A DNA stretch of 64,000 nucleotides from Mycolicibacterium diernhoferi (GTDB lineage Bacteria; Actinomycetota; Actinomycetes; Mycobacteriales; Mycobacteriaceae). Shown one piece after another: positions 1 through 64,000 of the stretch. Location of the stretch: contig NZ_CP080332.1 in NCBI RefSeq assembly GCF_019456655.1, positions 5,890,001 to 5,954,000 of the forward strand, in the 5' to 3' direction. Every line of letters starts with the position of its first letter. Position 1 is the stretch's first letter. A program made the position numbers and the translations under genes. The notes beneath the pieces are model-generated. The model saw only the letters and a list, made by a program, of their open reading frames with translations. It searched no databases and was not told the origin of the DNA.

Positions 1-590
1 GCCGAACCGGCCTGCCGCGGGTCACCGTTGAGTGCGATCGCGCCGGCGAACTCGGGCTTGAGCAGGTCGTCGACACCGGCGATGGTCGGCACCTTGGCCG
101 AGTCGTAGCCGATCGACATGTATCCGCCGTAGTCGTTGACCCACAGTCCGTCCGGATGCTTGAAGGCGTCCGAGATCTCGGCGAAGTGCTCGACCTTGTA
201 GGGGGCGAACATCTCGGTGTTGGCCAGCGCCACCGACTGTCCCAGGTCGAAGACGTCCGGCGCGGTGCTGCGGCCCTTCTGCTGCACCGCGGCGTCGATC
301 TCCTCCTGACTGCTCGCTCCCGGCTGCGCCGAGTTGACCTTGATGGCGTACTTCTGGCTGAACCGCTCGATGATCTCGCCGTAGTTCGCCCAGTCCGGCG
401 GCAGCGCGATGACGTTGAGTTCGCCCTCGGCCTGGGCCGCTTCGATCAGTCCCTCCATGCCACCGAAGTCGGCGGCCGAGGTCGCGGTGCGCGCATCGGC
501 GTCGTCGGACTCCCGCTTCTCGGCGGGGGTGCAGGCCGCCAGGCCGGTGAGCAGGGCAGCGGTGGCCAGGCCCACCATCGATCGCTTCAT
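1..590 (-). CDS. ABC transporter substrate-binding lipoprotein, 3' end outside window
   Basis: The frame is open from an ATG at 590 to the window edge, giving 196 codons with no stop. The N-terminus is a lipoprotein signal: a short basic start, a hydrophobic stretch and a lipobox LAAC with the acylated Cys at residue 20. The mature part has the look of family 1 extracellular solute-binding proteins (iron, polyamine or phosphonate binders), with segments such as ANYGEIIERF and APDVFDLGQS and a hinge-like NDYGGYMSIGYD. It should be membrane-anchored and deliver a ligand to an ABC permease, which must lie beyond the left edge. The ligand cannot be told from this part. It is divergent from the PPOX gene at 680. 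Confidence 0.8.
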   Translation of the reverse strand, partial: MKRSMVGLATAALLTGLAACTPAEKRESDDADARTATSAADFGGMEGLIEAAQAEGELNVIALPPDWANYGEIIERFSQKYAIKVNSAQPGASSQEEIDAAVQQKGRSTAPDVFDLGQSVALANTEMFAPYKVEHFAEISDAFKHPDGLWVNDYGGYMSIGYDSAKVPTIAGVDDLLKPEFAGAIALNGDPRQAGS

Positions 591-679
591 GGCCGAAACC
601 TTCCGATGGACAGGAGGCCAAGCGTTCTGGCCGGTCAGTGACATCGCAGTAAACGAACCGACGCTACTACCATCGGGTT

Positions 680-1090
680 GTGTCCGAAGGTGTCGACCCA
701 CTCGAACTGTTCGCCGGCGCCCCGGTCGCCGTGCTGGCCACATGCTCGATCGACGCGGTTCCGCACCTGGTGCCGGTCGTTTTTGCGGTCGAGGGGGACA
801 CCGTCTACACCGCCGTCGACGCGAAACGTAAATCCACTCAGAAGCTGCGCCGACTGGCCAATATCGGAGCGAATCCGCGGGTCAGCCTGCTGGTGGATCA
901 CTACAGCGAGGACTGGGACCGGCTGTGGTGGGTGCGCGCAGACGGGCTGGCCACCGTGCACCACGACGGTGAGCAGATGGCCATCGGGTACGGCGTGCTG
1001 CGGGCCAAGTACCCCCAGTACCAGCGCACCGCGCTGGACGGCCCGGTGGTGGCGATCGCAGTCGGGCACTGGGCGTCCTGGCGAGCATGA
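680..1090 (+). CDS. PPOX-class F420-dependent oxidoreductase, Rv0121 type
   Basis: This 136-residue protein begins with GTG at 680. It has the split-barrel flavin/deazaflavin fold pattern of the pyridoxamine 5'-phosphate oxidase superfamily: [19 protein letters not shown] at the N-terminus, then [21 protein letters not shown] and [10 protein letters not shown]. The length and pattern match the Rv0121/TIGR03668 subgroup, which is predicted to use coenzyme F420. The substrate is unknown. Its stop overlaps an upstream ATG of the next reading frame, but the next gene more probably starts at 1150. Confidence 0.8.
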
Positions 1091-1149
1091 CGGAATCAAA
1101 CCGCCGACCAGCCGGTTCCACTTCCCAGATCGAGGAGAGAGGCACCACC

Positions 1150-1467
1150 ATGAGCAGGCACGCATTCGCCGTGCGGACCGCGGGCGCGCTGGTGGCCGGC
1201 GTGATCGGACTCGCCGCCGGCCCCGTCGGGACGGCCGCCGCAAGCCCGGCCCCGGTGGGCAACGCCCAGCAGACCATCGACGAGCTTCGGGCCCAGGGCT
1301 ACCGGGTGATCGTCAGCCGGCTCAGTAACCGACCGCTGACCGAGGCGAACGTGGTCGGCGTCCGCCACGGCCAGGACTACAGCCAGAACTGGATCATCGA
1401 CGACGAGGACCGCGACTACGTGTACAACGCGCTGGCCGGGCGCACCGTCTACGTCGAGGTGAACTAG
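1150..1467 (+). CDS. Small secreted protein of unknown function
   Basis: I place the start at the ATG at 1150 because a strong GGAGAGA ribosome binding site lies just upstream (about 1134-1140); an in-frame ATG at 1087 lacks one. The 105-residue product has a signal peptide of about 32 residues (basic start, hydrophobic core, AAAS cleavage region). The mature domain of about 70 residues is acidic, with YRVIVSRLSNRPLTEANVV and a Tyr-rich C-terminus. Small exported proteins of this kind are common in mycobacteria. No function can be assigned. It lies downstream of the PPOX gene and is convergent with car. Confidence 0.7.
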   Translation: MSRHAFAVRTAGALVAGVIGLAAGPVGTAAASPAPVGNAQQTIDELRAQGYRVIVSRLSNRPLTEANVVGVRHGQDYSQNWIIDDEDRDYVYNALAGRTVYVEVN

Positions 1468-1491
1468 TCGAGGCGAACCGGTCGAGGGGTA

Positions 1492-4400
1492 CTAGAGCAA
1501 CCCCAGCAGCTCCAGATCGGTGACGTACTTGACGATCACCTCGCGGCTCACATGCGGTATGTCCTTGTCCGGTCCGATCTTCGCGTCCTGCACCGCCGCA
1601 CGGAACACGTCGGTGGGTGCCATCGCCCCGTTCACCGGGACGCCGGGAGCGGCGTAGTTGTGCAGCAACGGCAGCAGTGACGCCTGCCGTTGACGGTCCG
1701 GCAGGGCGCGCAGCGCGGTCTCGAACCGGGCCAGCCACTCGCCGTAGTCGGCGACCCGCTCGATCCGGTAACCGGCCTCGACCAGCCAGTCCACGAAGGT
1801 GTCCATCCCGATGCCGTCGTCGTACGGGTTCATCACGTGATAGGTCTCGAAACTGCGGTCCTCGAGCGCCGCCCGGGTGCCCAGCGTCGAGATGGCCTCG
1901 GCGATGAACTCCACCGGCAGCCCGTCATAGTGGCTGCGCTGCGGATTGCCCTCGGCATCAAGCTGATTGAACGAGCGCGGCGCGATGCCGGCGGCGACCA
2001 GGCTGAACATCATCCGGGTGAACATGTCCGCCACGTTCAGCTGTCCGGCGTAGCTGGTGTCGGCCAGGATCATGTCGCACCGGAACACCGAGACCGGCAG
2101 CCCGGCCAGATCGTGTGCCTCCCGCAACAGCACCTCTCCGGCCCACTTGCTGGTGCCGTACCCGTTGGCGTAGCTGTCGTCGATGACCCTGGTGGCCGAG
2201 ATGTCCCGGATGTCGGCGTCCTCGACGAATCGGCCGGCTTCGATCCCCGCGCCGACACCGATCGTCGAGACGTACACGAACGGCTTGATCTTGCCGGTCA
2301 GCGCGATCCGGATCAGCTCGGCGGTGCCCAGTGCGTTGGGCCCGAACAGTTCGCTGTAGGGCAGGACGTGGTTCACCAGTGCCGCCGGGTCCACGATGAG
2401 ATCCACCGTGTCGGCCAGCCGCTGCCAGACCGCGTGGTCCAGACCGAGATTCGCCTCGCCCTTGTCCCCGGCGATCACCTCCAGGTGGCCGGCGGCGAGG
2501 TCGCGGTAGTGCGCCACCAGTTTCGGGTCGCCGGTCTCGAACGTCGCGTCCAGCCGGGCGCGGGCCTCGGCATCGCTGCGGGCACGGACCAGGCAGATCA
2601 CCTTGCCGCCCACCAGACTCATCCGCTCCAGCCATTCCAGCGCAAGGTAGCGCCCGAGGAAACCGGTCGCACCGGTCAGCAGCACGGTGCGGATCTCGCT
2701 CCCGGCCTTCGGAAGCGACGGTGCGGCAGCAAGAGTCGCGGGGTCGATGAACTTGTCCAGGGTGAGGTCGGCCGCGTGCACCTCGGTGGCCCCCGCCCCG
2801 TGAATCGATGCGAATGTCGGCCGTCCGGTACCGCCGGCGCGCTGGGTCTCGATGTGCTCGGCGATGGCCCGCAGATCCGATGCCGGGCTCACGATCACCG
2901 AAACCGGCACCTCGACATCGAAGATGTCGGCGAGCAGGTTCCCGAATGTCAACGCCGACAGCGAATCTCCGCCGAGGTCGGTGAAGTGTGTGTCGGGTGC
3001 GACGTCGGCGCTGGCCGCGCCCAGCAGGGCGACGGCGGCGCGGCCGACGGTGTCCAGCACCGGCGCGGTGGCCCCGGCGGCCCGCAACGCCTGCAGTTCC
3101 TGAGCCTGGCCGTCGGCAAGGTCGGTGTAGAGCTGTTCGAGTTCGGCGCCGTAGCGTTCTTTCAGCTTGGGCCAGGCCAACTTCCGGATGCCGGTCAGCA
3201 GGCCGTTCTCCAGGGAGAACGGGGTGGTCTCGATGAGGAAGTCCCGGGGCAGTTCGTAGGACTGCAGGTTCGCGGTTCGCGCGGCCTCCTGCAGGGCGGC
3301 GGCGATGTCCTGTTTGGTCGCCGCCGGATCGGTGGGCACCACCACCGCCAGCAGGTAGGGCCGGGCACTGTTGCCGTACAGGTAGATCTGGTGCACCAGC
3401 GGTGCCGTGGTGAACACCGCCTCCAGCTTGGACACGGTGACGAACTCGCCCTGCGACAGCTTCAGCACGTTGTTGCGCCGGTCGACGTAGGCGACGAGAT
3501 CGGGTCCGAGTTCGGCCACGATGTCACCGGTCCGGTAGAAACCGTCCTCGTCGAAGACCTGCGCGGTGACGTCGGGACGCCGGTAGTACCCGGGGAACAT
3601 CTGCTCGGACTTGACCAGCAGTTCCCCGCGCGGATGCGGCACATCGGTGCGCCGGTAGCCCAGCTCCGGCACGTCGACGAGCTTGTACTCCAGCACCGGC
3701 GGCCGGGCGATCCGACCGTCGATGAACACCGCACCGGCCTCGGTCGAGCCGTACCCCTCGAGCAGGTGCATCTCCAGCAGCGTCTCCACCCAGGCCCGCA
3801 GCTCCGGCGCGATCGGCGCGGACCCGGTCACCGCACTGACGTACCGGCCGCCGAGCAGGTTGGCCCGCATGTCCTCGAGCACATCGGCTTCGTTGCCGCC
3901 GTGGGCAATCCGGCTCTGGTACTCGTTGAACAGCATGTCCCAGATGCGCGGCACGAAGTTCAACTGGGTGGGCCGGGTCAGGGCCAGGTCCTCCAGGAAC
4001 GTCGAGAGGTCGGCGCGCGCCGCGAAGTTCACGGTGCCACCGCTGGCCAGCGCGCCGTAGAGGACGCCGCGGCCCATGACGTGGCTCATCGGCATGAAGC
4101 TCAGCACGATGGAGGGCACCAGCCCCTGGCTGTCATCCCAGTGCGAGTTGGCCGCGGGCCGCCAGATGTCGGCGACCTTGCTCTGCGGGTACATCGCGCC
4201 CTTGGGTGCCCCGGTGCTGCCGGAGGTGTAGATCAGCAGCGAGAGCGGATCCGGTTCGGCCGGCACCGCGGTGGCGGCACCGGAGGCACCCCGAGCCAGC
4301 ACCTCGCCGAGCGTCTCCACGGTGATCCGGCCGTCCAATCGGGCGGCGGCGGCCTGGTAGGCGGCACGCTGCGCATCGACCTCGGGGTGATAGTCGAACA

Positions 4401-4986
4401 CCGCGAGCCGAGTCGCTCCCGAGCCGAGCGCCAGTTCCACCGCGTCGGCGAGGTAGTCGATGCCCGAGGCGATCAGGACGGGTTCGGTCTCGGTGATGAT
4501 CGGGGCGAGCGCGGCCGCCGACGCGCTGGTCTGCAGCGGCACCGACACCGCCTCGAGCTGGGTCAGGGCGATGTCGACGACGGCATAGTCCACGCTGGTG
4601 AAGCCGAGGATGGCGACCCGGTCACCGGGGTGCACGGGGGCGCCGCGCCAGGCGTCGGCCAAGGCCCGCACCCGCTGGGCCAACTCGCCGTAGGTGATCG
4701 TGTCGAACCGTGGTTGCAGCGCGGCGACGGTGTGGCCGGATTCGTCGGTGACGAACTCGACCGCGCGGGCGCCCAGCGCGGGCCGGTCGGCGTAGCCGTC
4801 GAGCACGGTGCGCACGATGTCGGCGAGACGCAGACCGGGCGCGCCGGCGGCGGCGTTCACCTCCGCGCTCGGCGCGGCGGCCGCGAACTCCGGATCGGTG
4901 GCGTACAGGTGGGCCAGGCGCCGCTGCGGGCGGTCGTCGACGGTTTCCGGGGATTGGGTTTCTGGGGAGTTTGTTTCGGGGAACAC
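1492..4986 (-). CDS. car: Carboxylic acid reductase (adenylation-PCP-thioester reductase)
   Basis: This 1164-residue enzyme reduces carboxylic acids to aldehydes with ATP and NADPH. The adenylation domain carries [13 protein letters not shown] (253-265), GYGSTEAG (411-418) and YRTGDI (484-489). The carrier domain has [10 protein letters not shown] with Ser675 as the phosphopantetheine site. The reductase domain has TGATGFLG (771-778) and the catalytic pair Tyr943/Lys947 in YGTSK. The length is close to the characterised mycobacterial and Nocardia enzymes (about 1170). The start is a GTG with GAAGGA upstream. It must be activated by a phosphopantetheinyl transferase, and none is encoded here. 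The free acid it uses in vivo is not shown by the sequence. M. tuberculosis FadD9 is a family member. Confidence 0.96.
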
Positions 4987-5136
4987 GGGCGATCCTTCGG
5001 GACGTTCTTCGAGCTCTATCGCTATCTGTGGCCGGGGACCTCAACGTCCGCACCGACCGCCAGATACAACGTTAACAAAACTAAAGATATGCCCGGCTGT
5101 CCGTGACCTGACGATTTCCTGTGTGAAATGCCCAGT

Positions 5137-6024
5137 TCAGGGGGTACGCGCTTGCGCTTCGAGCTCTTCCTCGTAGGCGCCCTCATCACGCCCGAGGGCG
5201 ATGGTGGCGGCCGTCATGGCCACCACCGCGGCGGTCAGCACGACCGCCTCCCACCCGTTCGCCGTCAGCGTCTCGCCCAGGATGAAGACACCGAGCAGCA
5301 CGGCGGCGATCGGTTCGACGACCAACATGGTCGGCACCGAGGTCTGCAGCGACCCGGCATGGAACGCCGATTGCTGCAGCAGGGTGGCCAGCACGCCGAG
5401 CAGCACCAGCGCGTAGGGCAGCGGGGTCGCCAGCACCTGGGCGGCCGGGTTCTTGTCCAGTTCCTGCATCAGGATCTTGGTCAGCACCGCGACCAGACCG
5501 AACATCAGCCCCACCGCGACGGCCAGCGGCACCGCGCGTTGCCAGCCGGAGCGGCGCACCGCGAGCAGCACGCATCCGATCACCACCACCGAGCACACCG
5601 CCACCACCGCCACGATGGTGCGTACCGGCGCGACCCGCTCGGTGACCCGGGGGTGCGCAAGCAACACGAAGATCGCCAGCGAGACGGTCAGCAACACCGC
5701 CCACAACCACGCCCCACCGGAGACCCGCCGGTGCGCGAGCCGGGCACTGAGCGGGAGGGCGAACAGCAGCGCCGACACCAGCAGCGGCTGCACGACGATC
5801 AGCGATCCGTTGTCCAGGGCCAGCGCCTGGAAGACGAAGCCGGCGACCGCGGCCGCGGTGCCCGCCCACCAGAGCGGACGGCGCAGCAGGGTCGCCACCA
5901 TGACGACGCTGATGCCGTGTTCCTCCGGCACATCCAGCGTCGCCCGTTGGCGCACCACGATGCCGATGGCCATGAAAATGGCTGCGCACAGGGCGAACAC
6001 GACAACGAGGAGCTGGTCGATCAC
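5137..6024 (-). CDS. DMT/EamA-type membrane transporter
   Basis: The product of 295 residues has about ten hydrophobic helices, alternating with short charged loops, and two related halves as in the drug/metabolite transporter superfamily. The second half has PTMLVVEPIAAVLLGVFILGE, which is typical of EamA domains. I chose the GTG at 6024 because GGGAG lies about six bases upstream; the frame is open further upstream but would run into the preceding gene. It sits 29 bp after the phosphotransferase gene and is probably the last gene of the P450 operon. The transported compound is unknown. Confidence 0.78.
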   Translation of the reverse strand: MIDQLLVVVFALCAAIFMAIGIVVRQRATLDVPEEHGISVVMVATLLRRPLWWAGTAAAVAGFVFQALALDNGSLIVVQPLLVSALLFALPLSARLAHRRVSGGAWLWAVLLTVSLAIFVLLAHPRVTERVAPVRTIVAVVAVCSVVVIGCVLLAVRRSGWQRAVPLAVAVGLMFGLVAVLTKILMQELDKNPAAQVLATPLPYALVLLGVLATLLQQSAFHAGSLQTSVPTMLVVEPIAAVLLGVFILGETLTANGWEAVVLTAAVVAMTAATIALGRDEGAYEEELEAQARTP

Positions 6025-6053
6025 CGTCGGCTCCCGCTCGTCACGCCACCACC

Positions 6054-7127
6054 TTAGGGGCTCAGCACCTCCAGCGCCTGCGCGGTCTGCAGGTCCTCGT
6101 AGGCCGCGCTGTAGCGCTGCGCGAGGGCCAGCGCGATGTCCGGGCGCTGCCACAACTCGCCGGCGCTGGCGGTGGCCAGCCAGGTCATCAGACCGTGCGC
6201 CACCGAGGCGCGGTAACGCAGCCAGATCTCCTCGGCCGACGGCAATTCCTCGGGAGGCAGCCCCAACGCGTCCCGGTACTCCCCCAGCAGGTCGCGCTCG
6301 GCTGCCCGGCGGTCCTCGGTGGTCAGCGCACCCTGCAGGAAGTAGCCCAGGTCCAGTGCGAAGTGCCCGTGCCGGGCGACCTGCCAGTCCAGGAAGCCCA
6401 CATCGCCGTCCGGGAGCAGGTAGGTGTTGCCGATGTGCGGATCCCCGTGCAGCAGGGTCTGCGGCGCACCCGGGGCGGTCAGCGTCGCGATGAACGGTTT
6501 CCAGATGCCTTCGACCAGGTGCTCGATGCCCAGCGCCTGCACCGACGGCGGCGCATCGTCACCGAGGCGTTCCAGCGCGGCGGGCAACGGGGCCCACTGC
6601 ATACCGTCCCAGGCCACGAACGGCTCCAGCCATTCCAGGCCGGGTCGGGCCACCCGGTGCCCCCAGAACTCGCCGTGCAACCGGGCCAGCCCGCGCACTC
6701 CGTTGGCCGCCTGCTCGACGGACAACGGCCGGGTGGCGTCTCGCGGGTCCGCGTCCCGTGCGGTGAGATCCTCCATCACCAGCAGGAAATCTTCGTCGGC
6801 CTCGTCGATCGGGGCCGCGTACACCAGCGGATGTTCCAGCGGCAGCGCCACATCGGAGGTGAACAGCCGAGGTTCGTGCAGCAGACCGCTGGTCATCTTG
6901 ATCAGGGCCTTGTGATCGGGGTCGACGGCCTTGACGAACACCGTCTCGGGACCGCGGCCCGCCGAGTAGGTCAACGCCAGCCGGGCCCGCCGGTTGGTGC
7001 CGTCATCGCGCATGGCGACCGTCACCGTGTCCACCACCGCGCCGGGGATCTCCCGGTCCAGCGCGGCGGTCATCCACTCGGGGGTGACGTCCTCCCAGGT
7101 TTTGGGGACCGACAGACCGGTGGTCAC
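6054..7127 (-). CDS. APH/CHK-like phosphotransferase family protein
   Basis: The gene starts with a GTG that overlaps the P450 stop codon (GTGA), which implies translational coupling. The 357-residue protein has the aminoglycoside-phosphotransferase/choline-kinase fold: HGDPHIGN (227-234) is the Brenner catalytic loop and FLDWQ with Asp247 binds metal. LLVMEDL near 115-121 is the hinge. Many actinobacterial members phosphorylate small alcohols or are of unknown substrate; coupling to a P450 suggests it acts on a hydroxylated product, but this is inference. It is not evidence of aminoglycoside resistance. Confidence 0.82.
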   Translation of the reverse strand: MTTGLSVPKTWEDVTPEWMTAALDREIPGAVVDTVTVAMRDDGTNRRARLALTYSAGRGPETVFVKAVDPDHKALIKMTSGLLHEPRLFTSDVALPLEHPLVYAAPIDEADEDFLLVMEDLTARDADPRDATRPLSVEQAANGVRGLARLHGEFWGHRVARPGLEWLEPFVAWDGMQWAPLPAALERLGDDAPPSVQALGIEHLVEGIWKPFIATLTAPGAPQTLLHGDPHIGNTYLLPDGDVGFLDWQVARHGHFALDLGYFLQGALTTEDRRAAERDLLGEYRDALGLPPEELPSAEEIWLRYRASVAHGLMTWLATASAGELWQRPDIALALAQRYSAAYEDLQTAQALEVLSP

Positions 7128-8362
7128 GACACGATGAGCGGCATCGATTCCCAGCCGCGCACGGTCGAGGTCGGTGACAACACCGCGTTGTCCAGGTCGG
7201 TGTCCCACTCCGGGAACCGCTTGAGCAGTTCCTCCAGTGCGATGCGGCCCTCCAGGCGGGCCAGCGCCGAACCCAGGCAGAAGTGCGTGCCGACGCTGAA
7301 CGCCAGGTGCTGACGTTGTTCGCGATGGATGTCGAAAACCTCACCGTCGGGCGGGAATTGGCGGCTGTCGCGGACTGCGGCGCCGATCAGCATCATCATC
7401 ACCGAGCCCTCGGGCACGGTCTGGCCGTAGTACTCGACGTCGCGGGTGACGTAGCGCGCCACGTGCGGGGCCGGCGGCTCGAAGCGCAGCAGCTCCTCGA
7501 CGGCCTGCGGGATCAGCCCGGGGTTCCCGACCAGCTGACGGCGCTGGTCGGGATGTTCGGCGAGCACCTTGGCCGCCCAACCGATGAGCCGGGTGGTGGT
7601 CTCGTTACCGGCACCGGCCACCACGTTGATGTAGATCAGCAGCTCTTCGCGGGTGAGCTTGCGGGTGACGCCGTGCTCATCGGTGAACTCGACGTTGAGC
7701 AGGTCGGTCATGATGTCGTCGGACGGGTTGTCCTTGCGCCAGTCGATGTAGGCCTCGAAGATCGACCCGTCCACCAGGCCCTCCTCGGCGGCCTTCATCG
7801 GCTTGCCCGCCTCGGTGCGCATCTGCGCGTTGGCGTGGTCGCGGATCTTCTCCTGATCCTCCTCCGGGATACCGAGCAGGGCGCTGATCACCTGCATCGG
7901 CATGACGGCGCCGAAATCACCGATGACGTCGAAGCGTCCGGAACCGACCAGCGGGTCCAGGGCGCGGGCGCAGAACTCCCGGATCTTGGGCTCCAGCGCG
8001 TTGATCTTGCGCGGGGTGAACATCCTCGACAGCAGTTTGCGGTGCGCGGTGTGGATCGGCGGATCCTCGAAAATCAATGCCCCGGAGGGGATCTCGATGT
8101 TGGCCTTGATGAGTTCGATGATCGCCCCGCGGGCCGAACTGAAGGTCTCGTGGTCGATGAGCGCCTTGTTGACGTCGGAGAACCGGCTCAGGGCGTAGAA
8201 GTCGAATTCCTCGTTGTAGTAGAGCGGCGCCTCCTCCCGCAGCCGAGCGAACGCCGGATACGGGTCGGCGTTGATCTCGACGTTGTACGGGTCGAAATAG
8301 ACGTCGCCGACGGCGGTGCCGTCAGTCTGTTCTGGGCTTGCGTCGACCGTCACTGCTGCCAC
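7124..8362 (-). CDS. Cytochrome P450
   Basis: A complete 412-residue bacterial class I P450. The I-helix oxygen-activation motif is AGAGNETTT (249-257), the K-helix ExxR is Glu290-Arg293, and the haem loop is FSVGTHFCLG (355-364) with Cys362 as the thiolate ligand. It needs a separate ferredoxin and reductase, which are not adjacent. The start may be the GTG at 8362 or the GTG at 8353; the latter has a better-spaced AGAGG. It heads an operon with a kinase-like protein and a DMT transporter. A palindrome at 8380-8395 lies in its promoter region. The substrate is unknown. Confidence 0.93.
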   Translation of the reverse strand: MAAVTVDASPEQTDGTAVGDVYFDPYNVEINADPYPAFARLREEAPLYYNEEFDFYALSRFSDVNKALIDHETFSSARGAIIELIKANIEIPSGALIFEDPPIHTAHRKLLSRMFTPRKINALEPKIREFCARALDPLVGSGRFDVIGDFGAVMPMQVISALLGIPEEDQEKIRDHANAQMRTEAGKPMKAAEEGLVDGSIFEAYIDWRKDNPSDDIMTDLLNVEFTDEHGVTRKLTREELLIYINVVAGAGNETTTRLIGWAAKVLAEHPDQRRQLVGNPGLIPQAVEELLRFEPPAPHVARYVTRDVEYYGQTVPEGSVMMMLIGAAVRDSRQFPPDGEVFDIHREQRQHLAFSVGTHFCLGSALARLEGRIALEELLKRFPEWDTDLDNAVLSPTSTVRGWESMPLIVS

Positions 8363-8379
8363 CTCTCACACCACGATGC

Positions 8380-8395
8380 ACTTACTCGCGTAAGT
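8380..8395. promoter_or_regulatory. Palindromic operator candidate upstream of P450 operon
   Basis: ACTTACTCGCGTAAGT has perfect 6-bp arms around TCGC, with CG at the exact centre as in LacI-family operators. It lies 17 bp upstream of the P450 start and beyond the end of a lacI-type gene. A minus-strand TAACTT that could serve as a -10 hexamer overlaps it, so binding would block transcription. Confidence 0.5.
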
Positions 8396-8457
8396 TACGC
8401 GGCTCACAGGGCGCAGGGCAAGCTCGGATGTTTACAGGTCGACAACAATCTGTCGCG

Positions 8458-9459
8458 TCAGGTGGATGCCCGCTGGATCAGATGCGCCACGTTCTCGCTG
8501 CTGGGTTCCTGTCCGGCGGGATACCCGAGTGCGGCCATCATCGCCGCCACCGACACCTCGACGATCGTCTTCGCGTCCAGTCCCACCGAGGTCAGCGGCG
8601 GGCCACTGACCGCACCGAGCGGAATCGCGTCCACCCCCATCACCGCGAGATCCTGCGGGCAGCGCAGCCCGGCCTCCCGGATGCCGTGCAACACCACCAG
8701 CGCGGTCTCATCGCTCTGCGCACACACCGCCGTCACCCCGGCATCCGCCCAGCCGCGCACCACATCGGCGGCGTCGGATCCGTCGGCGGCGACGGTCCCG
8801 GTGACGATCTCGGGCAGATCGCCCGCCGCCACCTGCAGGCCGGACAGCCAGTAGTCCCCCAGCGGGCGCAGCACCTCATCGCCGGCGTAGGCGAAGGCGA
8901 GCCGACGGTGCCCCCGGGCGACCAGGTGCTCGACCCGCATCCGGCCGATCGTCAGATGCAGTTCACCCATCGCGCGCAACTGGGCGCTGCCCAGGTGGAT
9001 CTGCGGCACACCCGCGGCCGTGACCGCCTCCAGTGCCGCACCGCCGAGCGGGAACACACTGGTCACCGCGATCGGGTTCAGATCGGCCACCGCGTCGACC
9101 ACGTTGCGGCCGTCGTCGGTCTCGAACTGCAGCGACAACACCACGCCGTGGCGGGCCAGTTCGGTGGTCAGCCGGCTGCCGACCTCGAGCAGCAGTTCGC
9201 CCAGCGAGATCCGCGGGACGATGTAGAGCACCACCCCGCTGCCGCCGCGGGCCAGATTGCGGGCGGCCAGGTTCGGCCGGTAGCCCAGCGCTTTGGCGGC
9301 CTCCTGCACCGCAGCGCGGGTCTGCGCCGAGATCGTCTGGCCCTTGACGTCGTTGAGCACATAGCTGACGGTCGCCGGGGAGACATTGGCCAGCCGCGCC
9401 ACATCGGCTTTCGTCGGCCTCGCCGACTTGACCGGACGAGCCGATCTGGACTGCGCCAT
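8458..9459 (-). CDS. LacI-family transcriptional regulator
   Basis: The 333-residue protein has an N-terminal LacI helix-turn-helix (about 17-65: KADVARLANVSPATVSYVLN, then ALGYRPNLAARNL). A periplasmic-binding-like sensor domain fills the rest. The extra basic N-terminal 15 residues are unusual but start with a good ATG. It begins 7 bp after the MHS transporter stop, so the two are probably cotranscribed and the transporter may supply its effector. The P450 operon follows in the same direction with a centre-CG palindrome between them, which is a natural target. The inducer is unknown. Confidence 0.88.
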   Translation of the reverse strand: MAQSRSARPVKSARPTKADVARLANVSPATVSYVLNDVKGQTISAQTRAAVQEAAKALGYRPNLAARNLARGGSGVVLYIVPRISLGELLLEVGSRLTTELARHGVVLSLQFETDDGRNVVDAVADLNPIAVTSVFPLGGAALEAVTAAGVPQIHLGSAQLRAMGELHLTIGRMRVEHLVARGHRRLAFAYAGDEVLRPLGDYWLSGLQVAAGDLPEIVTGTVAADGSDAADVVRGWADAGVTAVCAQSDETALVVLHGIREAGLRCPQDLAVMGVDAIPLGAVSGPPLTSVGLDAKTIVEVSVAAMMAALGYPAGQEPSSENVAHLIQRAST

Positions 9460-9466
9460 CAGGCCA

Positions 9467-10816
9467 TCATCGCAGGCTTGGCTCGCCCCGGTCCGCGATT
9501 ACGGTCGCCGCCAGCGGTTTACCCGCCGATTCCCGCAGGGTCAGCACCGTGCCCAGGGACAGCACCGCGGCGATCACCAGATAGAACGCTGCGGCCCGCG
9601 GGTTACCGGTCTCGGCCGTCAGCCAGGTCACCACGTACGGGGTGGTGCCGCCGAACACCGCGACGCAGACGTTGTAGCCGACTGCGAAGCCGCTGTAGCG
9701 AACCCGGGTCGCGAACAGTTCGACGCCCGCGGTGACGGCGGTGGAGATGTAGATCGATTCGATCGCCGCCAGCAGGCAGTGCGCGACGATCGCGGCGACC
9801 AGCGACCCGGAGGTCAGCAGCAGGAACAGCGGATAGCTCAGCACCGCGAAGGCGACCGCCCCGGCGATCAGCATCGGCCGGCGCCCGATCCGGTCCGACA
9901 GCGCGGCGAACGGCAGGGTCAGCACGAGTGCGACCAGGCTGGCCAGCGTGATCGAGAGGAAGGATGCGGTCTTGGAGAACTCAAGGGTCTTGATCAGGTA
10001 GGTCGGCAGGAAGGTGAACACCACGTAGTAGCCGACGTTGAAGATCAGGAACAGCCCGATGACCTGGAGGATGGGCTGCCACGAGGTGGTCAGGGCCTCT
10101 CGCAGCGGCCGCTCGGCGACGTGCGCGGCACTCTTCAGATCGGTGAACTCCGGAGTGTCGTCCAGGCGCAGCCGGATGTAGAGCCCAACCAGCCCGAGCG
10201 GCGCGGCGAGCAGGAACGGGATGCGCCAGCCGTAGCTGTCCATCGCGTCGGCGGCCAGCCCGGCCTGCAGCAGCGTGACGGTGATCGAGCCGAGCAGGAA
10301 GCCCAGCACGCCCGACCACACCATGAAGGTGACCACGAATCCGCGCCGGCGGTCGGTGGCGTACTCGGCCAGGTACACCGCGCCGCCGCCGTACTCGCCG
10401 CCCGCCGAGAAGCCCTGCACGCAGCGCAGCACCAGCAGCAGCAACGGCGCCGCGACCCCGATGGCCGAGTACGTCGGCAGCAGGCCGATGAGCAGCGTCG
10501 CCGCCGACATCAGCAGGATCACCAGGGCCAGCACCTTCTGCCGGCCGATCCGGTCACCGAGCGGGCCGAAGACGAACCCGCCGAGCGGCCGCATGAAGAA
10601 CGCTGCCGCGAAGATCGCGAACGTGTTCAGCAGTGCGGCCGTCTCGTTGTCCGACGGGAAGAAGTTGGCCGCGATGTAGGTGGCCAGGAACCCGTAGATG
10701 GCGAAGTCGAACCACTCCACCGCATTGCCGATGGACGCGCCGATGACGGCCTTACGGACTGCTGCGGATTCAGGGCGAGCAGCGCGACGGGGGGAGGGTC
10801 CAGCGGCAGGCGGCAT
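9467..10816 (-). CDS. MFS transporter, metabolite:H+ symporter (MHS) family
   Basis: A 449-residue membrane protein with twelve predicted helices. Near the N-terminus [16 protein letters not shown] is the MHS/ProP-ShiA signature, and [10 protein letters not shown] and [10 protein letters not shown] are the two MFS loop motifs after helices 2 and 8. [15 protein letters not shown] in helix 4 is also typical of the family. Members import osmolytes, dicarboxylates, shikimate or aromatic acids with protons. The next gene downstream is a LacI-type regulator. The substrate cannot be read from sequence alone. Confidence 0.9.
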
Positions 10817-10883
10817 GCCGACCTAGGGTAGTGAATTCCCCGGCGCCATAGCGGGTTTGAGCGGTTCGCTTAGCCCGACGGGT

Positions 10884-11882
10884 TCAGTCGGTCTTCTGCT
10901 CCGCGTCGTCGTCGGCCTTCTTGTCGACCACCCGCGTCTTGTACAGGCTCGCGGCGGTGGTGATGACCAGGGTGACGATGATGACCCCGAGGCTGGCCAG
11001 GGTCGGGATCGTCGGCACGTGCACCGGCTCACCGCCGTTGATGAACGGCAGCTCGTTCTCGTGCAGGGCGTGCAGCACCAGCTTGATGCCGATGAAGCCG
11101 AGGATGAAGGACAGCCCCTGGGACAGGTAGACCAGCCGCTTGAGCAGGTCGCCGAGCAGGAAGTAGAGCTGGCGCAGCCCCATCAGGGCGAACACATTGG
11201 CGGTGAAGACCAGGTAGGGCTCCTGGGTGAGCCCGTAGATCGCGGGGATGGAGTCCAGGGCGAACAGCAGGTCGGTGGTGCCGAGCGCGACGATCACCAG
11301 GAACATCGGCGTCATGACGCGCTTGGAGCCCTCTTTGACGGTGAGCTTCAGGCCGTGCCACTTGTCGGTGGTGTTCAGGTAGTTGCGGGCGAACCGGACG
11401 ACGCTGTTCTCGCCGTCGTCCTCGTGGTCGGTGTCCTTGGCCAGCTTCCAGGCGGTGTAGATCAGGAACGCGCCGAAAATGTAGAACACCCAGGAGAACT
11501 GGTTGATGGCGACCGCACCGAGTGCGATGAAGATGCCGCGGAAGATGAGCGCCAGGATGATGCCGACGAGCAGGGCCTGCTGCTGGTAGATCCGGGGCAC
11601 CTTGAAGCTGGCCATGATGATCAAGAAGATGAACAGGTTGTCCACCGACAGGCTGTACTCGGTGAGCCAGCCGGCGAAGAACTCGACACCGTACTGGTGG
11701 CCGTGGAACATCCAGGTCCAGATTCCGAACGCGATCGCCAGGCCGACGTAGAACGTCAGCGCGATGGATGTCTCTCGGGTGGACGGTTCGTGGGGACGCC
11801 GGCCGAGGACCACGATGTCCACGAGCAGCACGCCCAGGGTGACAGCGAGGGTGATGCCCCACTCGAGTGCGGACACATTCAT
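10884..11882 (-). CDS. TerC-family integral membrane protein
   Basis: The 332-residue protein has about nine membrane helices and the TerC signature, with FFAGWLTEYSLSVDNLFIF and a second acidic membrane motif in TDLLFALDSIPAIYG. Both contain conserved acidic residues thought to bind metal. TerC/Alx/MeeF proteins export manganese or help metallate exported enzymes. The C-terminal tail is short and charged. It is preceded by a yybP-ykoY-type manganese riboswitch at 11913-12020, which supports a role in Mn2+ homeostasis rather than tellurite resistance. GGAGG lies at about 11893-11897 upstream of the ATG. Confidence 0.92.
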   Translation of the reverse strand: MNVSALEWGITLAVTLGVLLVDIVVLGRRPHEPSTRETSIALTFYVGLAIAFGIWTWMFHGHQYGVEFFAGWLTEYSLSVDNLFIFLIIMASFKVPRIYQQQALLVGIILALIFRGIFIALGAVAINQFSWVFYIFGAFLIYTAWKLAKDTDHEDDGENSVVRFARNYLNTTDKWHGLKLTVKEGSKRVMTPMFLVIVALGTTDLLFALDSIPAIYGLTQEPYLVFTANVFALMGLRQLYFLLGDLLKRLVYLSQGLSFILGFIGIKLVLHALHENELPFINGGEPVHVPTIPTLASLGVIIVTLVITTAASLYKTRVVDKKADDDAEQKTD

Positions 11883-11912
11883 ATGATCGGAGCCTCCGGT
11901 CGTCGATCAACG

Positions 11913-12020
11913 GCCGAGGTCTCTTCCGCCCGCTGGACGTGACGCGGGCCTGCAGCACCGGTCGTCCGATGACGGACGACGTGATGACGACACCGCAGCG
12001 TTGGGAGTACTCCCCTCGGC
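11913..12020 (-). ncRNA. yybP-ykoY (Mn2+-sensing) riboswitch upstream of terC-family gene
   Basis: On the minus strand the element opens with GCCGAGGGGAGTACTCCC and closes with GGAAGAGACCTCGGC. The outer 7-bp stem pairs 12014-12020 with 11913-11919. GGGGAGTA and the GGAAGAGACC loop are conserved hallmarks of yybP-ykoY. A perfect 8-bp hairpin (GTCGTCCG / CGGACGAC, 11961-11980) fits the variable arm. The TerC-type gene starts 30 bp downstream. The ribosome binding site GGAGG lies inside a small self-complementary stretch, so control could be at translation. Confidence 0.88.
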
Positions 12021-12081
12021 GCTGATTCTGTCAGACGATCACATCCCCTGCTAATCGGTGGGTTAAACAGCAACGCCGGAG

Positions 12082-12582
12082 CTATCCGTCCGCGCCGTCG
12101 CCGTCACTGCGCTCCGTGGTGGAGGCGAACGGGTTCAGGATGAACGGGTTCCCCTCGTCCAGGGTCGGCTCGGTGGTCGTCCTCGTGGTGTCGGATGTGG
12201 TGTCGGTCGTCGTATCCGAGGTGGTGTCGGATGTCGTCTCGGATGTGGTCTCCGATGTCGTGGTTTCCGACGTCGTCGTGGTGGTCGTCGTGGTGGTCGA
12301 GGTGGTCGTGGTCGTGGTGGTCGTGGTCGTCGTCGGCGATGTGGTCGTCCGGGAGGTGGTGGTCTTGGACGAGCCCGTGGTCGACGGGGAGTAATCGGTG
12401 TAGTACTGCGGGCCGTAGTTGGGCTCCACCGAGTTCCGCGAGGTCTGCACCACCGCGACGATCAGCACGAGGATCACGACCACCCCGGCGACACCGGCGG
12501 TGACGACGGCCCAGGACTCCTCGTACCACGGAATCAGGGCCGGATTCGGGTCCGGCTCATCACGCTGGTCGTCGTCTGCCAC
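12082..12582 (-). CDS. Membrane-anchored Thr/Ser-rich low-complexity protein
   Basis: The 166-residue protein has an acidic cytoplasmic N-terminus, one membrane helix (about 25-45, AVVTAGVAGVVVILVLIVAV) and then an outside segment of roughly 90 residues made almost wholly of Thr and Ser with SETTS/SDTTS repeats. Such regions in mycobacteria are often O-mannosylated cell wall spacers, which is inference here. The DNA encoding it is a run of near-repeats of gtggtcgtcg type (about 12175-12365) and may vary in length between strains. It begins 22 bp after the Rieske gene and is probably in that operon. Confidence 0.65.
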   Translation of the reverse strand: MADDDQRDEPDPNPALIPWYEESWAVVTAGVAGVVVILVLIVAVVQTSRNSVEPNYGPQYYTDYSPSTTGSSKTTTSRTTTSPTTTTTTTTTTTSTTTTTTTTTSETTTSETTSETTSDTTSDTTTDTTSDTTRTTTEPTLDEGNPFILNPFASTTERSDGDGADG

Positions 12583-12604
12583 AGGCGCTGATGGTAACGA
12601 GCTT

Positions 12605-13030
12605 TCAGCCGGCCACGACCGAATCTCCCCGGACGGTGATCGCCGCCGGTGCCAGCGGTGCGCGGGCCGGGCCGGAGATCACCGCCCCGTCCAGGCCGAA
12701 GGTGCTGTGGTGGCACGGGCAGATCACCTCGGCCCCGTCCACCTTGGAGACCGCGCACCCGGCGTGCAGGCAGACCGCCGAGAATCCGGCGAACTCCCCG
12801 GCCCGGGGCTGGGTCACCACGATGCCGTCCACGATGAGCGCGGACCCGACCGGCACCTCGGCGGTGTCGGCCAGCACCCCGTCCTCGCGCACCGGGCGGG
12901 CGGGCTGCTCCTGCCCTCGTGTGCAGGCCACCAGCGCGCCCGTCCCCACCGCGACGCCGGCGCAGACGAGGGCCTGTCGGCGCGCGATCACCGCGGGCTC
13001 GGGATTCATCGCATCATTGTGCCCGCTCAT
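12605..13030 (-). CDS. Rieske [2Fe-2S] lipoprotein, Tat-type signal
   Basis: The 141-residue protein has ARRQAL near residue 16 followed by a hydrophobic stretch and LVAC, a probable twin-arginine lipoprotein signal. The Rieske box is intact: CLHAGC supplies the first Cys-His pair and CPCHHSTF the second. It lacks the larger domains of the bc1 iron-sulfur subunit, so it is probably a small exported electron carrier. The ATG overlaps the stop of the upstream SDR gene (ATGA), suggesting coupled expression. The redox partner is unknown. Confidence 0.85.
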   Translation of the reverse strand: MSGHNDAMNPEPAVIARRQALVCAGVAVGTGALVACTRGQEQPARPVREDGVLADTAEVPVGSALIVDGIVVTQPRAGEFAGFSAVCLHAGCAVSKVDGAEVICPCHHSTFGLDGAVISGPARAPLAPAAITVRGDSVVAG

Positions 13031-13944
13031 GCCTGCAGCCGGCCCGCGGACAAGGTGGTGCCGGTCTCCTGTTCGGCGAACTGGACCACCCGCGCGGCCG
13101 TCGCGTAATCACAGGCGAGTGCGGACCGCCCGATCAGCACCGGTCCGCCACGCAGCCCGAACCGTCCTTGCACACCGACATAACTGCCGGGCGGGATCGG
13201 CTCGGTGATGCAGTACAGCGTGGTGGCCGCGCCCGCGGCGGCGTCGTTGGCCGCCACCGAGGCGACCAGCTTGACGCCCCGCTGCACCAGGCCCAGCAGC
13301 TGCCCGCCCGAGACGTTCGGAAGGTTGGAGTCGACCCAGCCGGGGTGGGTGAGGTGGCTGATCACCGGTGACCGGTCGGCCCGCAGTCGGCGGTCCAGTT
13401 CCAGCCCCCACAACATGACCGCCAGCTTCGACCGGGCGTAGGCGCCCATCACCGTCCACTTGTGCGTGCGCAGATGCATGTCGTCCAGTCGCAGCGTGGC
13501 CGAGGCGTGGGCCTGTGAACCGACGTTGATGATCTGCGAGCGCACCCGGTCCAGCAGCAGGTTGGTCAGGGCGAACGGGCCGAGCAGGTTGGTGCCGATC
13601 GTCGCCTCGAAACCGTCGACGGTGTCCACCCGATGCTGGGTGAGCGCACCGGCGTTGTTGATCAGGATGTCGACGCCGTCGATGCCGTGCTCGTCGAGCA
13701 ACCCGGGAAAGGCCCGCACCGACGACAGGTCGGCGAGGTCCAGGCGCGCCACCGTGGTGTGGCCGCCGATCTCGGCCGCGCGCTGCGCCCCGAGTTCGGT
13801 GTTGCGCACCGCCATCACCACATGCGCGCCGGCGCGGGTCAGCGCCGCGGCCGTCGCCAGCCCGACACCGTTGGTCGCACCGGTCACGATGACGGTCAGG
13901 TCACTCAGATCGCCGAGTCGGGCTGGGGTCCACGGGGAGGTCAT
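13027..13944 (-). CDS. SDR-family NAD(P)-dependent oxidoreductase
   Basis: The start is the ATG at 13944 with GGGG upstream; the frame stays open far upstream but only as antisense of the GGDEF gene. The 305-residue protein has TGATNGVG for cofactor binding (about 22-29), NNAG, and the catalytic YARSK. It resembles the retinol dehydrogenase/protochlorophyllide reductase-like SDRs (classical type with a long C-terminus). The cofactor is probably NADP(H). Downstream are the Rieske lipoprotein and a Thr-rich membrane protein, a combination that does not point to a specific pathway. Confidence 0.85.
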   Translation of the reverse strand: MTSPWTPARLGDLSDLTVIVTGATNGVGLATAAALTRAGAHVVMAVRNTELGAQRAAEIGGHTTVARLDLADLSSVRAFPGLLDEHGIDGVDILINNAGALTQHRVDTVDGFEATIGTNLLGPFALTNLLLDRVRSQIINVGSQAHASATLRLDDMHLRTHKWTVMGAYARSKLAVMLWGLELDRRLRADRSPVISHLTHPGWVDSNLPNVSGGQLLGLVQRGVKLVASVAANDAAAGAATTLYCITEPIPPGSYVGVQGRFGLRGGPVLIGRSALACDYATAARVVQFAEQETGTTLSAGRLQA

Positions 13945-14055
13945 AGCCCCCAGGCTAACGAGATGCCGACGGCATACTGGCGCTGCGACAGGCTTCGATC
14001 CCGCCGTATGCTGTGGTCGAAATCTTCCACGGTGTGGCGAGGGGAGCGACAGCTG

Positions 14056-15192
14056 ATGGTGACCCCCTCGCGCTGGCGACATGGCGGCGACCACTACGAG
14101 TGGCTGACCGCCTATCTGGCCGCCCGGGATCTGCAGGTCATCACCTGTCGTGTCGTCGCCGCCATCGCCGCCGGTCTGGCCGCGATCGTCATCTTCCAGC
14201 GGGCGGCCACCACCGATCTGATCGGAACGCAGCAGACCGTGGTCGCCGTCATGGTCGCGCTGTGCTGCGGCGCGATAGCGCTGCTCTGGCTGAGGTCGGA
14301 CTGGCCCGCCCGTTGGCAGTCCCAGTTGTGCCTGGTCCTGGGCACCGTGCTGATCATGGGGGTCTGCACATCGGATCCCGATCCGGTGCTGGGCCTGCTG
14401 GGCACCACCGCGTTCACCGTGACCACCGCCTACGCGGTCTTCTTCCACTCCCGATCCTGGCTGATCCTGGTCTGGACCGCGCAGGCCGCGACACTGGTCA
14501 TCCTGGCCTGGCGGCTGGTGGCCATCGACTACGCACTGGCATTGTCCAGCGTCGGGTTCGTGGCGGTGATGAACGTGGTGGTGGCCTTCGCCTGCGAGTT
14601 GGTGCTGCGGATCATCGGCTCGGAGAAACCGCACGGTGAGATCGAACCGCTGACCGGCCTGCCGAACCGGCAGACGTTCTACGACAACGTGGCCACCCTG
14701 ATCGGATCCCGCAGCCGGCGCGACGACCGCTACCTCATCCTCATCGTGGTCAACCTGGACAGCTTCTCCCTGCTGACCGCCATGTCCGGCAAGGCCGGCG
14801 GGAACAAGGCGCGGGTGGCCATCGGGCAGCGGTTGCGCGAGACCGTGCGCGGCGATGCGGTGATCGGGCATTTCAGCGAGGCCGAGTATCTGGTCGCCGA
14901 CGTGTTCACCACCCCGGATCCCACCCCGCTGGCCGAACGCATCCTGGGCACCATCAAGTCCTCGCCGTTCAAACTGACCGCGAGCCTGGGCGTGGTGAGC
15001 ACCCCGCTGCAGCCGTTGACCGGGCAGGGATCGCACGATGTGCTCGACGAGTTGGTGACCATCGGGACCAACGCCATGTACGAGGCCCGCAAGTCCGGCG
15101 GGAACCAGATGCGCCTGCTGCTCTCGCCGGTGCTGGCCACCGTCGAGGACGCCGAACCCGACGATCAACCGGGCGTCGACCGATCGGCCTAG
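14056..15192 (+). CDS. Membrane protein with degenerate GGDEF domain
   Basis: I use the ATG at 14056, which has GGGGAG upstream, rather than the in-frame ATG at 14008. The 378-residue product has about six membrane helices in its first 190 residues and a C-terminal domain starting with LTGLPNRQTFYDN, the classic opening of GGDEF domains. The signature loop reads SEAEYLVAD in place of GG(D/E)EF, so diguanylate cyclase activity is unlikely. It may bind a nucleotide or act as a sensor. The gene is divergent from the SDR-Rieske operon. Confidence 0.78.
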   Translation: MVTPSRWRHGGDHYEWLTAYLAARDLQVITCRVVAAIAAGLAAIVIFQRAATTDLIGTQQTVVAVMVALCCGAIALLWLRSDWPARWQSQLCLVLGTVLIMGVCTSDPDPVLGLLGTTAFTVTTAYAVFFHSRSWLILVWTAQAATLVILAWRLVAIDYALALSSVGFVAVMNVVVAFACELVLRIIGSEKPHGEIEPLTGLPNRQTFYDNVATLIGSRSRRDDRYLILIVVNLDSFSLLTAMSGKAGGNKARVAIGQRLRETVRGDAVIGHFSEAEYLVADVFTTPDPTPLAERILGTIKSSPFKLTASLGVVSTPLQPLTGQGSHDVLDELVTIGTNAMYEARKSGGNQMRLLLSPVLATVEDAEPDDQPGVDRSA

Positions 15193-15201
15193 ACCTCGTG
15201 C

Positions 15202-16014
15202 TCAGACCGTGCTGAGCAGCCGGCTGCGGAACAGCTCGAGGACCTGATCGAGGGCGGCCCGGGTGGGTTGGCCGGGTTCATCGACGAGGTGTTCGGTCAG
15301 CACCGAGTGCGGCGGCATCGCCCCGTCCGGGTTGGCCGTGCTCGCGCTCAGTTCCACGGCGATGAAGGCGTCCCCGAGTTGTTCGCGCAGGAACTCGAAC
15401 CGTTCGGCCGGCACGAATTTGTCGGAGTCGAAGCGCAATCCGAGCACGGTCAACCCGCGGGCGCACCGGCCCTTCACGATCTCCAGGTCCTCCGGCGAGA
15501 TGTCGATCGAACGCTTCTGCGCCGCGGTCAGTGCGGCCGGCATCGACGGCTGGGACAGCACGGGCGCCAGCAGCACGTCGTCGGTGGCCATCGCCAGTGC
15601 GTAGCCGCCGGTGAAGCACATTCCGACCGCCCCGACACCGGGTCCCCCGCAGCGCTCGTGTTCATAGCGGGCCAGCGCCCGCAGCCAGCCCACGACCGGG
15701 GAGGTGCGACCGGTGGCCAGCGTGACGAACTCCTTGCTCACACAGGCCGGGATCATCGCACTGGCCAGGGTGCGCACGGTGGCGAGCCCGCCGGCGTTGG
15801 GATCCCGGCCCGGCACCCCGAACAGGTGCGGGAGCACCGCAGTGCACCCGATGCCGGCGACCTGGCGCGCGAATGCCAGCACCTTCGGTGTGATGCCGGG
15901 CATCTCGGCGATCACGATGACCGCCGGGCCGCTGCCGCGGCGGTACACCGCGCGGGTCTTGCCCTCGTGGCAGAACTCGGTCCGTTCGAAATCGGACAGA
16001 TCGTCATCCGACAT
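15202..16014 (-). CDS. Dienelactone hydrolase family protein
   Basis: A 270-residue alpha/beta hydrolase. The nucleophile elbow is GMCFTGG with Cys as nucleophile, which is diagnostic of the dienelactone hydrolase group. The acid is probably the Asp in RFDSDKFVP and the base the His in PPHSVLTEH. Family members open lactones in chlorocatechol degradation, but many actinobacterial relatives act on unknown esters. Its start overlaps the end of the upstream small membrane protein gene, so it is the fourth gene of the pucR operon. Confidence 0.85.
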   Translation of the reverse strand: MSDDDLSDFERTEFCHEGKTRAVYRRGSGPAVIVIAEMPGITPKVLAFARQVAGIGCTAVLPHLFGVPGRDPNAGGLATVRTLASAMIPACVSKEFVTLATGRTSPVVGWLRALARYEHERCGGPGVGAVGMCFTGGYALAMATDDVLLAPVLSQPSMPAALTAAQKRSIDISPEDLEIVKGRCARGLTVLGLRFDSDKFVPAERFEFLREQLGDAFIAVELSASTANPDGAMPPHSVLTEHLVDEPGQPTRAALDQVLELFRSRLLSTV

Positions 16015-16255
16015 GGCAGCGCTCCTCCAGCGGTCCGGTGATCAACATCATCGGCCACAGCACGGTGATTGCGCCGAACGACGCGAGATCGGCACCGGCC
16101 GGGATCCGAGTCTGCAGTTGGGTCTCCAATGCGCGCATATCGTCGGGATGGGCGATGGTGAACACCAGACCGATGACGATGTAGGGCACCGACAGCCACA
16201 TCAGGAATTCGATCATCGCCTCCACCGGGACGGGCCGGCTGAGAAACCGGCTCAT
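16004..16255 (-). CDS. Small membrane protein, paralog of upstream gene
   Basis: The 83-residue protein starts with an ATG overlapping the upstream stop (ATGA). It has a helix around 12-34 (MIEFLMWLSVPYIVIGLVF) and a second hydrophobic segment at the C-terminus (FGAITVLWPMMLI). Its first 34 residues align without gaps with the neighbour encoded at 16252-16428, sharing PY-IGLV at identical positions. Function is unknown. It overlaps the dienelactone hydrolase gene by 11 bp, so all three are translated in series. Confidence 0.68.
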   Translation of the reverse strand: MSRFLSRPVPVEAMIEFLMWLSVPYIVIGLVFTIAHPDDMRALETQLQTRIPAGADLASFGAITVLWPMMLITGPLEERCHVG

Positions 16256-16428
16256 AAGCCACAGAAGCGGTAGGCCAACAACAGTGGCCAGGCCAGCACC
16301 GAGCCGAGGAACGGGCCCGACTGGGTGAAGGCCCAGACCAGACCGATGATCAGGTACGGAATGGCAAGCAGGAACGCAAGTCCTATCCATTCCGCGATGG
16401 CCATCTCGTAGCGCAGGATTCGGCGCAT
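16252..16428 (-). CDS. Small membrane protein of unknown function
   Basis: From the ATG at 16428 this encodes 58 residues with two hydrophobic segments (IGLAFLLAIPYLIIGLVWAF and a C-terminal LGSVLAWPLLLAY). The start was chosen by alignment with its downstream paralog; a GTG at 16461, directly after the pucR stop, would add 11 residues. The pair looks like a tandem duplication of a two-helix protein. It lies between pucR and a dienelactone hydrolase gene, so it may be an accessory to uptake or a membrane enzyme, but nothing in the sequence defines that. Confidence 0.62.
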   Translation of the reverse strand: MRRILRYEMAIAEWIGLAFLLAIPYLIIGLVWAFTQSGPFLGSVLAWPLLLAYRFCGL

Positions 16429-16461
16429 TCCAGGACAGTACCGCGACAGTGCCGCGCGCAC

Positions 16462-18072
16462 TCACACCTTCGGGATGTCGATTCCGTTCCGGCCCTGTGC
16501 ATCCAACACCATGAGTGCGACGTGCAGCGAGGTCATCGATTCGCCGTCGTCGAGATCCACGCCCAGTGCGGCCCGCACGGCGGCCAACCGCTTGTAGAGC
16601 ACCGGCCTGCTGATGTGCAGCCGGGACGCCACGGCCGCCTTGTTGCCGGCCAGCTTCAGGTACTCGCGCAGCAGGTCGATATGCGCCGGATCTCCCGCCA
16701 GCAGCGCCCGCAATTCGGTCTCGGCGAAGGTCTGCACCCGTGGGTCGTCCCGCAGCAGCGAGACCAGCCCGCGCAGCCGGACGTCGGCGGCGCGGTAGAA
16801 GGGCCGCGGCGAATCCTGGGCCTTGGCCGAATCCTGCAGCGCCAGTGCGACCTCGGCGATGTGGGAGGCCTCGCCGAGACCGGTGACCGCGTCGACCACC
16901 CCGTCCACCGCGGGCCCCACCGCCAACACCGCGCCCGCGGTGCCGTCCACCCGGGCGATCTCCGCACGCAGCGCGGTGCCCAGAGCGGCCAGCGCCTCCT
17001 CGGCCGGTCGGGTGACCCCGAGCGCCAGCACGCCACCCACTTCCCCGTCGCGGCGCAGCGCACAGAGCCCGGTATGCCCGGAGGCGTTGACCGTGTGTAA
17101 CACGGTGTCCACCAGCAAGACGTTCTGTCGTTGCGCGGCAACGGGATCCGCCGCCGAGAGCGGACGGCGCACCCGCACCACCACCGGTGTGTAGTGCGCG
17201 GCCGAGCGCAGGCCCAGCGCGTGTGCGCGGGCCGCGGCCTCCCGTTCGTCGGCGATCCGCCCGCGCAGCACATCGTCGATGAGCCCGCTCTGGGCCTGGT
17301 GGTGCATGCCGGTGCGGTCACGTTCGATCATCCGGTTCAGCGCCAACGCCACCGCGGCGCGTTCCAGCACCATCTGGGTGCGGTCGGGATCGGGCGAGGG
17401 CACCGGAACGATCAGCCGCCCCCACTGTTCGGAGCGCGGGCCGACCGCGGTGACCGCCCACTGCTCCGCGGTGGCACGCAGCCGGGAACGCCGCTCCCAG
17501 TCGCGCAACAGATCCGCGGACCGCCCGCGCAGTGACACCGCCAGGGCGCGGTGGGTCAGGTCCTCCAGCACCACGGGTTCGTCCAGGATCCCCGCGGCCG
17601 CCTCGACGATGCCCGCCGTGGACAGGCGCTTGAGGCTCAGCTCGGTGAAGGTCTGGTGCACCCGGCGGTCGAACTCCACCCGTTCGTACTGGTCGGCGAC
17701 GATCATCCGGTGCACGGCCTCGGTCACCTCGACGAAGCGCACCTGCCGGCGCAACGCCACCAGCGCCAGCTCGCACTCGGCGGCGATATCGCCCAGCCCC
17801 GCGGGCAGCGGTGTCGCGCCCACCTCGACGACCACCCCGATGACCCCGGCATCGGCCATCCGGCGCAGATAGGTCTGCGGTGAATCACGAAGAGCGGCAC
17901 CGGTTGTCAGCACCAGCTCACCGCCTTGCACCAGCGCCGACAGGTCTGGTACATCACTGACGTGGACCCAGCGGATGGGTTCGTCGAAGCGGTGCTTGCT
18001 GAGCACCTCGGGATCGCCGGCCCGGATCACCGGGAGCGCGATCACCTCGGCCACAGTCAGCTGCACATACAC
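16462..18072 (-). CDS. PucR-family transcriptional regulator
   Basis: The 536-residue regulator starts with GTG. The N-terminal PucR domain covers about 1-120 (LTVAEVIALPVIRAGDPEVL). The C-terminal helix-turn-helix of the PucR type is in LKLAGNKAAVASRLHISRPV with KRLAAVRAALGVDLDD after it. PucR of Bacillus controls purine catabolism; other members control amino acid and aromatic use. The gene is divergent from mmsA, with palindromic elements between, and is probably the regulator of mmsA and the aminotransferase as well as of its own operon. Confidence 0.9.
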   Translation of the reverse strand: MYVQLTVAEVIALPVIRAGDPEVLSKHRFDEPIRWVHVSDVPDLSALVQGGELVLTTGAALRDSPQTYLRRMADAGVIGVVVEVGATPLPAGLGDIAAECELALVALRRQVRFVEVTEAVHRMIVADQYERVEFDRRVHQTFTELSLKRLSTAGIVEAAAGILDEPVVLEDLTHRALAVSLRGRSADLLRDWERRSRLRATAEQWAVTAVGPRSEQWGRLIVPVPSPDPDRTQMVLERAAVALALNRMIERDRTGMHHQAQSGLIDDVLRGRIADEREAAARAHALGLRSAAHYTPVVVRVRRPLSAADPVAAQRQNVLLVDTVLHTVNASGHTGLCALRRDGEVGGVLALGVTRPAEEALAALGTALRAEIARVDGTAGAVLAVGPAVDGVVDAVTGLGEASHIAEVALALQDSAKAQDSPRPFYRAADVRLRGLVSLLRDDPRVQTFAETELRALLAGDPAHIDLLREYLKLAGNKAAVASRLHISRPVLYKRLAAVRAALGVDLDDGESMTSLHVALMVLDAQGRNGIDIPKV

Positions 18073-18075
18073 AGT

Positions 18076-18085
18076 GTATGCATAC
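18076..18085. promoter_or_regulatory. Palindrome in pucR leader
   Basis: GTATGCATAC is a perfect 10-bp palindrome beginning 4 bp upstream of the pucR GTG. Its position is right for autoregulation, but it is short and contains a common hexamer, so the assignment is tentative. Confidence 0.35.
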
Positions 18086-18102
18086 GCCCCATAATCGAGA
18101 CA

Positions 18103-18158
18103 TTCTGTCGCCCTCGGGAGGGGTGAGGGGCCCCCAGACTGAGTACACCCCGACAGAA
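18103..18158. promoter_or_regulatory. Separated inverted repeat between pucR and mmsA
   Basis: TTCTGTCG at 18103-18110 is matched by its exact complement CGACAGAA at 18151-18158, with 40 bp between. The second arm ends 15 bp before the mmsA start. Two half-sites about four to five helical turns apart in a divergent promoter suggest regulator binding on both sides of the promoter, probably PucR. Confidence 0.42.
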
Positions 18159-18173
18159 AGTGAGCTCATCGCG

Positions 18174-19667
18174 ATGCAGGCCACCGTTCAGCACTGGTGC
18201 AACGGCACGTTCTTCGAAGGCACCTCCAGCGCCACCGCGCCGGTGACCAACCCGGCGACCGGCCAGGTGACCGGACAGGTCGCCCTGGGCAGCGCCGCCG
18301 ACGCCCAGGCCGTGATCGACGCCGCCGCGGCCGCGTTCCCCGCGTGGCGCGACGCGTCGCTGGCCAAACGCACTCAGGTGCTGTTCCGTTTCCGGGAACT
18401 GCTCAACGAGCGCAAGGGCGAGCTGGCCGAGATCATCACCAGCGAGCACGGCAAGGTCGTCTCCGACGCCCTCGGCGAGGTCGGCCGCGGCCAGGAAGTC
18501 GTCGAATTCGCCTGCGGTATCCCGCATCTGCTCAAGGGCGGCTTCACCGAGAACGCCTCCACCAAGGTCGACGTCTACTCGATCCGCCAGCCCCTGGGCC
18601 CGGTCGCGATCATCTCCCCATTCAACTTCCCCGCCATGGTGCCGATGTGGTTCTTCCCGGTCGCCATCGCCGCCGGTAACACCGTGGTGCTCAAGCCCTC
18701 GGAGAAGGACCCGTCCGCCTCGCTGTGGCTGGCCGCACTGTGGAAGGAAGCCGGCCTGCCCGACGGTGTGTTCAACGTCCTGCAGGGCGACAAGACCGTC
18801 GTCGACGAGCTGCTCACCAACCCCAAGATCAAGAGTGTGTCCTTCGTCGGATCCACCCCGATCGCCCAGTACGTGTACGCCACCGGCACCGCCGCCGGCA
18901 AGCGCGTCCAGGCTCTCGGCGGCGCCAAGAACCACGCCGTGATCCTGCCCGACGCCGACCTGGACCTGGCCGCCGATGCCATGGTCAACGCCGGATTCGG
19001 CTCCGCCGGTGAGCGCTGCATGGCGATTTCCGCCTGCGTCGCGGTCGGCCCGATCGCCGACGATCTGGTCGCCAAGATCACCGAACGCACCGTGGGCCTC
19101 AAGACCGGTGACGGCACCAAGGACTCCGACATGGGCCCGCTGGTCACCAAGGCGCACCGCGACAAGGTGGCCTCCTACATCGACGCCGGCGAAGCCGACG
19201 GCGCCAAGGTCGTCGTCGACGGCCGCAACGTGGTCGCCGATGGTGGTGCCGACGGTTTCTGGTTGGGCCCCACCCTGCTCGACAACGTGACCCCGGCGAT
19301 GAGCGTCTACACCGACGAGATCTTCGGCCCCGTGCTCTCGGTACTGCGCGTCGAAACCTACGACGAAGCCCTGGAGTTGATCAACACCAACCCCTACGGC
19401 AACGGCACCGCCATCTTCACCAACGACGGCGGCGCGGCCCGGCGCTTCCAGAACGAGGTCGAGGTCGGCATGGTCGGCATCAACGTGCCGATCCCGGTCC
19501 CGATGGCCTACTACAGCTTCGGCGGCTGGAAGGCCTCCCTGTTCGGCGACAGCCACGCCCACGGCATGGACGGAGTGAACTTCTTCACCCGCCAGAAGGC
19601 CATCACCAGCCGCTGGCTCGATCCGTCGCACGGCGGCATCGACCTCGGCTTCCCCGGGAACAAGTGA
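18174..19667 (+). CDS. mmsA: CoA-acylating methylmalonate-semialdehyde dehydrogenase
   Basis: The ATG at 18174 gives 497 residues, the usual length. The enzyme converts methylmalonate or malonate semialdehyde with CoA and NAD+ to propionyl- or acetyl-CoA. Key features are SPFNFPAMVPMWFFP (148-162), which is specific to MmsA rather than other aldehyde dehydrogenases, GSTPIA (226-231) and catalytic Cys282 in GERCMA. The next gene, 13 bp on, is an aminotransferase of the type that makes the semialdehyde. Divergent pucR is the likely regulator. In-frame codons upstream of 18174 are not conserved-looking. Confidence 0.94.
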   Translation: MQATVQHWCNGTFFEGTSSATAPVTNPATGQVTGQVALGSAADAQAVIDAAAAAFPAWRDASLAKRTQVLFRFRELLNERKGELAEIITSEHGKVVSDALGEVGRGQEVVEFACGIPHLLKGGFTENASTKVDVYSIRQPLGPVAIISPFNFPAMVPMWFFPVAIAAGNTVVLKPSEKDPSASLWLAALWKEAGLPDGVFNVLQGDKTVVDELLTNPKIKSVSFVGSTPIAQYVYATGTAAGKRVQALGGAKNHAVILPDADLDLAADAMVNAGFGSAGERCMAISACVAVGPIADDLVAKITERTVGLKTGDGTKDSDMGPLVTKAHRDKVASYIDAGEADGAKVVVDGRNVVADGGADGFWLGPTLLDNVTPAMSVYTDEIFGPVLSVLRVETYDEALELINTNPYGNGTAIFTNDGGAARRFQNEVEVGMVGINVPIPVPMAYYSFGGWKASLFGDSHAHGMDGVNFFTRQKAITSRWLDPSHGGIDLGFPGNK

Positions 19668-19680
19668 GAGACTGAGCGAC

Positions 19681-21063
19681 ATGACTGTGATTGAAGAGTC
19701 GACCTTGCTGCCCAACGGATTGACCGTTGACGCGGCCCGCGCCGAATCGGCCCGCGCCTACGAACTGGACCGCGCGCACGTGTTCCATTCCTGGTCCGCG
19801 CAGGCCGAGATCACCCCGATGACGATCTCGGCGGCCCAGGGCTCCTACCTGTGGGACGGCGAGGGCAACCGGCTGCTGGACTTCTCCAGCCAGCTGGTCA
19901 ACACCAACATCGGGCACCAGCACCCGAAAGTTGTTGCCGCCATTGCCGAACAGGCCGCCAAGCTGTGCACGGTGGCCCCGCAGCACGCCAACGCGGCACG
20001 CTCGGAGGCGGCCCGGCTGATCGCCGAGCGCACCCCCGGTGAACTGAACAAGATCTTCTTCACCAACGGTGGCGCCGACGCGGTCGAGCACGCGGTGCGG
20101 ATGGCCCGGCTGCACACCGGCCGCTACAAGGTGCTGTCCCGGTACCGCGCCTACCACGGCGGCACCGACACCGCGATCAACCTGACCGGTGACCCGCGCC
20201 GCTGGCCCAATGACCGCGGCAATGCCGGGGTGGTGCACTTCAACGGGCCGTTCCTGTACCGCTCGTCGTTCTACGCCGAGACCGAGGAGCAGGAATCCCA
20301 GCGCGCGCTGGAGTACCTGGAGAAGCTGATCCAGATGGAGGGCCCGTCCACCATCGCCGCGATCATCCTGGAGTCCATCCCGGGCACCGCGGGCATCATG
20401 ATCCCGCCGCCCGGATATATGGCCGGTGTGCGCGAGATCTGCACCCGCTACGGCATCGTGTTCATCGCCGACGAGGTGATGTCGGGCTTCGGTCGCAGCG
20501 GAAAGTGGTTCTCCATCAACCACTTCGACGTGACCCCGGACCTGATGACGTTCGCCAAGGGCGTCAACTCCGGGTACGTGCCGCTCGGCGGTGTCGCGAT
20601 CAACCCGGAGATCGCGGAGACCTTCGCGCACCGCGCCTACCCCGGTGGGCTGACCTACTCGGGCCACCCGCTGGCCACCGCCGCCGCCATCGCGACCATC
20701 AACGCGATGGAGGACGAGGGCATGGTCGACAACGCCGCCACGGTGGGCACCGAGGTCATCGGCCCCGGTCTGGCCGCACTGGCCGACAAACACCCCAGCA
20801 TCGGTGAGGTGCGCGGTGCGGGCGTGTTCTGGGCGGTCGAGCTGGTCAAGGATCGCGCGACCCGGGAGCCGCTGGCCGCCTACGGCGGGTCCAGCCCGGC
20901 GATGAACGCGGTCGTCGCGGCGTGCAAGGCCGGTGGCCTGCTCCCGTTCGCGAACTTCAACCGCATCCACGTGGTGCCGCCGTGCAACGTGTCCGCCGAC
21001 GAGGTGCGTGAGGGTCTGGCGATCCTGGACGCCGCGCTGGACGTGGCCGACGCCGCGCTGTAG
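19681..21063 (+). CDS. Class III (omega) aminotransferase, probable beta-alanine type
   Basis: This 460-residue PLP enzyme has the class III pattern: FFTNGGADAVEHAVR (126-140), the PLP-holding Asp264 in FIADEVMSGFGR and the Schiff-base Lys293 in FAKGVNSGY. It transfers an omega amino group, probably from beta-alanine or a similar amino acid to pyruvate or 2-oxoglutarate. Coupling to mmsA suggests it feeds malonate semialdehyde (from pyrimidine-derived beta-alanine) or methylmalonate semialdehyde. The substrate choice is inference from context; other omega-amino acids or polyamines are possible. Confidence 0.88.
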   Translation: MTVIEESTLLPNGLTVDAARAESARAYELDRAHVFHSWSAQAEITPMTISAAQGSYLWDGEGNRLLDFSSQLVNTNIGHQHPKVVAAIAEQAAKLCTVAPQHANAARSEAARLIAERTPGELNKIFFTNGGADAVEHAVRMARLHTGRYKVLSRYRAYHGGTDTAINLTGDPRRWPNDRGNAGVVHFNGPFLYRSSFYAETEEQESQRALEYLEKLIQMEGPSTIAAIILESIPGTAGIMIPPPGYMAGVREICTRYGIVFIADEVMSGFGRSGKWFSINHFDVTPDLMTFAKGVNSGYVPLGGVAINPEIAETFAHRAYPGGLTYSGHPLATAAAIATINAMEDEGMVDNAATVGTEVIGPGLAALADKHPSIGEVRGAGVFWAVELVKDRATREPLAAYGGSSPAMNAVVAACKAGGLLPFANFNRIHVVPPCNVSADEVREGLAILDAALDVADAAL

Positions 21064-21534
21064 TCAGTTCAGCAGCAGGGACGACAGACGGTCCCGCGCC
21101 TCCTCCGGGATCGGCGCGGGACCGTTGTCGTCCAGCACCACCAGCACGGTGTCACAGACGCTGACACAGGTGTCCCCGACGAACAGCGCGGTCGACACGG
21201 TGAACGAGGTCCGCCCGAGCCGGCCGATGCCCAGACCGGTCTCGACGGTCGCCGGCCAGAACACCTCCGCAAGGAAGTGCACCGCATTGTTCGCCGTCAC
21301 CAGCCGCACGCTGCGCACCGCCGGCTGATACACCCCCGGGAACGTCTCCTGGTTGAACTCGGCACGCGCATTCTCGTGCATCGATTCCAGGGCGAGGTTG
21401 TTCACGTGCCCGTTGGCGTCCACATCGGCGTACCGGGCGATGGCGCGCCCGGTCAGCGGGTACAGCGCCTTGGCCAGTCGAGCGGGGTGCGGACGACCGA
21501 TCACCGGGACCAGATCAACATCAAGCTGCGTCAT
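21064..21534 (-). CDS. Acyl-CoA thioesterase, hotdog fold
   Basis: The 156-residue protein has the 4-hydroxybenzoyl-CoA thioesterase-like pattern [19 protein letters not shown], in which the Asp is the usual catalytic residue and NGHVNN is the hotdog helix start. It should hydrolyse acyl-CoA thioesters of unknown chain length. Its stop abuts the stop of the convergent aminotransferase gene, and it is divergent from the nitrobindin gene with 36 bp between. Confidence 0.82.
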
Positions 21535-21570
21535 AACCGCGCCAGTACACCACGCCGTAGGCTGACCAGG

Positions 21571-22050
21571 ATGGTCGACCTACACCCCGGAATCGCCGCG
21601 CTGGCCCCGCTGCTGGGCACCTGGTCCGGCACCGGCGCCGGTGAATACCCCACCATCGAACCGTTCGGATACACCGAGACCGTCACCTTCGGTCACGTCG
21701 GTAAACCGTTCCTGGCCTATGCACAACGAACGAAGGCCACCGATGACGGCCGGCCGCTGCACGCCGAAACCGGTTATGTCCGCGTCCCCGAGCCGGGCCG
21801 GGTGGAATGGATGCTGGCGCACCCCACCGGCATCGTCGAGATCCTGGAGGGCACGCTGAGCACCGACGGGGTGCTGAGAATGGAGCTGCGCTCCACCATC
21901 GCGCGGTCCGCCTCTGCCAAGGAGGTCACCGCGCTGACCCGGACCTTCACCGTGGACGGCGACGAGTTGAGCTACACCGTGCAGATGGCCGCGGTCGGCC
22001 AACCGCTGCAGCATCATCTGGCCGCCACCCTGCGACGGGAACCGTCCTGA
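21571..22050 (+). CDS. Nitrobindin-like haem-binding beta-barrel protein (THAP4-type)
   Basis: From the ATG at 21571 the product has 159 residues. [15 protein letters not shown] (about 15-29) is the signature of the nitrobindin family, a small lipocalin-like barrel that holds ferric haem, and the C-terminal [11 protein letters not shown] contains the probable axial His. Relatives such as Rv2717c bind NO and isomerise peroxynitrite to nitrate. The serine hydrolase gene follows after 20 bp, likely in one transcript, though no functional link is obvious. Confidence 0.88.
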
Positions 22051-22070
22051 GCACCGACGGCCGCATCCGG

Positions 22071-23282
22071 GTGCCCGCCGACCTCGAATCGGTGACCTCC
22101 CGCGGCGCCGAGGACCACTCCGACATCGATCCCGCTGCCGTCGAACGGATCTGGGCCGCCGCGCGGTACTGGTATTCGGCCGGGATGCAGCCGGCCATCC
22201 AGGTATGCCTGCGCCGCAACGGCACAGTGATCCTGGACCGTGCGATCGGGCACGCCTGGGGCAACGGTCCGGACGACCCGGTGGACGCCGAAAAGGTTCC
22301 GGTCAGCACCGAAACCCCGTTCTGTGTGTACTCGGCGGCCAAGGCGATCACCACCACCGTCACCCACATGCTGGTCGAGCGCGGCGCCTTCTCGCTGGAG
22401 GACCGGGTGTGCGACTACCTGCCCGGCTACACCAGCCACGGCAAGGACCGCACCACCATCCGGCACGTGGTCACCCACAGCGCCGGGATCCCGTTCGCCA
22501 CCGGTCCGCAACCGGATCTCAAGCGGATGGACGACAGCGACTACGCGCGCGAGATGCTGGGCCGGATGAAGCCGGTGTACCGCCCGGGCCGGGTGCACAT
22601 CTACCACGGGGTGACCTGGGGGCCGCTGATGCGCGAGATCATCTCCGCGGCGACCGGACGCAGTATCCGCGACATCCTGGCCGAGGAGATCCTCGCCCCG
22701 CTCGGGTTCCGCTGGACGAACTACGGGGTCGCGCCCGCCGATGTGCCCAAGGTCGCGCCCAGTCACGTCACCGGCAAACCGCTGCCCGCGCCGATCGCCA
22801 GGGCGTTCAAGCTCGCCGTCGGCGGCACCCCGCAGCAGATCATCCCGTTCTCCAACACGCCGGAATTCCTGACCGGGGTCATCCCGTCGTCGAACACCGT
22901 GTCCAACGCCCACGAGCTGTCGCGCTTCGCCGAGATCCTGTGCCGCGGAGGCGAACTCGACGGGGTGCGGATCATGTCGCCGGATACCCTGCGGGCCGCC
23001 ACCACCGAGGCGCGCCGGCTGCGGCCGGACCTGGCGGTCGGCATGATGCCGATGCGCTGGGGCACCGGATACATGCTCGGCGCCAAGCGGTTCGGACCGT
23101 TCGGTAAGGATGCCGAGGGTGCCTTCGGGCATACCGGGCTGACCGATATCGCGGTGTGGGCGGACCCGCAGCGCGCACTGTCGGTGGCGGTGGTCAGCAG
23201 CGGGAAACCCAGCGGGCACCCCGAGGCCAAGCGCTACCCGGCGCTGTTGAGCCGGATCAACGCCGAGATACCGCGGGTCTAG
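22071..23282 (+). CDS. Serine hydrolase, class C beta-lactamase/EstB-like
   Basis: A protein of about 403 residues with the beta-lactamase-like esterase fold. The SxxK catalytic motif is SAAK in CVYSAAKAITTT, the second motif is the Tyr of HIYHGVTWG, and GHTGLTD is the KTG-equivalent third motif. There is no signal peptide, so it acts in the cytoplasm as an esterase rather than on peptidoglycan. The start is uncertain: GTG at 22071 (used here) or GTG at 22092, neither with a clear ribosome binding site. It is convergent with the SRPBCC gene, overlapping by 4 bp. Confidence 0.82.
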   Translation: MPADLESVTSRGAEDHSDIDPAAVERIWAAARYWYSAGMQPAIQVCLRRNGTVILDRAIGHAWGNGPDDPVDAEKVPVSTETPFCVYSAAKAITTTVTHMLVERGAFSLEDRVCDYLPGYTSHGKDRTTIRHVVTHSAGIPFATGPQPDLKRMDDSDYAREMLGRMKPVYRPGRVHIYHGVTWGPLMREIISAATGRSIRDILAEEILAPLGFRWTNYGVAPADVPKVAPSHVTGKPLPAPIARAFKLAVGGTPQQIIPFSNTPEFLTGVIPSSNTVSNAHELSRFAEILCRGGELDGVRIMSPDTLRAATTEARRLRPDLAVGMMPMRWGTGYMLGAKRFGPFGKDAEGAFGHTGLTDIAVWADPQRALSVAVVSSGKPSGHPEAKRYPALLSRINAEIPRV

Positions 23283-23698
23283 GCCCGCGAGGCCGCGCGC
23301 ACCAGCAGCCGCAGCAGCACCTGGCCGATGCCCGCGAGCGGGATCTTCACCGGCGCGAACGAGGCGGTCGAGGAGATCGTGTACTCGATCCGGGTGCCGG
23401 TGCCGGCCTCGCTGAGCCGGACCTCACCGGCGTAGCCGGGGAACGGCGTGCCCGAAAGAGCCTTGTACCCGAACACATGCGGCGCCTCGAAGGTGGTCAC
23501 CTCCTCGACGATGTCCGGCCCGGGACCCGGCGTGCTGATCCGGCGGACCGCGCCCAGGCCGTTGGGCTCCGGAGTCCCGGGCCTGCCGAGGCTGACGGTC
23601 AGACCCGGCGCCCAGCCGGCCATGCCGACGTGATCGGTCAGGACGGCCCACACCTTGTCGATCGGGGCGCTGACGGTGGCGTTCGCGGTGACATGCAT
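23279..23698 (-). CDS. SRPBCC-family protein
   Basis: The 139-residue product starts with MHVTANATVSAPIDKVWAVL, the usual opening of START/Bet v1-like ligand-binding proteins, and ends with a long amphipathic helix (IGQVLLRLLVRAAS). The family has a deep hydrophobic cavity for lipids or polyketides. No catalytic residues are recognisable. The ATG at 23698 was preferred over an ATG 51 bp upstream because it matches the family start. Function is unknown. Confidence 0.78.
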   Translation of the reverse strand: MHVTANATVSAPIDKVWAVLTDHVGMAGWAPGLTVSLGRPGTPEPNGLGAVRRISTPGPGPDIVEEVTTFEAPHVFGYKALSGTPFPGYAGEVRLSEAGTGTRIEYTISSTASFAPVKIPLAGIGQVLLRLLVRAASRA

Positions 23699-23768
23699 GC
23701 GCCCATCTTGCCCACCGGTTGGTAGACCCGGATACGTGACGGCGATCACTCCTGCTTATGGTGGCCTG

Positions 23769-24959
23769 ATGAGCACCGTCACCGATGCGGACCGGGTCGC
23801 GGACCTGGCGCGGCAGGTCGTGGCCGACCACGATCCGAAGAAGGTACCGATCCCCGAGTTTCTGACGGCCAGTTATGACGCCGGCCTGGCCTGGGTGCAT
23901 TTCCCGGAGGGACTGGGCGGGCTCGGGGTATCCCGCGGCCTGCAGGCCGTCGCGGACGGCATCCTGCAGGGCGCCGGCGGGCCGATGCCGCTGGGGCTCA
24001 ACCCGATGGGGTACGGAATGGCCGCACCGACGGTGCGCGAGCACGCGCAGTCCGAGGAACTCAAGAAGTTCTGGCTGCGCCCGCTGGCCAGCACCGAGGA
24101 CATCTGGTGTCAGCTGTTCTCCGAGCCCGGCGCGGGTTCGGACCTGGCCGGGCTGGCCACCTCGGCGGTCCGCGACGGCGATGACTGGGTGATCAACGGG
24201 CAGAAGGTGTGGACCAGCCTGGCTCACCGGGCGCGCTGGGGTCTGCTGCTGGCCCGCACGAATCCCGATGTGGCCAAGCACAAGGGGCTCACCTACTTCG
24301 TACTCGACATGCACGCGCCCGGGGTGCAGACCCGGCCGCTGCGCCAGCTCACCGGACAGGCCGAGTTCAACGAGGTCTACATCACCGACGCCCGCATCCC
24401 CGACGCCCACCGCCTCGGTGAGGTCGGCAACGGCTGGGGCGTGGCGATGACGACGCTGATGAACGAGCGCAGCGCGCTCGGCGGCAGCGGCAGCCGGCGC
24501 GGGGCCGGCACCATCGCCGAGGCGGTGGACCTGTGGGCGTCGCGGCCCGATCTGCAGACCCCGGTGCTGCGGGACCGGCTGACCCAGCTGTGGTTGCGCT
24601 CGGAGGCGCAGCGGCTCACCGCGCAGCGGTCCCGGGCGTCGGCGACCGTCGGCGGGCCGGGCCCGGAGGGGTCGATCGGCAAGCTGGTCGGCGCCGAACT
24701 CAATCAGCACATCTACACGTGGTGCATGGATCTGCTCGGGCCCGAAGGCGTGCTGTACCACGGGTATGACCTCAACCGTGACGACGACGGCGACTGGCGG
24801 GGTCCCATCCAGCAGCGGTTCCTGCGCAGCAAGGCCAACACCATCGAAGGCGGTACCTCGGAAGTGATGCGCAACATCCTGGCCGAGCGGATCCTGGGGC
24901 TGCCCGGGGATCTGCGGGCCGACGCCGGTATGCCGTGGAAGGAGATCCCGCGTGGCTGA
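23769..24959 (+). CDS. Acyl-CoA dehydrogenase, first of a pair
   Basis: The ATG at 23769 gives 396 residues. The FAD-binding loop is QLFSEPGAGSDLAG and the C-terminal region ends with NTIEGGTSEVMRNILAERILG, both family hallmarks. In mycobacteria adjacent acyl-CoA dehydrogenase genes often encode two subunits of an alpha2beta2 enzyme acting on steroid or bulky acyl-CoAs. This gene overlaps the next one by 8 bp, which supports that model. The substrate is unknown, and no KstR-type operator was seen upstream. Confidence 0.92.
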   Translation: MSTVTDADRVADLARQVVADHDPKKVPIPEFLTASYDAGLAWVHFPEGLGGLGVSRGLQAVADGILQGAGGPMPLGLNPMGYGMAAPTVREHAQSEELKKFWLRPLASTEDIWCQLFSEPGAGSDLAGLATSAVRDGDDWVINGQKVWTSLAHRARWGLLLARTNPDVAKHKGLTYFVLDMHAPGVQTRPLRQLTGQAEFNEVYITDARIPDAHRLGEVGNGWGVAMTTLMNERSALGGSGSRRGAGTIAEAVDLWASRPDLQTPVLRDRLTQLWLRSEAQRLTAQRSRASATVGGPGPEGSIGKLVGAELNQHIYTWCMDLLGPEGVLYHGYDLNRDDDGDWRGPIQQRFLRSKANTIEGGTSEVMRNILAERILGLPGDLRADAGMPWKEIPRG

Positions 24960-26130
24960 GAAGTTTACGGATCAGCCCGAGAATGTGGCTGAGTTCGAGT
25001 TCTCGCCGGAACAGGCCCAATTGCGGGACGCCGTGCGCAAATTCAGCGCCGAGCACTTCGGTGAGGCCGAGGCGCGCGTGCAGATGGAGTCCGAGCCGCG
25101 CTTCGACCGCAAGGTCTGGCAGCGGCTGGGCGCCGAACTCGGCGTGCTGGGCCTGTCGGTCCCCGAGTCCGACGGTGGTGTCGGCGGCACACTGGTCGAT
25201 CAGGGGATCGCGGTCGAGGAACTCGGTGCGGCGCTGGCGACCGGGCCGTTGTTCGGCACGGTGTACCTGGCCATCCCGGCGCTGGTCGCCGCGTCGGGCG
25301 GCACGGTGCGCGACGAGCTGTTGGGCGCCCTGGTGGAGGGCACCCGCACCGCGGCATTCGCCGTACCCGATCGCGCCGGGGCCTTCGATCCGGCCGCCGT
25401 CACGGTGACCGGCACCGATGCGCTGACGGGCACCGTCGAACGGGTGGTGGACGCCGATGATGCCGACGAATTGCTGGTTGCCGCAACGGGTCCCGACGGG
25501 GTCGGACTGTACGCAGTGGACGCGAGCAGCACGGCGGTGCAGCGCACCCCGCTGGTCACCCTGGACCTGACCCGCCCGCAGGCCACCGTGGAACTCGCCG
25601 GCGCCCCGGCTCGCCTGATCGCCGGACCGGACGAGGCCACCCGGGTGATCGAGCACGCACTGCAGGTCGGCTCGACGCTGCTGGCCGCCGAACAGGTCGG
25701 CGCCGCAGCGCACCTGCTGAACCTGTCGGTCGAGTACGCGAAGTCACGGCTGCAGTTCGGCCGGCCCATCGGCTCCTTCCAGGCGGTCAAGCACCGACTG
25801 GCCGAGGGCATGGTGGATCTGGAGCACGCCCGTTCGGCCACGTATCACGCGGTGTGGGCGCTCACCGACGGGTCCGACGATCCGGCGCTGGCTGCGAGCA
25901 TCGCGCAGTCGCTGGCCTCGGCGGCGTTCTCCCGGATCGCCGCCGACACCATCCAGGTGCACGGCGGGATCGGATTCACCTGGGAGCATCAGGCGCATCT
26001 GTTCCTGAAGCGGGCGACCACCGACGCCGCCCTGCTGGGCAGCGCCGAAGCGCACCGTGACCGGGTGGCTGCGCTGGTGCTCGACACCGCGACGGCCGAC
26101 CGGCCGCCGCGGGTGGCCACCGGTGTCTAG
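24952..26130 (+). CDS. Acyl-CoA dehydrogenase, second of a pair
   Basis: The GTG start at 24952 lies inside the previous gene. The 392-residue protein has an acyl-CoA dehydrogenase core (FSPEQAQLRDAVRKFSAEHF at the N-terminus; QFGRPIGSFQAVKH and QVHGGIGFTWEH near the C-terminus). The middle-domain FAD loop seen in the partner is not recognisable here, as in the second subunit of heterotetrameric mycobacterial dehydrogenases. It probably works only with its neighbour. It ends 4 bp into the convergent hydrolase gene. Confidence 0.9.
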   Translation: MAEKFTDQPENVAEFEFSPEQAQLRDAVRKFSAEHFGEAEARVQMESEPRFDRKVWQRLGAELGVLGLSVPESDGGVGGTLVDQGIAVEELGAALATGPLFGTVYLAIPALVAASGGTVRDELLGALVEGTRTAAFAVPDRAGAFDPAAVTVTGTDALTGTVERVVDADDADELLVAATGPDGVGLYAVDASSTAVQRTPLVTLDLTRPQATVELAGAPARLIAGPDEATRVIEHALQVGSTLLAAEQVGAAAHLLNLSVEYAKSRLQFGRPIGSFQAVKHRLAEGMVDLEHARSATYHAVWALTDGSDDPALAASIAQSLASAAFSRIAADTIQVHGGIGFTWEHQAHLFLKRATTDAALLGSAEAHRDRVAALVLDTATADRPPRVATGV

Positions 26131-26954
26131 TGCTGCGCCCACCACTGGGTGACCAGCGCCGCGTACTCCGCGGGCCGCTCCTCCCAGACGAAATGCCCGG
26201 CGCCGTCGACCAGATCGGCCCGGCCGGCCGGTAACCGGTCGGCCAGATAGGTCGCGTTGACCGGCGGGACCACCGGATCCGAGCGGCCGGCGACCACCCG
26301 CACCGGGGTGTCGATGGTGGGCAGCAGGTCGCCCAGCAGCGGTAGCCAGTGCCGGTAGCTCTGCGCGTACGGGATGGTCTCGGCGAACCGGTCGCCGGCA
26401 TAGGCGGCGAGATAGTCGGCGCGGATGGCCGGCGGCGGGGTGTAGCCGGCGATGGTGGACAGCGCCGCTTCGACGATGGCCTCGCCGCCGATGTCGCGGA
26501 AGGGCTGCAGATCGGTGGCGAACACCCAGTCATACAGCGGACCGGCGACGTCGATCGGCACCGCGGCCCCACCGGAACCCACCACCACCGAGGCGATCCG
26601 GTCGGGGGCGGCGGCCGCGGCGAACAGTGCCGCCGAGGTGCCGATGTCCGGGCCGACGAGGTGCGGGCGGCGCATCCCGAAGGCGTCGGCGACGTGGATG
26701 ACGAACTCCCCCAGCGCCTTCGGGTTGAGCAGGTCGGCTCGGCGTTCGGATTGCCCGAAGCCGGGCGGGTCGAACGCCACCAGATGTGCCTGCCCTGCCA
26801 GCGTCGGCCACACCTGCTCGAACGCGTAGACCGATTCCGGCCACGGGCTGACCAGGATCGCGTCTCTGTCCGCGGGACCGCTCTCGGCGTACCGGATGCG
26901 TACCCCGTCTATCGTGGTGAACTGCGGTGCGATGCCGGTGGCGTGTGTGGTCAT
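26127..26954 (-). CDS. Alpha/beta hydrolase, epoxide hydrolase/haloalkane dehalogenase-like
   Basis: From the ATG at 26954 the protein has 275 residues. The nucleophile elbow reads LVGPDIGTSAAL, so the nucleophile is Asp, which is the mark of epoxide hydrolases and haloalkane or fluoroacetate dehalogenases; ordinary esterases have Ser here. The base is probably the His in GAGHFVWEE. The usual HGxP oxyanion motif is altered to SPWPES. An ATG 51 bp upstream exists but adds a low-quality N-terminus. The true substrate cannot be told. Confidence 0.8.
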   Translation of the reverse strand: MTTHATGIAPQFTTIDGVRIRYAESGPADRDAILVSPWPESVYAFEQVWPTLAGQAHLVAFDPPGFGQSERRADLLNPKALGEFVIHVADAFGMRRPHLVGPDIGTSAALFAAAAAPDRIASVVVGSGGAAVPIDVAGPLYDWVFATDLQPFRDIGGEAIVEAALSTIAGYTPPPAIRADYLAAYAGDRFAETIPYAQSYRHWLPLLGDLLPTIDTPVRVVAGRSDPVVPPVNATYLADRLPAGRADLVDGAGHFVWEERPAEYAALVTQWWAQH

Positions 26955-27034
26955 CACCCGACTGTGCGCCGTGCCGGGTGCCCCGGCATCATGGCCAGCG
27001 GCCAATCGCGGTACCGGCTAGCGGTACCCACCCG

Positions 27035-28258
27035 TCAGGCGATCGCGCCGGAGCCCTTCAGCTCCTCGATGCGGTCCCAGTCCAGGCCGAGTTCCATCAG
27101 GAGGAGCTCGGTGTGCTCGGAGGCCTGCGGCGCCCGGGTGGTCTGTAGCGGTTCGTGATTGAACTGCACCGGCCCGCGCACCACCTTGAACGGTTTGCCG
27201 TCGGATCCTTCGACCTCGGTGACCATGTCGTTGGCCAGCGCCTGTTCGTCGGTGCCCAGGTCGATCAGGCTCTGGAACGGGGCCCACTGCCCCTTCATGG
27301 TCTTGAGGTGCCGGCGCCAGTAGTCGAACGGCTTGCTGCGGATCGCGTCGGCGATCAATTCGACTGCGGCCGGGGCATTCTCGATCAGCGGCAGGACGTC
27401 GCTGAAGCGCGGGTCGTCGGCCAGCTCGGGTAGCCCGAGATGCTCGAAGGCGTCCCGGATGTAGCCGGTGGGGCTGACGATGCACAGGTTGATGGTGCCG
27501 CCGTCAGAGGTCAGGTAGTTGCCGAGGAACGGGTTGACCGACGGGCTCGCCGACTCCGGCATCAGCGAGCGCATCGTCTCGCCGGACTCCATGCCCTGGG
27601 TGACGCTGGCCCCGGCCGCCCACCACGCGGTGCTCAGCAGGGAGACGTCGAGTTCGACGGCCTCGCCGGTGCGCTCCCGGTGGAACAGCGCCGCCGAGAT
27701 ACCGCCGGCGATGTTCATCCCGCCGATGGAGTCACCGAACGCCGGAATCCCTTGGGACAGGGCGCCGCCGATCTCCTCCGGGGTGAGCGCGTGGCCGACA
27801 CCGCTGCGGGTCCAGAAGGCGGTGCCGTCGAAGCCGCCGGTGTCGCGCTCGGGTCCCTTGTCCCCGTAGGCGCTGCCGCGGGCGTAGATGATGTTCGGGT
27901 TGACCGCCCGGATGTGTTCGAGGTCGAACTTGTTCTTCTGCCGCTGCGCCGGCATGTAGTTGGTCAGGAACACGTCGGCGGTCTTGGCGATCTCGTAGAG
28001 CACCTCCTGCCCTCCGGGTGTGGAGACGTCGATTCCGACGCTGCGCTTACCGCGGTTGGGGTGCTCGATCAGCGGGTGCCGGTCCGGGTCCATCTGGAAG
28101 CCACCCATGTTGATGAAGCCGCGCTGGGTGTCACCGCGCACCGGGTGCTCGACCTTGATGACGTCGGCGCCCCAGTCCGCGAGGATCGCCCCGGCGGCCG
28201 GGACGAAGGTGAACTGTGCGACCTCCAGGACGCGCACGCCCTGCATGACCTTGCTCAT
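27035..28258 (-). CDS. CaiB/BaiF-type (class III) CoA transferase
   Basis: The 407-residue enzyme moves CoA between acyl groups, or acts as a racemase of the Amacr type. It opens with MQGVRVLEVAQFTFVPAAGA and has GADVIKVEHP and NRGKRSVGIDV, all typical. The catalytic Asp is likely the one in GFDGTAFW. The start at 28258 matches the family; upstream codons run into the divergent promoter region. Neighbouring acyl-CoA dehydrogenases suggest a fatty acid or terpenoid breakdown role. Confidence 0.9.
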   Translation of the reverse strand: MSKVMQGVRVLEVAQFTFVPAAGAILADWGADVIKVEHPVRGDTQRGFINMGGFQMDPDRHPLIEHPNRGKRSVGIDVSTPGGQEVLYEIAKTADVFLTNYMPAQRQKNKFDLEHIRAVNPNIIYARGSAYGDKGPERDTGGFDGTAFWTRSGVGHALTPEEIGGALSQGIPAFGDSIGGMNIAGGISAALFHRERTGEAVELDVSLLSTAWWAAGASVTQGMESGETMRSLMPESASPSVNPFLGNYLTSDGGTINLCIVSPTGYIRDAFEHLGLPELADDPRFSDVLPLIENAPAAVELIADAIRSKPFDYWRRHLKTMKGQWAPFQSLIDLGTDEQALANDMVTEVEGSDGKPFKVVRGPVQFNHEPLQTTRAPQASEHTELLLMELGLDWDRIEELKGSGAIA

Positions 28259-28269
28259 ACCGGCGACCG

Positions 28270-28288
28270 TACCGTAACTACGACGGTA
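28270..28288. promoter_or_regulatory. Inverted repeat in divergent promoter region
   Basis: TACCGT and ACGGTA are perfect 6-bp arms separated by 7 bp, 12 bp upstream of the CoA transferase start and 45 bp upstream of the FMN reductase start. The layout fits a dimeric repressor site. No regulator gene lies next to it. Confidence 0.35.
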
Positions 28289-28332
28289 AAACGGGTGGAT
28301 GAGTGCGGTGGGTTCTCGGTGTTGCAACGGTC

Positions 28333-28889
28333 ATGACAATCGGAATCATCACCGGATCGATTCGGGACGGACGCGCGGGCGCCGACGTCGGACGCTGGGT
28401 GGCCGAGCACGCCGCGCGGCACACCGACACCCGGTTCGAGATCCTCGACCTCAAGACCTTCGACGTACCGCTGCTGACCGCTGCCGTGCCACCTGCGATG
28501 GCGGACCGGCAGTACGACTCCGACAGGTGCGCCGCTGGGGCCAAGCCGTCGACGCGTGTGACGGTTTCATCTTCGTCACCCCCGAGTACAACCACGGAGT
28601 ACCCGGTGCCTTCAAGAACGCCGTCGACAGCCTGGGACCGGAGTGGTTCGGCAAGACCGTCGGATTCGTGTCCTACGGCGCCGACGGCGGCGTGCGCGCG
28701 GTGGAGCAGTGGCGCCAGATCGTGGCGAACATGCAGATGTTCGATGTGCGTGCGCAGGTGGCGCTGTCGCTGTTCAGCGAGTTCGGCCCCGGCGGATTCA
28801 CTCCGGCCGGCCGCCGGCCGGGTGAGCTCTCGGTGCTGCTCGATCAGCTGATCACCCTGACCGAACTCCACGGTAGATCCCGCGTCTGA
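28333..28889 (+). pseudogene. NADPH-dependent FMN reductase, frameshifted
   Basis: The first 65 codons from the ATG at 28333 encode the start of a flavodoxin-fold reductase (TIGIITGSIRDGRAGADVG, where GSIR binds FMN phosphate). After MADRQYDSD near 28526 the family sequence continues in the next frame (VRRWGQAVDACDGF, then FVTPEYNHGVPGAFKNA). One missing base just before GTGCGCCGC, at about 28527-28531, explains this. Both halves are well conserved, so the break is recent or a sequencing error. The 3' end overlaps the convergent flavoprotein gene by 38 bp. An intact enzyme would reduce FMN or quinones. Confidence 0.85.
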
Positions 28890-29949
28890 CGATCCAGGGC
28901 TGCAGCACCTTCCGCACCGACCAGGCCGGTAACCGGAACACCTGACCCGACGGCGCGAACACCTCCAGGCCGTCGGGCTGCGCTCCCAGCACCGAACCCC
29001 ACCGGGCCTTGGGTGGTGTGTAGTCACGCAGCGGTTTGCCCGCCGCATGGGCGCGGATATTGCGGGCGAGCAGACCGTCGGCGCGGCTGCGGGCCGAGGC
29101 GCGGAGCGGATCGGTGGCCGCGACGTCACCGATCGCGAACACCTCCGGATGCCCGGGAACCTGCAGTTGCGCTGTGACACGGACGAATCCGCCGTCATCG
29201 AGCAGCTCGGCGGGCAACCATCCGGTGTTGGGGCGCACCCGCCCGACGGCCCAGATCACCGCGTCGGCGTGTACTGCGGGCTGGCCCGTCGACCAGTGCA
29301 CCGGATCGCCGGTGATCTCGTCGTGCGTCTCCGGCAGCACCGCCCGGTGCCCGGGGTGCAACCCCACCCCGTGCGCCCGCAGCCGACCCTCGATGCGGCG
29401 CCAGACCCGCCGATGGTGTTGCGGCAGAGCGTGGTCCCCGGGGTAGTACAGCCCGACGGCGGCGCCGGGCAGGGCCGCGGCGAGGTTGCCCGCGGCACTC
29501 ACCGCTGCCGCCCCTCCCCCGATCACCGCGATGGTTTCCGCGGCTGCCAGCCGGCGGTGCACCGCGTGCAGGTCCGCGTCGATGTCGGCTGCGGTCTGCC
29601 AGTGCGGACGGCGCCAGAACCCGTTGCTCACCCCGGTGGAGATCACCAGGATGTCGTAGGGCTCGTGGCGCACACTGTCGGCGGCCTCGACGCGGACCGT
29701 CCGGTCGGCCAGGTCCAGCCCGGCCAGGGTGCCGTGCACCGTGCGCACCCGGTCCAGCCCGCGGAACCGCTCGAACCCGGTCCAGTAGTCGCGGGCCCAC
29801 TCCTGCGGGCGGGCGATCCGCACGCCGAGTTCCTGGCCACTGAGCAGACCGGGCTTGGCCGATATGCCGGTCACCTCGAAGTGCCGGGCCAACTTGATGG
29901 CGGTCAGCACCCCGGTATCGCCGAGACCGGCGATCAGCACACGCTGCAT
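28852..29949 (-). CDS. FAD-dependent pyridine nucleotide-disulfide oxidoreductase (NDH-2/AIF-like)
   Basis: The 365-residue protein begins with VLIAGLGDTGVLTAIKL, a slightly altered FAD-binding GxGxxG (Asp at the fifth place). The second dinucleotide fold is IAVIGGGAAAVSAAGNLA, and VFAIGDVAATD is the C-terminal FAD motif. It resembles NDH-2, AIF and FSP1-like quinone reductases. No membrane anchor is evident beyond an amphipathic C-terminus rich in Arg. The electron acceptor is unknown. It overlaps the frameshifted FMN reductase gene tail to tail. Confidence 0.83.
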   Translation of the reverse strand: MQRVLIAGLGDTGVLTAIKLARHFEVTGISAKPGLLSGQELGVRIARPQEWARDYWTGFERFRGLDRVRTVHGTLAGLDLADRTVRVEAADSVRHEPYDILVISTGVSNGFWRRPHWQTAADIDADLHAVHRRLAAAETIAVIGGGAAAVSAAGNLAAALPGAAVGLYYPGDHALPQHHRRVWRRIEGRLRAHGVGLHPGHRAVLPETHDEITGDPVHWSTGQPAVHADAVIWAVGRVRPNTGWLPAELLDDGGFVRVTAQLQVPGHPEVFAIGDVAATDPLRASARSRADGLLARNIRAHAAGKPLRDYTPPKARWGSVLGAQPDGLEVFAPSGQVFRLPAWSVRKVLQPWIVRRGIYRGVRSG

Positions 29950-30047
29950 GGCTCCACTCTGCCAGCCCCGGTAACTCTCGCGGTTGCCTTTTCAGTAGCC
30001 CGGCTCAGCCGGGCGGTGGTCCAGCAGGCCCCACTGGTCGGCCGGCG

Positions 30048-33000
30048 CTAACCGATCGCGGCGATCGCCTTGTAGATGCGCTGCTCGCTGACCGGGCGCG
30101 GGGTGCCCAGCTGCTGGGCCCACAGGCTGACCCGCAGTTCCTCGATCTGCCAGCCGATGTCGGCCACGTCGGCCCCGGCGGCGCGGGCCGGCGTCAGGCC
30201 GCGCACCAGATCCTCGTAGGCGTCCTCGACCGCGTGCACCCGATCCATCCGCTCCCGGTCCGCGCCGAGCCCGTGCGGCAGTCGTTCCAGCCGCCGCCCG
30301 ATGGCCATCAGATAGCGGGTCAGATCGGCCAGCCGGCTCACCCCGGTGACGGTGACGAATCCCTTGGGCAGCAGCCGATCCAGCTGCGACCTGATGTCGG
30401 CGATCGCGTCGGCCTGGGCGGCGGGCGGTCGGTCCGGGATGGCCACCTGCGCCTCGTGCGCAGCGGCCAGCACCTTGGCCACCCGGCCGGCGATATCGCG
30501 GGTCGTGGCCGGCAGCGACTTGCCCAGCTGCACCGCCAGTGCATCGAATTCTTTTTTCGTCCACACGGTTTCGCGGATCAGCGCATCCACGGCGGCGTCG
30601 GCGCAGTCCTCCAGCAGCGCGGTCAGGCTGCCGTCCGGGTTGGCGTTCAGCGTCAGCCTGACCCGCATGTCCAGGCCCCGCTCCACCGCCTTCACCGGCG
30701 AGGGCACCGACAGTCGCAGCAGCCGGCGCAGCCCGGGCTTCATGGTCGCCGTCTGTTCTGCCTTGCTGGCGAAGACCGCCACGTCCACCCCGGCGCCGGC
30801 GTCCACGAACGCCGGGAAGCCGCGCACCAGGTGCCCACCGCTGAGTTGCTCTACGGTGCGCGGCAGTTCGGCGAGATCGTCGGGCCAGGTTCGCAGGCCG
30901 GTGCGTTCCCACTCCCCGGCCACCGCCTTGGCGACGGCGTTGCGCACCGGAGCGGCCAGCCGATCCTGCAGCCCGGCAAGGTCTTTGCCGCGGGCCACCT
31001 CGGTACCGTCGGCGGTCTCGACCGCGAACGTCACCCGCAGATGCTCGGGCACCTTGCTCAGGTCGAACGCCTCGATCGGCACCACCACCCCGCTGCGTCG
31101 GCGGAGTTCTCGCGCCATCTCCGACAGCAGGGACCCGGCGCCCGGATTCAGGTCGTCGAGAATGGCCCGCGCGGTGTCCGGTGCGGGTACGAAGTTGCGG
31201 CGCAGGTCCTTGGGCAGCGACTTGATCAGCGCGGTCACCAGCTCCTCCCGCAATGCCGGTACCTGCCAGGCGAATCCGTCACCGCCGATGCGGGTCAGCA
31301 CCTCGACCGGGACGTGCACCGTGACACCGTCATCGGCTGCGCCCGGCTCGAACCGGTAGGTCATCGGCAGCGCGAGGTCCTCGGTGCGCCAGGCGTCGGG
31401 ATGCTCGTCGACGTCGTCGGAGCGCAACAACTCGGCGCGGGTGAATGTCAGCAGGTCCGGTGTCTTGTGCCGCTGCTTCTTCCACCAGGAATCGAAGTGC
31501 CGGCCCGAGACCACCTGCGCCGGGATCCGCGCGTCATACAGCGCGAAGAGTTCGTCGTCACCGATCACCAGGTCCCGCCGACGGGCCCGCTCCTCCATCT
31601 CCTCCAACTCCGCGCGCAGCCGGGCGTTGTCCCGGAAGAAGTGGTGCCGGGTCTGCCAGTCACCCTCGACCAGGGCGTGCCGGATGAACAGGTCCCGGGC
31701 CACCTCCGGGTCGATCTGCCCATAGCCGACGGCCCGGCGCGGCACCAGCGGCAGGCCGTAGAGGGTGACCCGCTCGAACGCCATCACCGCGCCGCGCTGC
31801 GCGTTCCAGTGCGGTTCGCTGTAGGTGCGGGCCACCAGATGCCCGGCCACCCGCTCGATGGACTCCGGGTCGATGCGCGCCGCGGTGCGGCCGAACAGTC
31901 GGCTGGTCTCCACCAGGTCGGCCACCACGATCCAGCGCGGCGGCCGCTTGGTCAGCACCGAACCCGGGGCGAGCACGAACTTGGTGTTGCGCGCGCCGGT
32001 GTACTCCCGGGAGTCGCGCCCCTTCATGTCCTCACGTAACCCGATGTGCGACAACAGGCCCGCGGCCAGTGCGGCGTGCACCCGGGCCGGGTCGGCGGAT
32101 TCGTCGCCCTCCCGGATGCCCAGATCACCGGCGATGCTGCGCAGCTGCCCGACCAGGTCCTGCCACTCCCGGATCCGCAGGTAGTGCAGGAACTCCTCGC
32201 GGCACATCCGCCGGAAGGCGCTGCCGGAGCGTTCTTTTCGCTGTTCGCGCAGGTAGGTCCACAGGTTCAGGTAGGACACGAAGTCGGAGTTCTCGTCGGC
32301 GAAGCGGGCGTGCTTCTGCCGGGCGGCGTCCTCCTTGTCGACGGGGCGCTCCCGCGGGTCCGGGATGGACAGCGCGGCGGCCAGCACCAGCACCTCGCGC
32401 ACGCAGTTCTCGTCCTCGGCGGCCAGGATCATCCGCCCGATCCGTGGGTCCAGGGGCAGCCGGGCCAGCCGCCGCCCGACGTCGGTGAGCGCGCCGGCGA
32501 AGTCGAAGGCACCGAGTTCCTGCAGCAGCTGCACACCGTCGCGGATGCTGCGCGCGTCCGGCGGATCCAGGAACCCGAACTCGCTGATATCACCGAGTTT
32601 CAGCGCCGCCATCTGCAGGATCACCGCGGCCAGGTTGGTGCGCAGGATCTCCGGATCGGTGTAGCGGGGCCGGGATTCGAAGTCCTCCTCGGAGTACAGC
32701 CGGATGCAGACACCCGGCGCGGTGCGCCCGGACCGTCCGGCGCGCTGGGCGGCCGAGGCCTGTGAGATCGGCTCGATGGGCAGCCGCTGCACCTTGGTGC
32801 GCCGGCTGTACCGGGAGATCCGCGCGGTACCCGGATCCACCACGTACCGGATACCGGGAACGGTGAGCGAGGTCTCGGCGACGTTGGTGGCCAACACGAT
32901 TCGCCGTCGATGCCGACTGGGCGTGAACACCTTCTGCTGCTCGGCGGTGGCCAGCCGCGCGTACAGCGGCAGCACCTCGGTGCCCTGGTCGACGAGCCCG

Positions 33001-33956
33001 CGCAGCGCGTCGGCGGTGTCGCGGATCTCGCGCTCCCCGGACAGGAACACCAGCACGTCGCCGGGCGGTTCGGCTTCCAGTTCGGCGATGGCATCGACGA
33101 TCGCCTCGGTCGGATCGCGCAGTTCGGTGCGCACGATCTCGTGGTCCGGATCGTCGGGGTCCTCCGAGTCCTCCGCTGCGACAGGCACTTCCAGCGGCCG
33201 GTACCGGATCTCCACCGGGTAGGTACGCCCGGACACCTCCACGATCGGTGCAGCCACCCCGTCGACGCCGAAGTGTGCGGCGAACCGCTCCGGTTCGATG
33301 GTGGCCGAGGTGACGATCACCTTCAGATCGGGCCGGCGCGGCAGCAGCTCGCGCAGATAGCCGAGCAGGAAATCGATGTTGAGGCTGCGTTCGTGCGCCT
33401 CGTCGAGGATCAGGGTGTCATAGCGCAGCAGCCGGCGGTCCCGCTGTATCTCGGCGAGCAGGATGCCGTCGGTCATCAGCTTGATCAGGGTGGAGTCGCT
33501 GGCCTGATCGGTGAACCGGACGGTGTAGCCGACCGTCGACCCCAGCGGGGTGCCCAGTTCGTCGGCGATGCGCTGGGCCACCGTGCGGGCCGCCAACCGG
33601 CGGGGCTGGGTGTGCCCGATGGTGCCGCGGATACCGCGGCCCAGTTCCAGGCAGATCTTGGGCAGCTGGGTGGTCTTACCGGAGCCGGTGGCCCCGGCGA
33701 CCACCACCACCTGGTGGTTGGTGATCGCGTCGGCGAGTTCGGCCCGGCTGTCGGTGACCGGCAGGTCCGGGTAGCTGATCTGCGGGACCGCCGCCTGCCG
33801 GGTGAGCACCAACGCCTCGGCGGCGGTGATCTGCTCGGCGATCCGGTCCAGTTGGCCGGGCCCGGCCTGCTTGAGGCGGCGGCCCAGCCGGGACGCGTCG
33901 CGGTAGGTCAGACCGTCCAACCGGTTACGCAGCGCACGGATGGAGGGATCGGACAC
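30048..33956 (-). CDS. hrpA: ATP-dependent RNA helicase HrpA (DEAH box)
   Basis: A complete 1302-residue protein with the HrpA architecture. The Walker A motif is GATGSGKT (88-95), the DEAH box is LILDEAHERS (DEAH at 185-188), and QRAGRSGRTAPGVC is helicase motif VI. Behind the helicase core come the helicase-associated and OB-fold domains and the long DUF3418 region seen only in HrpA. It unwinds or remodels mRNA in an NTP-dependent way. It stands alone, divergent from an unknown gene at 34033. The length is normal for actinobacteria. Confidence 0.95.
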   Translation of the reverse strand: MSDPSIRALRNRLDGLTYRDASRLGRRLKQAGPGQLDRIAEQITAAEALVLTRQAAVPQISYPDLPVTDSRAELADAITNHQVVVVAGATGSGKTTQLPKICLELGRGIRGTIGHTQPRRLAARTVAQRIADELGTPLGSTVGYTVRFTDQASDSTLIKLMTDGILLAEIQRDRRLLRYDTLILDEAHERSLNIDFLLGYLRELLPRRPDLKVIVTSATIEPERFAAHFGVDGVAAPIVEVSGRTYPVEIRYRPLEVPVAAEDSEDPDDPDHEIVRTELRDPTEAIVDAIAELEAEPPGDVLVFLSGEREIRDTADALRGLVDQGTEVLPLYARLATAEQQKVFTPSRHRRRIVLATNVAETSLTVPGIRYVVDPGTARISRYSRRTKVQRLPIEPISQASAAQRAGRSGRTAPGVCIRLYSEEDFESRPRYTDPEILRTNLAAVILQMAALKLGDISEFGFLDPPDARSIRDGVQLLQELGAFDFAGALTDVGRRLARLPLDPRIGRMILAAEDENCVREVLVLAAALSIPDPRERPVDKEDAARQKHARFADENSDFVSYLNLWTYLREQRKERSGSAFRRMCREEFLHYLRIREWQDLVGQLRSIAGDLGIREGDESADPARVHAALAAGLLSHIGLREDMKGRDSREYTGARNTKFVLAPGSVLTKRPPRWIVVADLVETSRLFGRTAARIDPESIERVAGHLVARTYSEPHWNAQRGAVMAFERVTLYGLPLVPRRAVGYGQIDPEVARDLFIRHALVEGDWQTRHHFFRDNARLRAELEEMEERARRRDLVIGDDELFALYDARIPAQVVSGRHFDSWWKKQRHKTPDLLTFTRAELLRSDDVDEHPDAWRTEDLALPMTYRFEPGAADDGVTVHVPVEVLTRIGGDGFAWQVPALREELVTALIKSLPKDLRRNFVPAPDTARAILDDLNPGAGSLLSEMARELRRRSGVVVPIEAFDLSKVPEHLRVTFAVETADGTEVARGKDLAGLQDRLAAPVRNAVAKAVAGEWERTGLRTWPDDLAELPRTVEQLSGGHLVRGFPAFVDAGAGVDVAVFASKAEQTATMKPGLRRLLRLSVPSPVKAVERGLDMRVRLTLNANPDGSLTALLEDCADAAVDALIRETVWTKKEFDALAVQLGKSLPATTRDIAGRVAKVLAAAHEAQVAIPDRPPAAQADAIADIRSQLDRLLPKGFVTVTGVSRLADLTRYLMAIGRRLERLPHGLGADRERMDRVHAVEDAYEDLVRGLTPARAAGADVADIGWQIEELRVSLWAQQLGTPRPVSEQRIYKAIAAIG

Positions 33957-34032
33957 TCACACGAGGATAGGCGGTTGACCATCCGCCCCGCGCAGGTGCA
34001 CGCTCGAGGTCTCGACGCCCATGGAGGTATCC

Positions 34033-34491
34033 ATGTCTGATCTGTTGGAGACCGATTACTTCGGCGCGATGCTGCGTGACTGCCTTCCGGCGGGCACACT
34101 CCTGCCGCGGACGGATTTCCCGAGGCTGCTCACCGACGATGTCCGATTGCACGTGCTGGCCGGCCGGGTCGCCGCCGCGGAATGGGCCCGGGCCGAGACG
34201 CATGCCGCGGTGGCCGTCACCGTCACCCATGTCGTCGCGACCGAGCACGGGCTGCTGGTGGCGGCCACGGTGAGCACCCCGACCGGGCGGCGTCATTACC
34301 TGGCCACCCCGCACAGTCTGTTCGACGAGATCGCCGACCGGATGCACGACGCGGCGCTGCCGGCCGGGTGCGTGGCAGCGGACTGCCGGCTCGACCACGA
34401 CCTCACCTCGATGTGGCAGTTCGAGGCGGCGCTGCGCAGGATGCTCGCGGACTATCCGGTGCTCGAGTTGGAGTTGTCCGGCGCCCAGTAG
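34033..34491 (+). CDS. Conserved hypothetical protein
   Basis: The ATG at 34033 is preceded by GGAGG at the right spacing, so it is preferred over an ATG at 34021. The 152-residue product has no signal peptide or membrane helix. It is acidic, with a central beta-rich stretch (HAAVAVTVTHVVATEHGLLV) and a Trp/Phe-containing C-terminal helix. I do not recognise a family. Its last 40 bp overlap the convergent MTHFR gene. Confidence 0.6.
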   Translation: MSDLLETDYFGAMLRDCLPAGTLLPRTDFPRLLTDDVRLHVLAGRVAAAEWARAETHAAVAVTVTHVVATEHGLLVAATVSTPTGRRHYLATPHSLFDEIADRMHDAALPAGCVAADCRLDHDLTSMWQFEAALRRMLADYPVLELELSGAQ

Positions 34492-35363
34492 TCGAGCATC
34501 TCGGCGAACGTGTCGAACGCCGGTTTGGACGGGCCGTAGGCGGCCTCGAAGTGCACGCTGAGCGGGAAGCCCAGCGAGCCCACCCCGTCGATGACCCGCT
34601 TGTACAGGTCGAGCATCTCCTTGCGCTTCTCATTAGGTTCCAGGGTCGCCAGCCGGCCGACGAACTCCTGCTCGGCGGCGACGGCCGCATTGCCCGGATC
34701 CTGGATCAGCCAGTTGATCAGTCCGATCTTGGACTCCAGCTTCGGCACGAACCCGAAGGACAGCAGGATCTCCGGGCGGTGCTCGGTGGTCCGGGCGAAC
34801 TCGGTGAGGAACCCGACGATGGCATCCGAGTACAGCAGCTGGGTCATCCCATAAGTGGCGCCCTGGTCCAGCTTGAACCGGAACCGGCCCTGCTCACCCT
34901 CGCGGGTCGGGATCAGGATGACGCCGCGGTTCGGTACCAGCGTCGCGAAGGTCGACAGCGCGTCGGTGGGGGCGACGCCACCGCCCTCGCCGTCCTTGAG
35001 CGTGCGGGGCACCCCGACGAAGGCGATGCCGTCGAAGTCGGCCGCGTTGAGTTCGGTCAGCCGGCTGCGCAATGCGGACTCGTCCAGGAACGAGGTGACC
35101 TGGGTGCACAGGCCGCGGGAGTCGGGCAGCTCGGGCCGGATCAGCGACCAGTACTCCAGCACGTCCATCTTGGGCTTCATCTCGACGGGACGGTCATCGT
35201 CCTCGTCGATCATCCCGGGGATCATGATGTGGCCGATGGCGACACCCGTCTCCTGCGACAACGCGCGGACCTTGACCGCCTCCTCGACGGCATACCGGGC
35301 ACCCCGTTCCACGTTCGGTGGGACGAGTTCCAGCGCGACGGTGTTCAGCGGCACGAACGACAC
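34452..35363 (-). CDS. Mycobacterial-type methylenetetrahydrofolate reductase (Rv2172c-like)
   Basis: The 303-residue protein starts at a GTG at 35363 with AGGG upstream. It has LNTVALELVPPNVERG at the N-terminus, then IPGMIDEDDDRPVEMKPK and GIAFVGVPRTLKDGEG, a pattern I associate with the short, non-canonical MTHFR group typified by Rv2172c. That group reduces methylene-THF to methyl-THF for methionine synthesis and differs from MetF by lacking some FAD contacts. The call rests on recognition, not on a search. Confidence 0.75.
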   Translation of the reverse strand: MSFVPLNTVALELVPPNVERGARYAVEEAVKVRALSQETGVAIGHIMIPGMIDEDDDRPVEMKPKMDVLEYWSLIRPELPDSRGLCTQVTSFLDESALRSRLTELNAADFDGIAFVGVPRTLKDGEGGGVAPTDALSTFATLVPNRGVILIPTREGEQGRFRFKLDQGATYGMTQLLYSDAIVGFLTEFARTTEHRPEILLSFGFVPKLESKIGLINWLIQDPGNAAVAAEQEFVGRLATLEPNEKRKEMLDLYKRVIDGVGSLGFPLSVHFEAAYGPSKPAFDTFAEMLDYWAPDNSNSSTG

Positions 35364-35411
35364 CCTAACGACCCCGTGCTGACCCGGGGCACCCCGTGGT
35401 AAACCTCCGGC

Positions 35412-36203
35412 ATGGCCGAACGCGTCACCTTCCCCAGCGCCACCGGTCCCAGCCTGGCCGGGATCATCGATCCACCGGAGGGTCCGGCGCGGGGCTGGGG
35501 GGTGTTCTCGCACGGCTTCACCCTGGGCAAGGACTCCCCCGCCGCGGCCCGCATCTGCAAGCAGCTGGCCGCGGACGGGATCGGCATGCTGCGGTTCGAC
35601 GCGCTCGGCCTGGGCGGGTCAGAGGGCGACTGGGGCGACGGATCGTTCACCTGCAAGGTGAACGACGTGATCCGCGCCTGCCGGTTCATGGCCGACCGGG
35701 GCACCCCGGCTGACCTGCTGGTCGGACACTCCTGGGGCGGATCCGCGGCGATCGCCGCGGCCCGGGACTGTCCCGGGGTGCGGGCGGTGGTCACCGTGGG
35801 CGCGCCGTTCGACCCGACCCATGTCGAGCATCAGTACGACGCCTGTCTGGAACAGGTCTTCGCCGAGGGCAGCGGCCAGTGGATGGTCGGCGGCAGGACG
35901 CTGACGCTCAAACGGGCGTTCGTCAAGGATGTGCGCCGGGCCCGGCTGGAGGACAAGATCGCCGGCCTCAAGCTCCCGCTGCTGATCCTGCACTCGCCGA
36001 CCGACAACACCGTCGGCATCGGGAATGCGAGTGACATATTCAACACCGCCCGCCATCCCCGCAGCTTCGTCTCGCTGGAGGGATCCGAGCATCTGCTCAC
36101 CGGTCCGGGACAGGCCCGGCGGGCCGGCCGCATCATCGGCGCCTGGGCGGACACTTATCTGGGCACCGAACCGCTGGTGCAGGGTCACACCTGGCCGCGC
36201 TGA
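35412..36203 (+). CDS. Alpha/beta hydrolase (OsmC-fusion-type hydrolase, without OsmC)
   Basis: The 263-residue protein has the elbow LVGHSWGGSAA with Ser as nucleophile, GVFSHGFTLGKDS as the oxyanion region, and His in GSEHLLTGPG as base. GMLRFDALGLGGSEGDW resembles the hydrolase half of bifunctional hydrolase-OsmC proteins, but here the OsmC part is absent. Probably an esterase or thioesterase; substrate unknown. The end overlaps the convergent GAF regulator gene by 19 bp. Confidence 0.82.
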   Translation: MAERVTFPSATGPSLAGIIDPPEGPARGWGVFSHGFTLGKDSPAAARICKQLAADGIGMLRFDALGLGGSEGDWGDGSFTCKVNDVIRACRFMADRGTPADLLVGHSWGGSAAIAAARDCPGVRAVVTVGAPFDPTHVEHQYDACLEQVFAEGSGQWMVGGRTLTLKRAFVKDVRRARLEDKIAGLKLPLLILHSPTDNTVGIGNASDIFNTARHPRSFVSLEGSEHLLTGPGQARRAGRIIGAWADTYLGTEPLVQGHTWPR

Positions 36204-37495
36204 TCGCGGATGACCCGGACGGCCGGCGCGGTCGACGCCGGGAGCAGCCCCCGCCCGTCGGCCGGGGTGTGCAGGTCCACCACCACGCCGTCGGCGAACC
36301 GGTAGGGCTGGGCGGCGATCAGGCCGACGAGTTGCCTTCGTAGCCGCGACATCTCGGCGCGGACGGTGACCGCCCGCGAGCCGTCACCGTACAGGTCGGC
36401 GGCCAGCTCGGTCGCACTGCGGCCGCCGCGATGGACGGCCAGCACCAGCAGGATCTCGGCGTGCCGCGGTGAGATGTCGCGCCGCCACGACCCCGACGGT
36501 CCCATCATCGCCAGCATCGGCGCACTCTGATTGCGCAGGTCCAGGGTGACCTGCGAGGTCCGCTCGGCAGCATCGGCGCCTGCCCCGTCCGCGGTCTCCT
36601 CGAGAGGGCGCACCAGCCACCCACCCGACAGCGGCTCCAGTTCACACGCACCGAGCGCCGGGATGAACACCCGTCCAGATTCGGCGTTGTGCGGCAACAG
36701 AATCCGATTGTGCGGGGGCAGTCGGTCGACTGCGGCCACCCACCCGTCCGGGTCCACCGCCAGGGCGGGTGCACCGATCCGGGCCAACATCGGGGCGGCG
36801 ACCGCGCGCAACCGGTTCAGGGTGCGTTCGTGCACCTCCCGCAGCCGGGATTCGGCCAGCCGCGCCACCAGGTCCACCAGCGCGACCGTGGTGGGGTGCA
36901 CGGTCGCGGCCGGTCCGGAGACATCGACGGCACCGATCACATGCCCGGTGCGCGGGTCCCGGATCGGCGCCCCGGCGCAGGTCCAGGTGTGGTGGCTGCG
37001 CAGGAAATGTTCGGCAGAGAACACCTGCACCGCCCGCCGGGAGACCAGCGCGGTGCCGATGGCGTTGGTGCCCACCGCGGGCTCGCCCCAGTCGGCGCCC
37101 TCCACGAAGCCCAGCCGATCGGCCTTGGACAGCACCCGCGGGGTGCCCGAACGCCACAGCACCCGGCCGCGGGCATCGGCCACCACCAGGATGTTGCTGC
37201 CATCGGCGATCACCGATTCCAGCCCGCGCGAGATGTCGGCCAGTACCGCCATCAGTCCCGAGGACTCGCGTAGCACATCCAGTCCACTGCGGTCGACCTC
37301 GGGCGGGTCGTGATGCTCGGGGTCAATCCCACTGTCCAGCAACCTGTTCCAGGATTCAGCTATGACCTGGCGCGGCTTCGCCGGCCCACGCCCACCGGCC
37401 ATGGTCGCGTCGTACACCTCGGAGAGCAGCATGGCGTACTGTCGCGGGTCGTCACCGATCGCGACCGCGGGCTCGGGGATCGAGGGGCCGGGCAT
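36185..37495 (-). CDS. GAF-domain transcriptional regulator (AcoR-like N-terminus)
   Basis: From the ATG at 37495 the protein has 436 residues. The N-terminal half looks like the GAF sensor of AcoR-type regulators, with NAIGTALVSRRAVQVFSAEH and WTCAGAPIRDPRTGHVIGAV. The sigma54 AAA domain of AcoR is missing. The C-terminal 90 residues form a winged-helix-like DNA-binding domain (RHAEILLVLAVHRGG, VRAEMSRLRRQLVGL). Such regulators often sit beside monooxygenase and dehydrogenase genes in mycobacteria. It is divergent from the flavin monooxygenase gene, with two like-sequence operators between. Confidence 0.82.
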   Translation of the reverse strand: MPGPSIPEPAVAIGDDPRQYAMLLSEVYDATMAGGRGPAKPRQVIAESWNRLLDSGIDPEHHDPPEVDRSGLDVLRESSGLMAVLADISRGLESVIADGSNILVVADARGRVLWRSGTPRVLSKADRLGFVEGADWGEPAVGTNAIGTALVSRRAVQVFSAEHFLRSHHTWTCAGAPIRDPRTGHVIGAVDVSGPAATVHPTTVALVDLVARLAESRLREVHERTLNRLRAVAAPMLARIGAPALAVDPDGWVAAVDRLPPHNRILLPHNAESGRVFIPALGACELEPLSGGWLVRPLEETADGAGADAAERTSQVTLDLRNQSAPMLAMMGPSGSWRRDISPRHAEILLVLAVHRGGRSATELAADLYGDGSRAVTVRAEMSRLRRQLVGLIAAQPYRFADGVVVDLHTPADGRGLLPASTAPAVRVIRDQRGQV

Positions 37496-37527
37496 CGTCC
37501 CGATTGTGCTCCCCGTCACAGGGAGTG

Positions 37528-37650
37528 TCACGCGCGGGTCACCGGCAGACCATCCCTCCGCCCCCAGCCGATACCGCGGCCGGCGCCGGTCACCAGGGCC
37601 ACCTTGCCGCGCAGCGGGGCGGGGATCGTGCGGGTCCCTGTGGCTGTCAT
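37528..37650 (-). pseudogene. Remnant of an SDR dehydrogenase gene (N-terminal 28-40 codons only)
   Basis: The minus-strand ATG at 37650 opens a frame starting MTATGTRTIPAPLRGKVALV and continuing TGAGRGIG, the cofactor-binding start of a short-chain dehydrogenase. After GIG the family sequence stops and the frame ends 12 codons later at 37528. The body, with the NNAG and YxxxK motifs, is absent. The gene was probably lost by deletion between the GAF regulator and the monooxygenase. Confidence 0.7.
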
Positions 37651-37663
37651 ACCGACATGCCCA

Positions 37664-37679
37664 TGTGAGCTGGCGCACA
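37664..37679. promoter_or_regulatory. Operator candidate 1 (SDR remnant/regulator side)
   Basis: TGTGAGCTGGCGCACA is an imperfect palindrome, TGTG(A)GC..GC(G)CACA. It lies 14 bp upstream of the SDR remnant start and 67 bp from a second copy. Confidence 0.5.
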
Positions 37680-37730
37680 ACCGTGAGGGTTGCAGGGGGT
37701 TGCAGCCCTTGTGCGCCGATCCCGGTCTGC

Positions 37731-37746
37731 TGTGTGCTGGCTCACA
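37731..37746. promoter_or_regulatory. Operator candidate 2 (monooxygenase side)
   Basis: On the minus strand this reads TGTGAGCCAGCACACA, which matches site 1 at 13 of 16 positions and fits the shared consensus TGTGAGCYRGCRCACA. Its last base is the A of the monooxygenase ATG, so bound protein would cover the translation start. Confidence 0.5.
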
Positions 37747-39593
37747 TGACTCAGACCGCTGACTTCCCCGTTGCCCCCTCGACCGCCACCCGGTCACCGC
37801 AGGAGCGGGTGGACGCCTGGCTGTCCGGCTTCGAGACGGCCCTGGCCACCCGCGATATCGAGCGGGCCACCGGCATGTTCGCCGCGGACAGCTTCTGGCG
37901 CGACCTGGTGTCGTTCACCTGGAACCTCAAGACTCTCGAGGGCCGCGCAGCCATCGGGGACATGCTGGAGAACCGGCTCGCCGGCACCGATCCCTCCGGG
38001 TTCCGAACCCGCGAGACCCCCACCGATGACGGTGACGGCGTCGTCTCGGCGTTCATCGAATTCGAGACCGCGGCGGGTCGCGGCGACGGCCACCTCCGCT
38101 TGAAAGGAAGCGATGACGGAGCGGACACCGCCTGGACGCTGCTGACCACCCTGCAGGAACTCAAGGGACATGAGGAGGCCAAGGGCGCCACCCGGGTGCT
38201 CGGCGCGGTACACGGCTCCGATCCCGACACCCGGTCCTGGGCGGAGCGCAGGCTCGACGAGGAGCTCGCACTGGGCCACTCCGAGCAGCCCTACACCCTG
38301 GTGATCGGCGGCGGGCAGGGCGGCATCGCGCTGGGCGCCCGGCTCCGGCAACTGGGTGTGCCCGCGATCGTGGTGGACAAGCACGAGCGCCCCGGCGATC
38401 AGTGGCGCAAGCGCTACAAGTCACTGTGCCTGCACGACCCGGTCTGGTACGACCACCTGCCGTATCTGCCCTTCCCGCCGAACTGGCCGGTGTTCGCCCC
38501 GAAGGACAAGATCGGGGACTGGCTGGAGTTCTACACCAAGGTGATGGAGGTCCCGTACTGGTCCAAGACCACCTGCCTGTCCGCGACCTTCGACGAGGCC
38601 GAACAGCGGTGGACGGTCGAGGTGGACCGCGACGGCGAGCGTCTCACCCTCCATCCGACGCAGCTGGTGCTGGCCACCGGCATGTCCGGCAAGCCGAACG
38701 TGCCGGCCTTCCCCGGCCAGGACGAGTTCACCGGTGAACAGCACCATTCCAGCCACCACCCCGGGCCCGACCAGTACGTCGGCAAGCGGGTCGTGGTCAT
38801 CGGCGCCAACAACTCCGCGCACGACATCTGCAAGGCCCTGGTCGAGAACGACATCGACGTGACGATGGTGCAGCGGTCGTCCACCCACATCGTGAAGTCC
38901 GATTCACTGATGGACCTGGGTCTGGGGGACCTGTATTCGGAGCGGGCGCTGGCCGCCGGGATGACGACGGAGAAGGCAGATCTGACGTTCGCCTCGCTGC
39001 CGTACCGGATCATGCACCAGTTCCAGATCCCCATCTACAACGCGATCCGCGAGCGGGACAAGGACTTCTACGAGCGACTGGAGGCGGCCGGTTTCGACCT
39101 GGACTTCGGCGATGACGATTCCGGCTTGTTCATGAAGTATCTGCGGCGCGGGTCGGGCTACTACATCGATGTCGGCGCATGCGATCTGGTCGCCGACGGC
39201 AGCATCAAGCTCGCGCACGGCAATGTGTCCCACCTGACCACGAATTCCGTTGTGCTGGACGACGGTACCGAGCTACCCGCCGACGTGGTGGTGTACGCCA
39301 CCGGGTTCGGTTCGATGAACGGCTGGGCCGCCGACCTGATGGGCCAGGAGGTCGCCGACCGGGTGGGCAAGGTGTGGGGTCTGGGCAGCGACACCACCAA
39401 GGACCCGGGACCGTGGGAGGGCGAACAGCGCAACATGTGGAAGCCCACCCAGCAGCCCAACCTGTGGTTCCACGGCGGCAATCTTCACCAGTCCCGGCAC
39501 TATTCGCTGTACCTGGCCCTGCAGCTCAAGGCGCGCTACGAAGGGCTGCCGACCCCGGTGTACGGGCTGCAGGAGGTGCACCACCTCAGCTAG
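37746..39593 (+). CDS. Flavin-containing monooxygenase with N-terminal SnoaL-like domain
   Basis: The 615-residue protein has two parts. Residues about 20-140 form a SnoaL/NTF2-like domain (RVDAWLSGFETALATRDIER, then FWRDLVSFTWNLKTLEG). From residue 184 a flavoprotein monooxygenase follows: VIGGGQGGIALGARL binds FAD, VVVIGANNSAHDICK binds NADPH, and DVVVYATGF is the FMO-type ATG motif. It should oxygenate ketones, amines or sulfur compounds. A divergent GAF regulator probably controls it. There is no ribosome binding site before the ATG, so leaderless translation is possible. Confidence 0.88.
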   Translation: MTQTADFPVAPSTATRSPQERVDAWLSGFETALATRDIERATGMFAADSFWRDLVSFTWNLKTLEGRAAIGDMLENRLAGTDPSGFRTRETPTDDGDGVVSAFIEFETAAGRGDGHLRLKGSDDGADTAWTLLTTLQELKGHEEAKGATRVLGAVHGSDPDTRSWAERRLDEELALGHSEQPYTLVIGGGQGGIALGARLRQLGVPAIVVDKHERPGDQWRKRYKSLCLHDPVWYDHLPYLPFPPNWPVFAPKDKIGDWLEFYTKVMEVPYWSKTTCLSATFDEAEQRWTVEVDRDGERLTLHPTQLVLATGMSGKPNVPAFPGQDEFTGEQHHSSHHPGPDQYVGKRVVVIGANNSAHDICKALVENDIDVTMVQRSSTHIVKSDSLMDLGLGDLYSERALAAGMTTEKADLTFASLPYRIMHQFQIPIYNAIRERDKDFYERLEAAGFDLDFGDDDSGLFMKYLRRGSGYYIDVGACDLVADGSIKLAHGNVSHLTTNSVVLDDGTELPADVVVYATGFGSMNGWAADLMGQEVADRVGKVWGLGSDTTKDPGPWEGEQRNMWKPTQQPNLWFHGGNLHQSRHYSLYLALQLKARYEGLPTPVYGLQEVHHLS

Positions 39594-39602
39594 GGTGCCG
39601 GG

Positions 39603-40055
39603 TCACCACACCCAGACCGACATGTCGTCGGGCGGGTAGTTCATGCAGACCTTGGTGGATGCCGCCACGACGCCTTTGTTGTTGAAGAAGATCTTGGCCC
39701 AGTTTGGCCAGTTCCAGGACAGCTGTTCGTAGAAGGCGTTGGTGGCGGTGTCCTCGGAGTACTGGCGGCGGCCGGCGTAGTCCATGGCGAAGAACCAGTG
39801 GATGCGGTCCTGGACGGCGCGGTGTACCTCCGGTGACTTGTTGTTGTAGTCGATCATGTAGCGCTCGTAGTAGACCGGGTTGGTGTCGCGGGTGGCGGCC
39901 AGGATCTGCTCGGCGGTGCACGGGGTGTGCAGGATCTTGTTGGGGATGGGGTAGTTGTCGGTGGCGTCGGCCGATGCGGTCGCCGGCGCCAGCGTCAGGG
40001 CAGCGGCCGCAGCCAGAGTCGCCAGGCTGTACTTCTTGAACGTCTTGAGTGTCAT
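39603..40055 (-). CDS. Secreted DUF5078 protein, Rv0455c-like
   Basis: From the ATG at 40055 the protein has 150 residues with a signal peptide ending near residue 29. The mature part has TPCTAEQILAATRDTNPVYY, YMIDYNNK and IFFNNKGVV and ends MSVWVW, which I recognise as DUF5078. Only two Cys remain in the mature protein (46 and 137), matching the single disulfide that cinches M. tuberculosis Rv0455c, a periplasmic protein needed for siderophore secretion. The gene overlaps the DUF732 gene by ATGA and follows mmpS-mmpL, so it probably helps this exporter. Confidence 0.85.
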   Translation of the reverse strand: MTLKTFKKYSLATLAAAAALTLAPATASADATDNYPIPNKILHTPCTAEQILAATRDTNPVYYERYMIDYNNKSPEVHRAVQDRIHWFFAMDYAGRRQYSEDTATNAFYEQLSWNWPNWAKIFFNNKGVVAASTKVCMNYPPDDMSVWVW

Positions 40056-40405
40056 GGCTTTTCCCTTCGGTCCCACTGTGCGGTGAGCAGAACGCGCTTG
40101 TCGGGGCAGTAGTAGTTCATCGCAGCGCCCAGGAACTGCCAGGCCTGTTCGGTGCTGCTGCCGCGCTGCAGCTGATCGGAGACGAATTTCGCCGAGTCGC
40201 GGGCGTTGAGGTCCACCCCGCGGTCGAGGCGTTTGCAGGCGATCTTGCCGATCCAGGCGTTGTAGTCCTTCTGCCCGTAGATGCCGTAGCTCTGCAGTTC
40301 CTTGGCGAAGGCGGTGTCCGGGTCGGCCTGCGCCGGCGCGGCCAGGGCCACCGCCGCAACCGAGGCGACCCCGGCGGTCAGCACCGCCAACTTGGTTCTC
40401 AACAC
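40052..40405 (-). CDS. Secreted DUF732 / haemophore-like protein
   Basis: The 117-residue protein starts with a GTG directly after the mmpL stop. A signal peptide of 27 residues ends at AQADPDTAF. The mature domain of about 90 residues has two Cys (in IGKIACKR and MNYYCPDKR) and is helical, as expected for DUF732. Some DUF732 relatives, such as Rv0203, bind haem and hand it to MmpL proteins. No clear haem ligand can be assigned here. Its operon position between mmpL and the DUF5078 gene suggests a periplasmic partner of the transporter. Confidence 0.8.
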   Translation of the reverse strand: MLRTKLAVLTAGVASVAAVALAAPAQADPDTAFAKELQSYGIYGQKDYNAWIGKIACKRLDRGVDLNARDSAKFVSDQLQRGSSTEQAWQFLGAAMNYYCPDKRVLLTAQWDRREKP

Positions 40406-43285
40406 TCAGACCCCTTGCTTCGTTTCCTGTTTGGGCCAGTCCACCGGCACCGGGCGCTCACGCACCCGTTGCGGCCACCAGAACCACTTACCCATCAGCG
40501 CGGCGATCGACGGCGTCATGAACGCCCGGATCACCAGGGTGTCGAACAGCAGGCCCAGACCGATGGTGGTGCCCACCTGGCCGATCACGGTCAGTTCACT
40601 GACCGCCATCGACATCATGGTGAACGCGAACACCAGACCCGCGGCCGTCACGACCTGCCCACTGCCGCCCATGGCCCGGATGATGCCGGTGTTCAGGCCC
40701 GCGTGGATCTCTTCCTTCAACCGGGCGACCAGCAGCAGGTTGTAGTCCGCCCCGACGGCCAACAGGATGATCACGGCCATCGGAAGCACCATCCAGTGCA
40801 ACGGAATTCCGATCAGGTGCTGCCAGACCAGTACCGAGAGCCCAAACGCCGAACCCAGCGAGACCACCACCGTGCCGACGATCACCGCGGCGGCCACGAT
40901 GCTGCGGGTGATGATCAGCATGATGATGAAGATCAGCCCGATGGACGCGATCCCGGCGATGATCAGATCCCAGTTCGCGCCGTCCTGCATGTCCTTGAAG
41001 GTCGCCGCGGTGCCACCGAGATAGATCTTCGAGCCCTCCAGCGGGGTGCCCTTGATGGCCTCCTTCGCGGCGAGCTTGATCGAGTCGATGCGCTTGATGC
41101 CCTCCGCGCTCAACGGATCTCCGTCATGGCTGATGATGAAGCGCACCGCGTGCCCGTCGGGGGACAGGAAGTTCTTCATGCCGCGCTTGAAGTCTTCGTT
41201 CTGGAAGGTTTCCGGCGGCAGATAGAAGGAGTCGTCGTTCTGCGCGGCGTCGAAGGCCTCACCCATGGCCGACGAATTGTCCTGCATCGCCGACATCTGA
41301 TCCTGTATGCCCTTCTGGGTCTGATACATGGTCAGCATGTAGGTGCGCATGTTCTTCATCGTCGCGATCATCGACGGCATCAGCGCGACCATCTGCGGCA
41401 TCAACGCATCGAGGCGCTCCATGTCCGGGATGATGTCCTCGATGCCGTCGGTCATCACGTCGATGCCGTCGAGGGTGTCGAAGATCGAGCGCAGCGCCCA
41501 GCAGCCGGGAATGTTGAAGCAGTGCGGTTCCCAGTAGAAGTAGTTGCGCATCGGCCGGAAGAAATCGTCGAAATTCGAGATGTTGTCCCGCAATTCGGCG
41601 ATGTCGAGCGTCATGTCCTTCATCTTGCCGACCATCGAATGCGTGACGGCGGCCATCTGCACGGTGATGGCGCTCATCTTTTCCATGTTGGTGATGGTCG
41701 TCAGCATGTCGTCGGCCTGCTTGAGCATGTTGGCCATCATGTCCTGCTGGTACTTCTCGTTCATTTTCTGCGTGGTGCCCTGCATGCTGATCTGGAACGG
41801 GATCGAGGTGTGCTCGATCGGGGTTCCCTGCGGGCGGGTGATGGCCTGCACCCGGCCGACGCCCTCGGTGCGGAAGATCGCCTTGGCGATCTTGTCGATC
41901 ACCAGGAAGTCCGCCGAGTTACGCAGATCGTGATCGCTTTCCACCAGCAGCAGTTCCGGGTTCATCCGGGCCTGCGAGAAGTGCCGGTCGGCCGCCGCGT
42001 AACCCTCGTTCGCGGGCAGGTCGGACGGCAGGTACGCGCGGTCGTTGTAGTTGGTCTGGTAGCCCGGCAATGCCAGCAGGCCGACCATGGTGACCGCGAT
42101 GGTGCTGACCAGGATGGGACCGGGCCAGCGCACCACGGCCGCGCCGATCTTGCGCCACCCGCGGGTGCGCATTGCCCGCTTGGGCTCCAGCAGGTTGCCG
42201 AAACGGGTGGCCACGGTGATGATCGCGGCCCCCATGGTGAGGGCCACCAGCACCACGACGGTCATACCCACGGCCAGCGGGATGCCCAGCGTCACGAAGT
42301 ACGGCATGTTCGTGAAGTGCAGGCAGAAGGTGGCGCCGGCGATGGTCAGGCCCGAGCCGAGCACCACATGGGCGGTGCCGTGGAACATGGTGTAGTACGC
42401 CGATTCCCGGTCCTCACCGGCGGACCTGGCCTCCTGATATCGGCCCAGCAGGAAGATGGCGTAGTCGGTGGACGCCGCGATCGCCAGCGTGACCAACAGA
42501 CTGGTGGCGAACGTCGAGAGGCCGATGATCTCGTGGTAGCCCAGGAAGGCCACCACGCCCCGGGCGGCCAGCAACGACATCAGCACCATGAAGATGGTGA
42601 TCAGCATCGTGAGGAACGATCGGTAGATCAGCAGCAGCATCACGATGATGACGGTGAAGGTGAGCGCCTCGATCATCCGCATACTGCGGTCACCGGCGAT
42701 CTGCTGATCGGCGGCCAGCGCCGCGGGTCCGGTCACGAAGACCTTCAGCCCGGGCGGGGTCTGCATGCCGTAGACGATGTCCTGGACGGCCTCGATGGAC
42801 TCGTTGGCCAGCGCTTCGCCCTGGTTACCCGCGGTGTACACCTGCACGTAGGTGGCCTGGCCGTCGGAGCTCTGCGCGCCGGCCGCGGTCAGCGGATCGC
42901 CCCAGAAGTCCTGCACGTGCTGGACGTGGAACGGATCGGCCTCCAGCTTGGCGATCATGTCCTTGTAGAAGTCGCGATCGGCCTCGTCGAGTTTCCGGTC
43001 GGCTTCCAGCACGACCATGATCGAGCTGTCGGAGGTGAACTCCTCGAACACGGTGCCGACCCGCTTGGTCGCGATCACCGACGGGGCGTTGTTCGGGCTC
43101 ATCGAGACCGAGCGCAGCTGCCCGACCTCTTCGAGCTGCGGGACCGACACGTTCAGGAAGCCGATCAGCACCACCCAGCCGATGATGATCGGCAGGGCCA
43201 GGGTGCGAACCCATTTGGCGATGCCACCGCGGCGCGGGGGCTGGGTGACCGGGATGGTGTCCGTCCGCAGTTCGTCTACGCTCAT
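40406..43285 (-). CDS. MmpL-family RND transporter (MmpL4/MmpL5 type)
   Basis: From the ATG at 43285, which has GAGG upstream, the protein has 959 residues and about twelve membrane helices. The proton-relay Asp-Tyr pairs are in [10 protein letters not shown] (Asp274-Tyr275) and [10 protein letters not shown]. Residues about 505-670 form a long Met-rich coiled-coil hairpin, with two Cys (589, 595) at its tip in [10 protein letters not shown]. This hairpin marks the MmpL4/MmpL5 group, which work with MmpS and export siderophores, glycopeptidolipid precursors or drugs. The ATG overlaps a 22-codon ORF linking it to mmpS. Confidence 0.93.
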
Positions 43286-43350
43286 GCGGCCACCTCGCAG
43301 GCTCGGGCGCCGCATTCAGTGCCGATGATTCGCTCGCGTTGCTCGCTCAT
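43282..43350 (-). CDS. 22-codon ORF bridging mmpS and mmpL (MIRU-like coupling)
   Basis: The ORF begins at an ATG overlapping the mmpS stop (ATGA, 43350-43347) and ends with a TGA overlapping the mmpL ATG (43285-43282). The peptide starts [10 protein letters not shown] and ends [10 protein letters not shown], with two Cys. It carries the GAGG ribosome binding site of mmpL in its last codons. It is thus fully embedded between two 4-bp overlaps, the arrangement described for mycobacterial interspersed repetitive units. Whether the peptide has a role or only keeps ribosomes on the transcript is unknown. Confidence 0.55.
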
Positions 43351-43811
43351 GCGGACTTGACCAGGCAATAGGTGTGCGCGCCGACGCCGTTGACGGTGCG
43401 CTCGTCCTTCACCTCGTCATCGACGGTGATCCGGCAGGACAGCGTGCTGCCGTCACCCTGGCCGGAGATGGTCGGGAACACCGACGGTGCGGTGGTGCTC
43501 AAGGTGATCTCCCAGGGCAGGGTGACGTTGTCGGCGCGCACCGGTTTGGCGTCCAGATCCATGTAGTTCACGTTCGCCGTGGCGCCGGGCTCGCCCCACA
43601 CCTCGTACTTGACCACCTTCGGGTCGAAGGGCTCGGTGTCATCGGAGGCACTGTTCTCGGTGGAGATGTAGCCCGGGCCGGTGCCGAAGAAGGTCCGCAC
43701 CCGCATCACGGTGAACGTCGCCACCAGCACCACCGCCACGATGACCAGTGGTATCCAAACCCGCTTCAGCACGTTCACCGTGGGCACGCCATCTCGTTGT
43801 AGGCCTTTCAT
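43347..43811 (-). CDS. MmpS-family membrane-anchored transport accessory protein
   Basis: The 154-residue protein has one N-terminal membrane helix (about 18-36, RVWIPLVIVAVVLVATF) and an outside beta-sandwich domain with VKYEVWGEPGATANVNYMD, LPWEITLSTTAP and Cys pairs, as in MmpS4/MmpS5. These bind the MmpL periplasmic domains and are needed for export. The ATG at 43811 is used; a GTG at 43778 would give the shorter N-terminus typical of the family. The promoter and operators at 43820-43855 lie directly upstream. Confidence 0.9.
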   Translation of the reverse strand: MKGLQRDGVPTVNVLKRVWIPLVIVAVVLVATFTVMRVRTFFGTGPGYISTENSASDDTEPFDPKVVKYEVWGEPGATANVNYMDLDAKPVRADNVTLPWEITLSTTAPSVFPTISGQGDGSTLSCRITVDDEVKDERTVNGVGAHTYCLVKSA

Positions 43812-43819
43812 GCAGCGTT

Positions 43820-43855
43820 GCTAACCGGCTGCAGCCCGGTTAGCCATATGGCTAA
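43820..43855. promoter_or_regulatory. TetR-type operator cluster between mmpS and tetR
   Basis: Two overlapping elements are present. GCTAACCGG and CCGGTTAGC (43820-43828, 43836-43844) are perfect 9-bp arms with a 7-bp gap. TTAGCCATATGGCTAA (43840-43855) is a perfect 16-bp palindrome. They share the half-site GGTTAGCC. The cluster starts 9 bp upstream of the mmpS ATG, so the divergent TetR protein probably represses the export operon from here. Confidence 0.68.
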
Positions 43856-43983
43856 GCTAGTACAAGTCAGGCGGCTAGAAAATGTGACGGGGACAACTTA
43901 TCCGCCGCATTGCGGCCCGCGGCATGTCAAAGTGTCCGGAATGTCGCGTCGATGATCGGGATGACGAGAAGGAAGGGATGACG

Positions 43984-44568
43984 ATGGCCAAGCCGGTGTC
44001 GCAGCGCGGGTTCGCGCGCGAGCGGGTGATCGAGGCCGCGCTGTCCCTGTTCGCCGAGCGCGGCGTCAACGGCACCTCGTTGCAGATGATCGCCGATCAC
44101 CTCGGGGTGCGGAAGGCCGCGATCTACTACCAGTTCCACACCAAGGACGACATCGTGCTGGCCGTGGTCCGGCCGGTGTTCGACGATATGGCCCGGCTGG
44201 TCCGCATCGCCGAGTCCATCACCTCCGCCGAGTCGCGCCGCGACGCGACCATCAGCGGATTCGTCGAACTCGCCGTGCGGCACCGCCGCATCGGGTCGCT
44301 GTTCTACGGGGACCCCGCCGTCATCTCGCTGGTGCGGTCGCATCAGGAGTTCGAGGACATCACCGACAGCCTGCGCGAACTGCTGATCGGCGCCACCCAC
44401 GATGTCGGCACCCGGGTCGCGATCACCATGATCACCGCGGGCGTCTTCGGCAGCACCGCCGAGCCCCATCTGCAGGACATCTCCGACGTCGACCTGCACC
44501 GCTTCCTACTGGACTGCGCCCAGAACCTGCTGCGCGCACCGCAATCGGCCGCCACCCCGTCCGGCTAA
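43984..44568 (+). CDS. TetR-family transcriptional regulator
   Basis: The ATG at 43984 has AAGGAAGG about seven bases upstream and gives 194 residues; an ATG two codons earlier is too close to that site. The N-terminal helix-turn-helix is clear (VIEAALSLFAERGVNGTSLQ, then DHLGVRKAAIYYQFHTKDDI). The C-terminal ligand domain is unremarkable. It is divergent from the mmpS-mmpL operon with strong palindromes between, so it is the likely local repressor, perhaps releasing DNA when it binds an exported molecule. Confidence 0.9.
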   Translation: MAKPVSQRGFARERVIEAALSLFAERGVNGTSLQMIADHLGVRKAAIYYQFHTKDDIVLAVVRPVFDDMARLVRIAESITSAESRRDATISGFVELAVRHRRIGSLFYGDPAVISLVRSHQEFEDITDSLRELLIGATHDVGTRVAITMITAGVFGSTAEPHLQDISDVDLHRFLLDCAQNLLRAPQSAATPSG

Positions 44569-45116
44569 CTGCCACCCACCTCGGCCGGCAGCGGCGGCGG
44601 CAACGGCGTCGTCGATGTCCTGGTCGCCGATGTCGAGGTGGGGGCGGTTGACGTCGTGCTGGACGTCGTCGTCGACGAGGTGACCGTCGGCTGAGCGGTA
44701 CGGCCGGGCTCGTGCACATCGAACAGCTGCTCGTCGCGGATCACCTTCGAGCCCGAACTGATCACCAGCGAGTCGGAGGTGACGGTGTAGGACAGGCCGT
44801 CGTTCTTGGCCACGTACCCGTCCCCGGTCGCGGTGGCCGGCAACACCAGCCGGGCGCCGTCGCGCACCCGCACACCCCGGTACTGGTAGGAGCCGTCGGA
44901 CTGTTGGCAGATGGCGACCCGCGAACTGTCCGTGCTGCCGAAGATGACCGCGGTGGCCGGCGACGCACAGCGCGCCGTGGACTCCACGTAGCCCCGGCTG
45001 TCGGACTCGGGGACGGCCGCGGCCGACGGGGACAGCACCAGGACCGCGGCACCCGCCGCGGCAGCCACGCCCAGATAGAAGGTGGGCGAACCCAGAGAAA
45101 ACCTTGTAGCAGACAT
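44565..45116 (-). CDS. Secreted protein with Ser/Thr/Pro-rich tail
   Basis: The ATG at 45116 gives 183 residues. A signal peptide covers about 1-35 (hydrophobic, ending SAAAVPES). The middle domain (about 36-135) has two Cys and a beta-rich pattern (YQYRGVRVRDGARLVLPA, SYTVTSDSLVISSGSKV). The last 45 residues are nearly all Thr, Ser and Pro (SSTTTSSTTSTAPTSTSAT), likely an extended wall-spanning or glycosylated tail. I do not recognise a family. It is convergent with tetR, overlapping by 4 bp. Confidence 0.68.
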   Translation of the reverse strand: MSATRFSLGSPTFYLGVAAAAGAAVLVLSPSAAAVPESDSRGYVESTARCASPATAVIFGSTDSSRVAICQQSDGSYQYRGVRVRDGARLVLPATATGDGYVAKNDGLSYTVTSDSLVISSGSKVIRDEQLFDVHEPGRTAQPTVTSSTTTSSTTSTAPTSTSATRTSTTPLPPPLPAEVGGS

Positions 45117-45216
45117 CGATCCCAGCTGACCACGACTGTGCGCGCGGGGCCACCACCTATACGGACCCACAACAGAATCGTTAGCGCTTCGTAGCGGTGT
45201 GGCGCAGGCTGTCGGT

Positions 45217-46038
45217 ATGACCGCACTCCACGGCAGGCTCGCACTCATCACCGGCGGTGCCCGCGGGCAGGGCCGCGCCCACGCGATCACCCTGGCCCGA
45301 GCGGGCGCCGACATCATCTTCTGCGATGTCGCCGCCCAGATCGAGGAGGTCGACTACCCGCTGCCGACTCCGGCCGACGTCCAGGACACCGTCCGCGCCG
45401 TCGAAGCCGAGGGCCGGCGCTGCCTCGCGCTCACCGGCGACGTCCGGGATCTGGCCGCCATGCAGAAGGTGGCCGACACCGCACTCGAGCAGTTCGGCCG
45501 CCTCGACATCGTGATCGCGAACGCCGGGATCGCCAGCGGGTCGCCGTTGGCGACGATGACCGAACGGCGCTGGCGGACCATGATCGACGTCAACCTGACG
45601 GGGGTCTTCAACACCTTCCGCGCCGTGCTGCCGCATCTGATCGACCAGGGCACCGGCGGACGCCTGATCGCCACCGCCTCCAGCGTGGCGAGGTCCGGTG
45701 CCCGCGACGCAGCCCATTACGCGGCCGCCAAGGCCGGGGTCGTCGCACTGGTGCGCTCGCTGGCCTACGAGGTCGCCGAGCACGGCATCACCGTCAACGC
45801 ACTGCTGCCCTCGGGCGTGGACACCCCGATGATCCACAACCCGCAGACCTACCGGGTGATCCGTCCGGACCTGGCCGACCCCGAACGCGCCGATGTCGAG
45901 GAGGTCTTCGCCAAGGGCCGTCCCCGCCCCGGACTGCTGTCGCCCGAGGATGTCGCCAACGCGGTGCTGTATCTGGTTTCCGATCAGGGCCGGCTGCGCA
46001 CCGGTGACACCCTGGCCCTGGCCAACGGACTGGACTGA
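45217..46038 (+). CDS. Mycofactocin-coupled SDR oxidoreductase
   Basis: The ATG at 45217 gives 273 residues. [12 protein letters not shown] binds the nicotinamide cofactor, and after [19 protein letters not shown] comes an inserted stretch before the next helix that marks the mycofactocin-dependent SDR family. The catalytic Tyr-Lys is in YAAAKAG. Such enzymes hold NAD(H) tightly and pass electrons to mycofactocin, often oxidising alcohols or terpenoid compounds. No mycofactocin biosynthesis gene is in the window. A GTG start at 45199 is also possible. Confidence 0.85.
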
Positions 46039-46047
46039 GCCGCAGGG

Positions 46048-47544
46048 CTATTCGAGGTTGCCGTACTCGTCGAACCAGTGCGCCAGCCTGCCCCGGCGGC
46101 TCACCGCACGCAACCGCGCCTCGGCCGCGGCCCGCATCTTGCTGGTGGTCACGATCAACAACTCGTCCCCGGTCGCGATCCGGGTGTCCGGCAGCGGCAC
46201 GAAGGTGTGCCCGTTGCGGATGATCAAGGTGATCACCGCCGGGTCGGGTAACCGCAGTTCCAGAATGGTGACGTTGTGCAACCGCGACGGCGACTGCACC
46301 TTCATGGTGAGCAGTTCGGCGTCGAGCACGTCCAGCGGCGCCGCCTCCACCTGGATCTCGCGGGTCACCTCCCCGCTGGTCAGCCCGAGCAACCCGGCCA
46401 CCAGCCGCAGGCTCGGGGCCTGGATCAGCGTGAAGATCACCACCAGGATGAAGACGATGTTGAGCAGCCGGGAACTGCCGGTCACCCCGGCGACGATCGG
46501 GAACGTCGCCAGCACGATGGGGACCGCGCCGCGCAGGCCGGCCCAGGACAGGAACAGCTGCTCCCGCAACGGAACACCGAATCCGATCAGCGACACCGCG
46601 ACCGACACCGGACGGGCCACCAGCAGCAGCACCAGGCCGATGACGATGGCCGGCACGATGTCGCCGGCCAGTTCGGTGGGGCGCACCAGCAGCCCCAGCA
46701 CCACGAACAACCCGATCTGTGCCAGCCAGCCCAACCCCTCGGCGAACGAGCGGGTGGCGGATCGGTGCGGCAGGCCCGAGTTCGCGAGCACCACCGCGGC
46801 CAGATAGGCGGCCAGGAATCCGCTGGCATGCACGCTGCCCGCCGCGGCGAAGGCCACCACACCCAGCCCGAAGGTGGCGATCGGGTACAGGCCGGAGGCC
46901 GGCAACGCGATGCGCCGCAACGTCACTGCACCGAGAAGCCCGGTGCCCAAACCGATCACGGCGCCGGCCAGGAGTTCGAAGCCGATCTCGCCAAGGGTGC
47001 CGGCCGGCTCGAACACGAACGGCACCACGCTGAACATCAGCACCAGGATGACCGCCGGCGCATCGTTGAAACCGGATTCGGCCTCCAGCAATCCGGCCAG
47101 CCGGCGCGGCAACGGGAGCACCCGCAGCACCGAGAAGACCGCCGCGGCATCGGTCGAGGACACGATGGCGCCCAGCAGCAGGGCCAGCTGCCAATCGAAG
47201 TCGAGCAGAAAATGCGCTCCGGCGGCGGTGATCGCGGTGCTCACCAGCACGCCGACGGTCGCCAGCGCCCCGGCCGGCGCGAGCACCCTACGGATATCGG
47301 CGAACCTGGTGGTCAGACCGCCCTCGACCAGGATCACCGCCAGCGCGGCGGTGCAGATGTTGCGGGCCATCTCGATGCTGTCGAAATCCAGCCCCAGCCC
47401 GTCGTGGCCGAGCACCATCCCGACCAACAGGAAGAACAACAGCGCCGGGAAACCCACCCGCGTCGCGACCCGGGTGCCGACGATGCTGGCGAGCAGCACC
47501 AGACCCCCGATCAGCATCGCCAGGTAGAGCTCGTGCAGGGTCAT
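46048..47544 (-). CDS. Potassium/proton antiporter (CPA1 type) with RCK_C domain
   Basis: The 498-residue protein has about twelve membrane helices of the Na+(K+)/H+ exchanger fold, with SSTDAAAVFSVL as the ion-binding motif. Residues about 395-485 form an RCK_C (TrkA-C) domain that senses nucleotide or ions, as in CvrA/NhaP2-type K+/H+ antiporters. It would expel K+ in exchange for protons. The divergent neighbour, 16 bp away, encodes another K+-related regulator. A TATCTT at -11 to -6 from the ATG suits a leaderless transcript. Confidence 0.87.
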   Translation of the reverse strand: MTLHELYLAMLIGGLVLLASIVGTRVATRVGFPALLFFLLVGMVLGHDGLGLDFDSIEMARNICTAALAVILVEGGLTTRFADIRRVLAPAGALATVGVLVSTAITAAGAHFLLDFDWQLALLLGAIVSSTDAAAVFSVLRVLPLPRRLAGLLEAESGFNDAPAVILVLMFSVVPFVFEPAGTLGEIGFELLAGAVIGLGTGLLGAVTLRRIALPASGLYPIATFGLGVVAFAAAGSVHASGFLAAYLAAVVLANSGLPHRSATRSFAEGLGWLAQIGLFVVLGLLVRPTELAGDIVPAIVIGLVLLLVARPVSVAVSLIGFGVPLREQLFLSWAGLRGAVPIVLATFPIVAGVTGSSRLLNIVFILVVIFTLIQAPSLRLVAGLLGLTSGEVTREIQVEAAPLDVLDAELLTMKVQSPSRLHNVTILELRLPDPAVITLIIRNGHTFVPLPDTRIATGDELLIVTTSKMRAAAEARLRAVSRRGRLAHWFDEYGNLE

Positions 47545-47560
47545 ACGTCAAGATATCGAG

Positions 47561-48199
47561 GTGGCCGTACGCAAGATGCGGATCGGAATAGCCGGCGCCG
47601 GCAACGTCGGCCGGTCGGTCGCGCAGGAGCTGCTCGACTACGGGCACAAGGTGCTGCTGATCGAACGGGAGCGGCGCCGTTTCGAACCGCACACCGTGCC
47701 CGCAGCGGACTGGCTGCTCGCCGATGCGTGCGAGTTGTCCGCCCTGCAGGAGGCCGGTGCGCAGACCTGCGACGTGATGATCGCCGCCACCGGCGACGAC
47801 AGGGCGAACCTGGTGGTCGGTCTGCTCGCCAAGACCGAGTTCGCGGTGCCCCGGGTGGTCGCGCGGATCAACGACATCGACAATCAGTGGCTGTTCAGTC
47901 AGGACTGGGGCATCGACGTGGCGGTGTCCACCCCGGGGGCGCTGGCCGCCGGAGTGGAGGGCGCCATCGACGTCGGGCACCTGATCCGGTTGATGGGCCT
48001 GCGCGAGGGCCGCGCCGCACTGACCAAACTGACTCTGCCACAAGATAACCCGCTCATCGGTCAGCGGGTGGACCAACTGGACCTGCCCGGTAACACCGCG
48101 CTGGTGACGCTGCTGCGCGGCAACACCGTCCTGGTTCCGCGGCCCGAGGACACCTTCGAGGCCGGCGATGAGCTGCTGCTGATCGGCGGCGACACCTGA
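47561..48199 (+). CDS. TrkA-family K+ transport regulatory subunit (RCK_N/RCK_C)
   Basis: The 212-residue protein has a Rossmann RCK_N domain opening MRIGIAGAGNVGRSVAQELL, and a C-terminal RCK_C domain (about 140-212). It binds NAD(H) or ATP and gates K+ channels or transporters; M. tuberculosis CeoB/CeoC are relatives. Here it stands alone with no TrkH channel gene beside it, so its partner may be the divergent antiporter or a distant channel. Start is GTG at 47561, or ATG at 47576. Confidence 0.86.
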   Translation: MAVRKMRIGIAGAGNVGRSVAQELLDYGHKVLLIERERRRFEPHTVPAADWLLADACELSALQEAGAQTCDVMIAATGDDRANLVVGLLAKTEFAVPRVVARINDIDNQWLFSQDWGIDVAVSTPGALAAGVEGAIDVGHLIRLMGLREGRAALTKLTLPQDNPLIGQRVDQLDLPGNTALVTLLRGNTVLVPRPEDTFEAGDELLLIGGDT

Positions 48200-48201
48200 G
48201 G

Positions 48202-50991
48202 TCAGCCCGGCAGGGCGCGGGTGCGCAGCTGCCGGCGTGAGGTGATCCCGAGCTTGACGAACACCTTGCGTAGATGCCACTCCACGGTATGCGTGCTGAT
48301 GAACAACTGTGCGCCGATCTCCTGGTTGGTCAGTCCGTCCGCGGCCAGCCGGGCGATCTGAGATTCCTGCGCGGTCAATTGGTCTCCGGAGGCGACCGGT
48401 TGTTTGCGGACCTTCGCACCGCCGGCCACCAGTTCCCGGCGGGCCCGGTCGGCGAAGGCCTGAGCGCCCATCCGGGTGAACATGTCATGCGCCCGGCCCA
48501 GGTGGGCCCGGGCGTCGCTGCGCCGGTTCGCCCGGCGCAGCCATTCGCCGTAGCTCAGGTGGCTGCGGGCGAGCTGGGCCACCGCACTGCTGCGCTCGAA
48601 CCGCGCGATCGCCTCGGTGAACAACCGGTCGGCGTCCTCGTCGTCGGCGAGCAGCGCCTGGGCCTTGGCCACCGCACCCAGCCCGGAGTCGGTTCCGCTG
48701 GTACCGGCTCGTGCTTCCAGCGCCCGGGCGGCGTGGCGCGCGATGTCCAGTTCGCCGAGATGCGCTGCGGATTCCACCAATTCGGTCAGACACCAGCCGC
48801 CGAATCCCAGGTTGAGATACTCGACGGAGCGGTTTGCCGCCGCGAACGCCTCGTCGTAGCGGCCCATCCCGTTGTAGAGCACCGCCGTGCAGAATCCGGC
48901 CACGTCCAGCAGCCGGCCCTCGCGCCGGCGGGTCCCGTCGGCGGCCGCCGCCTCGATCAGGCCGACCGCGTCGGCCGGGGTTCCACGCCAGGCCGCCAGG
49001 TGCAGCCGGTGGTACTTGATCAGCCGGTACCCGGTGGCCGCCGAGATCGCGTCGGCCTCGTCGAGATAATTGGCGGCGGCGCCGAATTCTCCTTCCAGCA
49101 CACAGGTTCCGGCCCGGAAAGCCAGGGCTGCCGGCAGGACGGTCAGTGCCCCGGTGTCGCGGGCGAACCGCACCATCACCGCGGCCATCCGGCGGTTCAC
49201 CTCCTCATCCCAGAGTTCACCGCCCACGGACTCCTGCACGATGGGGAACGCCAGGGACAGCATGCTCAGCGCCCCGGCATCGTTGCGCCGGGCCTGTTCG
49301 CACCATAGGTCCAGTGCCGTGCGCAGGGATCGGCTGCCGGCGCCCGGCCCGTCGATGATCAGTTCGGCGACGCCGCTGAGCAGGTGGTCGATCGGCCGGT
49401 GGATCTGGGTGACCTTGCCGATGGCGGTGCGCGCGGCCCCGGCGACGCGTTCGATCGCCCCGGGTTCGCCGTGTGAGCCGGCGAACATGGTCGCCGCGAG
49501 CGCCTCCAGATAGGTGTCCCGGGCCAGTTCGTCATCGAGACCGTCCAGGCCGCGGGCGGCCGCCAGCAGTCCGGCCGCCGCATCGGCCACCTGCGGCGCA
49601 CCGAGGTCACCGCCGCGGCTGCGGCTGAACTCCATCTGTGCCCGCAACCGGGTGACCTGCGCGCGTTGCAGAGCGGTCAGCGGGCACAGTTCGGCCGAGG
49701 CCAGCAGGTCCTGCGCCGCCGCCGGTGCGGCCGCGTCACGTTTGGCCTGGGCGGCCGCCAGCGCCCGGGAGCCGCGCCGGGCCGGATCCGAGGTGAGCAC
49801 CGCGGCGCGTTCCAGGAAGGCCGCCGCGGCCGCGACACCGCCGCGGTTGTGCGCCCGCCCGGCCGAGGTCTCCAGGTCCGCGGCCACCTCGTCGTCGGGA
49901 CCCGCCGACGCGTTCGCCGCATGCCAGGCCCGCCGGTCCGGGTCCGATGCGGGATCGGTGGCCGCCGCCAGCGCGCCGTGCACCGCCCGGCGCTCGGCGA
50001 CGGTGGCCGCCAGGTAGGCGGCCGAGCGCATCAGCGGATGATGGAACCGCATCCGCGGACCGAATTCGATGATCCCGGCGTCCTCTGCGGGCCCGAGGGC
50101 ATCCACCGGGATGCCGAGATACGCTGCGGCGCGCAGGAACAGCGCCGCGTCGCCGACGGGCTCGGCGGCGGCCGCCAGCACCAGCTGCCGGGTCGGCGCG
50201 GGCAGCGCCTTGATCCGGGACACGAACCGTTCTTCGAGTCTGCCCGCCGAGTGATGGGTGCCCGAAGCGAATCCGCCGGCCAGTTCGGCGGCCGACAGGT
50301 TGCGGGGCAGTTCCAGCAGCGCCAGCGGGATTCCCCGGGTCTCGGCGATGTAGCGGTCGCGGATCCGTTCATCGAGGCGTCCGGGCATCACCGATTCGAG
50401 CAGTTCGCGGGCGCCGGTGTCGTCCAATCCCGCGATCGGCAGCTGCGGTAGGCCGGGCAGCACCGGGGCCCCGCCGTCACGGAGGCCGAACACCAACGCC
50501 ACCGGTTCGGCGAGCAGGCGCCGGGCCACGAAGCCCAGCGTCTGCACCGATACCTCGTCGAGCCATTGCACGTCGTCGACCAGGCACAGCACCGGCTGGG
50601 TGTCGGCGGCCGACGCCAGCAGGCTCAGTACCGCAAGGCCGACCAGGAAGCGGTCGGGGGCGGGCCCGGCACCCAGGCCGAAGGCCACGTCGAGGGCTTC
50701 GCGCTGGGGTCCCGGCAGGTCGTCGAGGCGATCGAGCAGCGGCCCGCAGAGTTGCTGCAACCCGGCGAACGCCAGTTCCATATCGGATTGGATGCCCGCG
50801 ACCCGGGTGACCCGGAATCCGTCGGCCTGCGCCGACAGGTATTGCAGCAGGGCGGTTTTGCCGACGCCCGGCTCACCGTGCAACACCAGGACCCGACTGT
50901 CACCGGAGCGGGCTGCGGCCAGCACCTCGCGCAGTGCCTCGCATTCCCGATCGCGCCCGCGAAGCACCGGCCCGTGCCTCTCACCCGGCAT
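48202..50991 (-). CDS. LuxR-family regulator with AAA ATPase domain (LAL/MalT-like)
   Basis: A 929-residue protein with an N-terminal STAND ATPase (GRDRECEALREVL, Walker A GEPGVGKT at 39-46, Walker B CLVDDVQWLD), a long helical-repeat middle part and a C-terminal LuxR helix-turn-helix (LTAQESQIARLAADGLTNQE, then FISTHTVEWHLRKVFVKLGI). Such regulators activate metabolic or natural-product genes. It starts 11 bp after the NmrA-like gene at 51003, so it is probably cotranscribed with those oxidoreductases and may regulate them. Confidence 0.92.
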   Translation of the reverse strand: MPGERHGPVLRGRDRECEALREVLAAARSGDSRVLVLHGEPGVGKTALLQYLSAQADGFRVTRVAGIQSDMELAFAGLQQLCGPLLDRLDDLPGPQREALDVAFGLGAGPAPDRFLVGLAVLSLLASAADTQPVLCLVDDVQWLDEVSVQTLGFVARRLLAEPVALVFGLRDGGAPVLPGLPQLPIAGLDDTGARELLESVMPGRLDERIRDRYIAETRGIPLALLELPRNLSAAELAGGFASGTHHSAGRLEERFVSRIKALPAPTRQLVLAAAAEPVGDAALFLRAAAYLGIPVDALGPAEDAGIIEFGPRMRFHHPLMRSAAYLAATVAERRAVHGALAAATDPASDPDRRAWHAANASAGPDDEVAADLETSAGRAHNRGGVAAAAAFLERAAVLTSDPARRGSRALAAAQAKRDAAAPAAAQDLLASAELCPLTALQRAQVTRLRAQMEFSRSRGGDLGAPQVADAAAGLLAAARGLDGLDDELARDTYLEALAATMFAGSHGEPGAIERVAGAARTAIGKVTQIHRPIDHLLSGVAELIIDGPGAGSRSLRTALDLWCEQARRNDAGALSMLSLAFPIVQESVGGELWDEEVNRRMAAVMVRFARDTGALTVLPAALAFRAGTCVLEGEFGAAANYLDEADAISAATGYRLIKYHRLHLAAWRGTPADAVGLIEAAAADGTRRREGRLLDVAGFCTAVLYNGMGRYDEAFAAANRSVEYLNLGFGGWCLTELVESAAHLGELDIARHAARALEARAGTSGTDSGLGAVAKAQALLADDEDADRLFTEAIARFERSSAVAQLARSHLSYGEWLRRANRRSDARAHLGRAHDMFTRMGAQAFADRARRELVAGGAKVRKQPVASGDQLTAQESQIARLAADGLTNQEIGAQLFISTHTVEWHLRKVFVKLGITSRRQLRTRALPG

Positions 50992-51002
50992 GCTTGAGCA
51001 TG

Positions 51003-51758
51003 CTATCCACCGATCCGGCCCAGCAACCAGTCTTCCAACCGGGTTTCGAACCGGATCGCCGTGCGGGACGGGAGCAGGGTGCGTTCCCGGATACCGATAC
51101 CCCAGTACGGCGCCGCCGGATCTCCGAGTACGCGGCGGCGGTCGCCCCGGGTGAGGAACGCGATGCGCACGATCTCGTCGAGCCGGTAGGTGCGCGGTCC
51201 GCTGACCTCGAGAACACCGCCGATCGGGTCACCGACGGCGGCGATGACGACCGCCTCGGCGGCGTCGGCGCGGGCGATCGGGCTGACCAGTACCGGCGGT
51301 AGCCGCACGACCTCACCGACGGTGCCGTATTCGGCGACGGTGTCCAGGAATTCGAAGAAGCCGGTGGCGCGCACGATGGTGTGCGGTACCGGGCCCGCGG
51401 CGATCAGCTTCTCCTGCAACAGCTTCGCGGCGAAGTACCCCTTGCCGAGTGCCAGCAGATCGACGCCCACCACCGACAGCACCACGTGGTGGCGGATTCC
51501 CGCGGTCACCTCGGCCGCCAGCAGGTTCACTGTCGAGGTGGCGAAGAACTCGCGCGCCACCGCATCGTCGTGCGACGGTGCGTCGGTGGCGTCGACCACG
51601 GTGGTGGCACCGCGCAGCGCCTCGGGCAATCCGGTTCCGGTGACGGTGTCGACCCCGGTCCCCCTGGCCGCGATCACCGCGTCATGACCGATGTCGGTCA
51701 GACCGCGCACGACCAGCGAGCCCACCCTGCCGGTGCCGCCGACGACGACTATGCGCAC
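51003..51758 (-). CDS. NmrA-like NAD(P)-binding protein, second tandem paralog
   Basis: The 251-residue protein starts with GTG inside the previous gene. RIVVVGGTGRVGSLVV is the GxxGxxG cofactor motif of atypical SDRs. The classic YxxxK is not conserved (AKLLQEKLI in its place), as in NmrA-like sensors and quinone reductases. It shares with its upstream neighbour the same layout (IVRATxFxEFxD, RADAAEAV against AEDVATAV, DPAAPYxG). Function may be redox sensing or NADPH-dependent reduction of quinones. Confidence 0.8.
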   Translation of the reverse strand: MRIVVVGGTGRVGSLVVRGLTDIGHDAVIAARGTGVDTVTGTGLPEALRGATTVVDATDAPSHDDAVAREFFATSTVNLLAAEVTAGIRHHVVLSVVGVDLLALGKGYFAAKLLQEKLIAAGPVPHTIVRATGFFEFLDTVAEYGTVGEVVRLPPVLVSPIARADAAEAVVIAAVGDPIGGVLEVSGPRTYRLDEIVRIAFLTRGDRRRVLGDPAAPYWGIGIRERTLLPSRTAIRFETRLEDWLLGRIGG

Positions 51759-52486
51759 CAGTCGGCGAAGGTGGTCTCGAAGATGACGGCGTCGCCGAGG
51801 GGCACGATGCTGCGGTCGTCGATGACCGCGCCGAAGTAGGGAGCCGCGGGGTCGGTGACGACCTGCCGGGCGTCGCCCTTGGCGGCCAGCCCGGTCCGGA
51901 CGAAGTCGTCCATCCCGATCCGTTGCGGGCCGGCGATCTCGCGGGGCCCGTTGACCGGGGTGCCGGCGGCGGCCCGGGCGACGGCGGTGGCGACGTCCTC
52001 GGCCGCGATCGGCTGCATGGCGGCGTGCGGGAGCCGGATCACGTCGCCGTCGGTGGCCGATCCGGCGATGGCATCGACGAATTCGTAGAACTGGGTGGCC
52101 CGCACGATGGTGTGCGGGACGCCCGATTCGGTGATGAGTTTCTCCTGGGCGACCTTGGCCCGCATGTACCCGCTGTCGGGGACGCCGGCCGCACCCACCA
52201 CCGACAGCGCCACATGGTGGCCGACACCCTGCTCGCGCTCGGCGGCCAGCAGATTGCGGGTGGAGGTGGTGAAGAACGCCAGCACATCGTCGTCGGCGAA
52301 GGACGGCGAATTGGTGACGTCGACGACGACGTCGGCGCCGGTCAGCGCCGCGGCCACGCCGTCACCAGAGATGGTGTCCACGCCCGTGCGCGGGGACACC
52401 CCGACCGCGTCGTGGCCGAGTTCGGTGAGCTTGGCGACGACCTTGGAACCGATCAGCCCGGTGCCGCCGATGATGACGATTTTCAT
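51749..52486 (-). CDS. NmrA-like NAD(P)-binding protein, first tandem paralog
   Basis: From the ATG at 52486 the protein has 245 residues. KIVIIGGTGLIGSKVV is the dinucleotide-binding motif, and VPHTIVRATQFYEFVDA is typical of the group. It overlaps its paralog downstream by 10 bp. The two arose by duplication, judging from colinear similarity. Reading frames upstream of the ATG belong to no gene. A cupin gene precedes it by 61 bp in the same direction. Confidence 0.8.
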   Translation of the reverse strand: MKIVIIGGTGLIGSKVVAKLTELGHDAVGVSPRTGVDTISGDGVAAALTGADVVVDVTNSPSFADDDVLAFFTTSTRNLLAAEREQGVGHHVALSVVGAAGVPDSGYMRAKVAQEKLITESGVPHTIVRATQFYEFVDAIAGSATDGDVIRLPHAAMQPIAAEDVATAVARAAAGTPVNGPREIAGPQRIGMDDFVRTGLAAKGDARQVVTDPAAPYFGAVIDDRSIVPLGDAVIFETTFADWCA

Positions 52487-52547
52487 GTCTTCAGCGTGCG
52501 CGCCGGGGCGGCGGGTGCAAACCCTTGAAAGTCCGTAGTCCGGTGGC

Positions 52548-52838
52548 TCAGCGGAGCCGCTCGACCTCGATGAAGACCACCGGGTCGGTGCTTCCCCGGT
52601 TCTCCACCTGGTGCTCCACCCCCGCGCTGCGGGTGTAGCTGACACCCGTCTGCAGATGCGCCGGCGTCGCGGTACCGTCGGGGGTGACCACGTGCATGGT
52701 CGCGTCGCGCAGCGGGACCACCACATAGTCGTGGTCGTGGCGGTGCATGGGGATCGCGCCGCCGGGTTCGATGGTCCACCGGGTGACCCGGAACCGCCCG
52801 TCGTCGCTCTGTATTTCGCCGTGAGATCCCGTACTCAT
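52548..52838 (-). CDS. Small cupin-domain protein
   Basis: The 96-residue protein is a single cupin barrel. The first metal-binding motif is PMHRHDHDYVVVPL and the second region includes AGVEHQVENRGS, giving the usual His/Glu ligands for a divalent metal. Single cupins may be small dioxygenases, isomerases or sensors. It heads the group of NmrA-like genes and follows the VWA gene by 9 bp in the same direction, so it may belong to either transcript. The function is unknown. Confidence 0.8.
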   Translation of the reverse strand: MSTGSHGEIQSDDGRFRVTRWTIEPGGAIPMHRHDHDYVVVPLRDATMHVVTPDGTATPAHLQTGVSYTRSAGVEHQVENRGSTDPVVFIEVERLR

Positions 52839-52847
52839 CCGGCGAGG

Positions 52848-54512
52848 TTAGCGCTGCGGCGCGGCCAGCTCGGCAAGGGCCGTCAGGAACAGCTCGTCCA
52901 TGCGACCGCTGAGGTCGGCCAGCTCGGTGCCGGTGGCGTTGCACGCCGAACCGAAGACCCGTTCCAGGGCGTCACCGGTGATCCCGGCACCGATGGTCAG
53001 GCACAGGCAGGCCACGCCGTCGGCGCGCAGTTCCTCCAGGGCGCGGCGGGCGTCGGCCTCGGCGTAGCGGCCCTCGTAGCCGTCGTCGTAGGGGTGCCCG
53101 TCCGACAGCACGAGCAGCAGCCGGTTGGGGGTGCCCGCTTCGGTTTTCAGGATCTGTCCGGCCCCGCGGATCGCGGCACCGAGCCGGGTGTAGCCAGACG
53201 GCCGCAGCTGGTTGAGCCGGGCCCGGGCCAGTGCCCCGAACCGCTGCCCGAAGGTCTTGATGGCCGGGAGGTGGACGGCGTGGCGGCCCTGGGACCGGAA
53301 ACCGTACACCGCGACCCGGTCGCCGAGCTCCTCCAGGGTGGCCGCCAGCACCGCGGCCGCGCGGCACTGGTGCTCGTGCACGGCCAGGCCCGCCGGGTCC
53401 TCGTCGGTGGCCGACCCGGAGGCATCGACCAGGATGAGCACCCCCAGATTGCGTTCCAGCTTGCGGCGTTCCAGATAGATGTTCTCCGCCGCGGAGTGCC
53501 CGGAGCGCAGGTCCACCCACATCGAGATGAGCGCCTCGGTGTCCAGCTCGTCGCCGTCGGCGCGGCCGCGCAACCGGCGCGGGCCCAACCCGATCCGGGA
53601 CAGCCGCCGGCGCAGCACCGGATCCTGGGGCACCTCGGCGGCCGAGACGTCGACGGTGGTGGTCAACGGGTAGTCGATGACGCGGCACCAGTCGGGCCGG
53701 TACCGGTCGCCGTACACATCCCATTCCGGGTAGCGGGCCCCCCCGACGCCGACCGCGGCGCCGGGTTTGTCGTTGTCGGTGAACTGGATTCGGGTCGGCA
53801 TCGGGCGCGCGTTCACCCCGACATCCTGGGCCTTGCGCACCGATCCCAGCCGGAGTTCCCCGCCGGCCTGGTTCTCCCCCGAGGCCCGCGCGCCGCCGAG
53901 CAGCTTGCGCAGCAGGTCGGACATCAGCTGGGAGTTCAGCGGGGATTCGAACAGTTTGAGGATCTTGCTCTGTTCGCCGGGCTCATCGTCCTCGTCCTCG
54001 TCCGAACCGTCCTCCCCCACGGGGAGGTCGGCGTTGACGTCGAACCGCACCCGCACATCCGGTTCGGTGCCGGACACCGCGCCGAGCAGGGCGCCCGGTT
54101 TGAGGACGCCGAACCAGTCCGGGGCGTCCGGGATACGGCGGCGGGACCGGGCCAGCGCCAGGGACTCGGCGCTGGACGAACTCAGCGCGTCCGCGTCGTG
54201 CAGCCCAGCGGCCAGCGGTAGCCGCGCCGCCAGGTCACCCAGCACCCGGTGCCCCTCGCAGGCCAGGTAGCGCCGCGCGATCGCGGCCCGGGCCCGCAGC
54301 GGTTTCACGTACTGCGGTGCCAGGCTGCCCGCGCCGAGAAGTGCGCTCTGCAGCAGCATTTCCCGGCGCTGCTGCTCCGCAGCGGCTCCGGCGCTGACGT
54401 AGACGACCTGCCCGTCGGTGTAGGCCGGTTGGCCGGCCGGGGCTGCGGCGACGTCTATCGACCGGCCCGCCAAGAAGGTGGCGAGCAGCCGCAGCCGGTC
54501 CGGTTCGGTCAC
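52848..54512 (-). CDS. VWA-domain protein, NorD/CbbO-like AAA+ partner
   Basis: The 554-residue protein has a C-terminal von Willebrand A domain. Its metal site (MIDAS) is DASGS (Asp363, Ser365, Ser367), with Thr and Asp further on (GYTRLG, LSDGHPYDD). A very acidic stretch (GEDGSDEDEDDEPGE, about 166-180) separates it from a helical N-terminus. This is the layout of NorD/CbbO, which recruit a client for their hexameric AAA+ partner. The GTG start overlaps the stop of the AAA+ gene (GTGA), so the two are coupled. The client is not evident. Confidence 0.85.
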   Translation of the reverse strand: MTEPDRLRLLATFLAGRSIDVAAAPAGQPAYTDGQVVYVSAGAAAEQQRREMLLQSALLGAGSLAPQYVKPLRARAAIARRYLACEGHRVLGDLAARLPLAAGLHDADALSSSSAESLALARSRRRIPDAPDWFGVLKPGALLGAVSGTEPDVRVRFDVNADLPVGEDGSDEDEDDEPGEQSKILKLFESPLNSQLMSDLLRKLLGGARASGENQAGGELRLGSVRKAQDVGVNARPMPTRIQFTDNDKPGAAVGVGGARYPEWDVYGDRYRPDWCRVIDYPLTTTVDVSAAEVPQDPVLRRRLSRIGLGPRRLRGRADGDELDTEALISMWVDLRSGHSAAENIYLERRKLERNLGVLILVDASGSATDEDPAGLAVHEHQCRAAAVLAATLEELGDRVAVYGFRSQGRHAVHLPAIKTFGQRFGALARARLNQLRPSGYTRLGAAIRGAGQILKTEAGTPNRLLLVLSDGHPYDDGYEGRYAEADARRALEELRADGVACLCLTIGAGITGDALERVFGSACNATGTELADLSGRMDELFLTALAELAAPQR

Positions 54513-55300
54513 GCCCGTGGTAGCACGGCGTCGACGAGTTCGCCGAGCGCCCGCACGACGTCTGCGTCGTCGGAGAGCACCAGCACCATCGCCGCCTGCA
54601 CCGCACTGCGCAGGTTCAGGCCCTCGGCGACCAGGCCGGCGGTCAGGATCAGCATGCGGGTGGAGGCCACTTCCCGCAATGGCGAGCCGTCGAGGTTTCG
54701 GATGGTGTTCGCCAGCCGCACCAGGATGTCCGCGGTCGACGGATCGACACCGGCTTCCCGGGCCACCACCTCACGCTCGACATCGGGCGGCGGGAAACCG
54801 AGTTCGATGGCGATGAAGCGTTGGCGCGTCGATTCCTTCAGGCTCTTCAGCACACTCTGGTAGCCCGGGTTGTACGAGATCACCAGCTGAAAGCCCTCCG
54901 CCGCAGGCAAAGTGATACCGAGTCGGTCGACGGGGAGTTCGCGGCGGTGATCGGCGAGCGGATGGATCACCACGGTGGTGTCCTGGCGGGCCTCGACCAC
55001 CTCGTCGAGGTAGAAGATCGCACCCTCGCGCACCGCCCGGGTCAACGGGCCGTCCACCCAGACGGTTTCGCCGCCCTTGAGCAGGAACCGTCCCACCAGG
55101 TCGGCCGAGGTCATGTCCTCGTGGCCGGCGACGGTGATGAGGTCACGCCCGAGTTCATGGGCCATGGCCTCCACGAACCGGGTCTTGCCGCACCCGGTCG
55201 GCCCCTTGAGCAGCACCGGCGCGCCGCGGCGGGCGGCCGCGTGGAAGACCTCGACCTCATCGTTGACCGCCCGGTAGAACGGCGCCTGCAGGGTCAACAC
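54509..55300 (-). CDS. MoxR-class AAA+ ATPase, CbbQ/NirQ/NorQ/GpvN type
   Basis: The 263-residue protein starts with GTG directly after the AveC-like gene. Walker A is GPTGCGKT (33-40), Walker B is IFYLDEV (95-101) and STRQRFIAIELGF carries the arginine finger region. The compact length without extra domains is typical of CbbQ/NorQ, which form hexamers that remodel metalloenzymes such as Rubisco or NO reductase. No such enzyme lies here; instead the partner genes encode a VWA protein and an AveC-like membrane protein. Confidence 0.88.
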   Translation of the reverse strand: MLTLQAPFYRAVNDEVEVFHAAARRGAPVLLKGPTGCGKTRFVEAMAHELGRDLITVAGHEDMTSADLVGRFLLKGGETVWVDGPLTRAVREGAIFYLDEVVEARQDTTVVIHPLADHRRELPVDRLGITLPAAEGFQLVISYNPGYQSVLKSLKESTRQRFIAIELGFPPPDVEREVVAREAGVDPSTADILVRLANTIRNLDGSPLREVASTRMLILTAGLVAEGLNLRSAVQAAMVLVLSDDADVVRALGELVDAVLPRA

Positions 55301-56470
55301 TCATTCACTCCGCTCGTGCGGCACGACGGTCGGCATCTCCACACCCTCGGGCAGGACGAACTGACCGTCTTGGTTCACATAGCCCGAATGCTTGCTCGGG
55401 ATGGGCAGCGCGGGATCCGGGCAGGGCCGGTCGGTGCCCTCCCCGCACAGACCCGAGGTGAAGTACGAACGCTTCATGACGTCCTCCGGCCACGGGTCGG
55501 CCTGCACGGCCCAGAACTGCGCGGGGATGATGTAGAAGACGAAGAACGAGGCGCTGACCGCGGAGAAGATGGCCAGGAACCGGGTCAGCTGCTGGACGGC
55601 GAAGCCGCCGCGGACGTTGTCCAGGCCCTTCTCCACGACCGTGCGGCCGCGGTCATCGGTGAAGAAGCGCAGGCAGCACAGCGCGGCCTGCACTCCGCCC
55701 CACATGAGCCCCTCGTAGACGGGCCACTGGTAGTAGGTGCCGGCGTTTATCGACAGCGACTGGACGGCGCCGGGGAAGGTGTACATCCCCAGCGGCATCA
55801 GGATGAGGCCTTCCATCACGAAGTCGAAGACGAATCCCCAGGCGAACGCGACGCCGATCAGGCCCTTGGTGCTGATGTTGGGCCAACGCTTCTGTGCTTT
55901 GCGCATGATCCAGCAACCCAGGATGGTGCACAGCAGCACCCCGAATGCGTAGCCGGAGACGTTGATGCCCAGGGGTTCTGCGACCTGAGCGCCCGGCTTC
56001 TCGGGGGACAGCCAGCCCGGGACGTGCGGAGCCCAGGAGCCCATGTTGAACGCCCAGGCGTTGTAGGTGCACCAGGTGTTGATGTAGTTGAGCAGCGGGT
56101 CCTGGAAGAAGAACAGCCCCGTGCAGACCATGAGCATGCCGTCGAGGGTGATCCGGCGTTCGCGGCGCCAGGGCCGGATGAGGAACCACCAGATGGCGAC
56201 CGGGAACAGCACCGGCGATCCGATCTGCCACATCATCAGGGCGATCTTCATGAAGGTCGGCGGTTCGGTGGGGCCGGGGTCGACCGGGGTGAAGTAGGGG
56301 CCGGTGATCCACCGGATCCACACATAGGTCTGCAGCAACAGGATGGCGCCGCCGATCACCGCCAGGAATTTGACCCGGTTCGATGTCGGACGCCCAGCCT
56401 CACCGGGTATCCCGGCGCTACTCAGGGATTCGGTGACCGTGGGCTTGCTCTGATTGGACAGCTCACTCAT
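55301..56470 (-). CDS. AveC-like (spirocyclase family) membrane protein
   Basis: The ATG at 56470 gives 389 residues with about eight membrane helices. Segments such as FQDPLLNYINTWCTYNAWAF and GFVFDFVMEGLILMPLGMY resemble the mycobacterial group related to AveC, which forms a spiroketal in avermectin synthesis. Conserved Asp, Glu, Trp and His residues near helix ends could form an active site. Mycobacteria carry several such genes of unknown role. It leads an operon with the AAA+ and VWA genes and is divergent from tetR. Confidence 0.72.
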   Translation of the reverse strand: MSELSNQSKPTVTESLSSAGIPGEAGRPTSNRVKFLAVIGGAILLLQTYVWIRWITGPYFTPVDPGPTEPPTFMKIALMMWQIGSPVLFPVAIWWFLIRPWRRERRITLDGMLMVCTGLFFFQDPLLNYINTWCTYNAWAFNMGSWAPHVPGWLSPEKPGAQVAEPLGINVSGYAFGVLLCTILGCWIMRKAQKRWPNISTKGLIGVAFAWGFVFDFVMEGLILMPLGMYTFPGAVQSLSINAGTYYQWPVYEGLMWGGVQAALCCLRFFTDDRGRTVVEKGLDNVRGGFAVQQLTRFLAIFSAVSASFFVFYIIPAQFWAVQADPWPEDVMKRSYFTSGLCGEGTDRPCPDPALPIPSKHSGYVNQDGQFVLPEGVEMPTVVPHERSE

Positions 56471-56479
56471 AGCCCGGAA

Positions 56480-56534
56480 AGATACCACCAAGTATCTGAG
56501 TAACCCTAGGGGTTCTCGGATTCTGTGCCAGAAT
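56480..56534. promoter_or_regulatory. Two operator-like inverted repeats between aveC-like gene and tetR
   Basis: AGATAC and GTATCT flank a 6-bp gap (56480-56497), 9 bp upstream of the aveC-like start. ATTCTG and CAGAAT flank a 3-bp gap (56520-56534), 6 bp upstream of the tetR start. The two differ in sequence, so they may be sites for different proteins or one may be a promoter feature. Confidence 0.45.
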
Positions 56535-56540
56535 GGCGCC

Positions 56541-57143
56541 ATGGTCGAGAAGTGGACGCGGGAACGGCGCCTGGAACGCACCCGTTCACTGCTGCTCGAC
56601 GCCGCCGAAGAAGTCTTCGCCGACAAGGGTTTCGCGCCGGCCAGCCTCGACGACATCGCGCGCGCCGCCGGCTACACCAAGGGTGCGATCTACAAGCACT
56701 TCGCCACCAAGGAAGACCTCTTCTTCGCCGTCAGCGATCGCTACTGGCGCCGGTATTTCGACAACTTCGCCGACGTGTTGTCCACCTCGACCGAGGTCGG
56801 CGCACCCGAACTCGACGCCATCGCTGCGCGCTGGCGTCAGCTCAGCCTGGACCGCGGCGCCGAGCACAGCGCACTGGGGATGGAGTTCACCCTCTACCTG
56901 CAGCGCAACCCCGACGCGCGCGAGCGGGTCGCCGGAAAACGCTCCGAAGTCGTTGAGGCACTGAGCAATTTCATCGTCGACGGGCTGGAACGCATCGGAG
57001 CGACACTGCTCATCCCGCCGCTGACCTTTGCCCAGGTGCTCGTCGCCACCAGCGATTCGGTGGTGCTCGGCAGCCAGCTCGACGACGTCGACCTGTACCG
57101 GCCGGTCGTCGAGATGTACCTGTCGGCGATCAAGCTGAGCTGA
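56541..57143 (+). CDS. TetR-family transcriptional regulator
   Basis: The ATG at 56541 gives 200 residues. The DNA-binding part is LLLDAAEEVFADKGFAPASL and GYTKGAIYKHFATKEDLFF, typical of TetR proteins. The C-terminal domain is helical with no known ligand motif. It is divergent from the AveC-like operon and is followed, after 73 bp, by aldehyde dehydrogenase and SDR genes in its own direction, so it may control both sides. Confidence 0.9.
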   Translation: MVEKWTRERRLERTRSLLLDAAEEVFADKGFAPASLDDIARAAGYTKGAIYKHFATKEDLFFAVSDRYWRRYFDNFADVLSTSTEVGAPELDAIAARWRQLSLDRGAEHSALGMEFTLYLQRNPDARERVAGKRSEVVEALSNFIVDGLERIGATLLIPPLTFAQVLVATSDSVVLGSQLDDVDLYRPVVEMYLSAIKLS

Positions 57144-57216
57144 CGCACCCGGCCGCGACCCCGGTGTATATGCTCGACCCCAATTAGCAAGTAGTTGATA
57201 CACAGAGTGGGTCGGT

Positions 57217-58617
57217 ATGGATCAGGTGCTGGAACTGGTGTCACCGCACACCGAGGAACTGCTGGCCGAAGTGCCGGTGTCCACCCCCGAGCAGATCGAT
57301 TCCGCCGTCGCCACGGCCCGCGCCGCCGTCGACTCCGGGCCCTGGCCGTTGCTGGACCCGACCGAGCGCATCGCGGTCATCCGGCGGTTCCTGGACGCCT
57401 ACCAGGCCCGCGGCGGCGAGGTGGCCGAGCTCATCACCGCCGAGATCGGCGCGCCCATCAGCTTCGCGAAGCGCGCCCAGGTCGGCCTGCCCACCGCGAT
57501 GATCGGGGCGTTTTGCGCAACCGCGCAGGCCTACCCGTGGCATGAGACCCGCCCCGGCTTCTTCGGATCCGACATCCACATCCGGCGCGAACCGGTCGGC
57601 GTGGTCGCCGCGATCGTGCCGTGGAACATGCCGCAGTTCCTCACCATCGCCAAGGTCGTGCCCGCGCTGCTCGCCGGCTGCGCGGTGATCGTCAAACCGT
57701 CGCCGGAAACCTCGCTGGACGCGACCCTGCTGGTCGAGATGCTCAACGAGGCGGGGCTGCCGCCCGGGGTGCTCTCGGTGTTGCCCGGCGGCGTATCGGT
57801 CGGTGAGCGTCTGGTCGGGCACCCTGGCGTCGACAAGGTGTCCTTCACCGGTTCCACCGCGGCGGGCAAGGCCGTCGCCGCGGCGTGCGCCACCAACCTC
57901 ACCAAGGTGAGCCTGGAACTGGGCGGCAAGTCGGCGGCCATCGTCCTGGACGACGCCGCCCCGGCCGCCGTGGCCGCCGGGGTGCGGTCGGCCAGCCTGT
58001 CCAACAGCGGCCAGATCTGTAATGCCTTGACCCGCATCCTGGTTCCCGCGGCCCGGCAACAGGAGTTCGTCGATGCGCTGGCCGCCGAACTGGACGGGAT
58101 CACCCTCGGTGACCCCACCGATCCGGGTACCCAAATGGGTCCGCTGGTCAGTCGGCGTCAGCAGCAGCGGGTGCTCGACTACATCCGGATCGGCCAGGCC
58201 GAAGGGGCACGGCTGGTGACCGGCGGCGATGGGCTGCCCGACGGGATCGATCGCGGATATTACGTGCGCCCGACGTTGTTCGCCGATGCCGACAACTCGA
58301 TGCGCATCGCGCGGGAGGAGATCTTCGGGCCGGTACTCACCGTCATCGGCTACCGGGACGCGGCCGATGCCGTCGCGATCGCCAACGACTCCGATTACGG
58401 TCTCGCCGGTTCGGTGTGGACCGCCGACACCACCCGCGGACTGGGCGTTGCCGCTCAGATCAAGACCGGCACCTTCGGGGTGAATCAGGGGTACACCATG
58501 GATCCGTTCGCGCCCTTCGGTGGTGTCAAGGGCAGCGGTTACGGCCGGGAACTCGGCCGCGAGGGCCTGGAGGGCTACCTCGACACCAAGTCAATCGCTG
58601 TTACGTCAGGAGTGTGA
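57217..58617 (+). CDS. NAD(P)+-dependent aldehyde dehydrogenase
   Basis: A 466-residue member of the aldehyde dehydrogenase superfamily. The catalytic Cys is in NSGQICNALTR and the general base Glu is in LELGGKSAAIVLDD. PWNMPQFLTI and KVSFTGSTAAGK bind NAD(P). It oxidises an aldehyde to its acid; the substrate is not predictable. The next gene, an SDR with a TTG start, follows after 4 bp and could make the aldehyde or act in the same pathway. Confidence 0.92.
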   Translation: MDQVLELVSPHTEELLAEVPVSTPEQIDSAVATARAAVDSGPWPLLDPTERIAVIRRFLDAYQARGGEVAELITAEIGAPISFAKRAQVGLPTAMIGAFCATAQAYPWHETRPGFFGSDIHIRREPVGVVAAIVPWNMPQFLTIAKVVPALLAGCAVIVKPSPETSLDATLLVEMLNEAGLPPGVLSVLPGGVSVGERLVGHPGVDKVSFTGSTAAGKAVAAACATNLTKVSLELGGKSAAIVLDDAAPAAVAAGVRSASLSNSGQICNALTRILVPAARQQEFVDALAAELDGITLGDPTDPGTQMGPLVSRRQQQRVLDYIRIGQAEGARLVTGGDGLPDGIDRGYYVRPTLFADADNSMRIAREEIFGPVLTVIGYRDAADAVAIANDSDYGLAGSVWTADTTRGLGVAAQIKTGTFGVNQGYTMDPFAPFGGVKGSGYGRELGREGLEGYLDTKSIAVTSGV

Positions 58618-58621
58618 TCGC

Positions 58622-59488
58622 TTGTCCGTCCTCAGTTTCGATGGTCGCGTCGTCGTGGTGACCGGCGCCGGTGGCGGCCTCGGCCGCTGCCACGCCCTCG
58701 AATTCGCCCGCCGCGGAGCCCATGTCGTGGTCAACGACGTGGGCGCCGCGGTGGACGGCACCGGCCCGGCCACCTCGGCCGCACAAGCCGTGGTCGACGA
58801 GATCACCGCCGGGGGCGGCTCCGCGGTGGCCAACACCGATTCGGTGGCCACCGAGGCGGGCGGGCAGGGCATCATCGGCACCGCCGTCGAGGCCTTCGGC
58901 AAGGTGGACGTGCTGGTCAACAACGCCGGCATCCTGCGCGACGCCGCGTTCAAGAACATGACCGCCGAGCAGGTCGACGCAGTGATCGACGTGCACCTGC
59001 GGGGCGCGTTCAACGTCACCCGGGCGGCCTGGCCGGTGTTGCGCGAGCAGAACTACGGACGCATCGTCATGACCACCTCGGGCTCGGGCCTGTTCGGGAC
59101 GTTCGGCCAGTCCAACTACGGGGCCGCCAAGACCGGGCTGGTCGGGTTGATGAACGTGCTGGCGATCGAGGGACAGCGCAACAACATTCTGGTCAACGCG
59201 ATCTCCCCGATCGCCCGGACCCGGATGACCGAGAACACCATGACCGAGTTGGTGAAGGACCTCGATCCCGAGGACGTCACCCCGGTGGTCGTCTACCTCG
59301 GCCACGAGACCTGCGAGCGCACCGCCAACATCTACCGGGTCGGCGGCAAGCACGTGTCCCGGGTGTTCATCGCCGAGACCGCGGGTGTGGACCTGGAGGC
59401 GGCCAGCGCCGAGGCCTTCGCCGCACATATCGACAAGATCGACGACGCGTCGAGCTTCACCATCCGGGGCGGGCCTGCCCGCGGGTGA
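58622..59488 (+). CDS. SDR oxidoreductase, HSD17B4/FabG-like
   Basis: The start is a TTG at 58622 with GGAG about nine bases upstream. The 288-residue protein has VVVVTGAGGGLGRCHALEFA, NNAGILRD and the active-site YGAAKTG. It resembles the dehydrogenase domain of peroxisomal multifunctional enzyme 2 and mycobacterial 3-hydroxyacyl-CoA dehydrogenases of the FabG type, with the extended C-terminus (residues 230-288). It may oxidise a 3-hydroxyacyl-CoA or a steroid alcohol. It is cotranscribed with the aldehyde dehydrogenase. Confidence 0.86.
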   Translation: MSVLSFDGRVVVVTGAGGGLGRCHALEFARRGAHVVVNDVGAAVDGTGPATSAAQAVVDEITAGGGSAVANTDSVATEAGGQGIIGTAVEAFGKVDVLVNNAGILRDAAFKNMTAEQVDAVIDVHLRGAFNVTRAAWPVLREQNYGRIVMTTSGSGLFGTFGQSNYGAAKTGLVGLMNVLAIEGQRNNILVNAISPIARTRMTENTMTELVKDLDPEDVTPVVVYLGHETCERTANIYRVGGKHVSRVFIAETAGVDLEAASAEAFAAHIDKIDDASSFTIRGGPARG

Positions 59489-59611
59489 TCCGCGCCGGCC
59501 CGGGCGGCTGCGCGGCCCACGTCGAGGGCCTGGAGACAGGGGTCCCTCGTCCGATCCGGCAGGGCACAAAGGCTCTAGGCGCCCGACTGCCTTTCGCGCG
59601 ACGATCGGGTC

Positions 59612-59935
59612 ATGACCGAACCTCACGAGTCGCGGGATCAGAACACAGTGGTCACGGAGCGACGTGACAGGCCGAACACGGCCGCGGTGTGGGCCAGCTG
59701 GGTCGGCATCGTCGCCGGGGTCGTCTTCGTCGTGGCCGTGGTGTTCTTCTCCGGATTCTTCCTCGGAACGAACTCATCGAGCAGTTGCCCCGGCGGGAAT
59801 CGCCAGCACGGCATGATGGAGCGGGGCCAGATGGGACCCGGCGGGATGATGGGACCCGGCGGGATGATGGGACCGCACCATCCCTGGCCCGGCCCGCAGC
59901 CCACGACGACGGCGCCCCCCACACGACGTCCCTAG
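59612..59935 (+). CDS. Single-pass membrane protein with Met/Gly/Pro-rich tail
   Basis: The 107-residue protein has a charged N-terminus, one membrane helix (about 30-50, VGIVAGVVFVVAVVFFSGFF) and an exported tail with one Cys, then GQMGPGGMMGPGGMMGP, His and Pro. Met- and His-rich tails can bind copper, but this is inference. The tail is encoded by an 18-bp repeat. The stop codon TAG is the centre of the CTAG target of an IS481-family element, and the coding sequence is not disrupted. Confidence 0.68.
   Translation: MTEPHESRDQNTVVTERRDRPNTAAVWASWVGIVAGVVFVVAVVFFSGFFLGTNSSSSCPGGNRQHGMMERGQMGPGGMMGPGGMMGPHHPWPGPQPTTTAPPTRRP
59831..59874 (+). repeat. 18-bp tandem repeat, about 2.5 copies
   Basis: The unit atgggacccggcgggatg occurs at 59831-59848 and 59849-59866, followed by half a unit. 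It encodes the repeated peptide MGPGGM. Confidence 0.8.
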
Positions 59936-59936
59936 T
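59931..59936. repeat. Target site duplication, left copy (CCTAGT)
   Basis: CCTAGT abuts the left end of the insertion sequence and matches the right flank ACTAGT at 5 of 6 bases. Both fit NCTAGN, the 6-bp target known for IS481. Confidence 0.7.
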
Positions 59937-60918
59937 TGTACTGACCTGAGAGGTTAGGTACGCGGGTGGCAGGTGGTTCGCCGCCGAGTGCGGTGTGGCC
60001 GCGGTGGTAATTGTAGGTGTGTAGCCAGCGTGGATACTCGGCGCAGCGTTCAGCGTCGCTGGTGTAGAGCCGGGCGTAGGCCCATTCGTCGGCCAGGGTG
60101 CGGTGGAAGCGTTCGACCTTGCCGTTGGTTTGCGGCCTGTAGGGGCGGGTGCGGCGATGTTCGACGTCGCCGAGTGCGTCCCGGAAAGCGTGTGATCGGT
60201 AGCAGGAACCGTTGTCGGTCAACACTTTACGAACAGTGATCCCGCACTCGTTGAACCAGGCGTTAGCGCGTAGCCAAAACGCGGCGGCGGTCTCTTTGCG
60301 TTCATCGGTGAGCAGCTCGCTATAAACCAGTCGTGAGTGTGCATCTATCGCGGTGTGCAGAAAGTGGTAGCCGCGCACCAACCGGCGATTGCGGTGTTGG
60401 CCGGCCCCTCTGCTTGCCTGTGCGTTGCGATTGCCCACGCTGCGCCCTTGCATCCGCCATCCACCGCCGGCGGGGACCTTACCGACCTTCTTGACATCGA
60501 CATGGACCAGTTCACCGACGGCTGTGGTGTTGATCCGTCGGATGACCCTGCCGGTGGGGCGGTCCAGCCAGCGCAGGCGCGCGATCCCGTAGCGGGTCAG
60601 CACCCGGTGCACAGTCGAAGGATGGATGCCTAACAGATAGCCGATCTGGGCTGGGCCCCAACGACGGATGACTCGGACCTTGATGATTCGCCGCTCGGTG
60701 CGGGTGGGTGTCTGATTGGGGCTGTGGTGCGGTCGTGAGCTGCGATCGGCCATGCCGGCCGGTCCCAGTTCGCGATACCTGCTGGCCCAACGCTGGGCAG
60801 TGGTGACCGCGACCTGAAACCGCTCGGCGGCCCGGCGCAGCGACCAGCCGTCCTCGACAACACAACGAGCCAGCCGCAGACGACCGGTTTCTGACAATGG
60901 GGCATTACGGTGGGACAC
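59932..60918 (-). CDS. IS481-family transposase
   Basis: The 328-residue protein starts with GTG at 60918. The N-terminal helix-turn-helix is in GWSLRRAAERFQVAVTTAQR. The catalytic acidic triad is likely Asp141 (VHVDVKKVG), Asp235 (LTDNGSCYRS) and Glu269 (TNGKVERFHRTL). All motifs are intact, so the element may still be active. The stop codon TAG is supplied by the CTAG of the target site, outside the element proper. Confidence 0.93.
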   Translation of the reverse strand: MSHRNAPLSETGRLRLARCVVEDGWSLRRAAERFQVAVTTAQRWASRYRELGPAGMADRSSRPHHSPNQTPTRTERRIIKVRVIRRWGPAQIGYLLGIHPSTVHRVLTRYGIARLRWLDRPTGRVIRRINTTAVGELVHVDVKKVGKVPAGGGWRMQGRSVGNRNAQASRGAGQHRNRRLVRGYHFLHTAIDAHSRLVYSELLTDERKETAAAFWLRANAWFNECGITVRKVLTDNGSCYRSHAFRDALGDVEHRRTRPYRPQTNGKVERFHRTLADEWAYARLYTSDAERCAEYPRWLHTYNYHRGHTALGGEPPATRVPNLSGQYN

Positions 60919-61024
60919 GAAGACCTCCGAGAGAGTTGGTGCGTTCCTAGACAGCTCGCACTTCACTCGGAGGTCTTCTCCATGTCACCATGCCACGCCG
61001 TACCTAACGTCCGTGGTCAGTACA
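59937..61024 (-). mobile_element. Complete IS481-family insertion sequence, 1088 bp
   Basis: The ends are TGTACTGACC (59937-59946) and its complement GGTCAGTACA (61015-61024). Inside, GTTAGGTACG recurs in inverted orientation after a 6-bp mismatch, giving imperfect terminal repeats of about 26 bp. One intact transposase gene fills the element. The flanks are a 6-bp NCTAGN duplication. It lies just after a membrane protein gene and before the MPT63-like gene. Confidence 0.9.
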
Positions 61025-61030
61025 ACTAGT
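61025..61030. repeat. Target site duplication, right copy (ACTAGT)
   Basis: ACTAGT directly follows the right inverted repeat. Its first base differs from the left copy, so one has mutated since insertion. Confidence 0.65.
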
Positions 61031-61216
61031 CCGCCCGCTCAGGCATCGCGGGACAGCACGCTGCCGGCAGTCCTCGTCGATTAGCGAGCCTAAGCAGCAC
61101 CGCCCCAATCCCGCTCGATTCCAATATCTTTCGGTTAGCGCCGCTAATCGACGGGGATGATTCTCCATATCGCGCGTAGCGTTCGCCTTGTGACTGCACG
61201 CCAATGAGGGGAGTCA

Positions 61217-61702
61217 ATGGTGAACATCAAAAGACTGGCCGGAGCCGTCGCCGCCACCGTGCTCATGCTGAGCGTCGGGACCACCACCGCCGGGCCGGCA
61301 TCGGCGGTCGACAACATCAAACCGTTCGGTGAACAGATACGGATTCTCGACAACACCGGGGCGCCGGAAATCGGCTACACGGTCATGGATCTGAGGCCGA
61401 GTTCGGATCCGATGCCGCACAAGGGCCAGTTGTACGAGGCCATGCTGACCATTCAAGCGTTCGGCGTCCAGGTCGATCCCAAGATCCGCCGGTTCAACGC
61501 GCGCGCGCAGAACTCGACGCTGTATCCGCTCCTGCAGGCTCCGGGCCTCGAAGGAATGCTGGCGCCCGGCGGGAGCGCCACGGGCAAGCTCTATTTCGAT
61601 GCCGTGGGCCCCGACGTACCGTTCAGCGTCGTCTACAACGACGGCATGCGCGACATTCTCGCCTGGATCCCCGGCCCTCCCGAGGGCGGTACCCGCCCCT
61701 AG
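61217..61702 (+). CDS. MPT63-like secreted protein (DUF1942)
   Basis: The ATG at 61217 has GGGGAG upstream. The 161-residue protein has a signal peptide of about 30 residues (ending GPASAVDN). The mature part follows the MPT63 immunoglobulin-like fold: GEQIRILDNTGAPEIGYTV, GQLYEAMLTIQAF, FNARAQNSTLY, TGKLYFDAVGP and a C-terminal ILAWIPG. MPT63 is a secreted antigen of unknown function. It lies 192 bp from the IS element, which leaves room for a promoter. Confidence 0.85.
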   Translation: MVNIKRLAGAVAATVLMLSVGTTTAGPASAVDNIKPFGEQIRILDNTGAPEIGYTVMDLRPSSDPMPHKGQLYEAMLTIQAFGVQVDPKIRRFNARAQNSTLYPLLQAPGLEGMLAPGGSATGKLYFDAVGPDVPFSVVYNDGMRDILAWIPGPPEGGTRP

Positions 61703-61707
61703 CGCCG

Positions 61708-62559
61708 CTACTGGATCGGTTCGTCACCGAGCACGGTGGTGCGCAACATCTCTCGCGGTGAGTTCGGCTCGTATGGGGCCGCCCGGTGCAGCACGCCCTG
61801 GTTGTCCCAGATCACGGTGTCCCCCACCGACCACGTGTGGCTGTACACCTTGTCGACGGTGGTGGAGTGGGCCAACAGTTCGTCGAGCAGAGCGCGGCCC
61901 TCGTCGAGGTCCATCCCGACGATGTAGTCCGCGGAGGCACCCAGCACCAAGGACTTCCGTCCGTTGCGGTGCGTCCAGACCAGCGGGTTCTCGTGGGTCG
62001 GGCGGGCCTTCCAGCGCTGCAACTGTTCCGGGGTCGGATCCGGGTAGACCCTCCGCTGTGAGGCCTCCAGGGAGTGCACCACCCGCAGCGCGGCGTAGCG
62101 CTCCTTCTCTCCGTCGCTGAGCGTCTCGTAGGCGGCATACGAGTTGGCGAACTCGGTCTCCCCGCCACGCGCGGCCACCTGGATCGCGGACAGCACGGTG
62201 GCCTTCTGCGGGCATTCCCCGGCCATCGGCGTGCACCCGTCGATGTGCCAGTCGAAGGTCGCCTTCAGGTATTCGGCGGCCTTGTTCTTGGTCTTGTCCA
62301 GGGTGATCGGGTAGATGCCGGACACCGGATGGTGGCCGTCGGCGGAGCGGTCGATGTCCCCGAGACGCTCGCAGAACGCCACCTGTGCCTGCGGGTCCTC
62401 GTGCAGATGCAGGTCGTGAAAGACCAGGACCCCGTTGTCCTCGAGCGCGTCGAGGACCGCGGAGGCCAGTCCGTCGTCGTGGGCCAGTGCCTCGGCGTCG
62501 ACCCCGACGACCTCGGCGCCGACGGATTCGGTCAGCTTGTTGATGGTCAACACACTCAT
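61708..62559 (-). CDS. TauD/TfdA-family Fe(II)/2-oxoglutarate dioxygenase
   Basis: The 283-residue enzyme starts at an ATG with AGGAGAGG upstream. The iron ligands are in FDWHIDGC (His-x-Asp) and NQGVLHRAAPY (distal His); REMLRTT carries the Arg for 2-oxoglutarate. Family members hydroxylate taurine, phenoxyacetates or other small acids. It is the last gene of an operon with a Rieske oxygenase and a 111-residue protein, 13 bp after the latter. The substrate is unknown. Confidence 0.9.
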   Translation of the reverse strand: MSVLTINKLTESVGAEVVGVDAEALAHDDGLASAVLDALEDNGVLVFHDLHLHEDPQAQVAFCERLGDIDRSADGHHPVSGIYPITLDKTKNKAAEYLKATFDWHIDGCTPMAGECPQKATVLSAIQVAARGGETEFANSYAAYETLSDGEKERYAALRVVHSLEASQRRVYPDPTPEQLQRWKARPTHENPLVWTHRNGRKSLVLGASADYIVGMDLDEGRALLDELLAHSTTVDKVYSHTWSVGDTVIWDNQGVLHRAAPYEPNSPREMLRTTVLGDEPIQ

Positions 62560-62572
62560 GGCGTGTCCTCTC

Positions 62573-62907
62573 CTAGGGCCGGGGTTCGCCGGTGCGGATC
62601 ATCACCGCGTCGGCGGCGTCCACGGGGGCGGGCTGATGCATGATCTCGATCGACATCGCGACCATGATCAGTGAGTAGATGAGGTGCAGCAGATTGAGCG
62701 CATCCTCGGGCAGGTCCTCGAGGGAGAACTTGTCGCAGTACTCGATGGCGTCTTCCAGCCGCGGGAAGAACGCATCGTAGAACGCCTGCATCTCACCCAT
62801 CGTGCTGGACAACCGCTGGTTCCAGCGCTCGGTTTCGGTTGGCAGACACCAGGTATCGGCGAACTCCTCCAGTTCGGCGAACGCGCTCGGGAGTCGTTTG
62901 GCGGCCA

Positions 62908-62908
<1 letters not shown>
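62573..62908 (-). CDS. Hypothetical protein in oxygenase operon
   Basis: The 111-residue protein has no signal peptide. It is acidic and mostly helical, with aromatic residues in MQAFYDAFFPRLEDAIEYCD and a hydrophobic helix LLHLIYSLIMVAMSIEIMHQ that may pack against a partner. Its ATG overlaps the oxygenase stop, so the two are translated together and it could be a small subunit or chaperone. I do not recognise a family. Confidence 0.68.

Positions 62909-64000
<1,092 letters not shown>

What the first reader, a model, noticed from the sequence alone, without database searches (positions are those of the whole stretch)
43282..43350. 22-codon ORF stitched between mmpS and mmpL by two ATGA overlaps
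The intergenic space is exactly one short ORF with stop-start overlaps at both ends and the mmpL ribosome binding site inside. Its start contains the GAGCGAGCAACGCGAGCG motif. This is the design of MIRU elements, which insert into operons without breaking coupling. It may set the MmpS:MmpL ratio or act as a mobile linker.
Basis: partly seen in the sequence, partly recalled or inferred. Interest (0 to 1): 0.72.

Follow-up and report, generated by a model that had tools for sequence, protein, structure and literature searches.

The report
Interspersed start-codon linker repeat in mycobacteria
The 69-base piece between two membrane-protein genes is one copy of a short repeat that sits on the start codons of many unrelated genes in mycobacteria and their relatives, and it looks built to hand the ribosome from one gene to the next.

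Summary
It is not a unique spacer: the genome holds 28 copies at 22 sites, relatives hold more. Copies carry DTGA at both ends, tandem copies repeat every 65 bp, and related junctions elsewhere are empty. This fits an interspersed element inserting at start codons, as MIRUs are said to do. Added here: (1) two hairpins supported by compensatory changes; the 3' one pairs the downstream start codon, and its partner changes when the start is GTG. (2) The frame stays open (0 of 132 copies with a stop, about 17 expected) without purifying selection on the peptide. (3) Longer relatives occur in 12 other genera of the order, mostly with lengths divisible by three. Best reading: a mobile translational-coupling module; ribosomes crossing the small ORF open a hairpin over the next start and Shine-Dalgarno, then restart. 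Dispersal and architecture are shown; coupling, mobility and any effect on the MmpS:MmpL ratio are inferred. Kinship with M. tuberculosis MIRUs could not be tested. Filed as MIRU-like, a new variant.

The parts
43282..43350 (-). the element: 69 nt with ATGA at both ends (65 bp repeat period), 22-codon [25 protein letters not shown]
43347..43350 (-). 5' ATGA: mmpS stop overlapping the start of the small ORF
43328..43350 (-). 5' hairpin (element positions 1-23): pairs 1-23, 2-22, 5-19, 6-18 with G.A steps between; position 1 (A/G) covaries with T/C at 23 or 24. Covariation only; the energy model gives it low probability
   Evidence: against:
43316..43327 (-). variable spacer between the hairpins, where most substitutions fall
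43284..43315 (-). 3' hairpin (positions 36-67): stem AUGCGG/CCGCAU that pairs two of three bases of the mmpL start codon; apical CC-GA-GC-CU-GC-GA-GG
43293..43296 (-). GAGG, Shine-Dalgarno-like, 7 nt before the mmpL ATG (positions 55-58); in all 127 rows of A2 and A3, but rows from the pattern search have it by construction
43282..43285 (-). 3' ATGA: stop of the small ORF overlapping the mmpL start
43347..43811 (-). mmpS (PF05423)
40406..43285 (-). mmpL (PF03176, TIGR00833)

Best explanation
The 22-codon ORF is one copy of a short interspersed, very probably mobile, MIRU-like repeat that inserts at C|DTGA start codons and duplicates (or brings) the DTGA. It carries a small ORF that takes over the host gene's old translation start or stop-start overlap, plus a new Shine-Dalgarno (GAGG) and a 3' hairpin that pairs the host gene's start codon. 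Ribosomes finishing mmpS restart on the small ORF, open the hairpin while translating it, terminate at ATGA and restart on mmpL. The downstream gene thus stays dependent on upstream translation although 65 bp were inserted. The peptide is a by-product. Shown: copies, ends, empty sites, open frame, covariation, no excess of synonymous change. Inferred: translation, melting, restart, mobility, a neutral or mildly attenuating effect.
For: Copies: 28 matches at 22 sites; 22 of 118 genus genomes with R1, 97 of 396 with R3. Context: of 129 copies not preceded by another copy, 100 follow an open frame of >=100 codons (or >=50 cut by the locus end) ending in their DTGA (13.6% of 2,278 control RTGA sites, >=100 codons); of 131 not followed by one, 122 open a frame of >=100 codons, or >=15 cut by the locus end (controls 33.8%, >=100); both, 83 of 112 single copies against 3.5%. 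Related mmpS|mmpL junctions are empty in G096 and G049, phoH|ybeY in G096. C at -1 in 60 of 71 sites against 260 of 698 ordinary overlaps, and within each start-codon class. Hairpins: over all column pairs 41-62 and 40-63 rank first, 44-59 and 37-66 ninth and eleventh; 0 of 500 shuffles reach the covariation score in A2, A3, A4. Per downstream-gene cluster C37-G66 occurs at 9, A41-U62 at 16, G1-C23/24 at 14. Frame: 144 of 150 copies open and 3n; 0 of 132 with a stop, 17-18 expected; outside the genus 83 of 98 listed matches are 3n, 81 of the 91 of >=57 nt. Peptide: synonymous 96 of 373 = 0.257, expected 0.257; codon positions 167/195/198.
Against: No expression, ribosome or transposition data. 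Folding energies are mostly ordinary: window copy z 0.86, 12 other copies z -2.90 to +1.25, four at -1.7 or lower. In the fold of the whole window copy the consensus 3' stem has probability 0.36 and pair 45-58 only 0.01, and the 5' hairpin pairs at most 0.21; in the two consensus sequences the 5' pairs are at most 0.04. Weaker measures are less decisive: pairs changed on both sides 6, 49 and 8 of 500 shuffles and further pair types 9, 84 and 15 of 500 reach the observed value in A2, A3, A4, and the tool warns that related sequences can beat every shuffle without structure. Pair 44-59 is unformed in 34 of 127 rows. No mobility gene found. 13 of 71 sites are not at an upstream overlap, where coupling to an upstream gene cannot be the role.
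Confidence: 0.7

Rival explanations
1. The hairpins serve DNA mobility: single-stranded end hairpins that an enzyme in trans recognises, with an internal base (23/24 and 37) reading the D of the target DTGA. Start-codon placement and the open frame are only what selection tolerates.
For: DTGA at both ends; C(-1) preference also at 12 of 13 sites without an upstream overlap; apical sequence more constant than pairing needs in the profile-found copies; half-elements with only the 5' hairpin still stand at gene junctions.
Against: Y1 transposases: none in this genome; 4 of 22 element-bearing and 17 of 96 other genomes have one (compared by hand). No match for two copies in plasmids and one in phages. 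At one shared site the states A-T, A-C and G-C at 1-23 occur in three species (L056, L175, L012), so pairing partners change in place after insertion.
Confidence: 0.3
2. It is simply a MIRU, homologous by descent to those of M. tuberculosis, and nothing else.
For: Published MIRU design: -4 nt coupling at start codons (PMC12548453, passage), 46-101 bp (PMC3914561, passage), 77- and 53-bp units in senX3-regX3 (PMC4213456, passage), a 77-nt leader made of one MIRU before an M. bovis gene that is leaderless in M. marinum (PMC4128351, passage). Periods 77 and 53, like 65 here, leave remainder 2 on division by 3, as ATGA-linked 3n ORFs must.
Against: Sequence not compared. The 1997 MIRU paper is not held; I recall it describing MIRUs as lacking dyad symmetry, unlike this family. 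PMC4213456 says the senX3-regX3 MIRUs exist only in M. leprae and the tuberculosis complex.
Confidence: 0.4
3. The 22-codon ORF encodes a functional microprotein.
For: Frame kept open; several translated copies share an -ACE- and other cysteines.
Against: No excess of synonymous change, and fewer than expected in the spacer codons (21 of 141); the two subfamilies read the middle in different frames.
Confidence: 0.04
4. Ordinary spacer, alike by chance or by mmpS-mmpL duplication only.
For: The two loci of this genome are paralogues, 96% alike in MmpS.
Against: Copies at phoH|ybeY, recC|recB, eccB|eccC, after aspS; 76 downstream-gene clusters in all.
Confidence: 0.01

Closest known systems
Mycobacterial interspersed repetitive units (MIRU; Supply et al. 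1997, not held, known through later papers)
   Same: Short interspersed repeat at start codons with an internal small ORF joined by -4 nt overlaps; tandem arrays; operon junctions
   Different: 69 nt (65 period); covarying paired structure at both start codons; sequence kinship untested; relatives in other genera of the order
REP/REPIN and IS200/IS605-derived hairpin elements (recalled)
   Same: Short, hairpin-bearing, interspersed, exact tetranucleotide at the ends
   Different: No Y1 transposase found in this genome; sits on start codons with an open frame
Termination-reinitiation coupling by ATGA overlaps (PMC6728339, search listing only; PMC12548453, passages)
   Same: ATGA stop-start and an internal Shine-Dalgarno
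   Different: Here it is a portable module, repeated at many unrelated genes; coupling itself not measured

Membership tests
MIRU | interspersed repeat of about 46-101 bp | tested here: met
   69 nt, 28 copies at 22 sites
MIRU | small ORF overlapping both neighbours at DTGA, same direction | tested here: met
   83 of 112 single copies have long frames on both sides, 144 of 150 ORFs open and 3n
MIRU | tandem copies at some loci | tested here: met
   5 of 22 own sites: four arrays of two and one of three plus a remnant
MIRU | sequence homology to M. tuberculosis MIRU | not testable with these tools
   no tuberculosis-complex genome reached (0 of 396); no MIRU sequence found in papers
MIRU | no dyad symmetry (recalled from the 1997 paper, which is not held) | tested here: not met
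   covarying hairpins
IS200/IS605 or REPIN type | Y1 transposase available in the genome | tested here: not met
   PF01797: 0 in G000; 4/22 element-bearing vs 17/96 other genomes
MITE | terminal inverted repeats | tested here: not met
   ends begin ATGAGCGA and end CCGCATGA; symmetry lies within each hairpin, not between the ends (read)
MITE | short target duplication | tested here: inconclusive
   DTGA flanks copies on both sides; empty sites have it once; which copy is new is unknown
translational coupler | downstream translation depends on upstream translation | not tested
   no expression data

The most novel reading that the evidence does not exclude
An order-wide family of minimal mobile elements that find genes by their start codons: two hairpins, each holding one DTG start codon by base pairing, let the element replace a start codon with a self-contained restart module, so that operons are lengthened in steps of one repeat and expression is tuned by copy number, without any encoded protein.
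Probability: 0.3. Interest if true: 0.85.

Novelty: new variant of a known kind. Interest (0 to 1): 0.66.

Why it matters
How MIRUs arose, move and act is, as far as I know, still open. A family with covarying hairpins, two subfamilies, empty sites and relatives across the order makes both questions testable in harmless species, gives sequence-structure models to find more, and points to a repeat that is translated for the act of translation rather than for its peptide. It also warns annotators that such 20-odd-codon ORFs need not be microproteins and that gene starts inside the hairpin arm are probably false.

Tried and rejected
Microprotein reading: disfavoured. Rfam: no match at E <= 1 in 43100-43600. 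Y1 transposase as mobility gene: no association. Phage and plasmid copies: no match for L006 in phages, L006 and L093 in plasmids, E <= 1e-3; the window copy itself was not tried. Thermodynamic stability as evidence: mostly not beyond shuffles. M. tuberculosis MIRU comparison: published primer absent from 396 genus genomes, no paper text with such a sequence, 1997 paper not held. Half-element matches (positions 1-30, four sites) were read but not counted among the 28; a weak match at 2292773 (E 0.0023) was not counted either. G034 mmpS|mmpL was first taken as empty; its two mmpL genes begin with the same 19 bases as the element of L179, so I treat it as a probable deletion scar. Orientation against replication: not tested.

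Full report
WHAT IS THERE. The reported ORF is exact: 69 nt on the minus strand, 22 codons, ATGA overlaps with mmpS and mmpL. Pfam and NCBIfam support the neighbours (NCBIfam has no MmpS match).

A REPEAT FAMILY. BLAST of the 69-mer against the own genome (one contig, 5,998,503 bp, unnamed) gives 30 places at E <= 10; rows 1-18 and 20 are copies, the others look like chance apart from perhaps row 22, which resembles a 5' half. A profile of 15 copies (A1, R1) gives 49 matches at E <= 10, of which 28 at E <= 2.9e-10 cover the element or all but its first few bases; they lie at 22 sites. Four more cover only positions 1-30 or 2-31 (E 0.02-0.055). The search scored 150 of 5,454 first-look candidates, so counts are lower bounds. 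Five sites hold arrays with a 65-bp period, or 66 at 299248. The second mmpS-mmpL pair of this genome carries two copies, the first identical to the window's.

WHERE IT SITS. Sites in this genome include phoH|ybeY, recC|recB, eccB|eccC, the 3' side of aspS and a branched-chain permease gene (RecC, RecB and EccC pieces score below the whole-protein NCBIfam cut-offs, being cut at the locus ends). From 262 loci I took 166 distinct copies; 16 with N or without TGA at both ends were dropped, leaving 150. Of 129 copies not preceded by another copy, 100 follow an open frame of at least 100 codons (or 50 cut by the locus end) that stops in their 5' DTGA; of 131 not followed by one, 122 open a frame of at least 100 codons (or 15 cut by the locus end). 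Controls, 2,278 sampled RTGA sites in the same loci, give 13.6% and 33.8% for at least 100 codons; both together hold for 83 of 112 single copies against 3.5%. The base before DTGA is C at 60 of 71 sites, against 260 of 698 ordinary overlapping pairs; in a second count it is 49 of 58 against 134 of 288 for ATGA, 11 of 12 against 126 of 409 for GTGA, and 12 of 13 at sites without an upstream overlap.

FILLED AND EMPTY SITES. In G096 (contig length equal to the M. frederiksbergense LB 501T record) two mmpS-mmpL pairs, 95 and 96% alike in MmpS, have a plain GC-ATGA junction; a G049 pair (69%) too. G034 (96-97%) lacks the element, but both its mmpL genes start with the 19 bases ATGAGCGAGCGCAGCGAGC found at the 5' end of the element in L179 (Mycolicibacterium sp. 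P9-22), which is filled at the same junction; I read G034 as a deletion scar, and the insertion as older than this species. G033 carries a copy at the same junction of a different mmpS-mmpL pair (52% identity); in all, 14 copies in 11 loci follow an mmpS. phoH|ybeY: YbeY was found in 115 of 118 genomes and 30 loci were read: G000 and G034 have two copies each, 27 show none, and L231 was misplaced by a contig end. Further filled ones are among the pattern loci.

TWO HAIRPINS. RNAalifold on A1 first showed the 3' hairpin. On 132 distinct 69-nt copies, a covariation score over all column pairs puts 41-62 and 40-63 first, 44-59 ninth and 37-66 eleventh; the places between are pairs within columns 17-23, where the two subfamilies are out of step by one base. 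Within the larger subfamily the order is 37-66, 40-63, 41-62, 1-24, 1-66 (the two start-codon letters themselves), 44-59, 6-19; within the smaller 41-62 leads and 8-16 and 10-13, not part of the model, are among the first five. Position 66 and its partner 37 are A:T 114, G:C 14, G:T 3, A:A 1; position 1 and the base after GAA are A:T 99, G:C 20, A:C 6, G:T 1, C:C 1, five rows without that motif left out. Pair counts: A2 (79 rows) 95.7% of 1,343 cells paired, A3 (48 rows) 93.3% of 720; 0 of 500 shuffles reach the percentage or the covariation score in either, slid versions reach at most 52% and 46%. The counts of changed pairs and of pair types are less decisive, above all in A3 (49 and 84 of 500). 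Per downstream-gene cluster (76), C37-G66 occurs at 9, A41-U62 at 16, C40-G63 at 6, G1-C at 14, so the changes are not one inherited event. Between the pairs stand facing 5'-GA-3' steps (U-GA-GC-GA ... GA-GC-GA-A; CC-GA-GC-CU-GC-GA-GG), which I recall as favourable tandem sheared G.A pairs; not tested. Caution: rows match positions 45-58 and 63-69 by the search pattern, so constancy there counts only for rows found by profile; positions 1-44 and 59-62 were free.

THE FRAME, NOT THE PEPTIDE. 144 of 150 copies have an open ORF of length 3n. None of 132 has an internal stop; shuffled or random spacers give 17.6 or 16.8 on average, never below 5 in 1,000 rounds each. Yet in 81 pairs of copies at 22 shared sites (mmpS sites left out, at most 14 differences) changes fall evenly on codon positions (167, 195, 198) and 96 of 373 single-change codons are synonymous, 0.257 against 0.257 expected. 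Substitutions per site: spacer 24.8, 3' stem 9.5, 5' hairpin 6.3, apical part 2.7, the last partly by construction. Pairs were counted without a tree.

HOW WIDE. R1: 22 of 118 genus genomes at E <= 1e-6. R3: 97 of 396 at E <= 1e-4. A pattern scan of named genomes gave 111 stretches, 108 of them titled Mycobacterium, Mycolicibacterium or Mycobacteriaceae. The structure model R2 finds 37 of 249 genomes of the order at E <= 1e-3, in 13 of 68 genera; 29 of these genomes, 12 genera, lie outside the genus. Of the 98 matches listed there outside the genus (33 to 96 nt) 83 are divisible by three, 81 of the 91 that are at least 57 nt; five tandem pairs overlap by exactly 4 nt. Of 27 loci read, 26 have DTGA at both ends. 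Alignment A4 has 22 of these (L272-L274, L280 and L287 left out; L275 is of the genus) and 5 copies from before: pair 1-25 is A-U 17, G-C 10 without exception, 84.5% of 452 cells are paired, 0 of 500 shuffles reach the covariation score, slid versions at most 41%. In the phylum 7 of 246 genomes match, 5 of them in the order.

HOW IT LIKELY WORKS. Inserted at C|DTGA, the small ORF inherits the host gene's stop-start overlap, or its own start signals, and the host gene receives GAGG seven bases before a start codon held in a stem. Translation of the small ORF must pass through the stem, after which ATGA restart is close at hand. This is inference from anatomy. In the ViennaRNA ensemble the window copy's start codon is paired at 0.94, 0.93 and 0.60, but the consensus 3' stem only at 0.36; in the two subfamily consensuses that stem is at 0.91-1.0. 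The 5' hairpin is not favoured by the energy model in any of the three (at most 0.21).

AGAINST KNOWN SYSTEMS. The design is that of MIRUs as reviewed in PMC12548453 (passage read). Membership by descent could not be tested, and the paired structure disagrees with my recollection of the 1997 description, so I say it works like a MIRU and do not file it as one. In nine paper searches I saw no listing that describes this family; one search found no paper with four of its sequence strings. Most subscription papers are not held, so this is weak evidence of novelty. Papers were seen as passages or listings only, none in full.

Noticed in passing
window 43283-43315, minus: The 3' hairpin arm holds an ATG in frame with mmpL, so gene callers can give MmpL ten false N-terminal residues; ATG-type copies elsewhere have the same trap.
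   Followed up: partly
G000:C1:5933282 and 3227433 (L001, L002): The two mmpS-mmpL loci are 96% alike in MmpS and share an identical first copy, which suggests gene conversion; one locus has one copy, the other two.
   Followed up: partly
L267, L268, L269, L270: Half-elements holding only the 5' hairpin stand at gene junctions; in three (L268-L270) the piece is in frame with the downstream gene, in L267 an 11-codon ORF ends in an ATGA overlap.
   Followed up: partly
L271 249-499 (G000:C1:299248-299499): Three 70-nt copies (66-bp period) and a truncated fourth before a gene that looks like mceB (from memory); the extra base makes the copies read into each other instead of stopping at ATGA.
   Followed up: partly
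L089 6514-6577: Actinokineospora iranica holds a relative of about 63 nt with a similar apical hairpin, weak by profile (E 5.9e-4).
   Followed up: partly
L056, L175, L012: At one shared site three species show A-T, A-C and G-C at element positions 1-23, as if the pair were changing in place.
   Followed up: partly
window 43924-44568, plus: An ORF that looks by eye like a TetR regulator stands divergent to mmpS; no family search was run on it.
   Followed up: no
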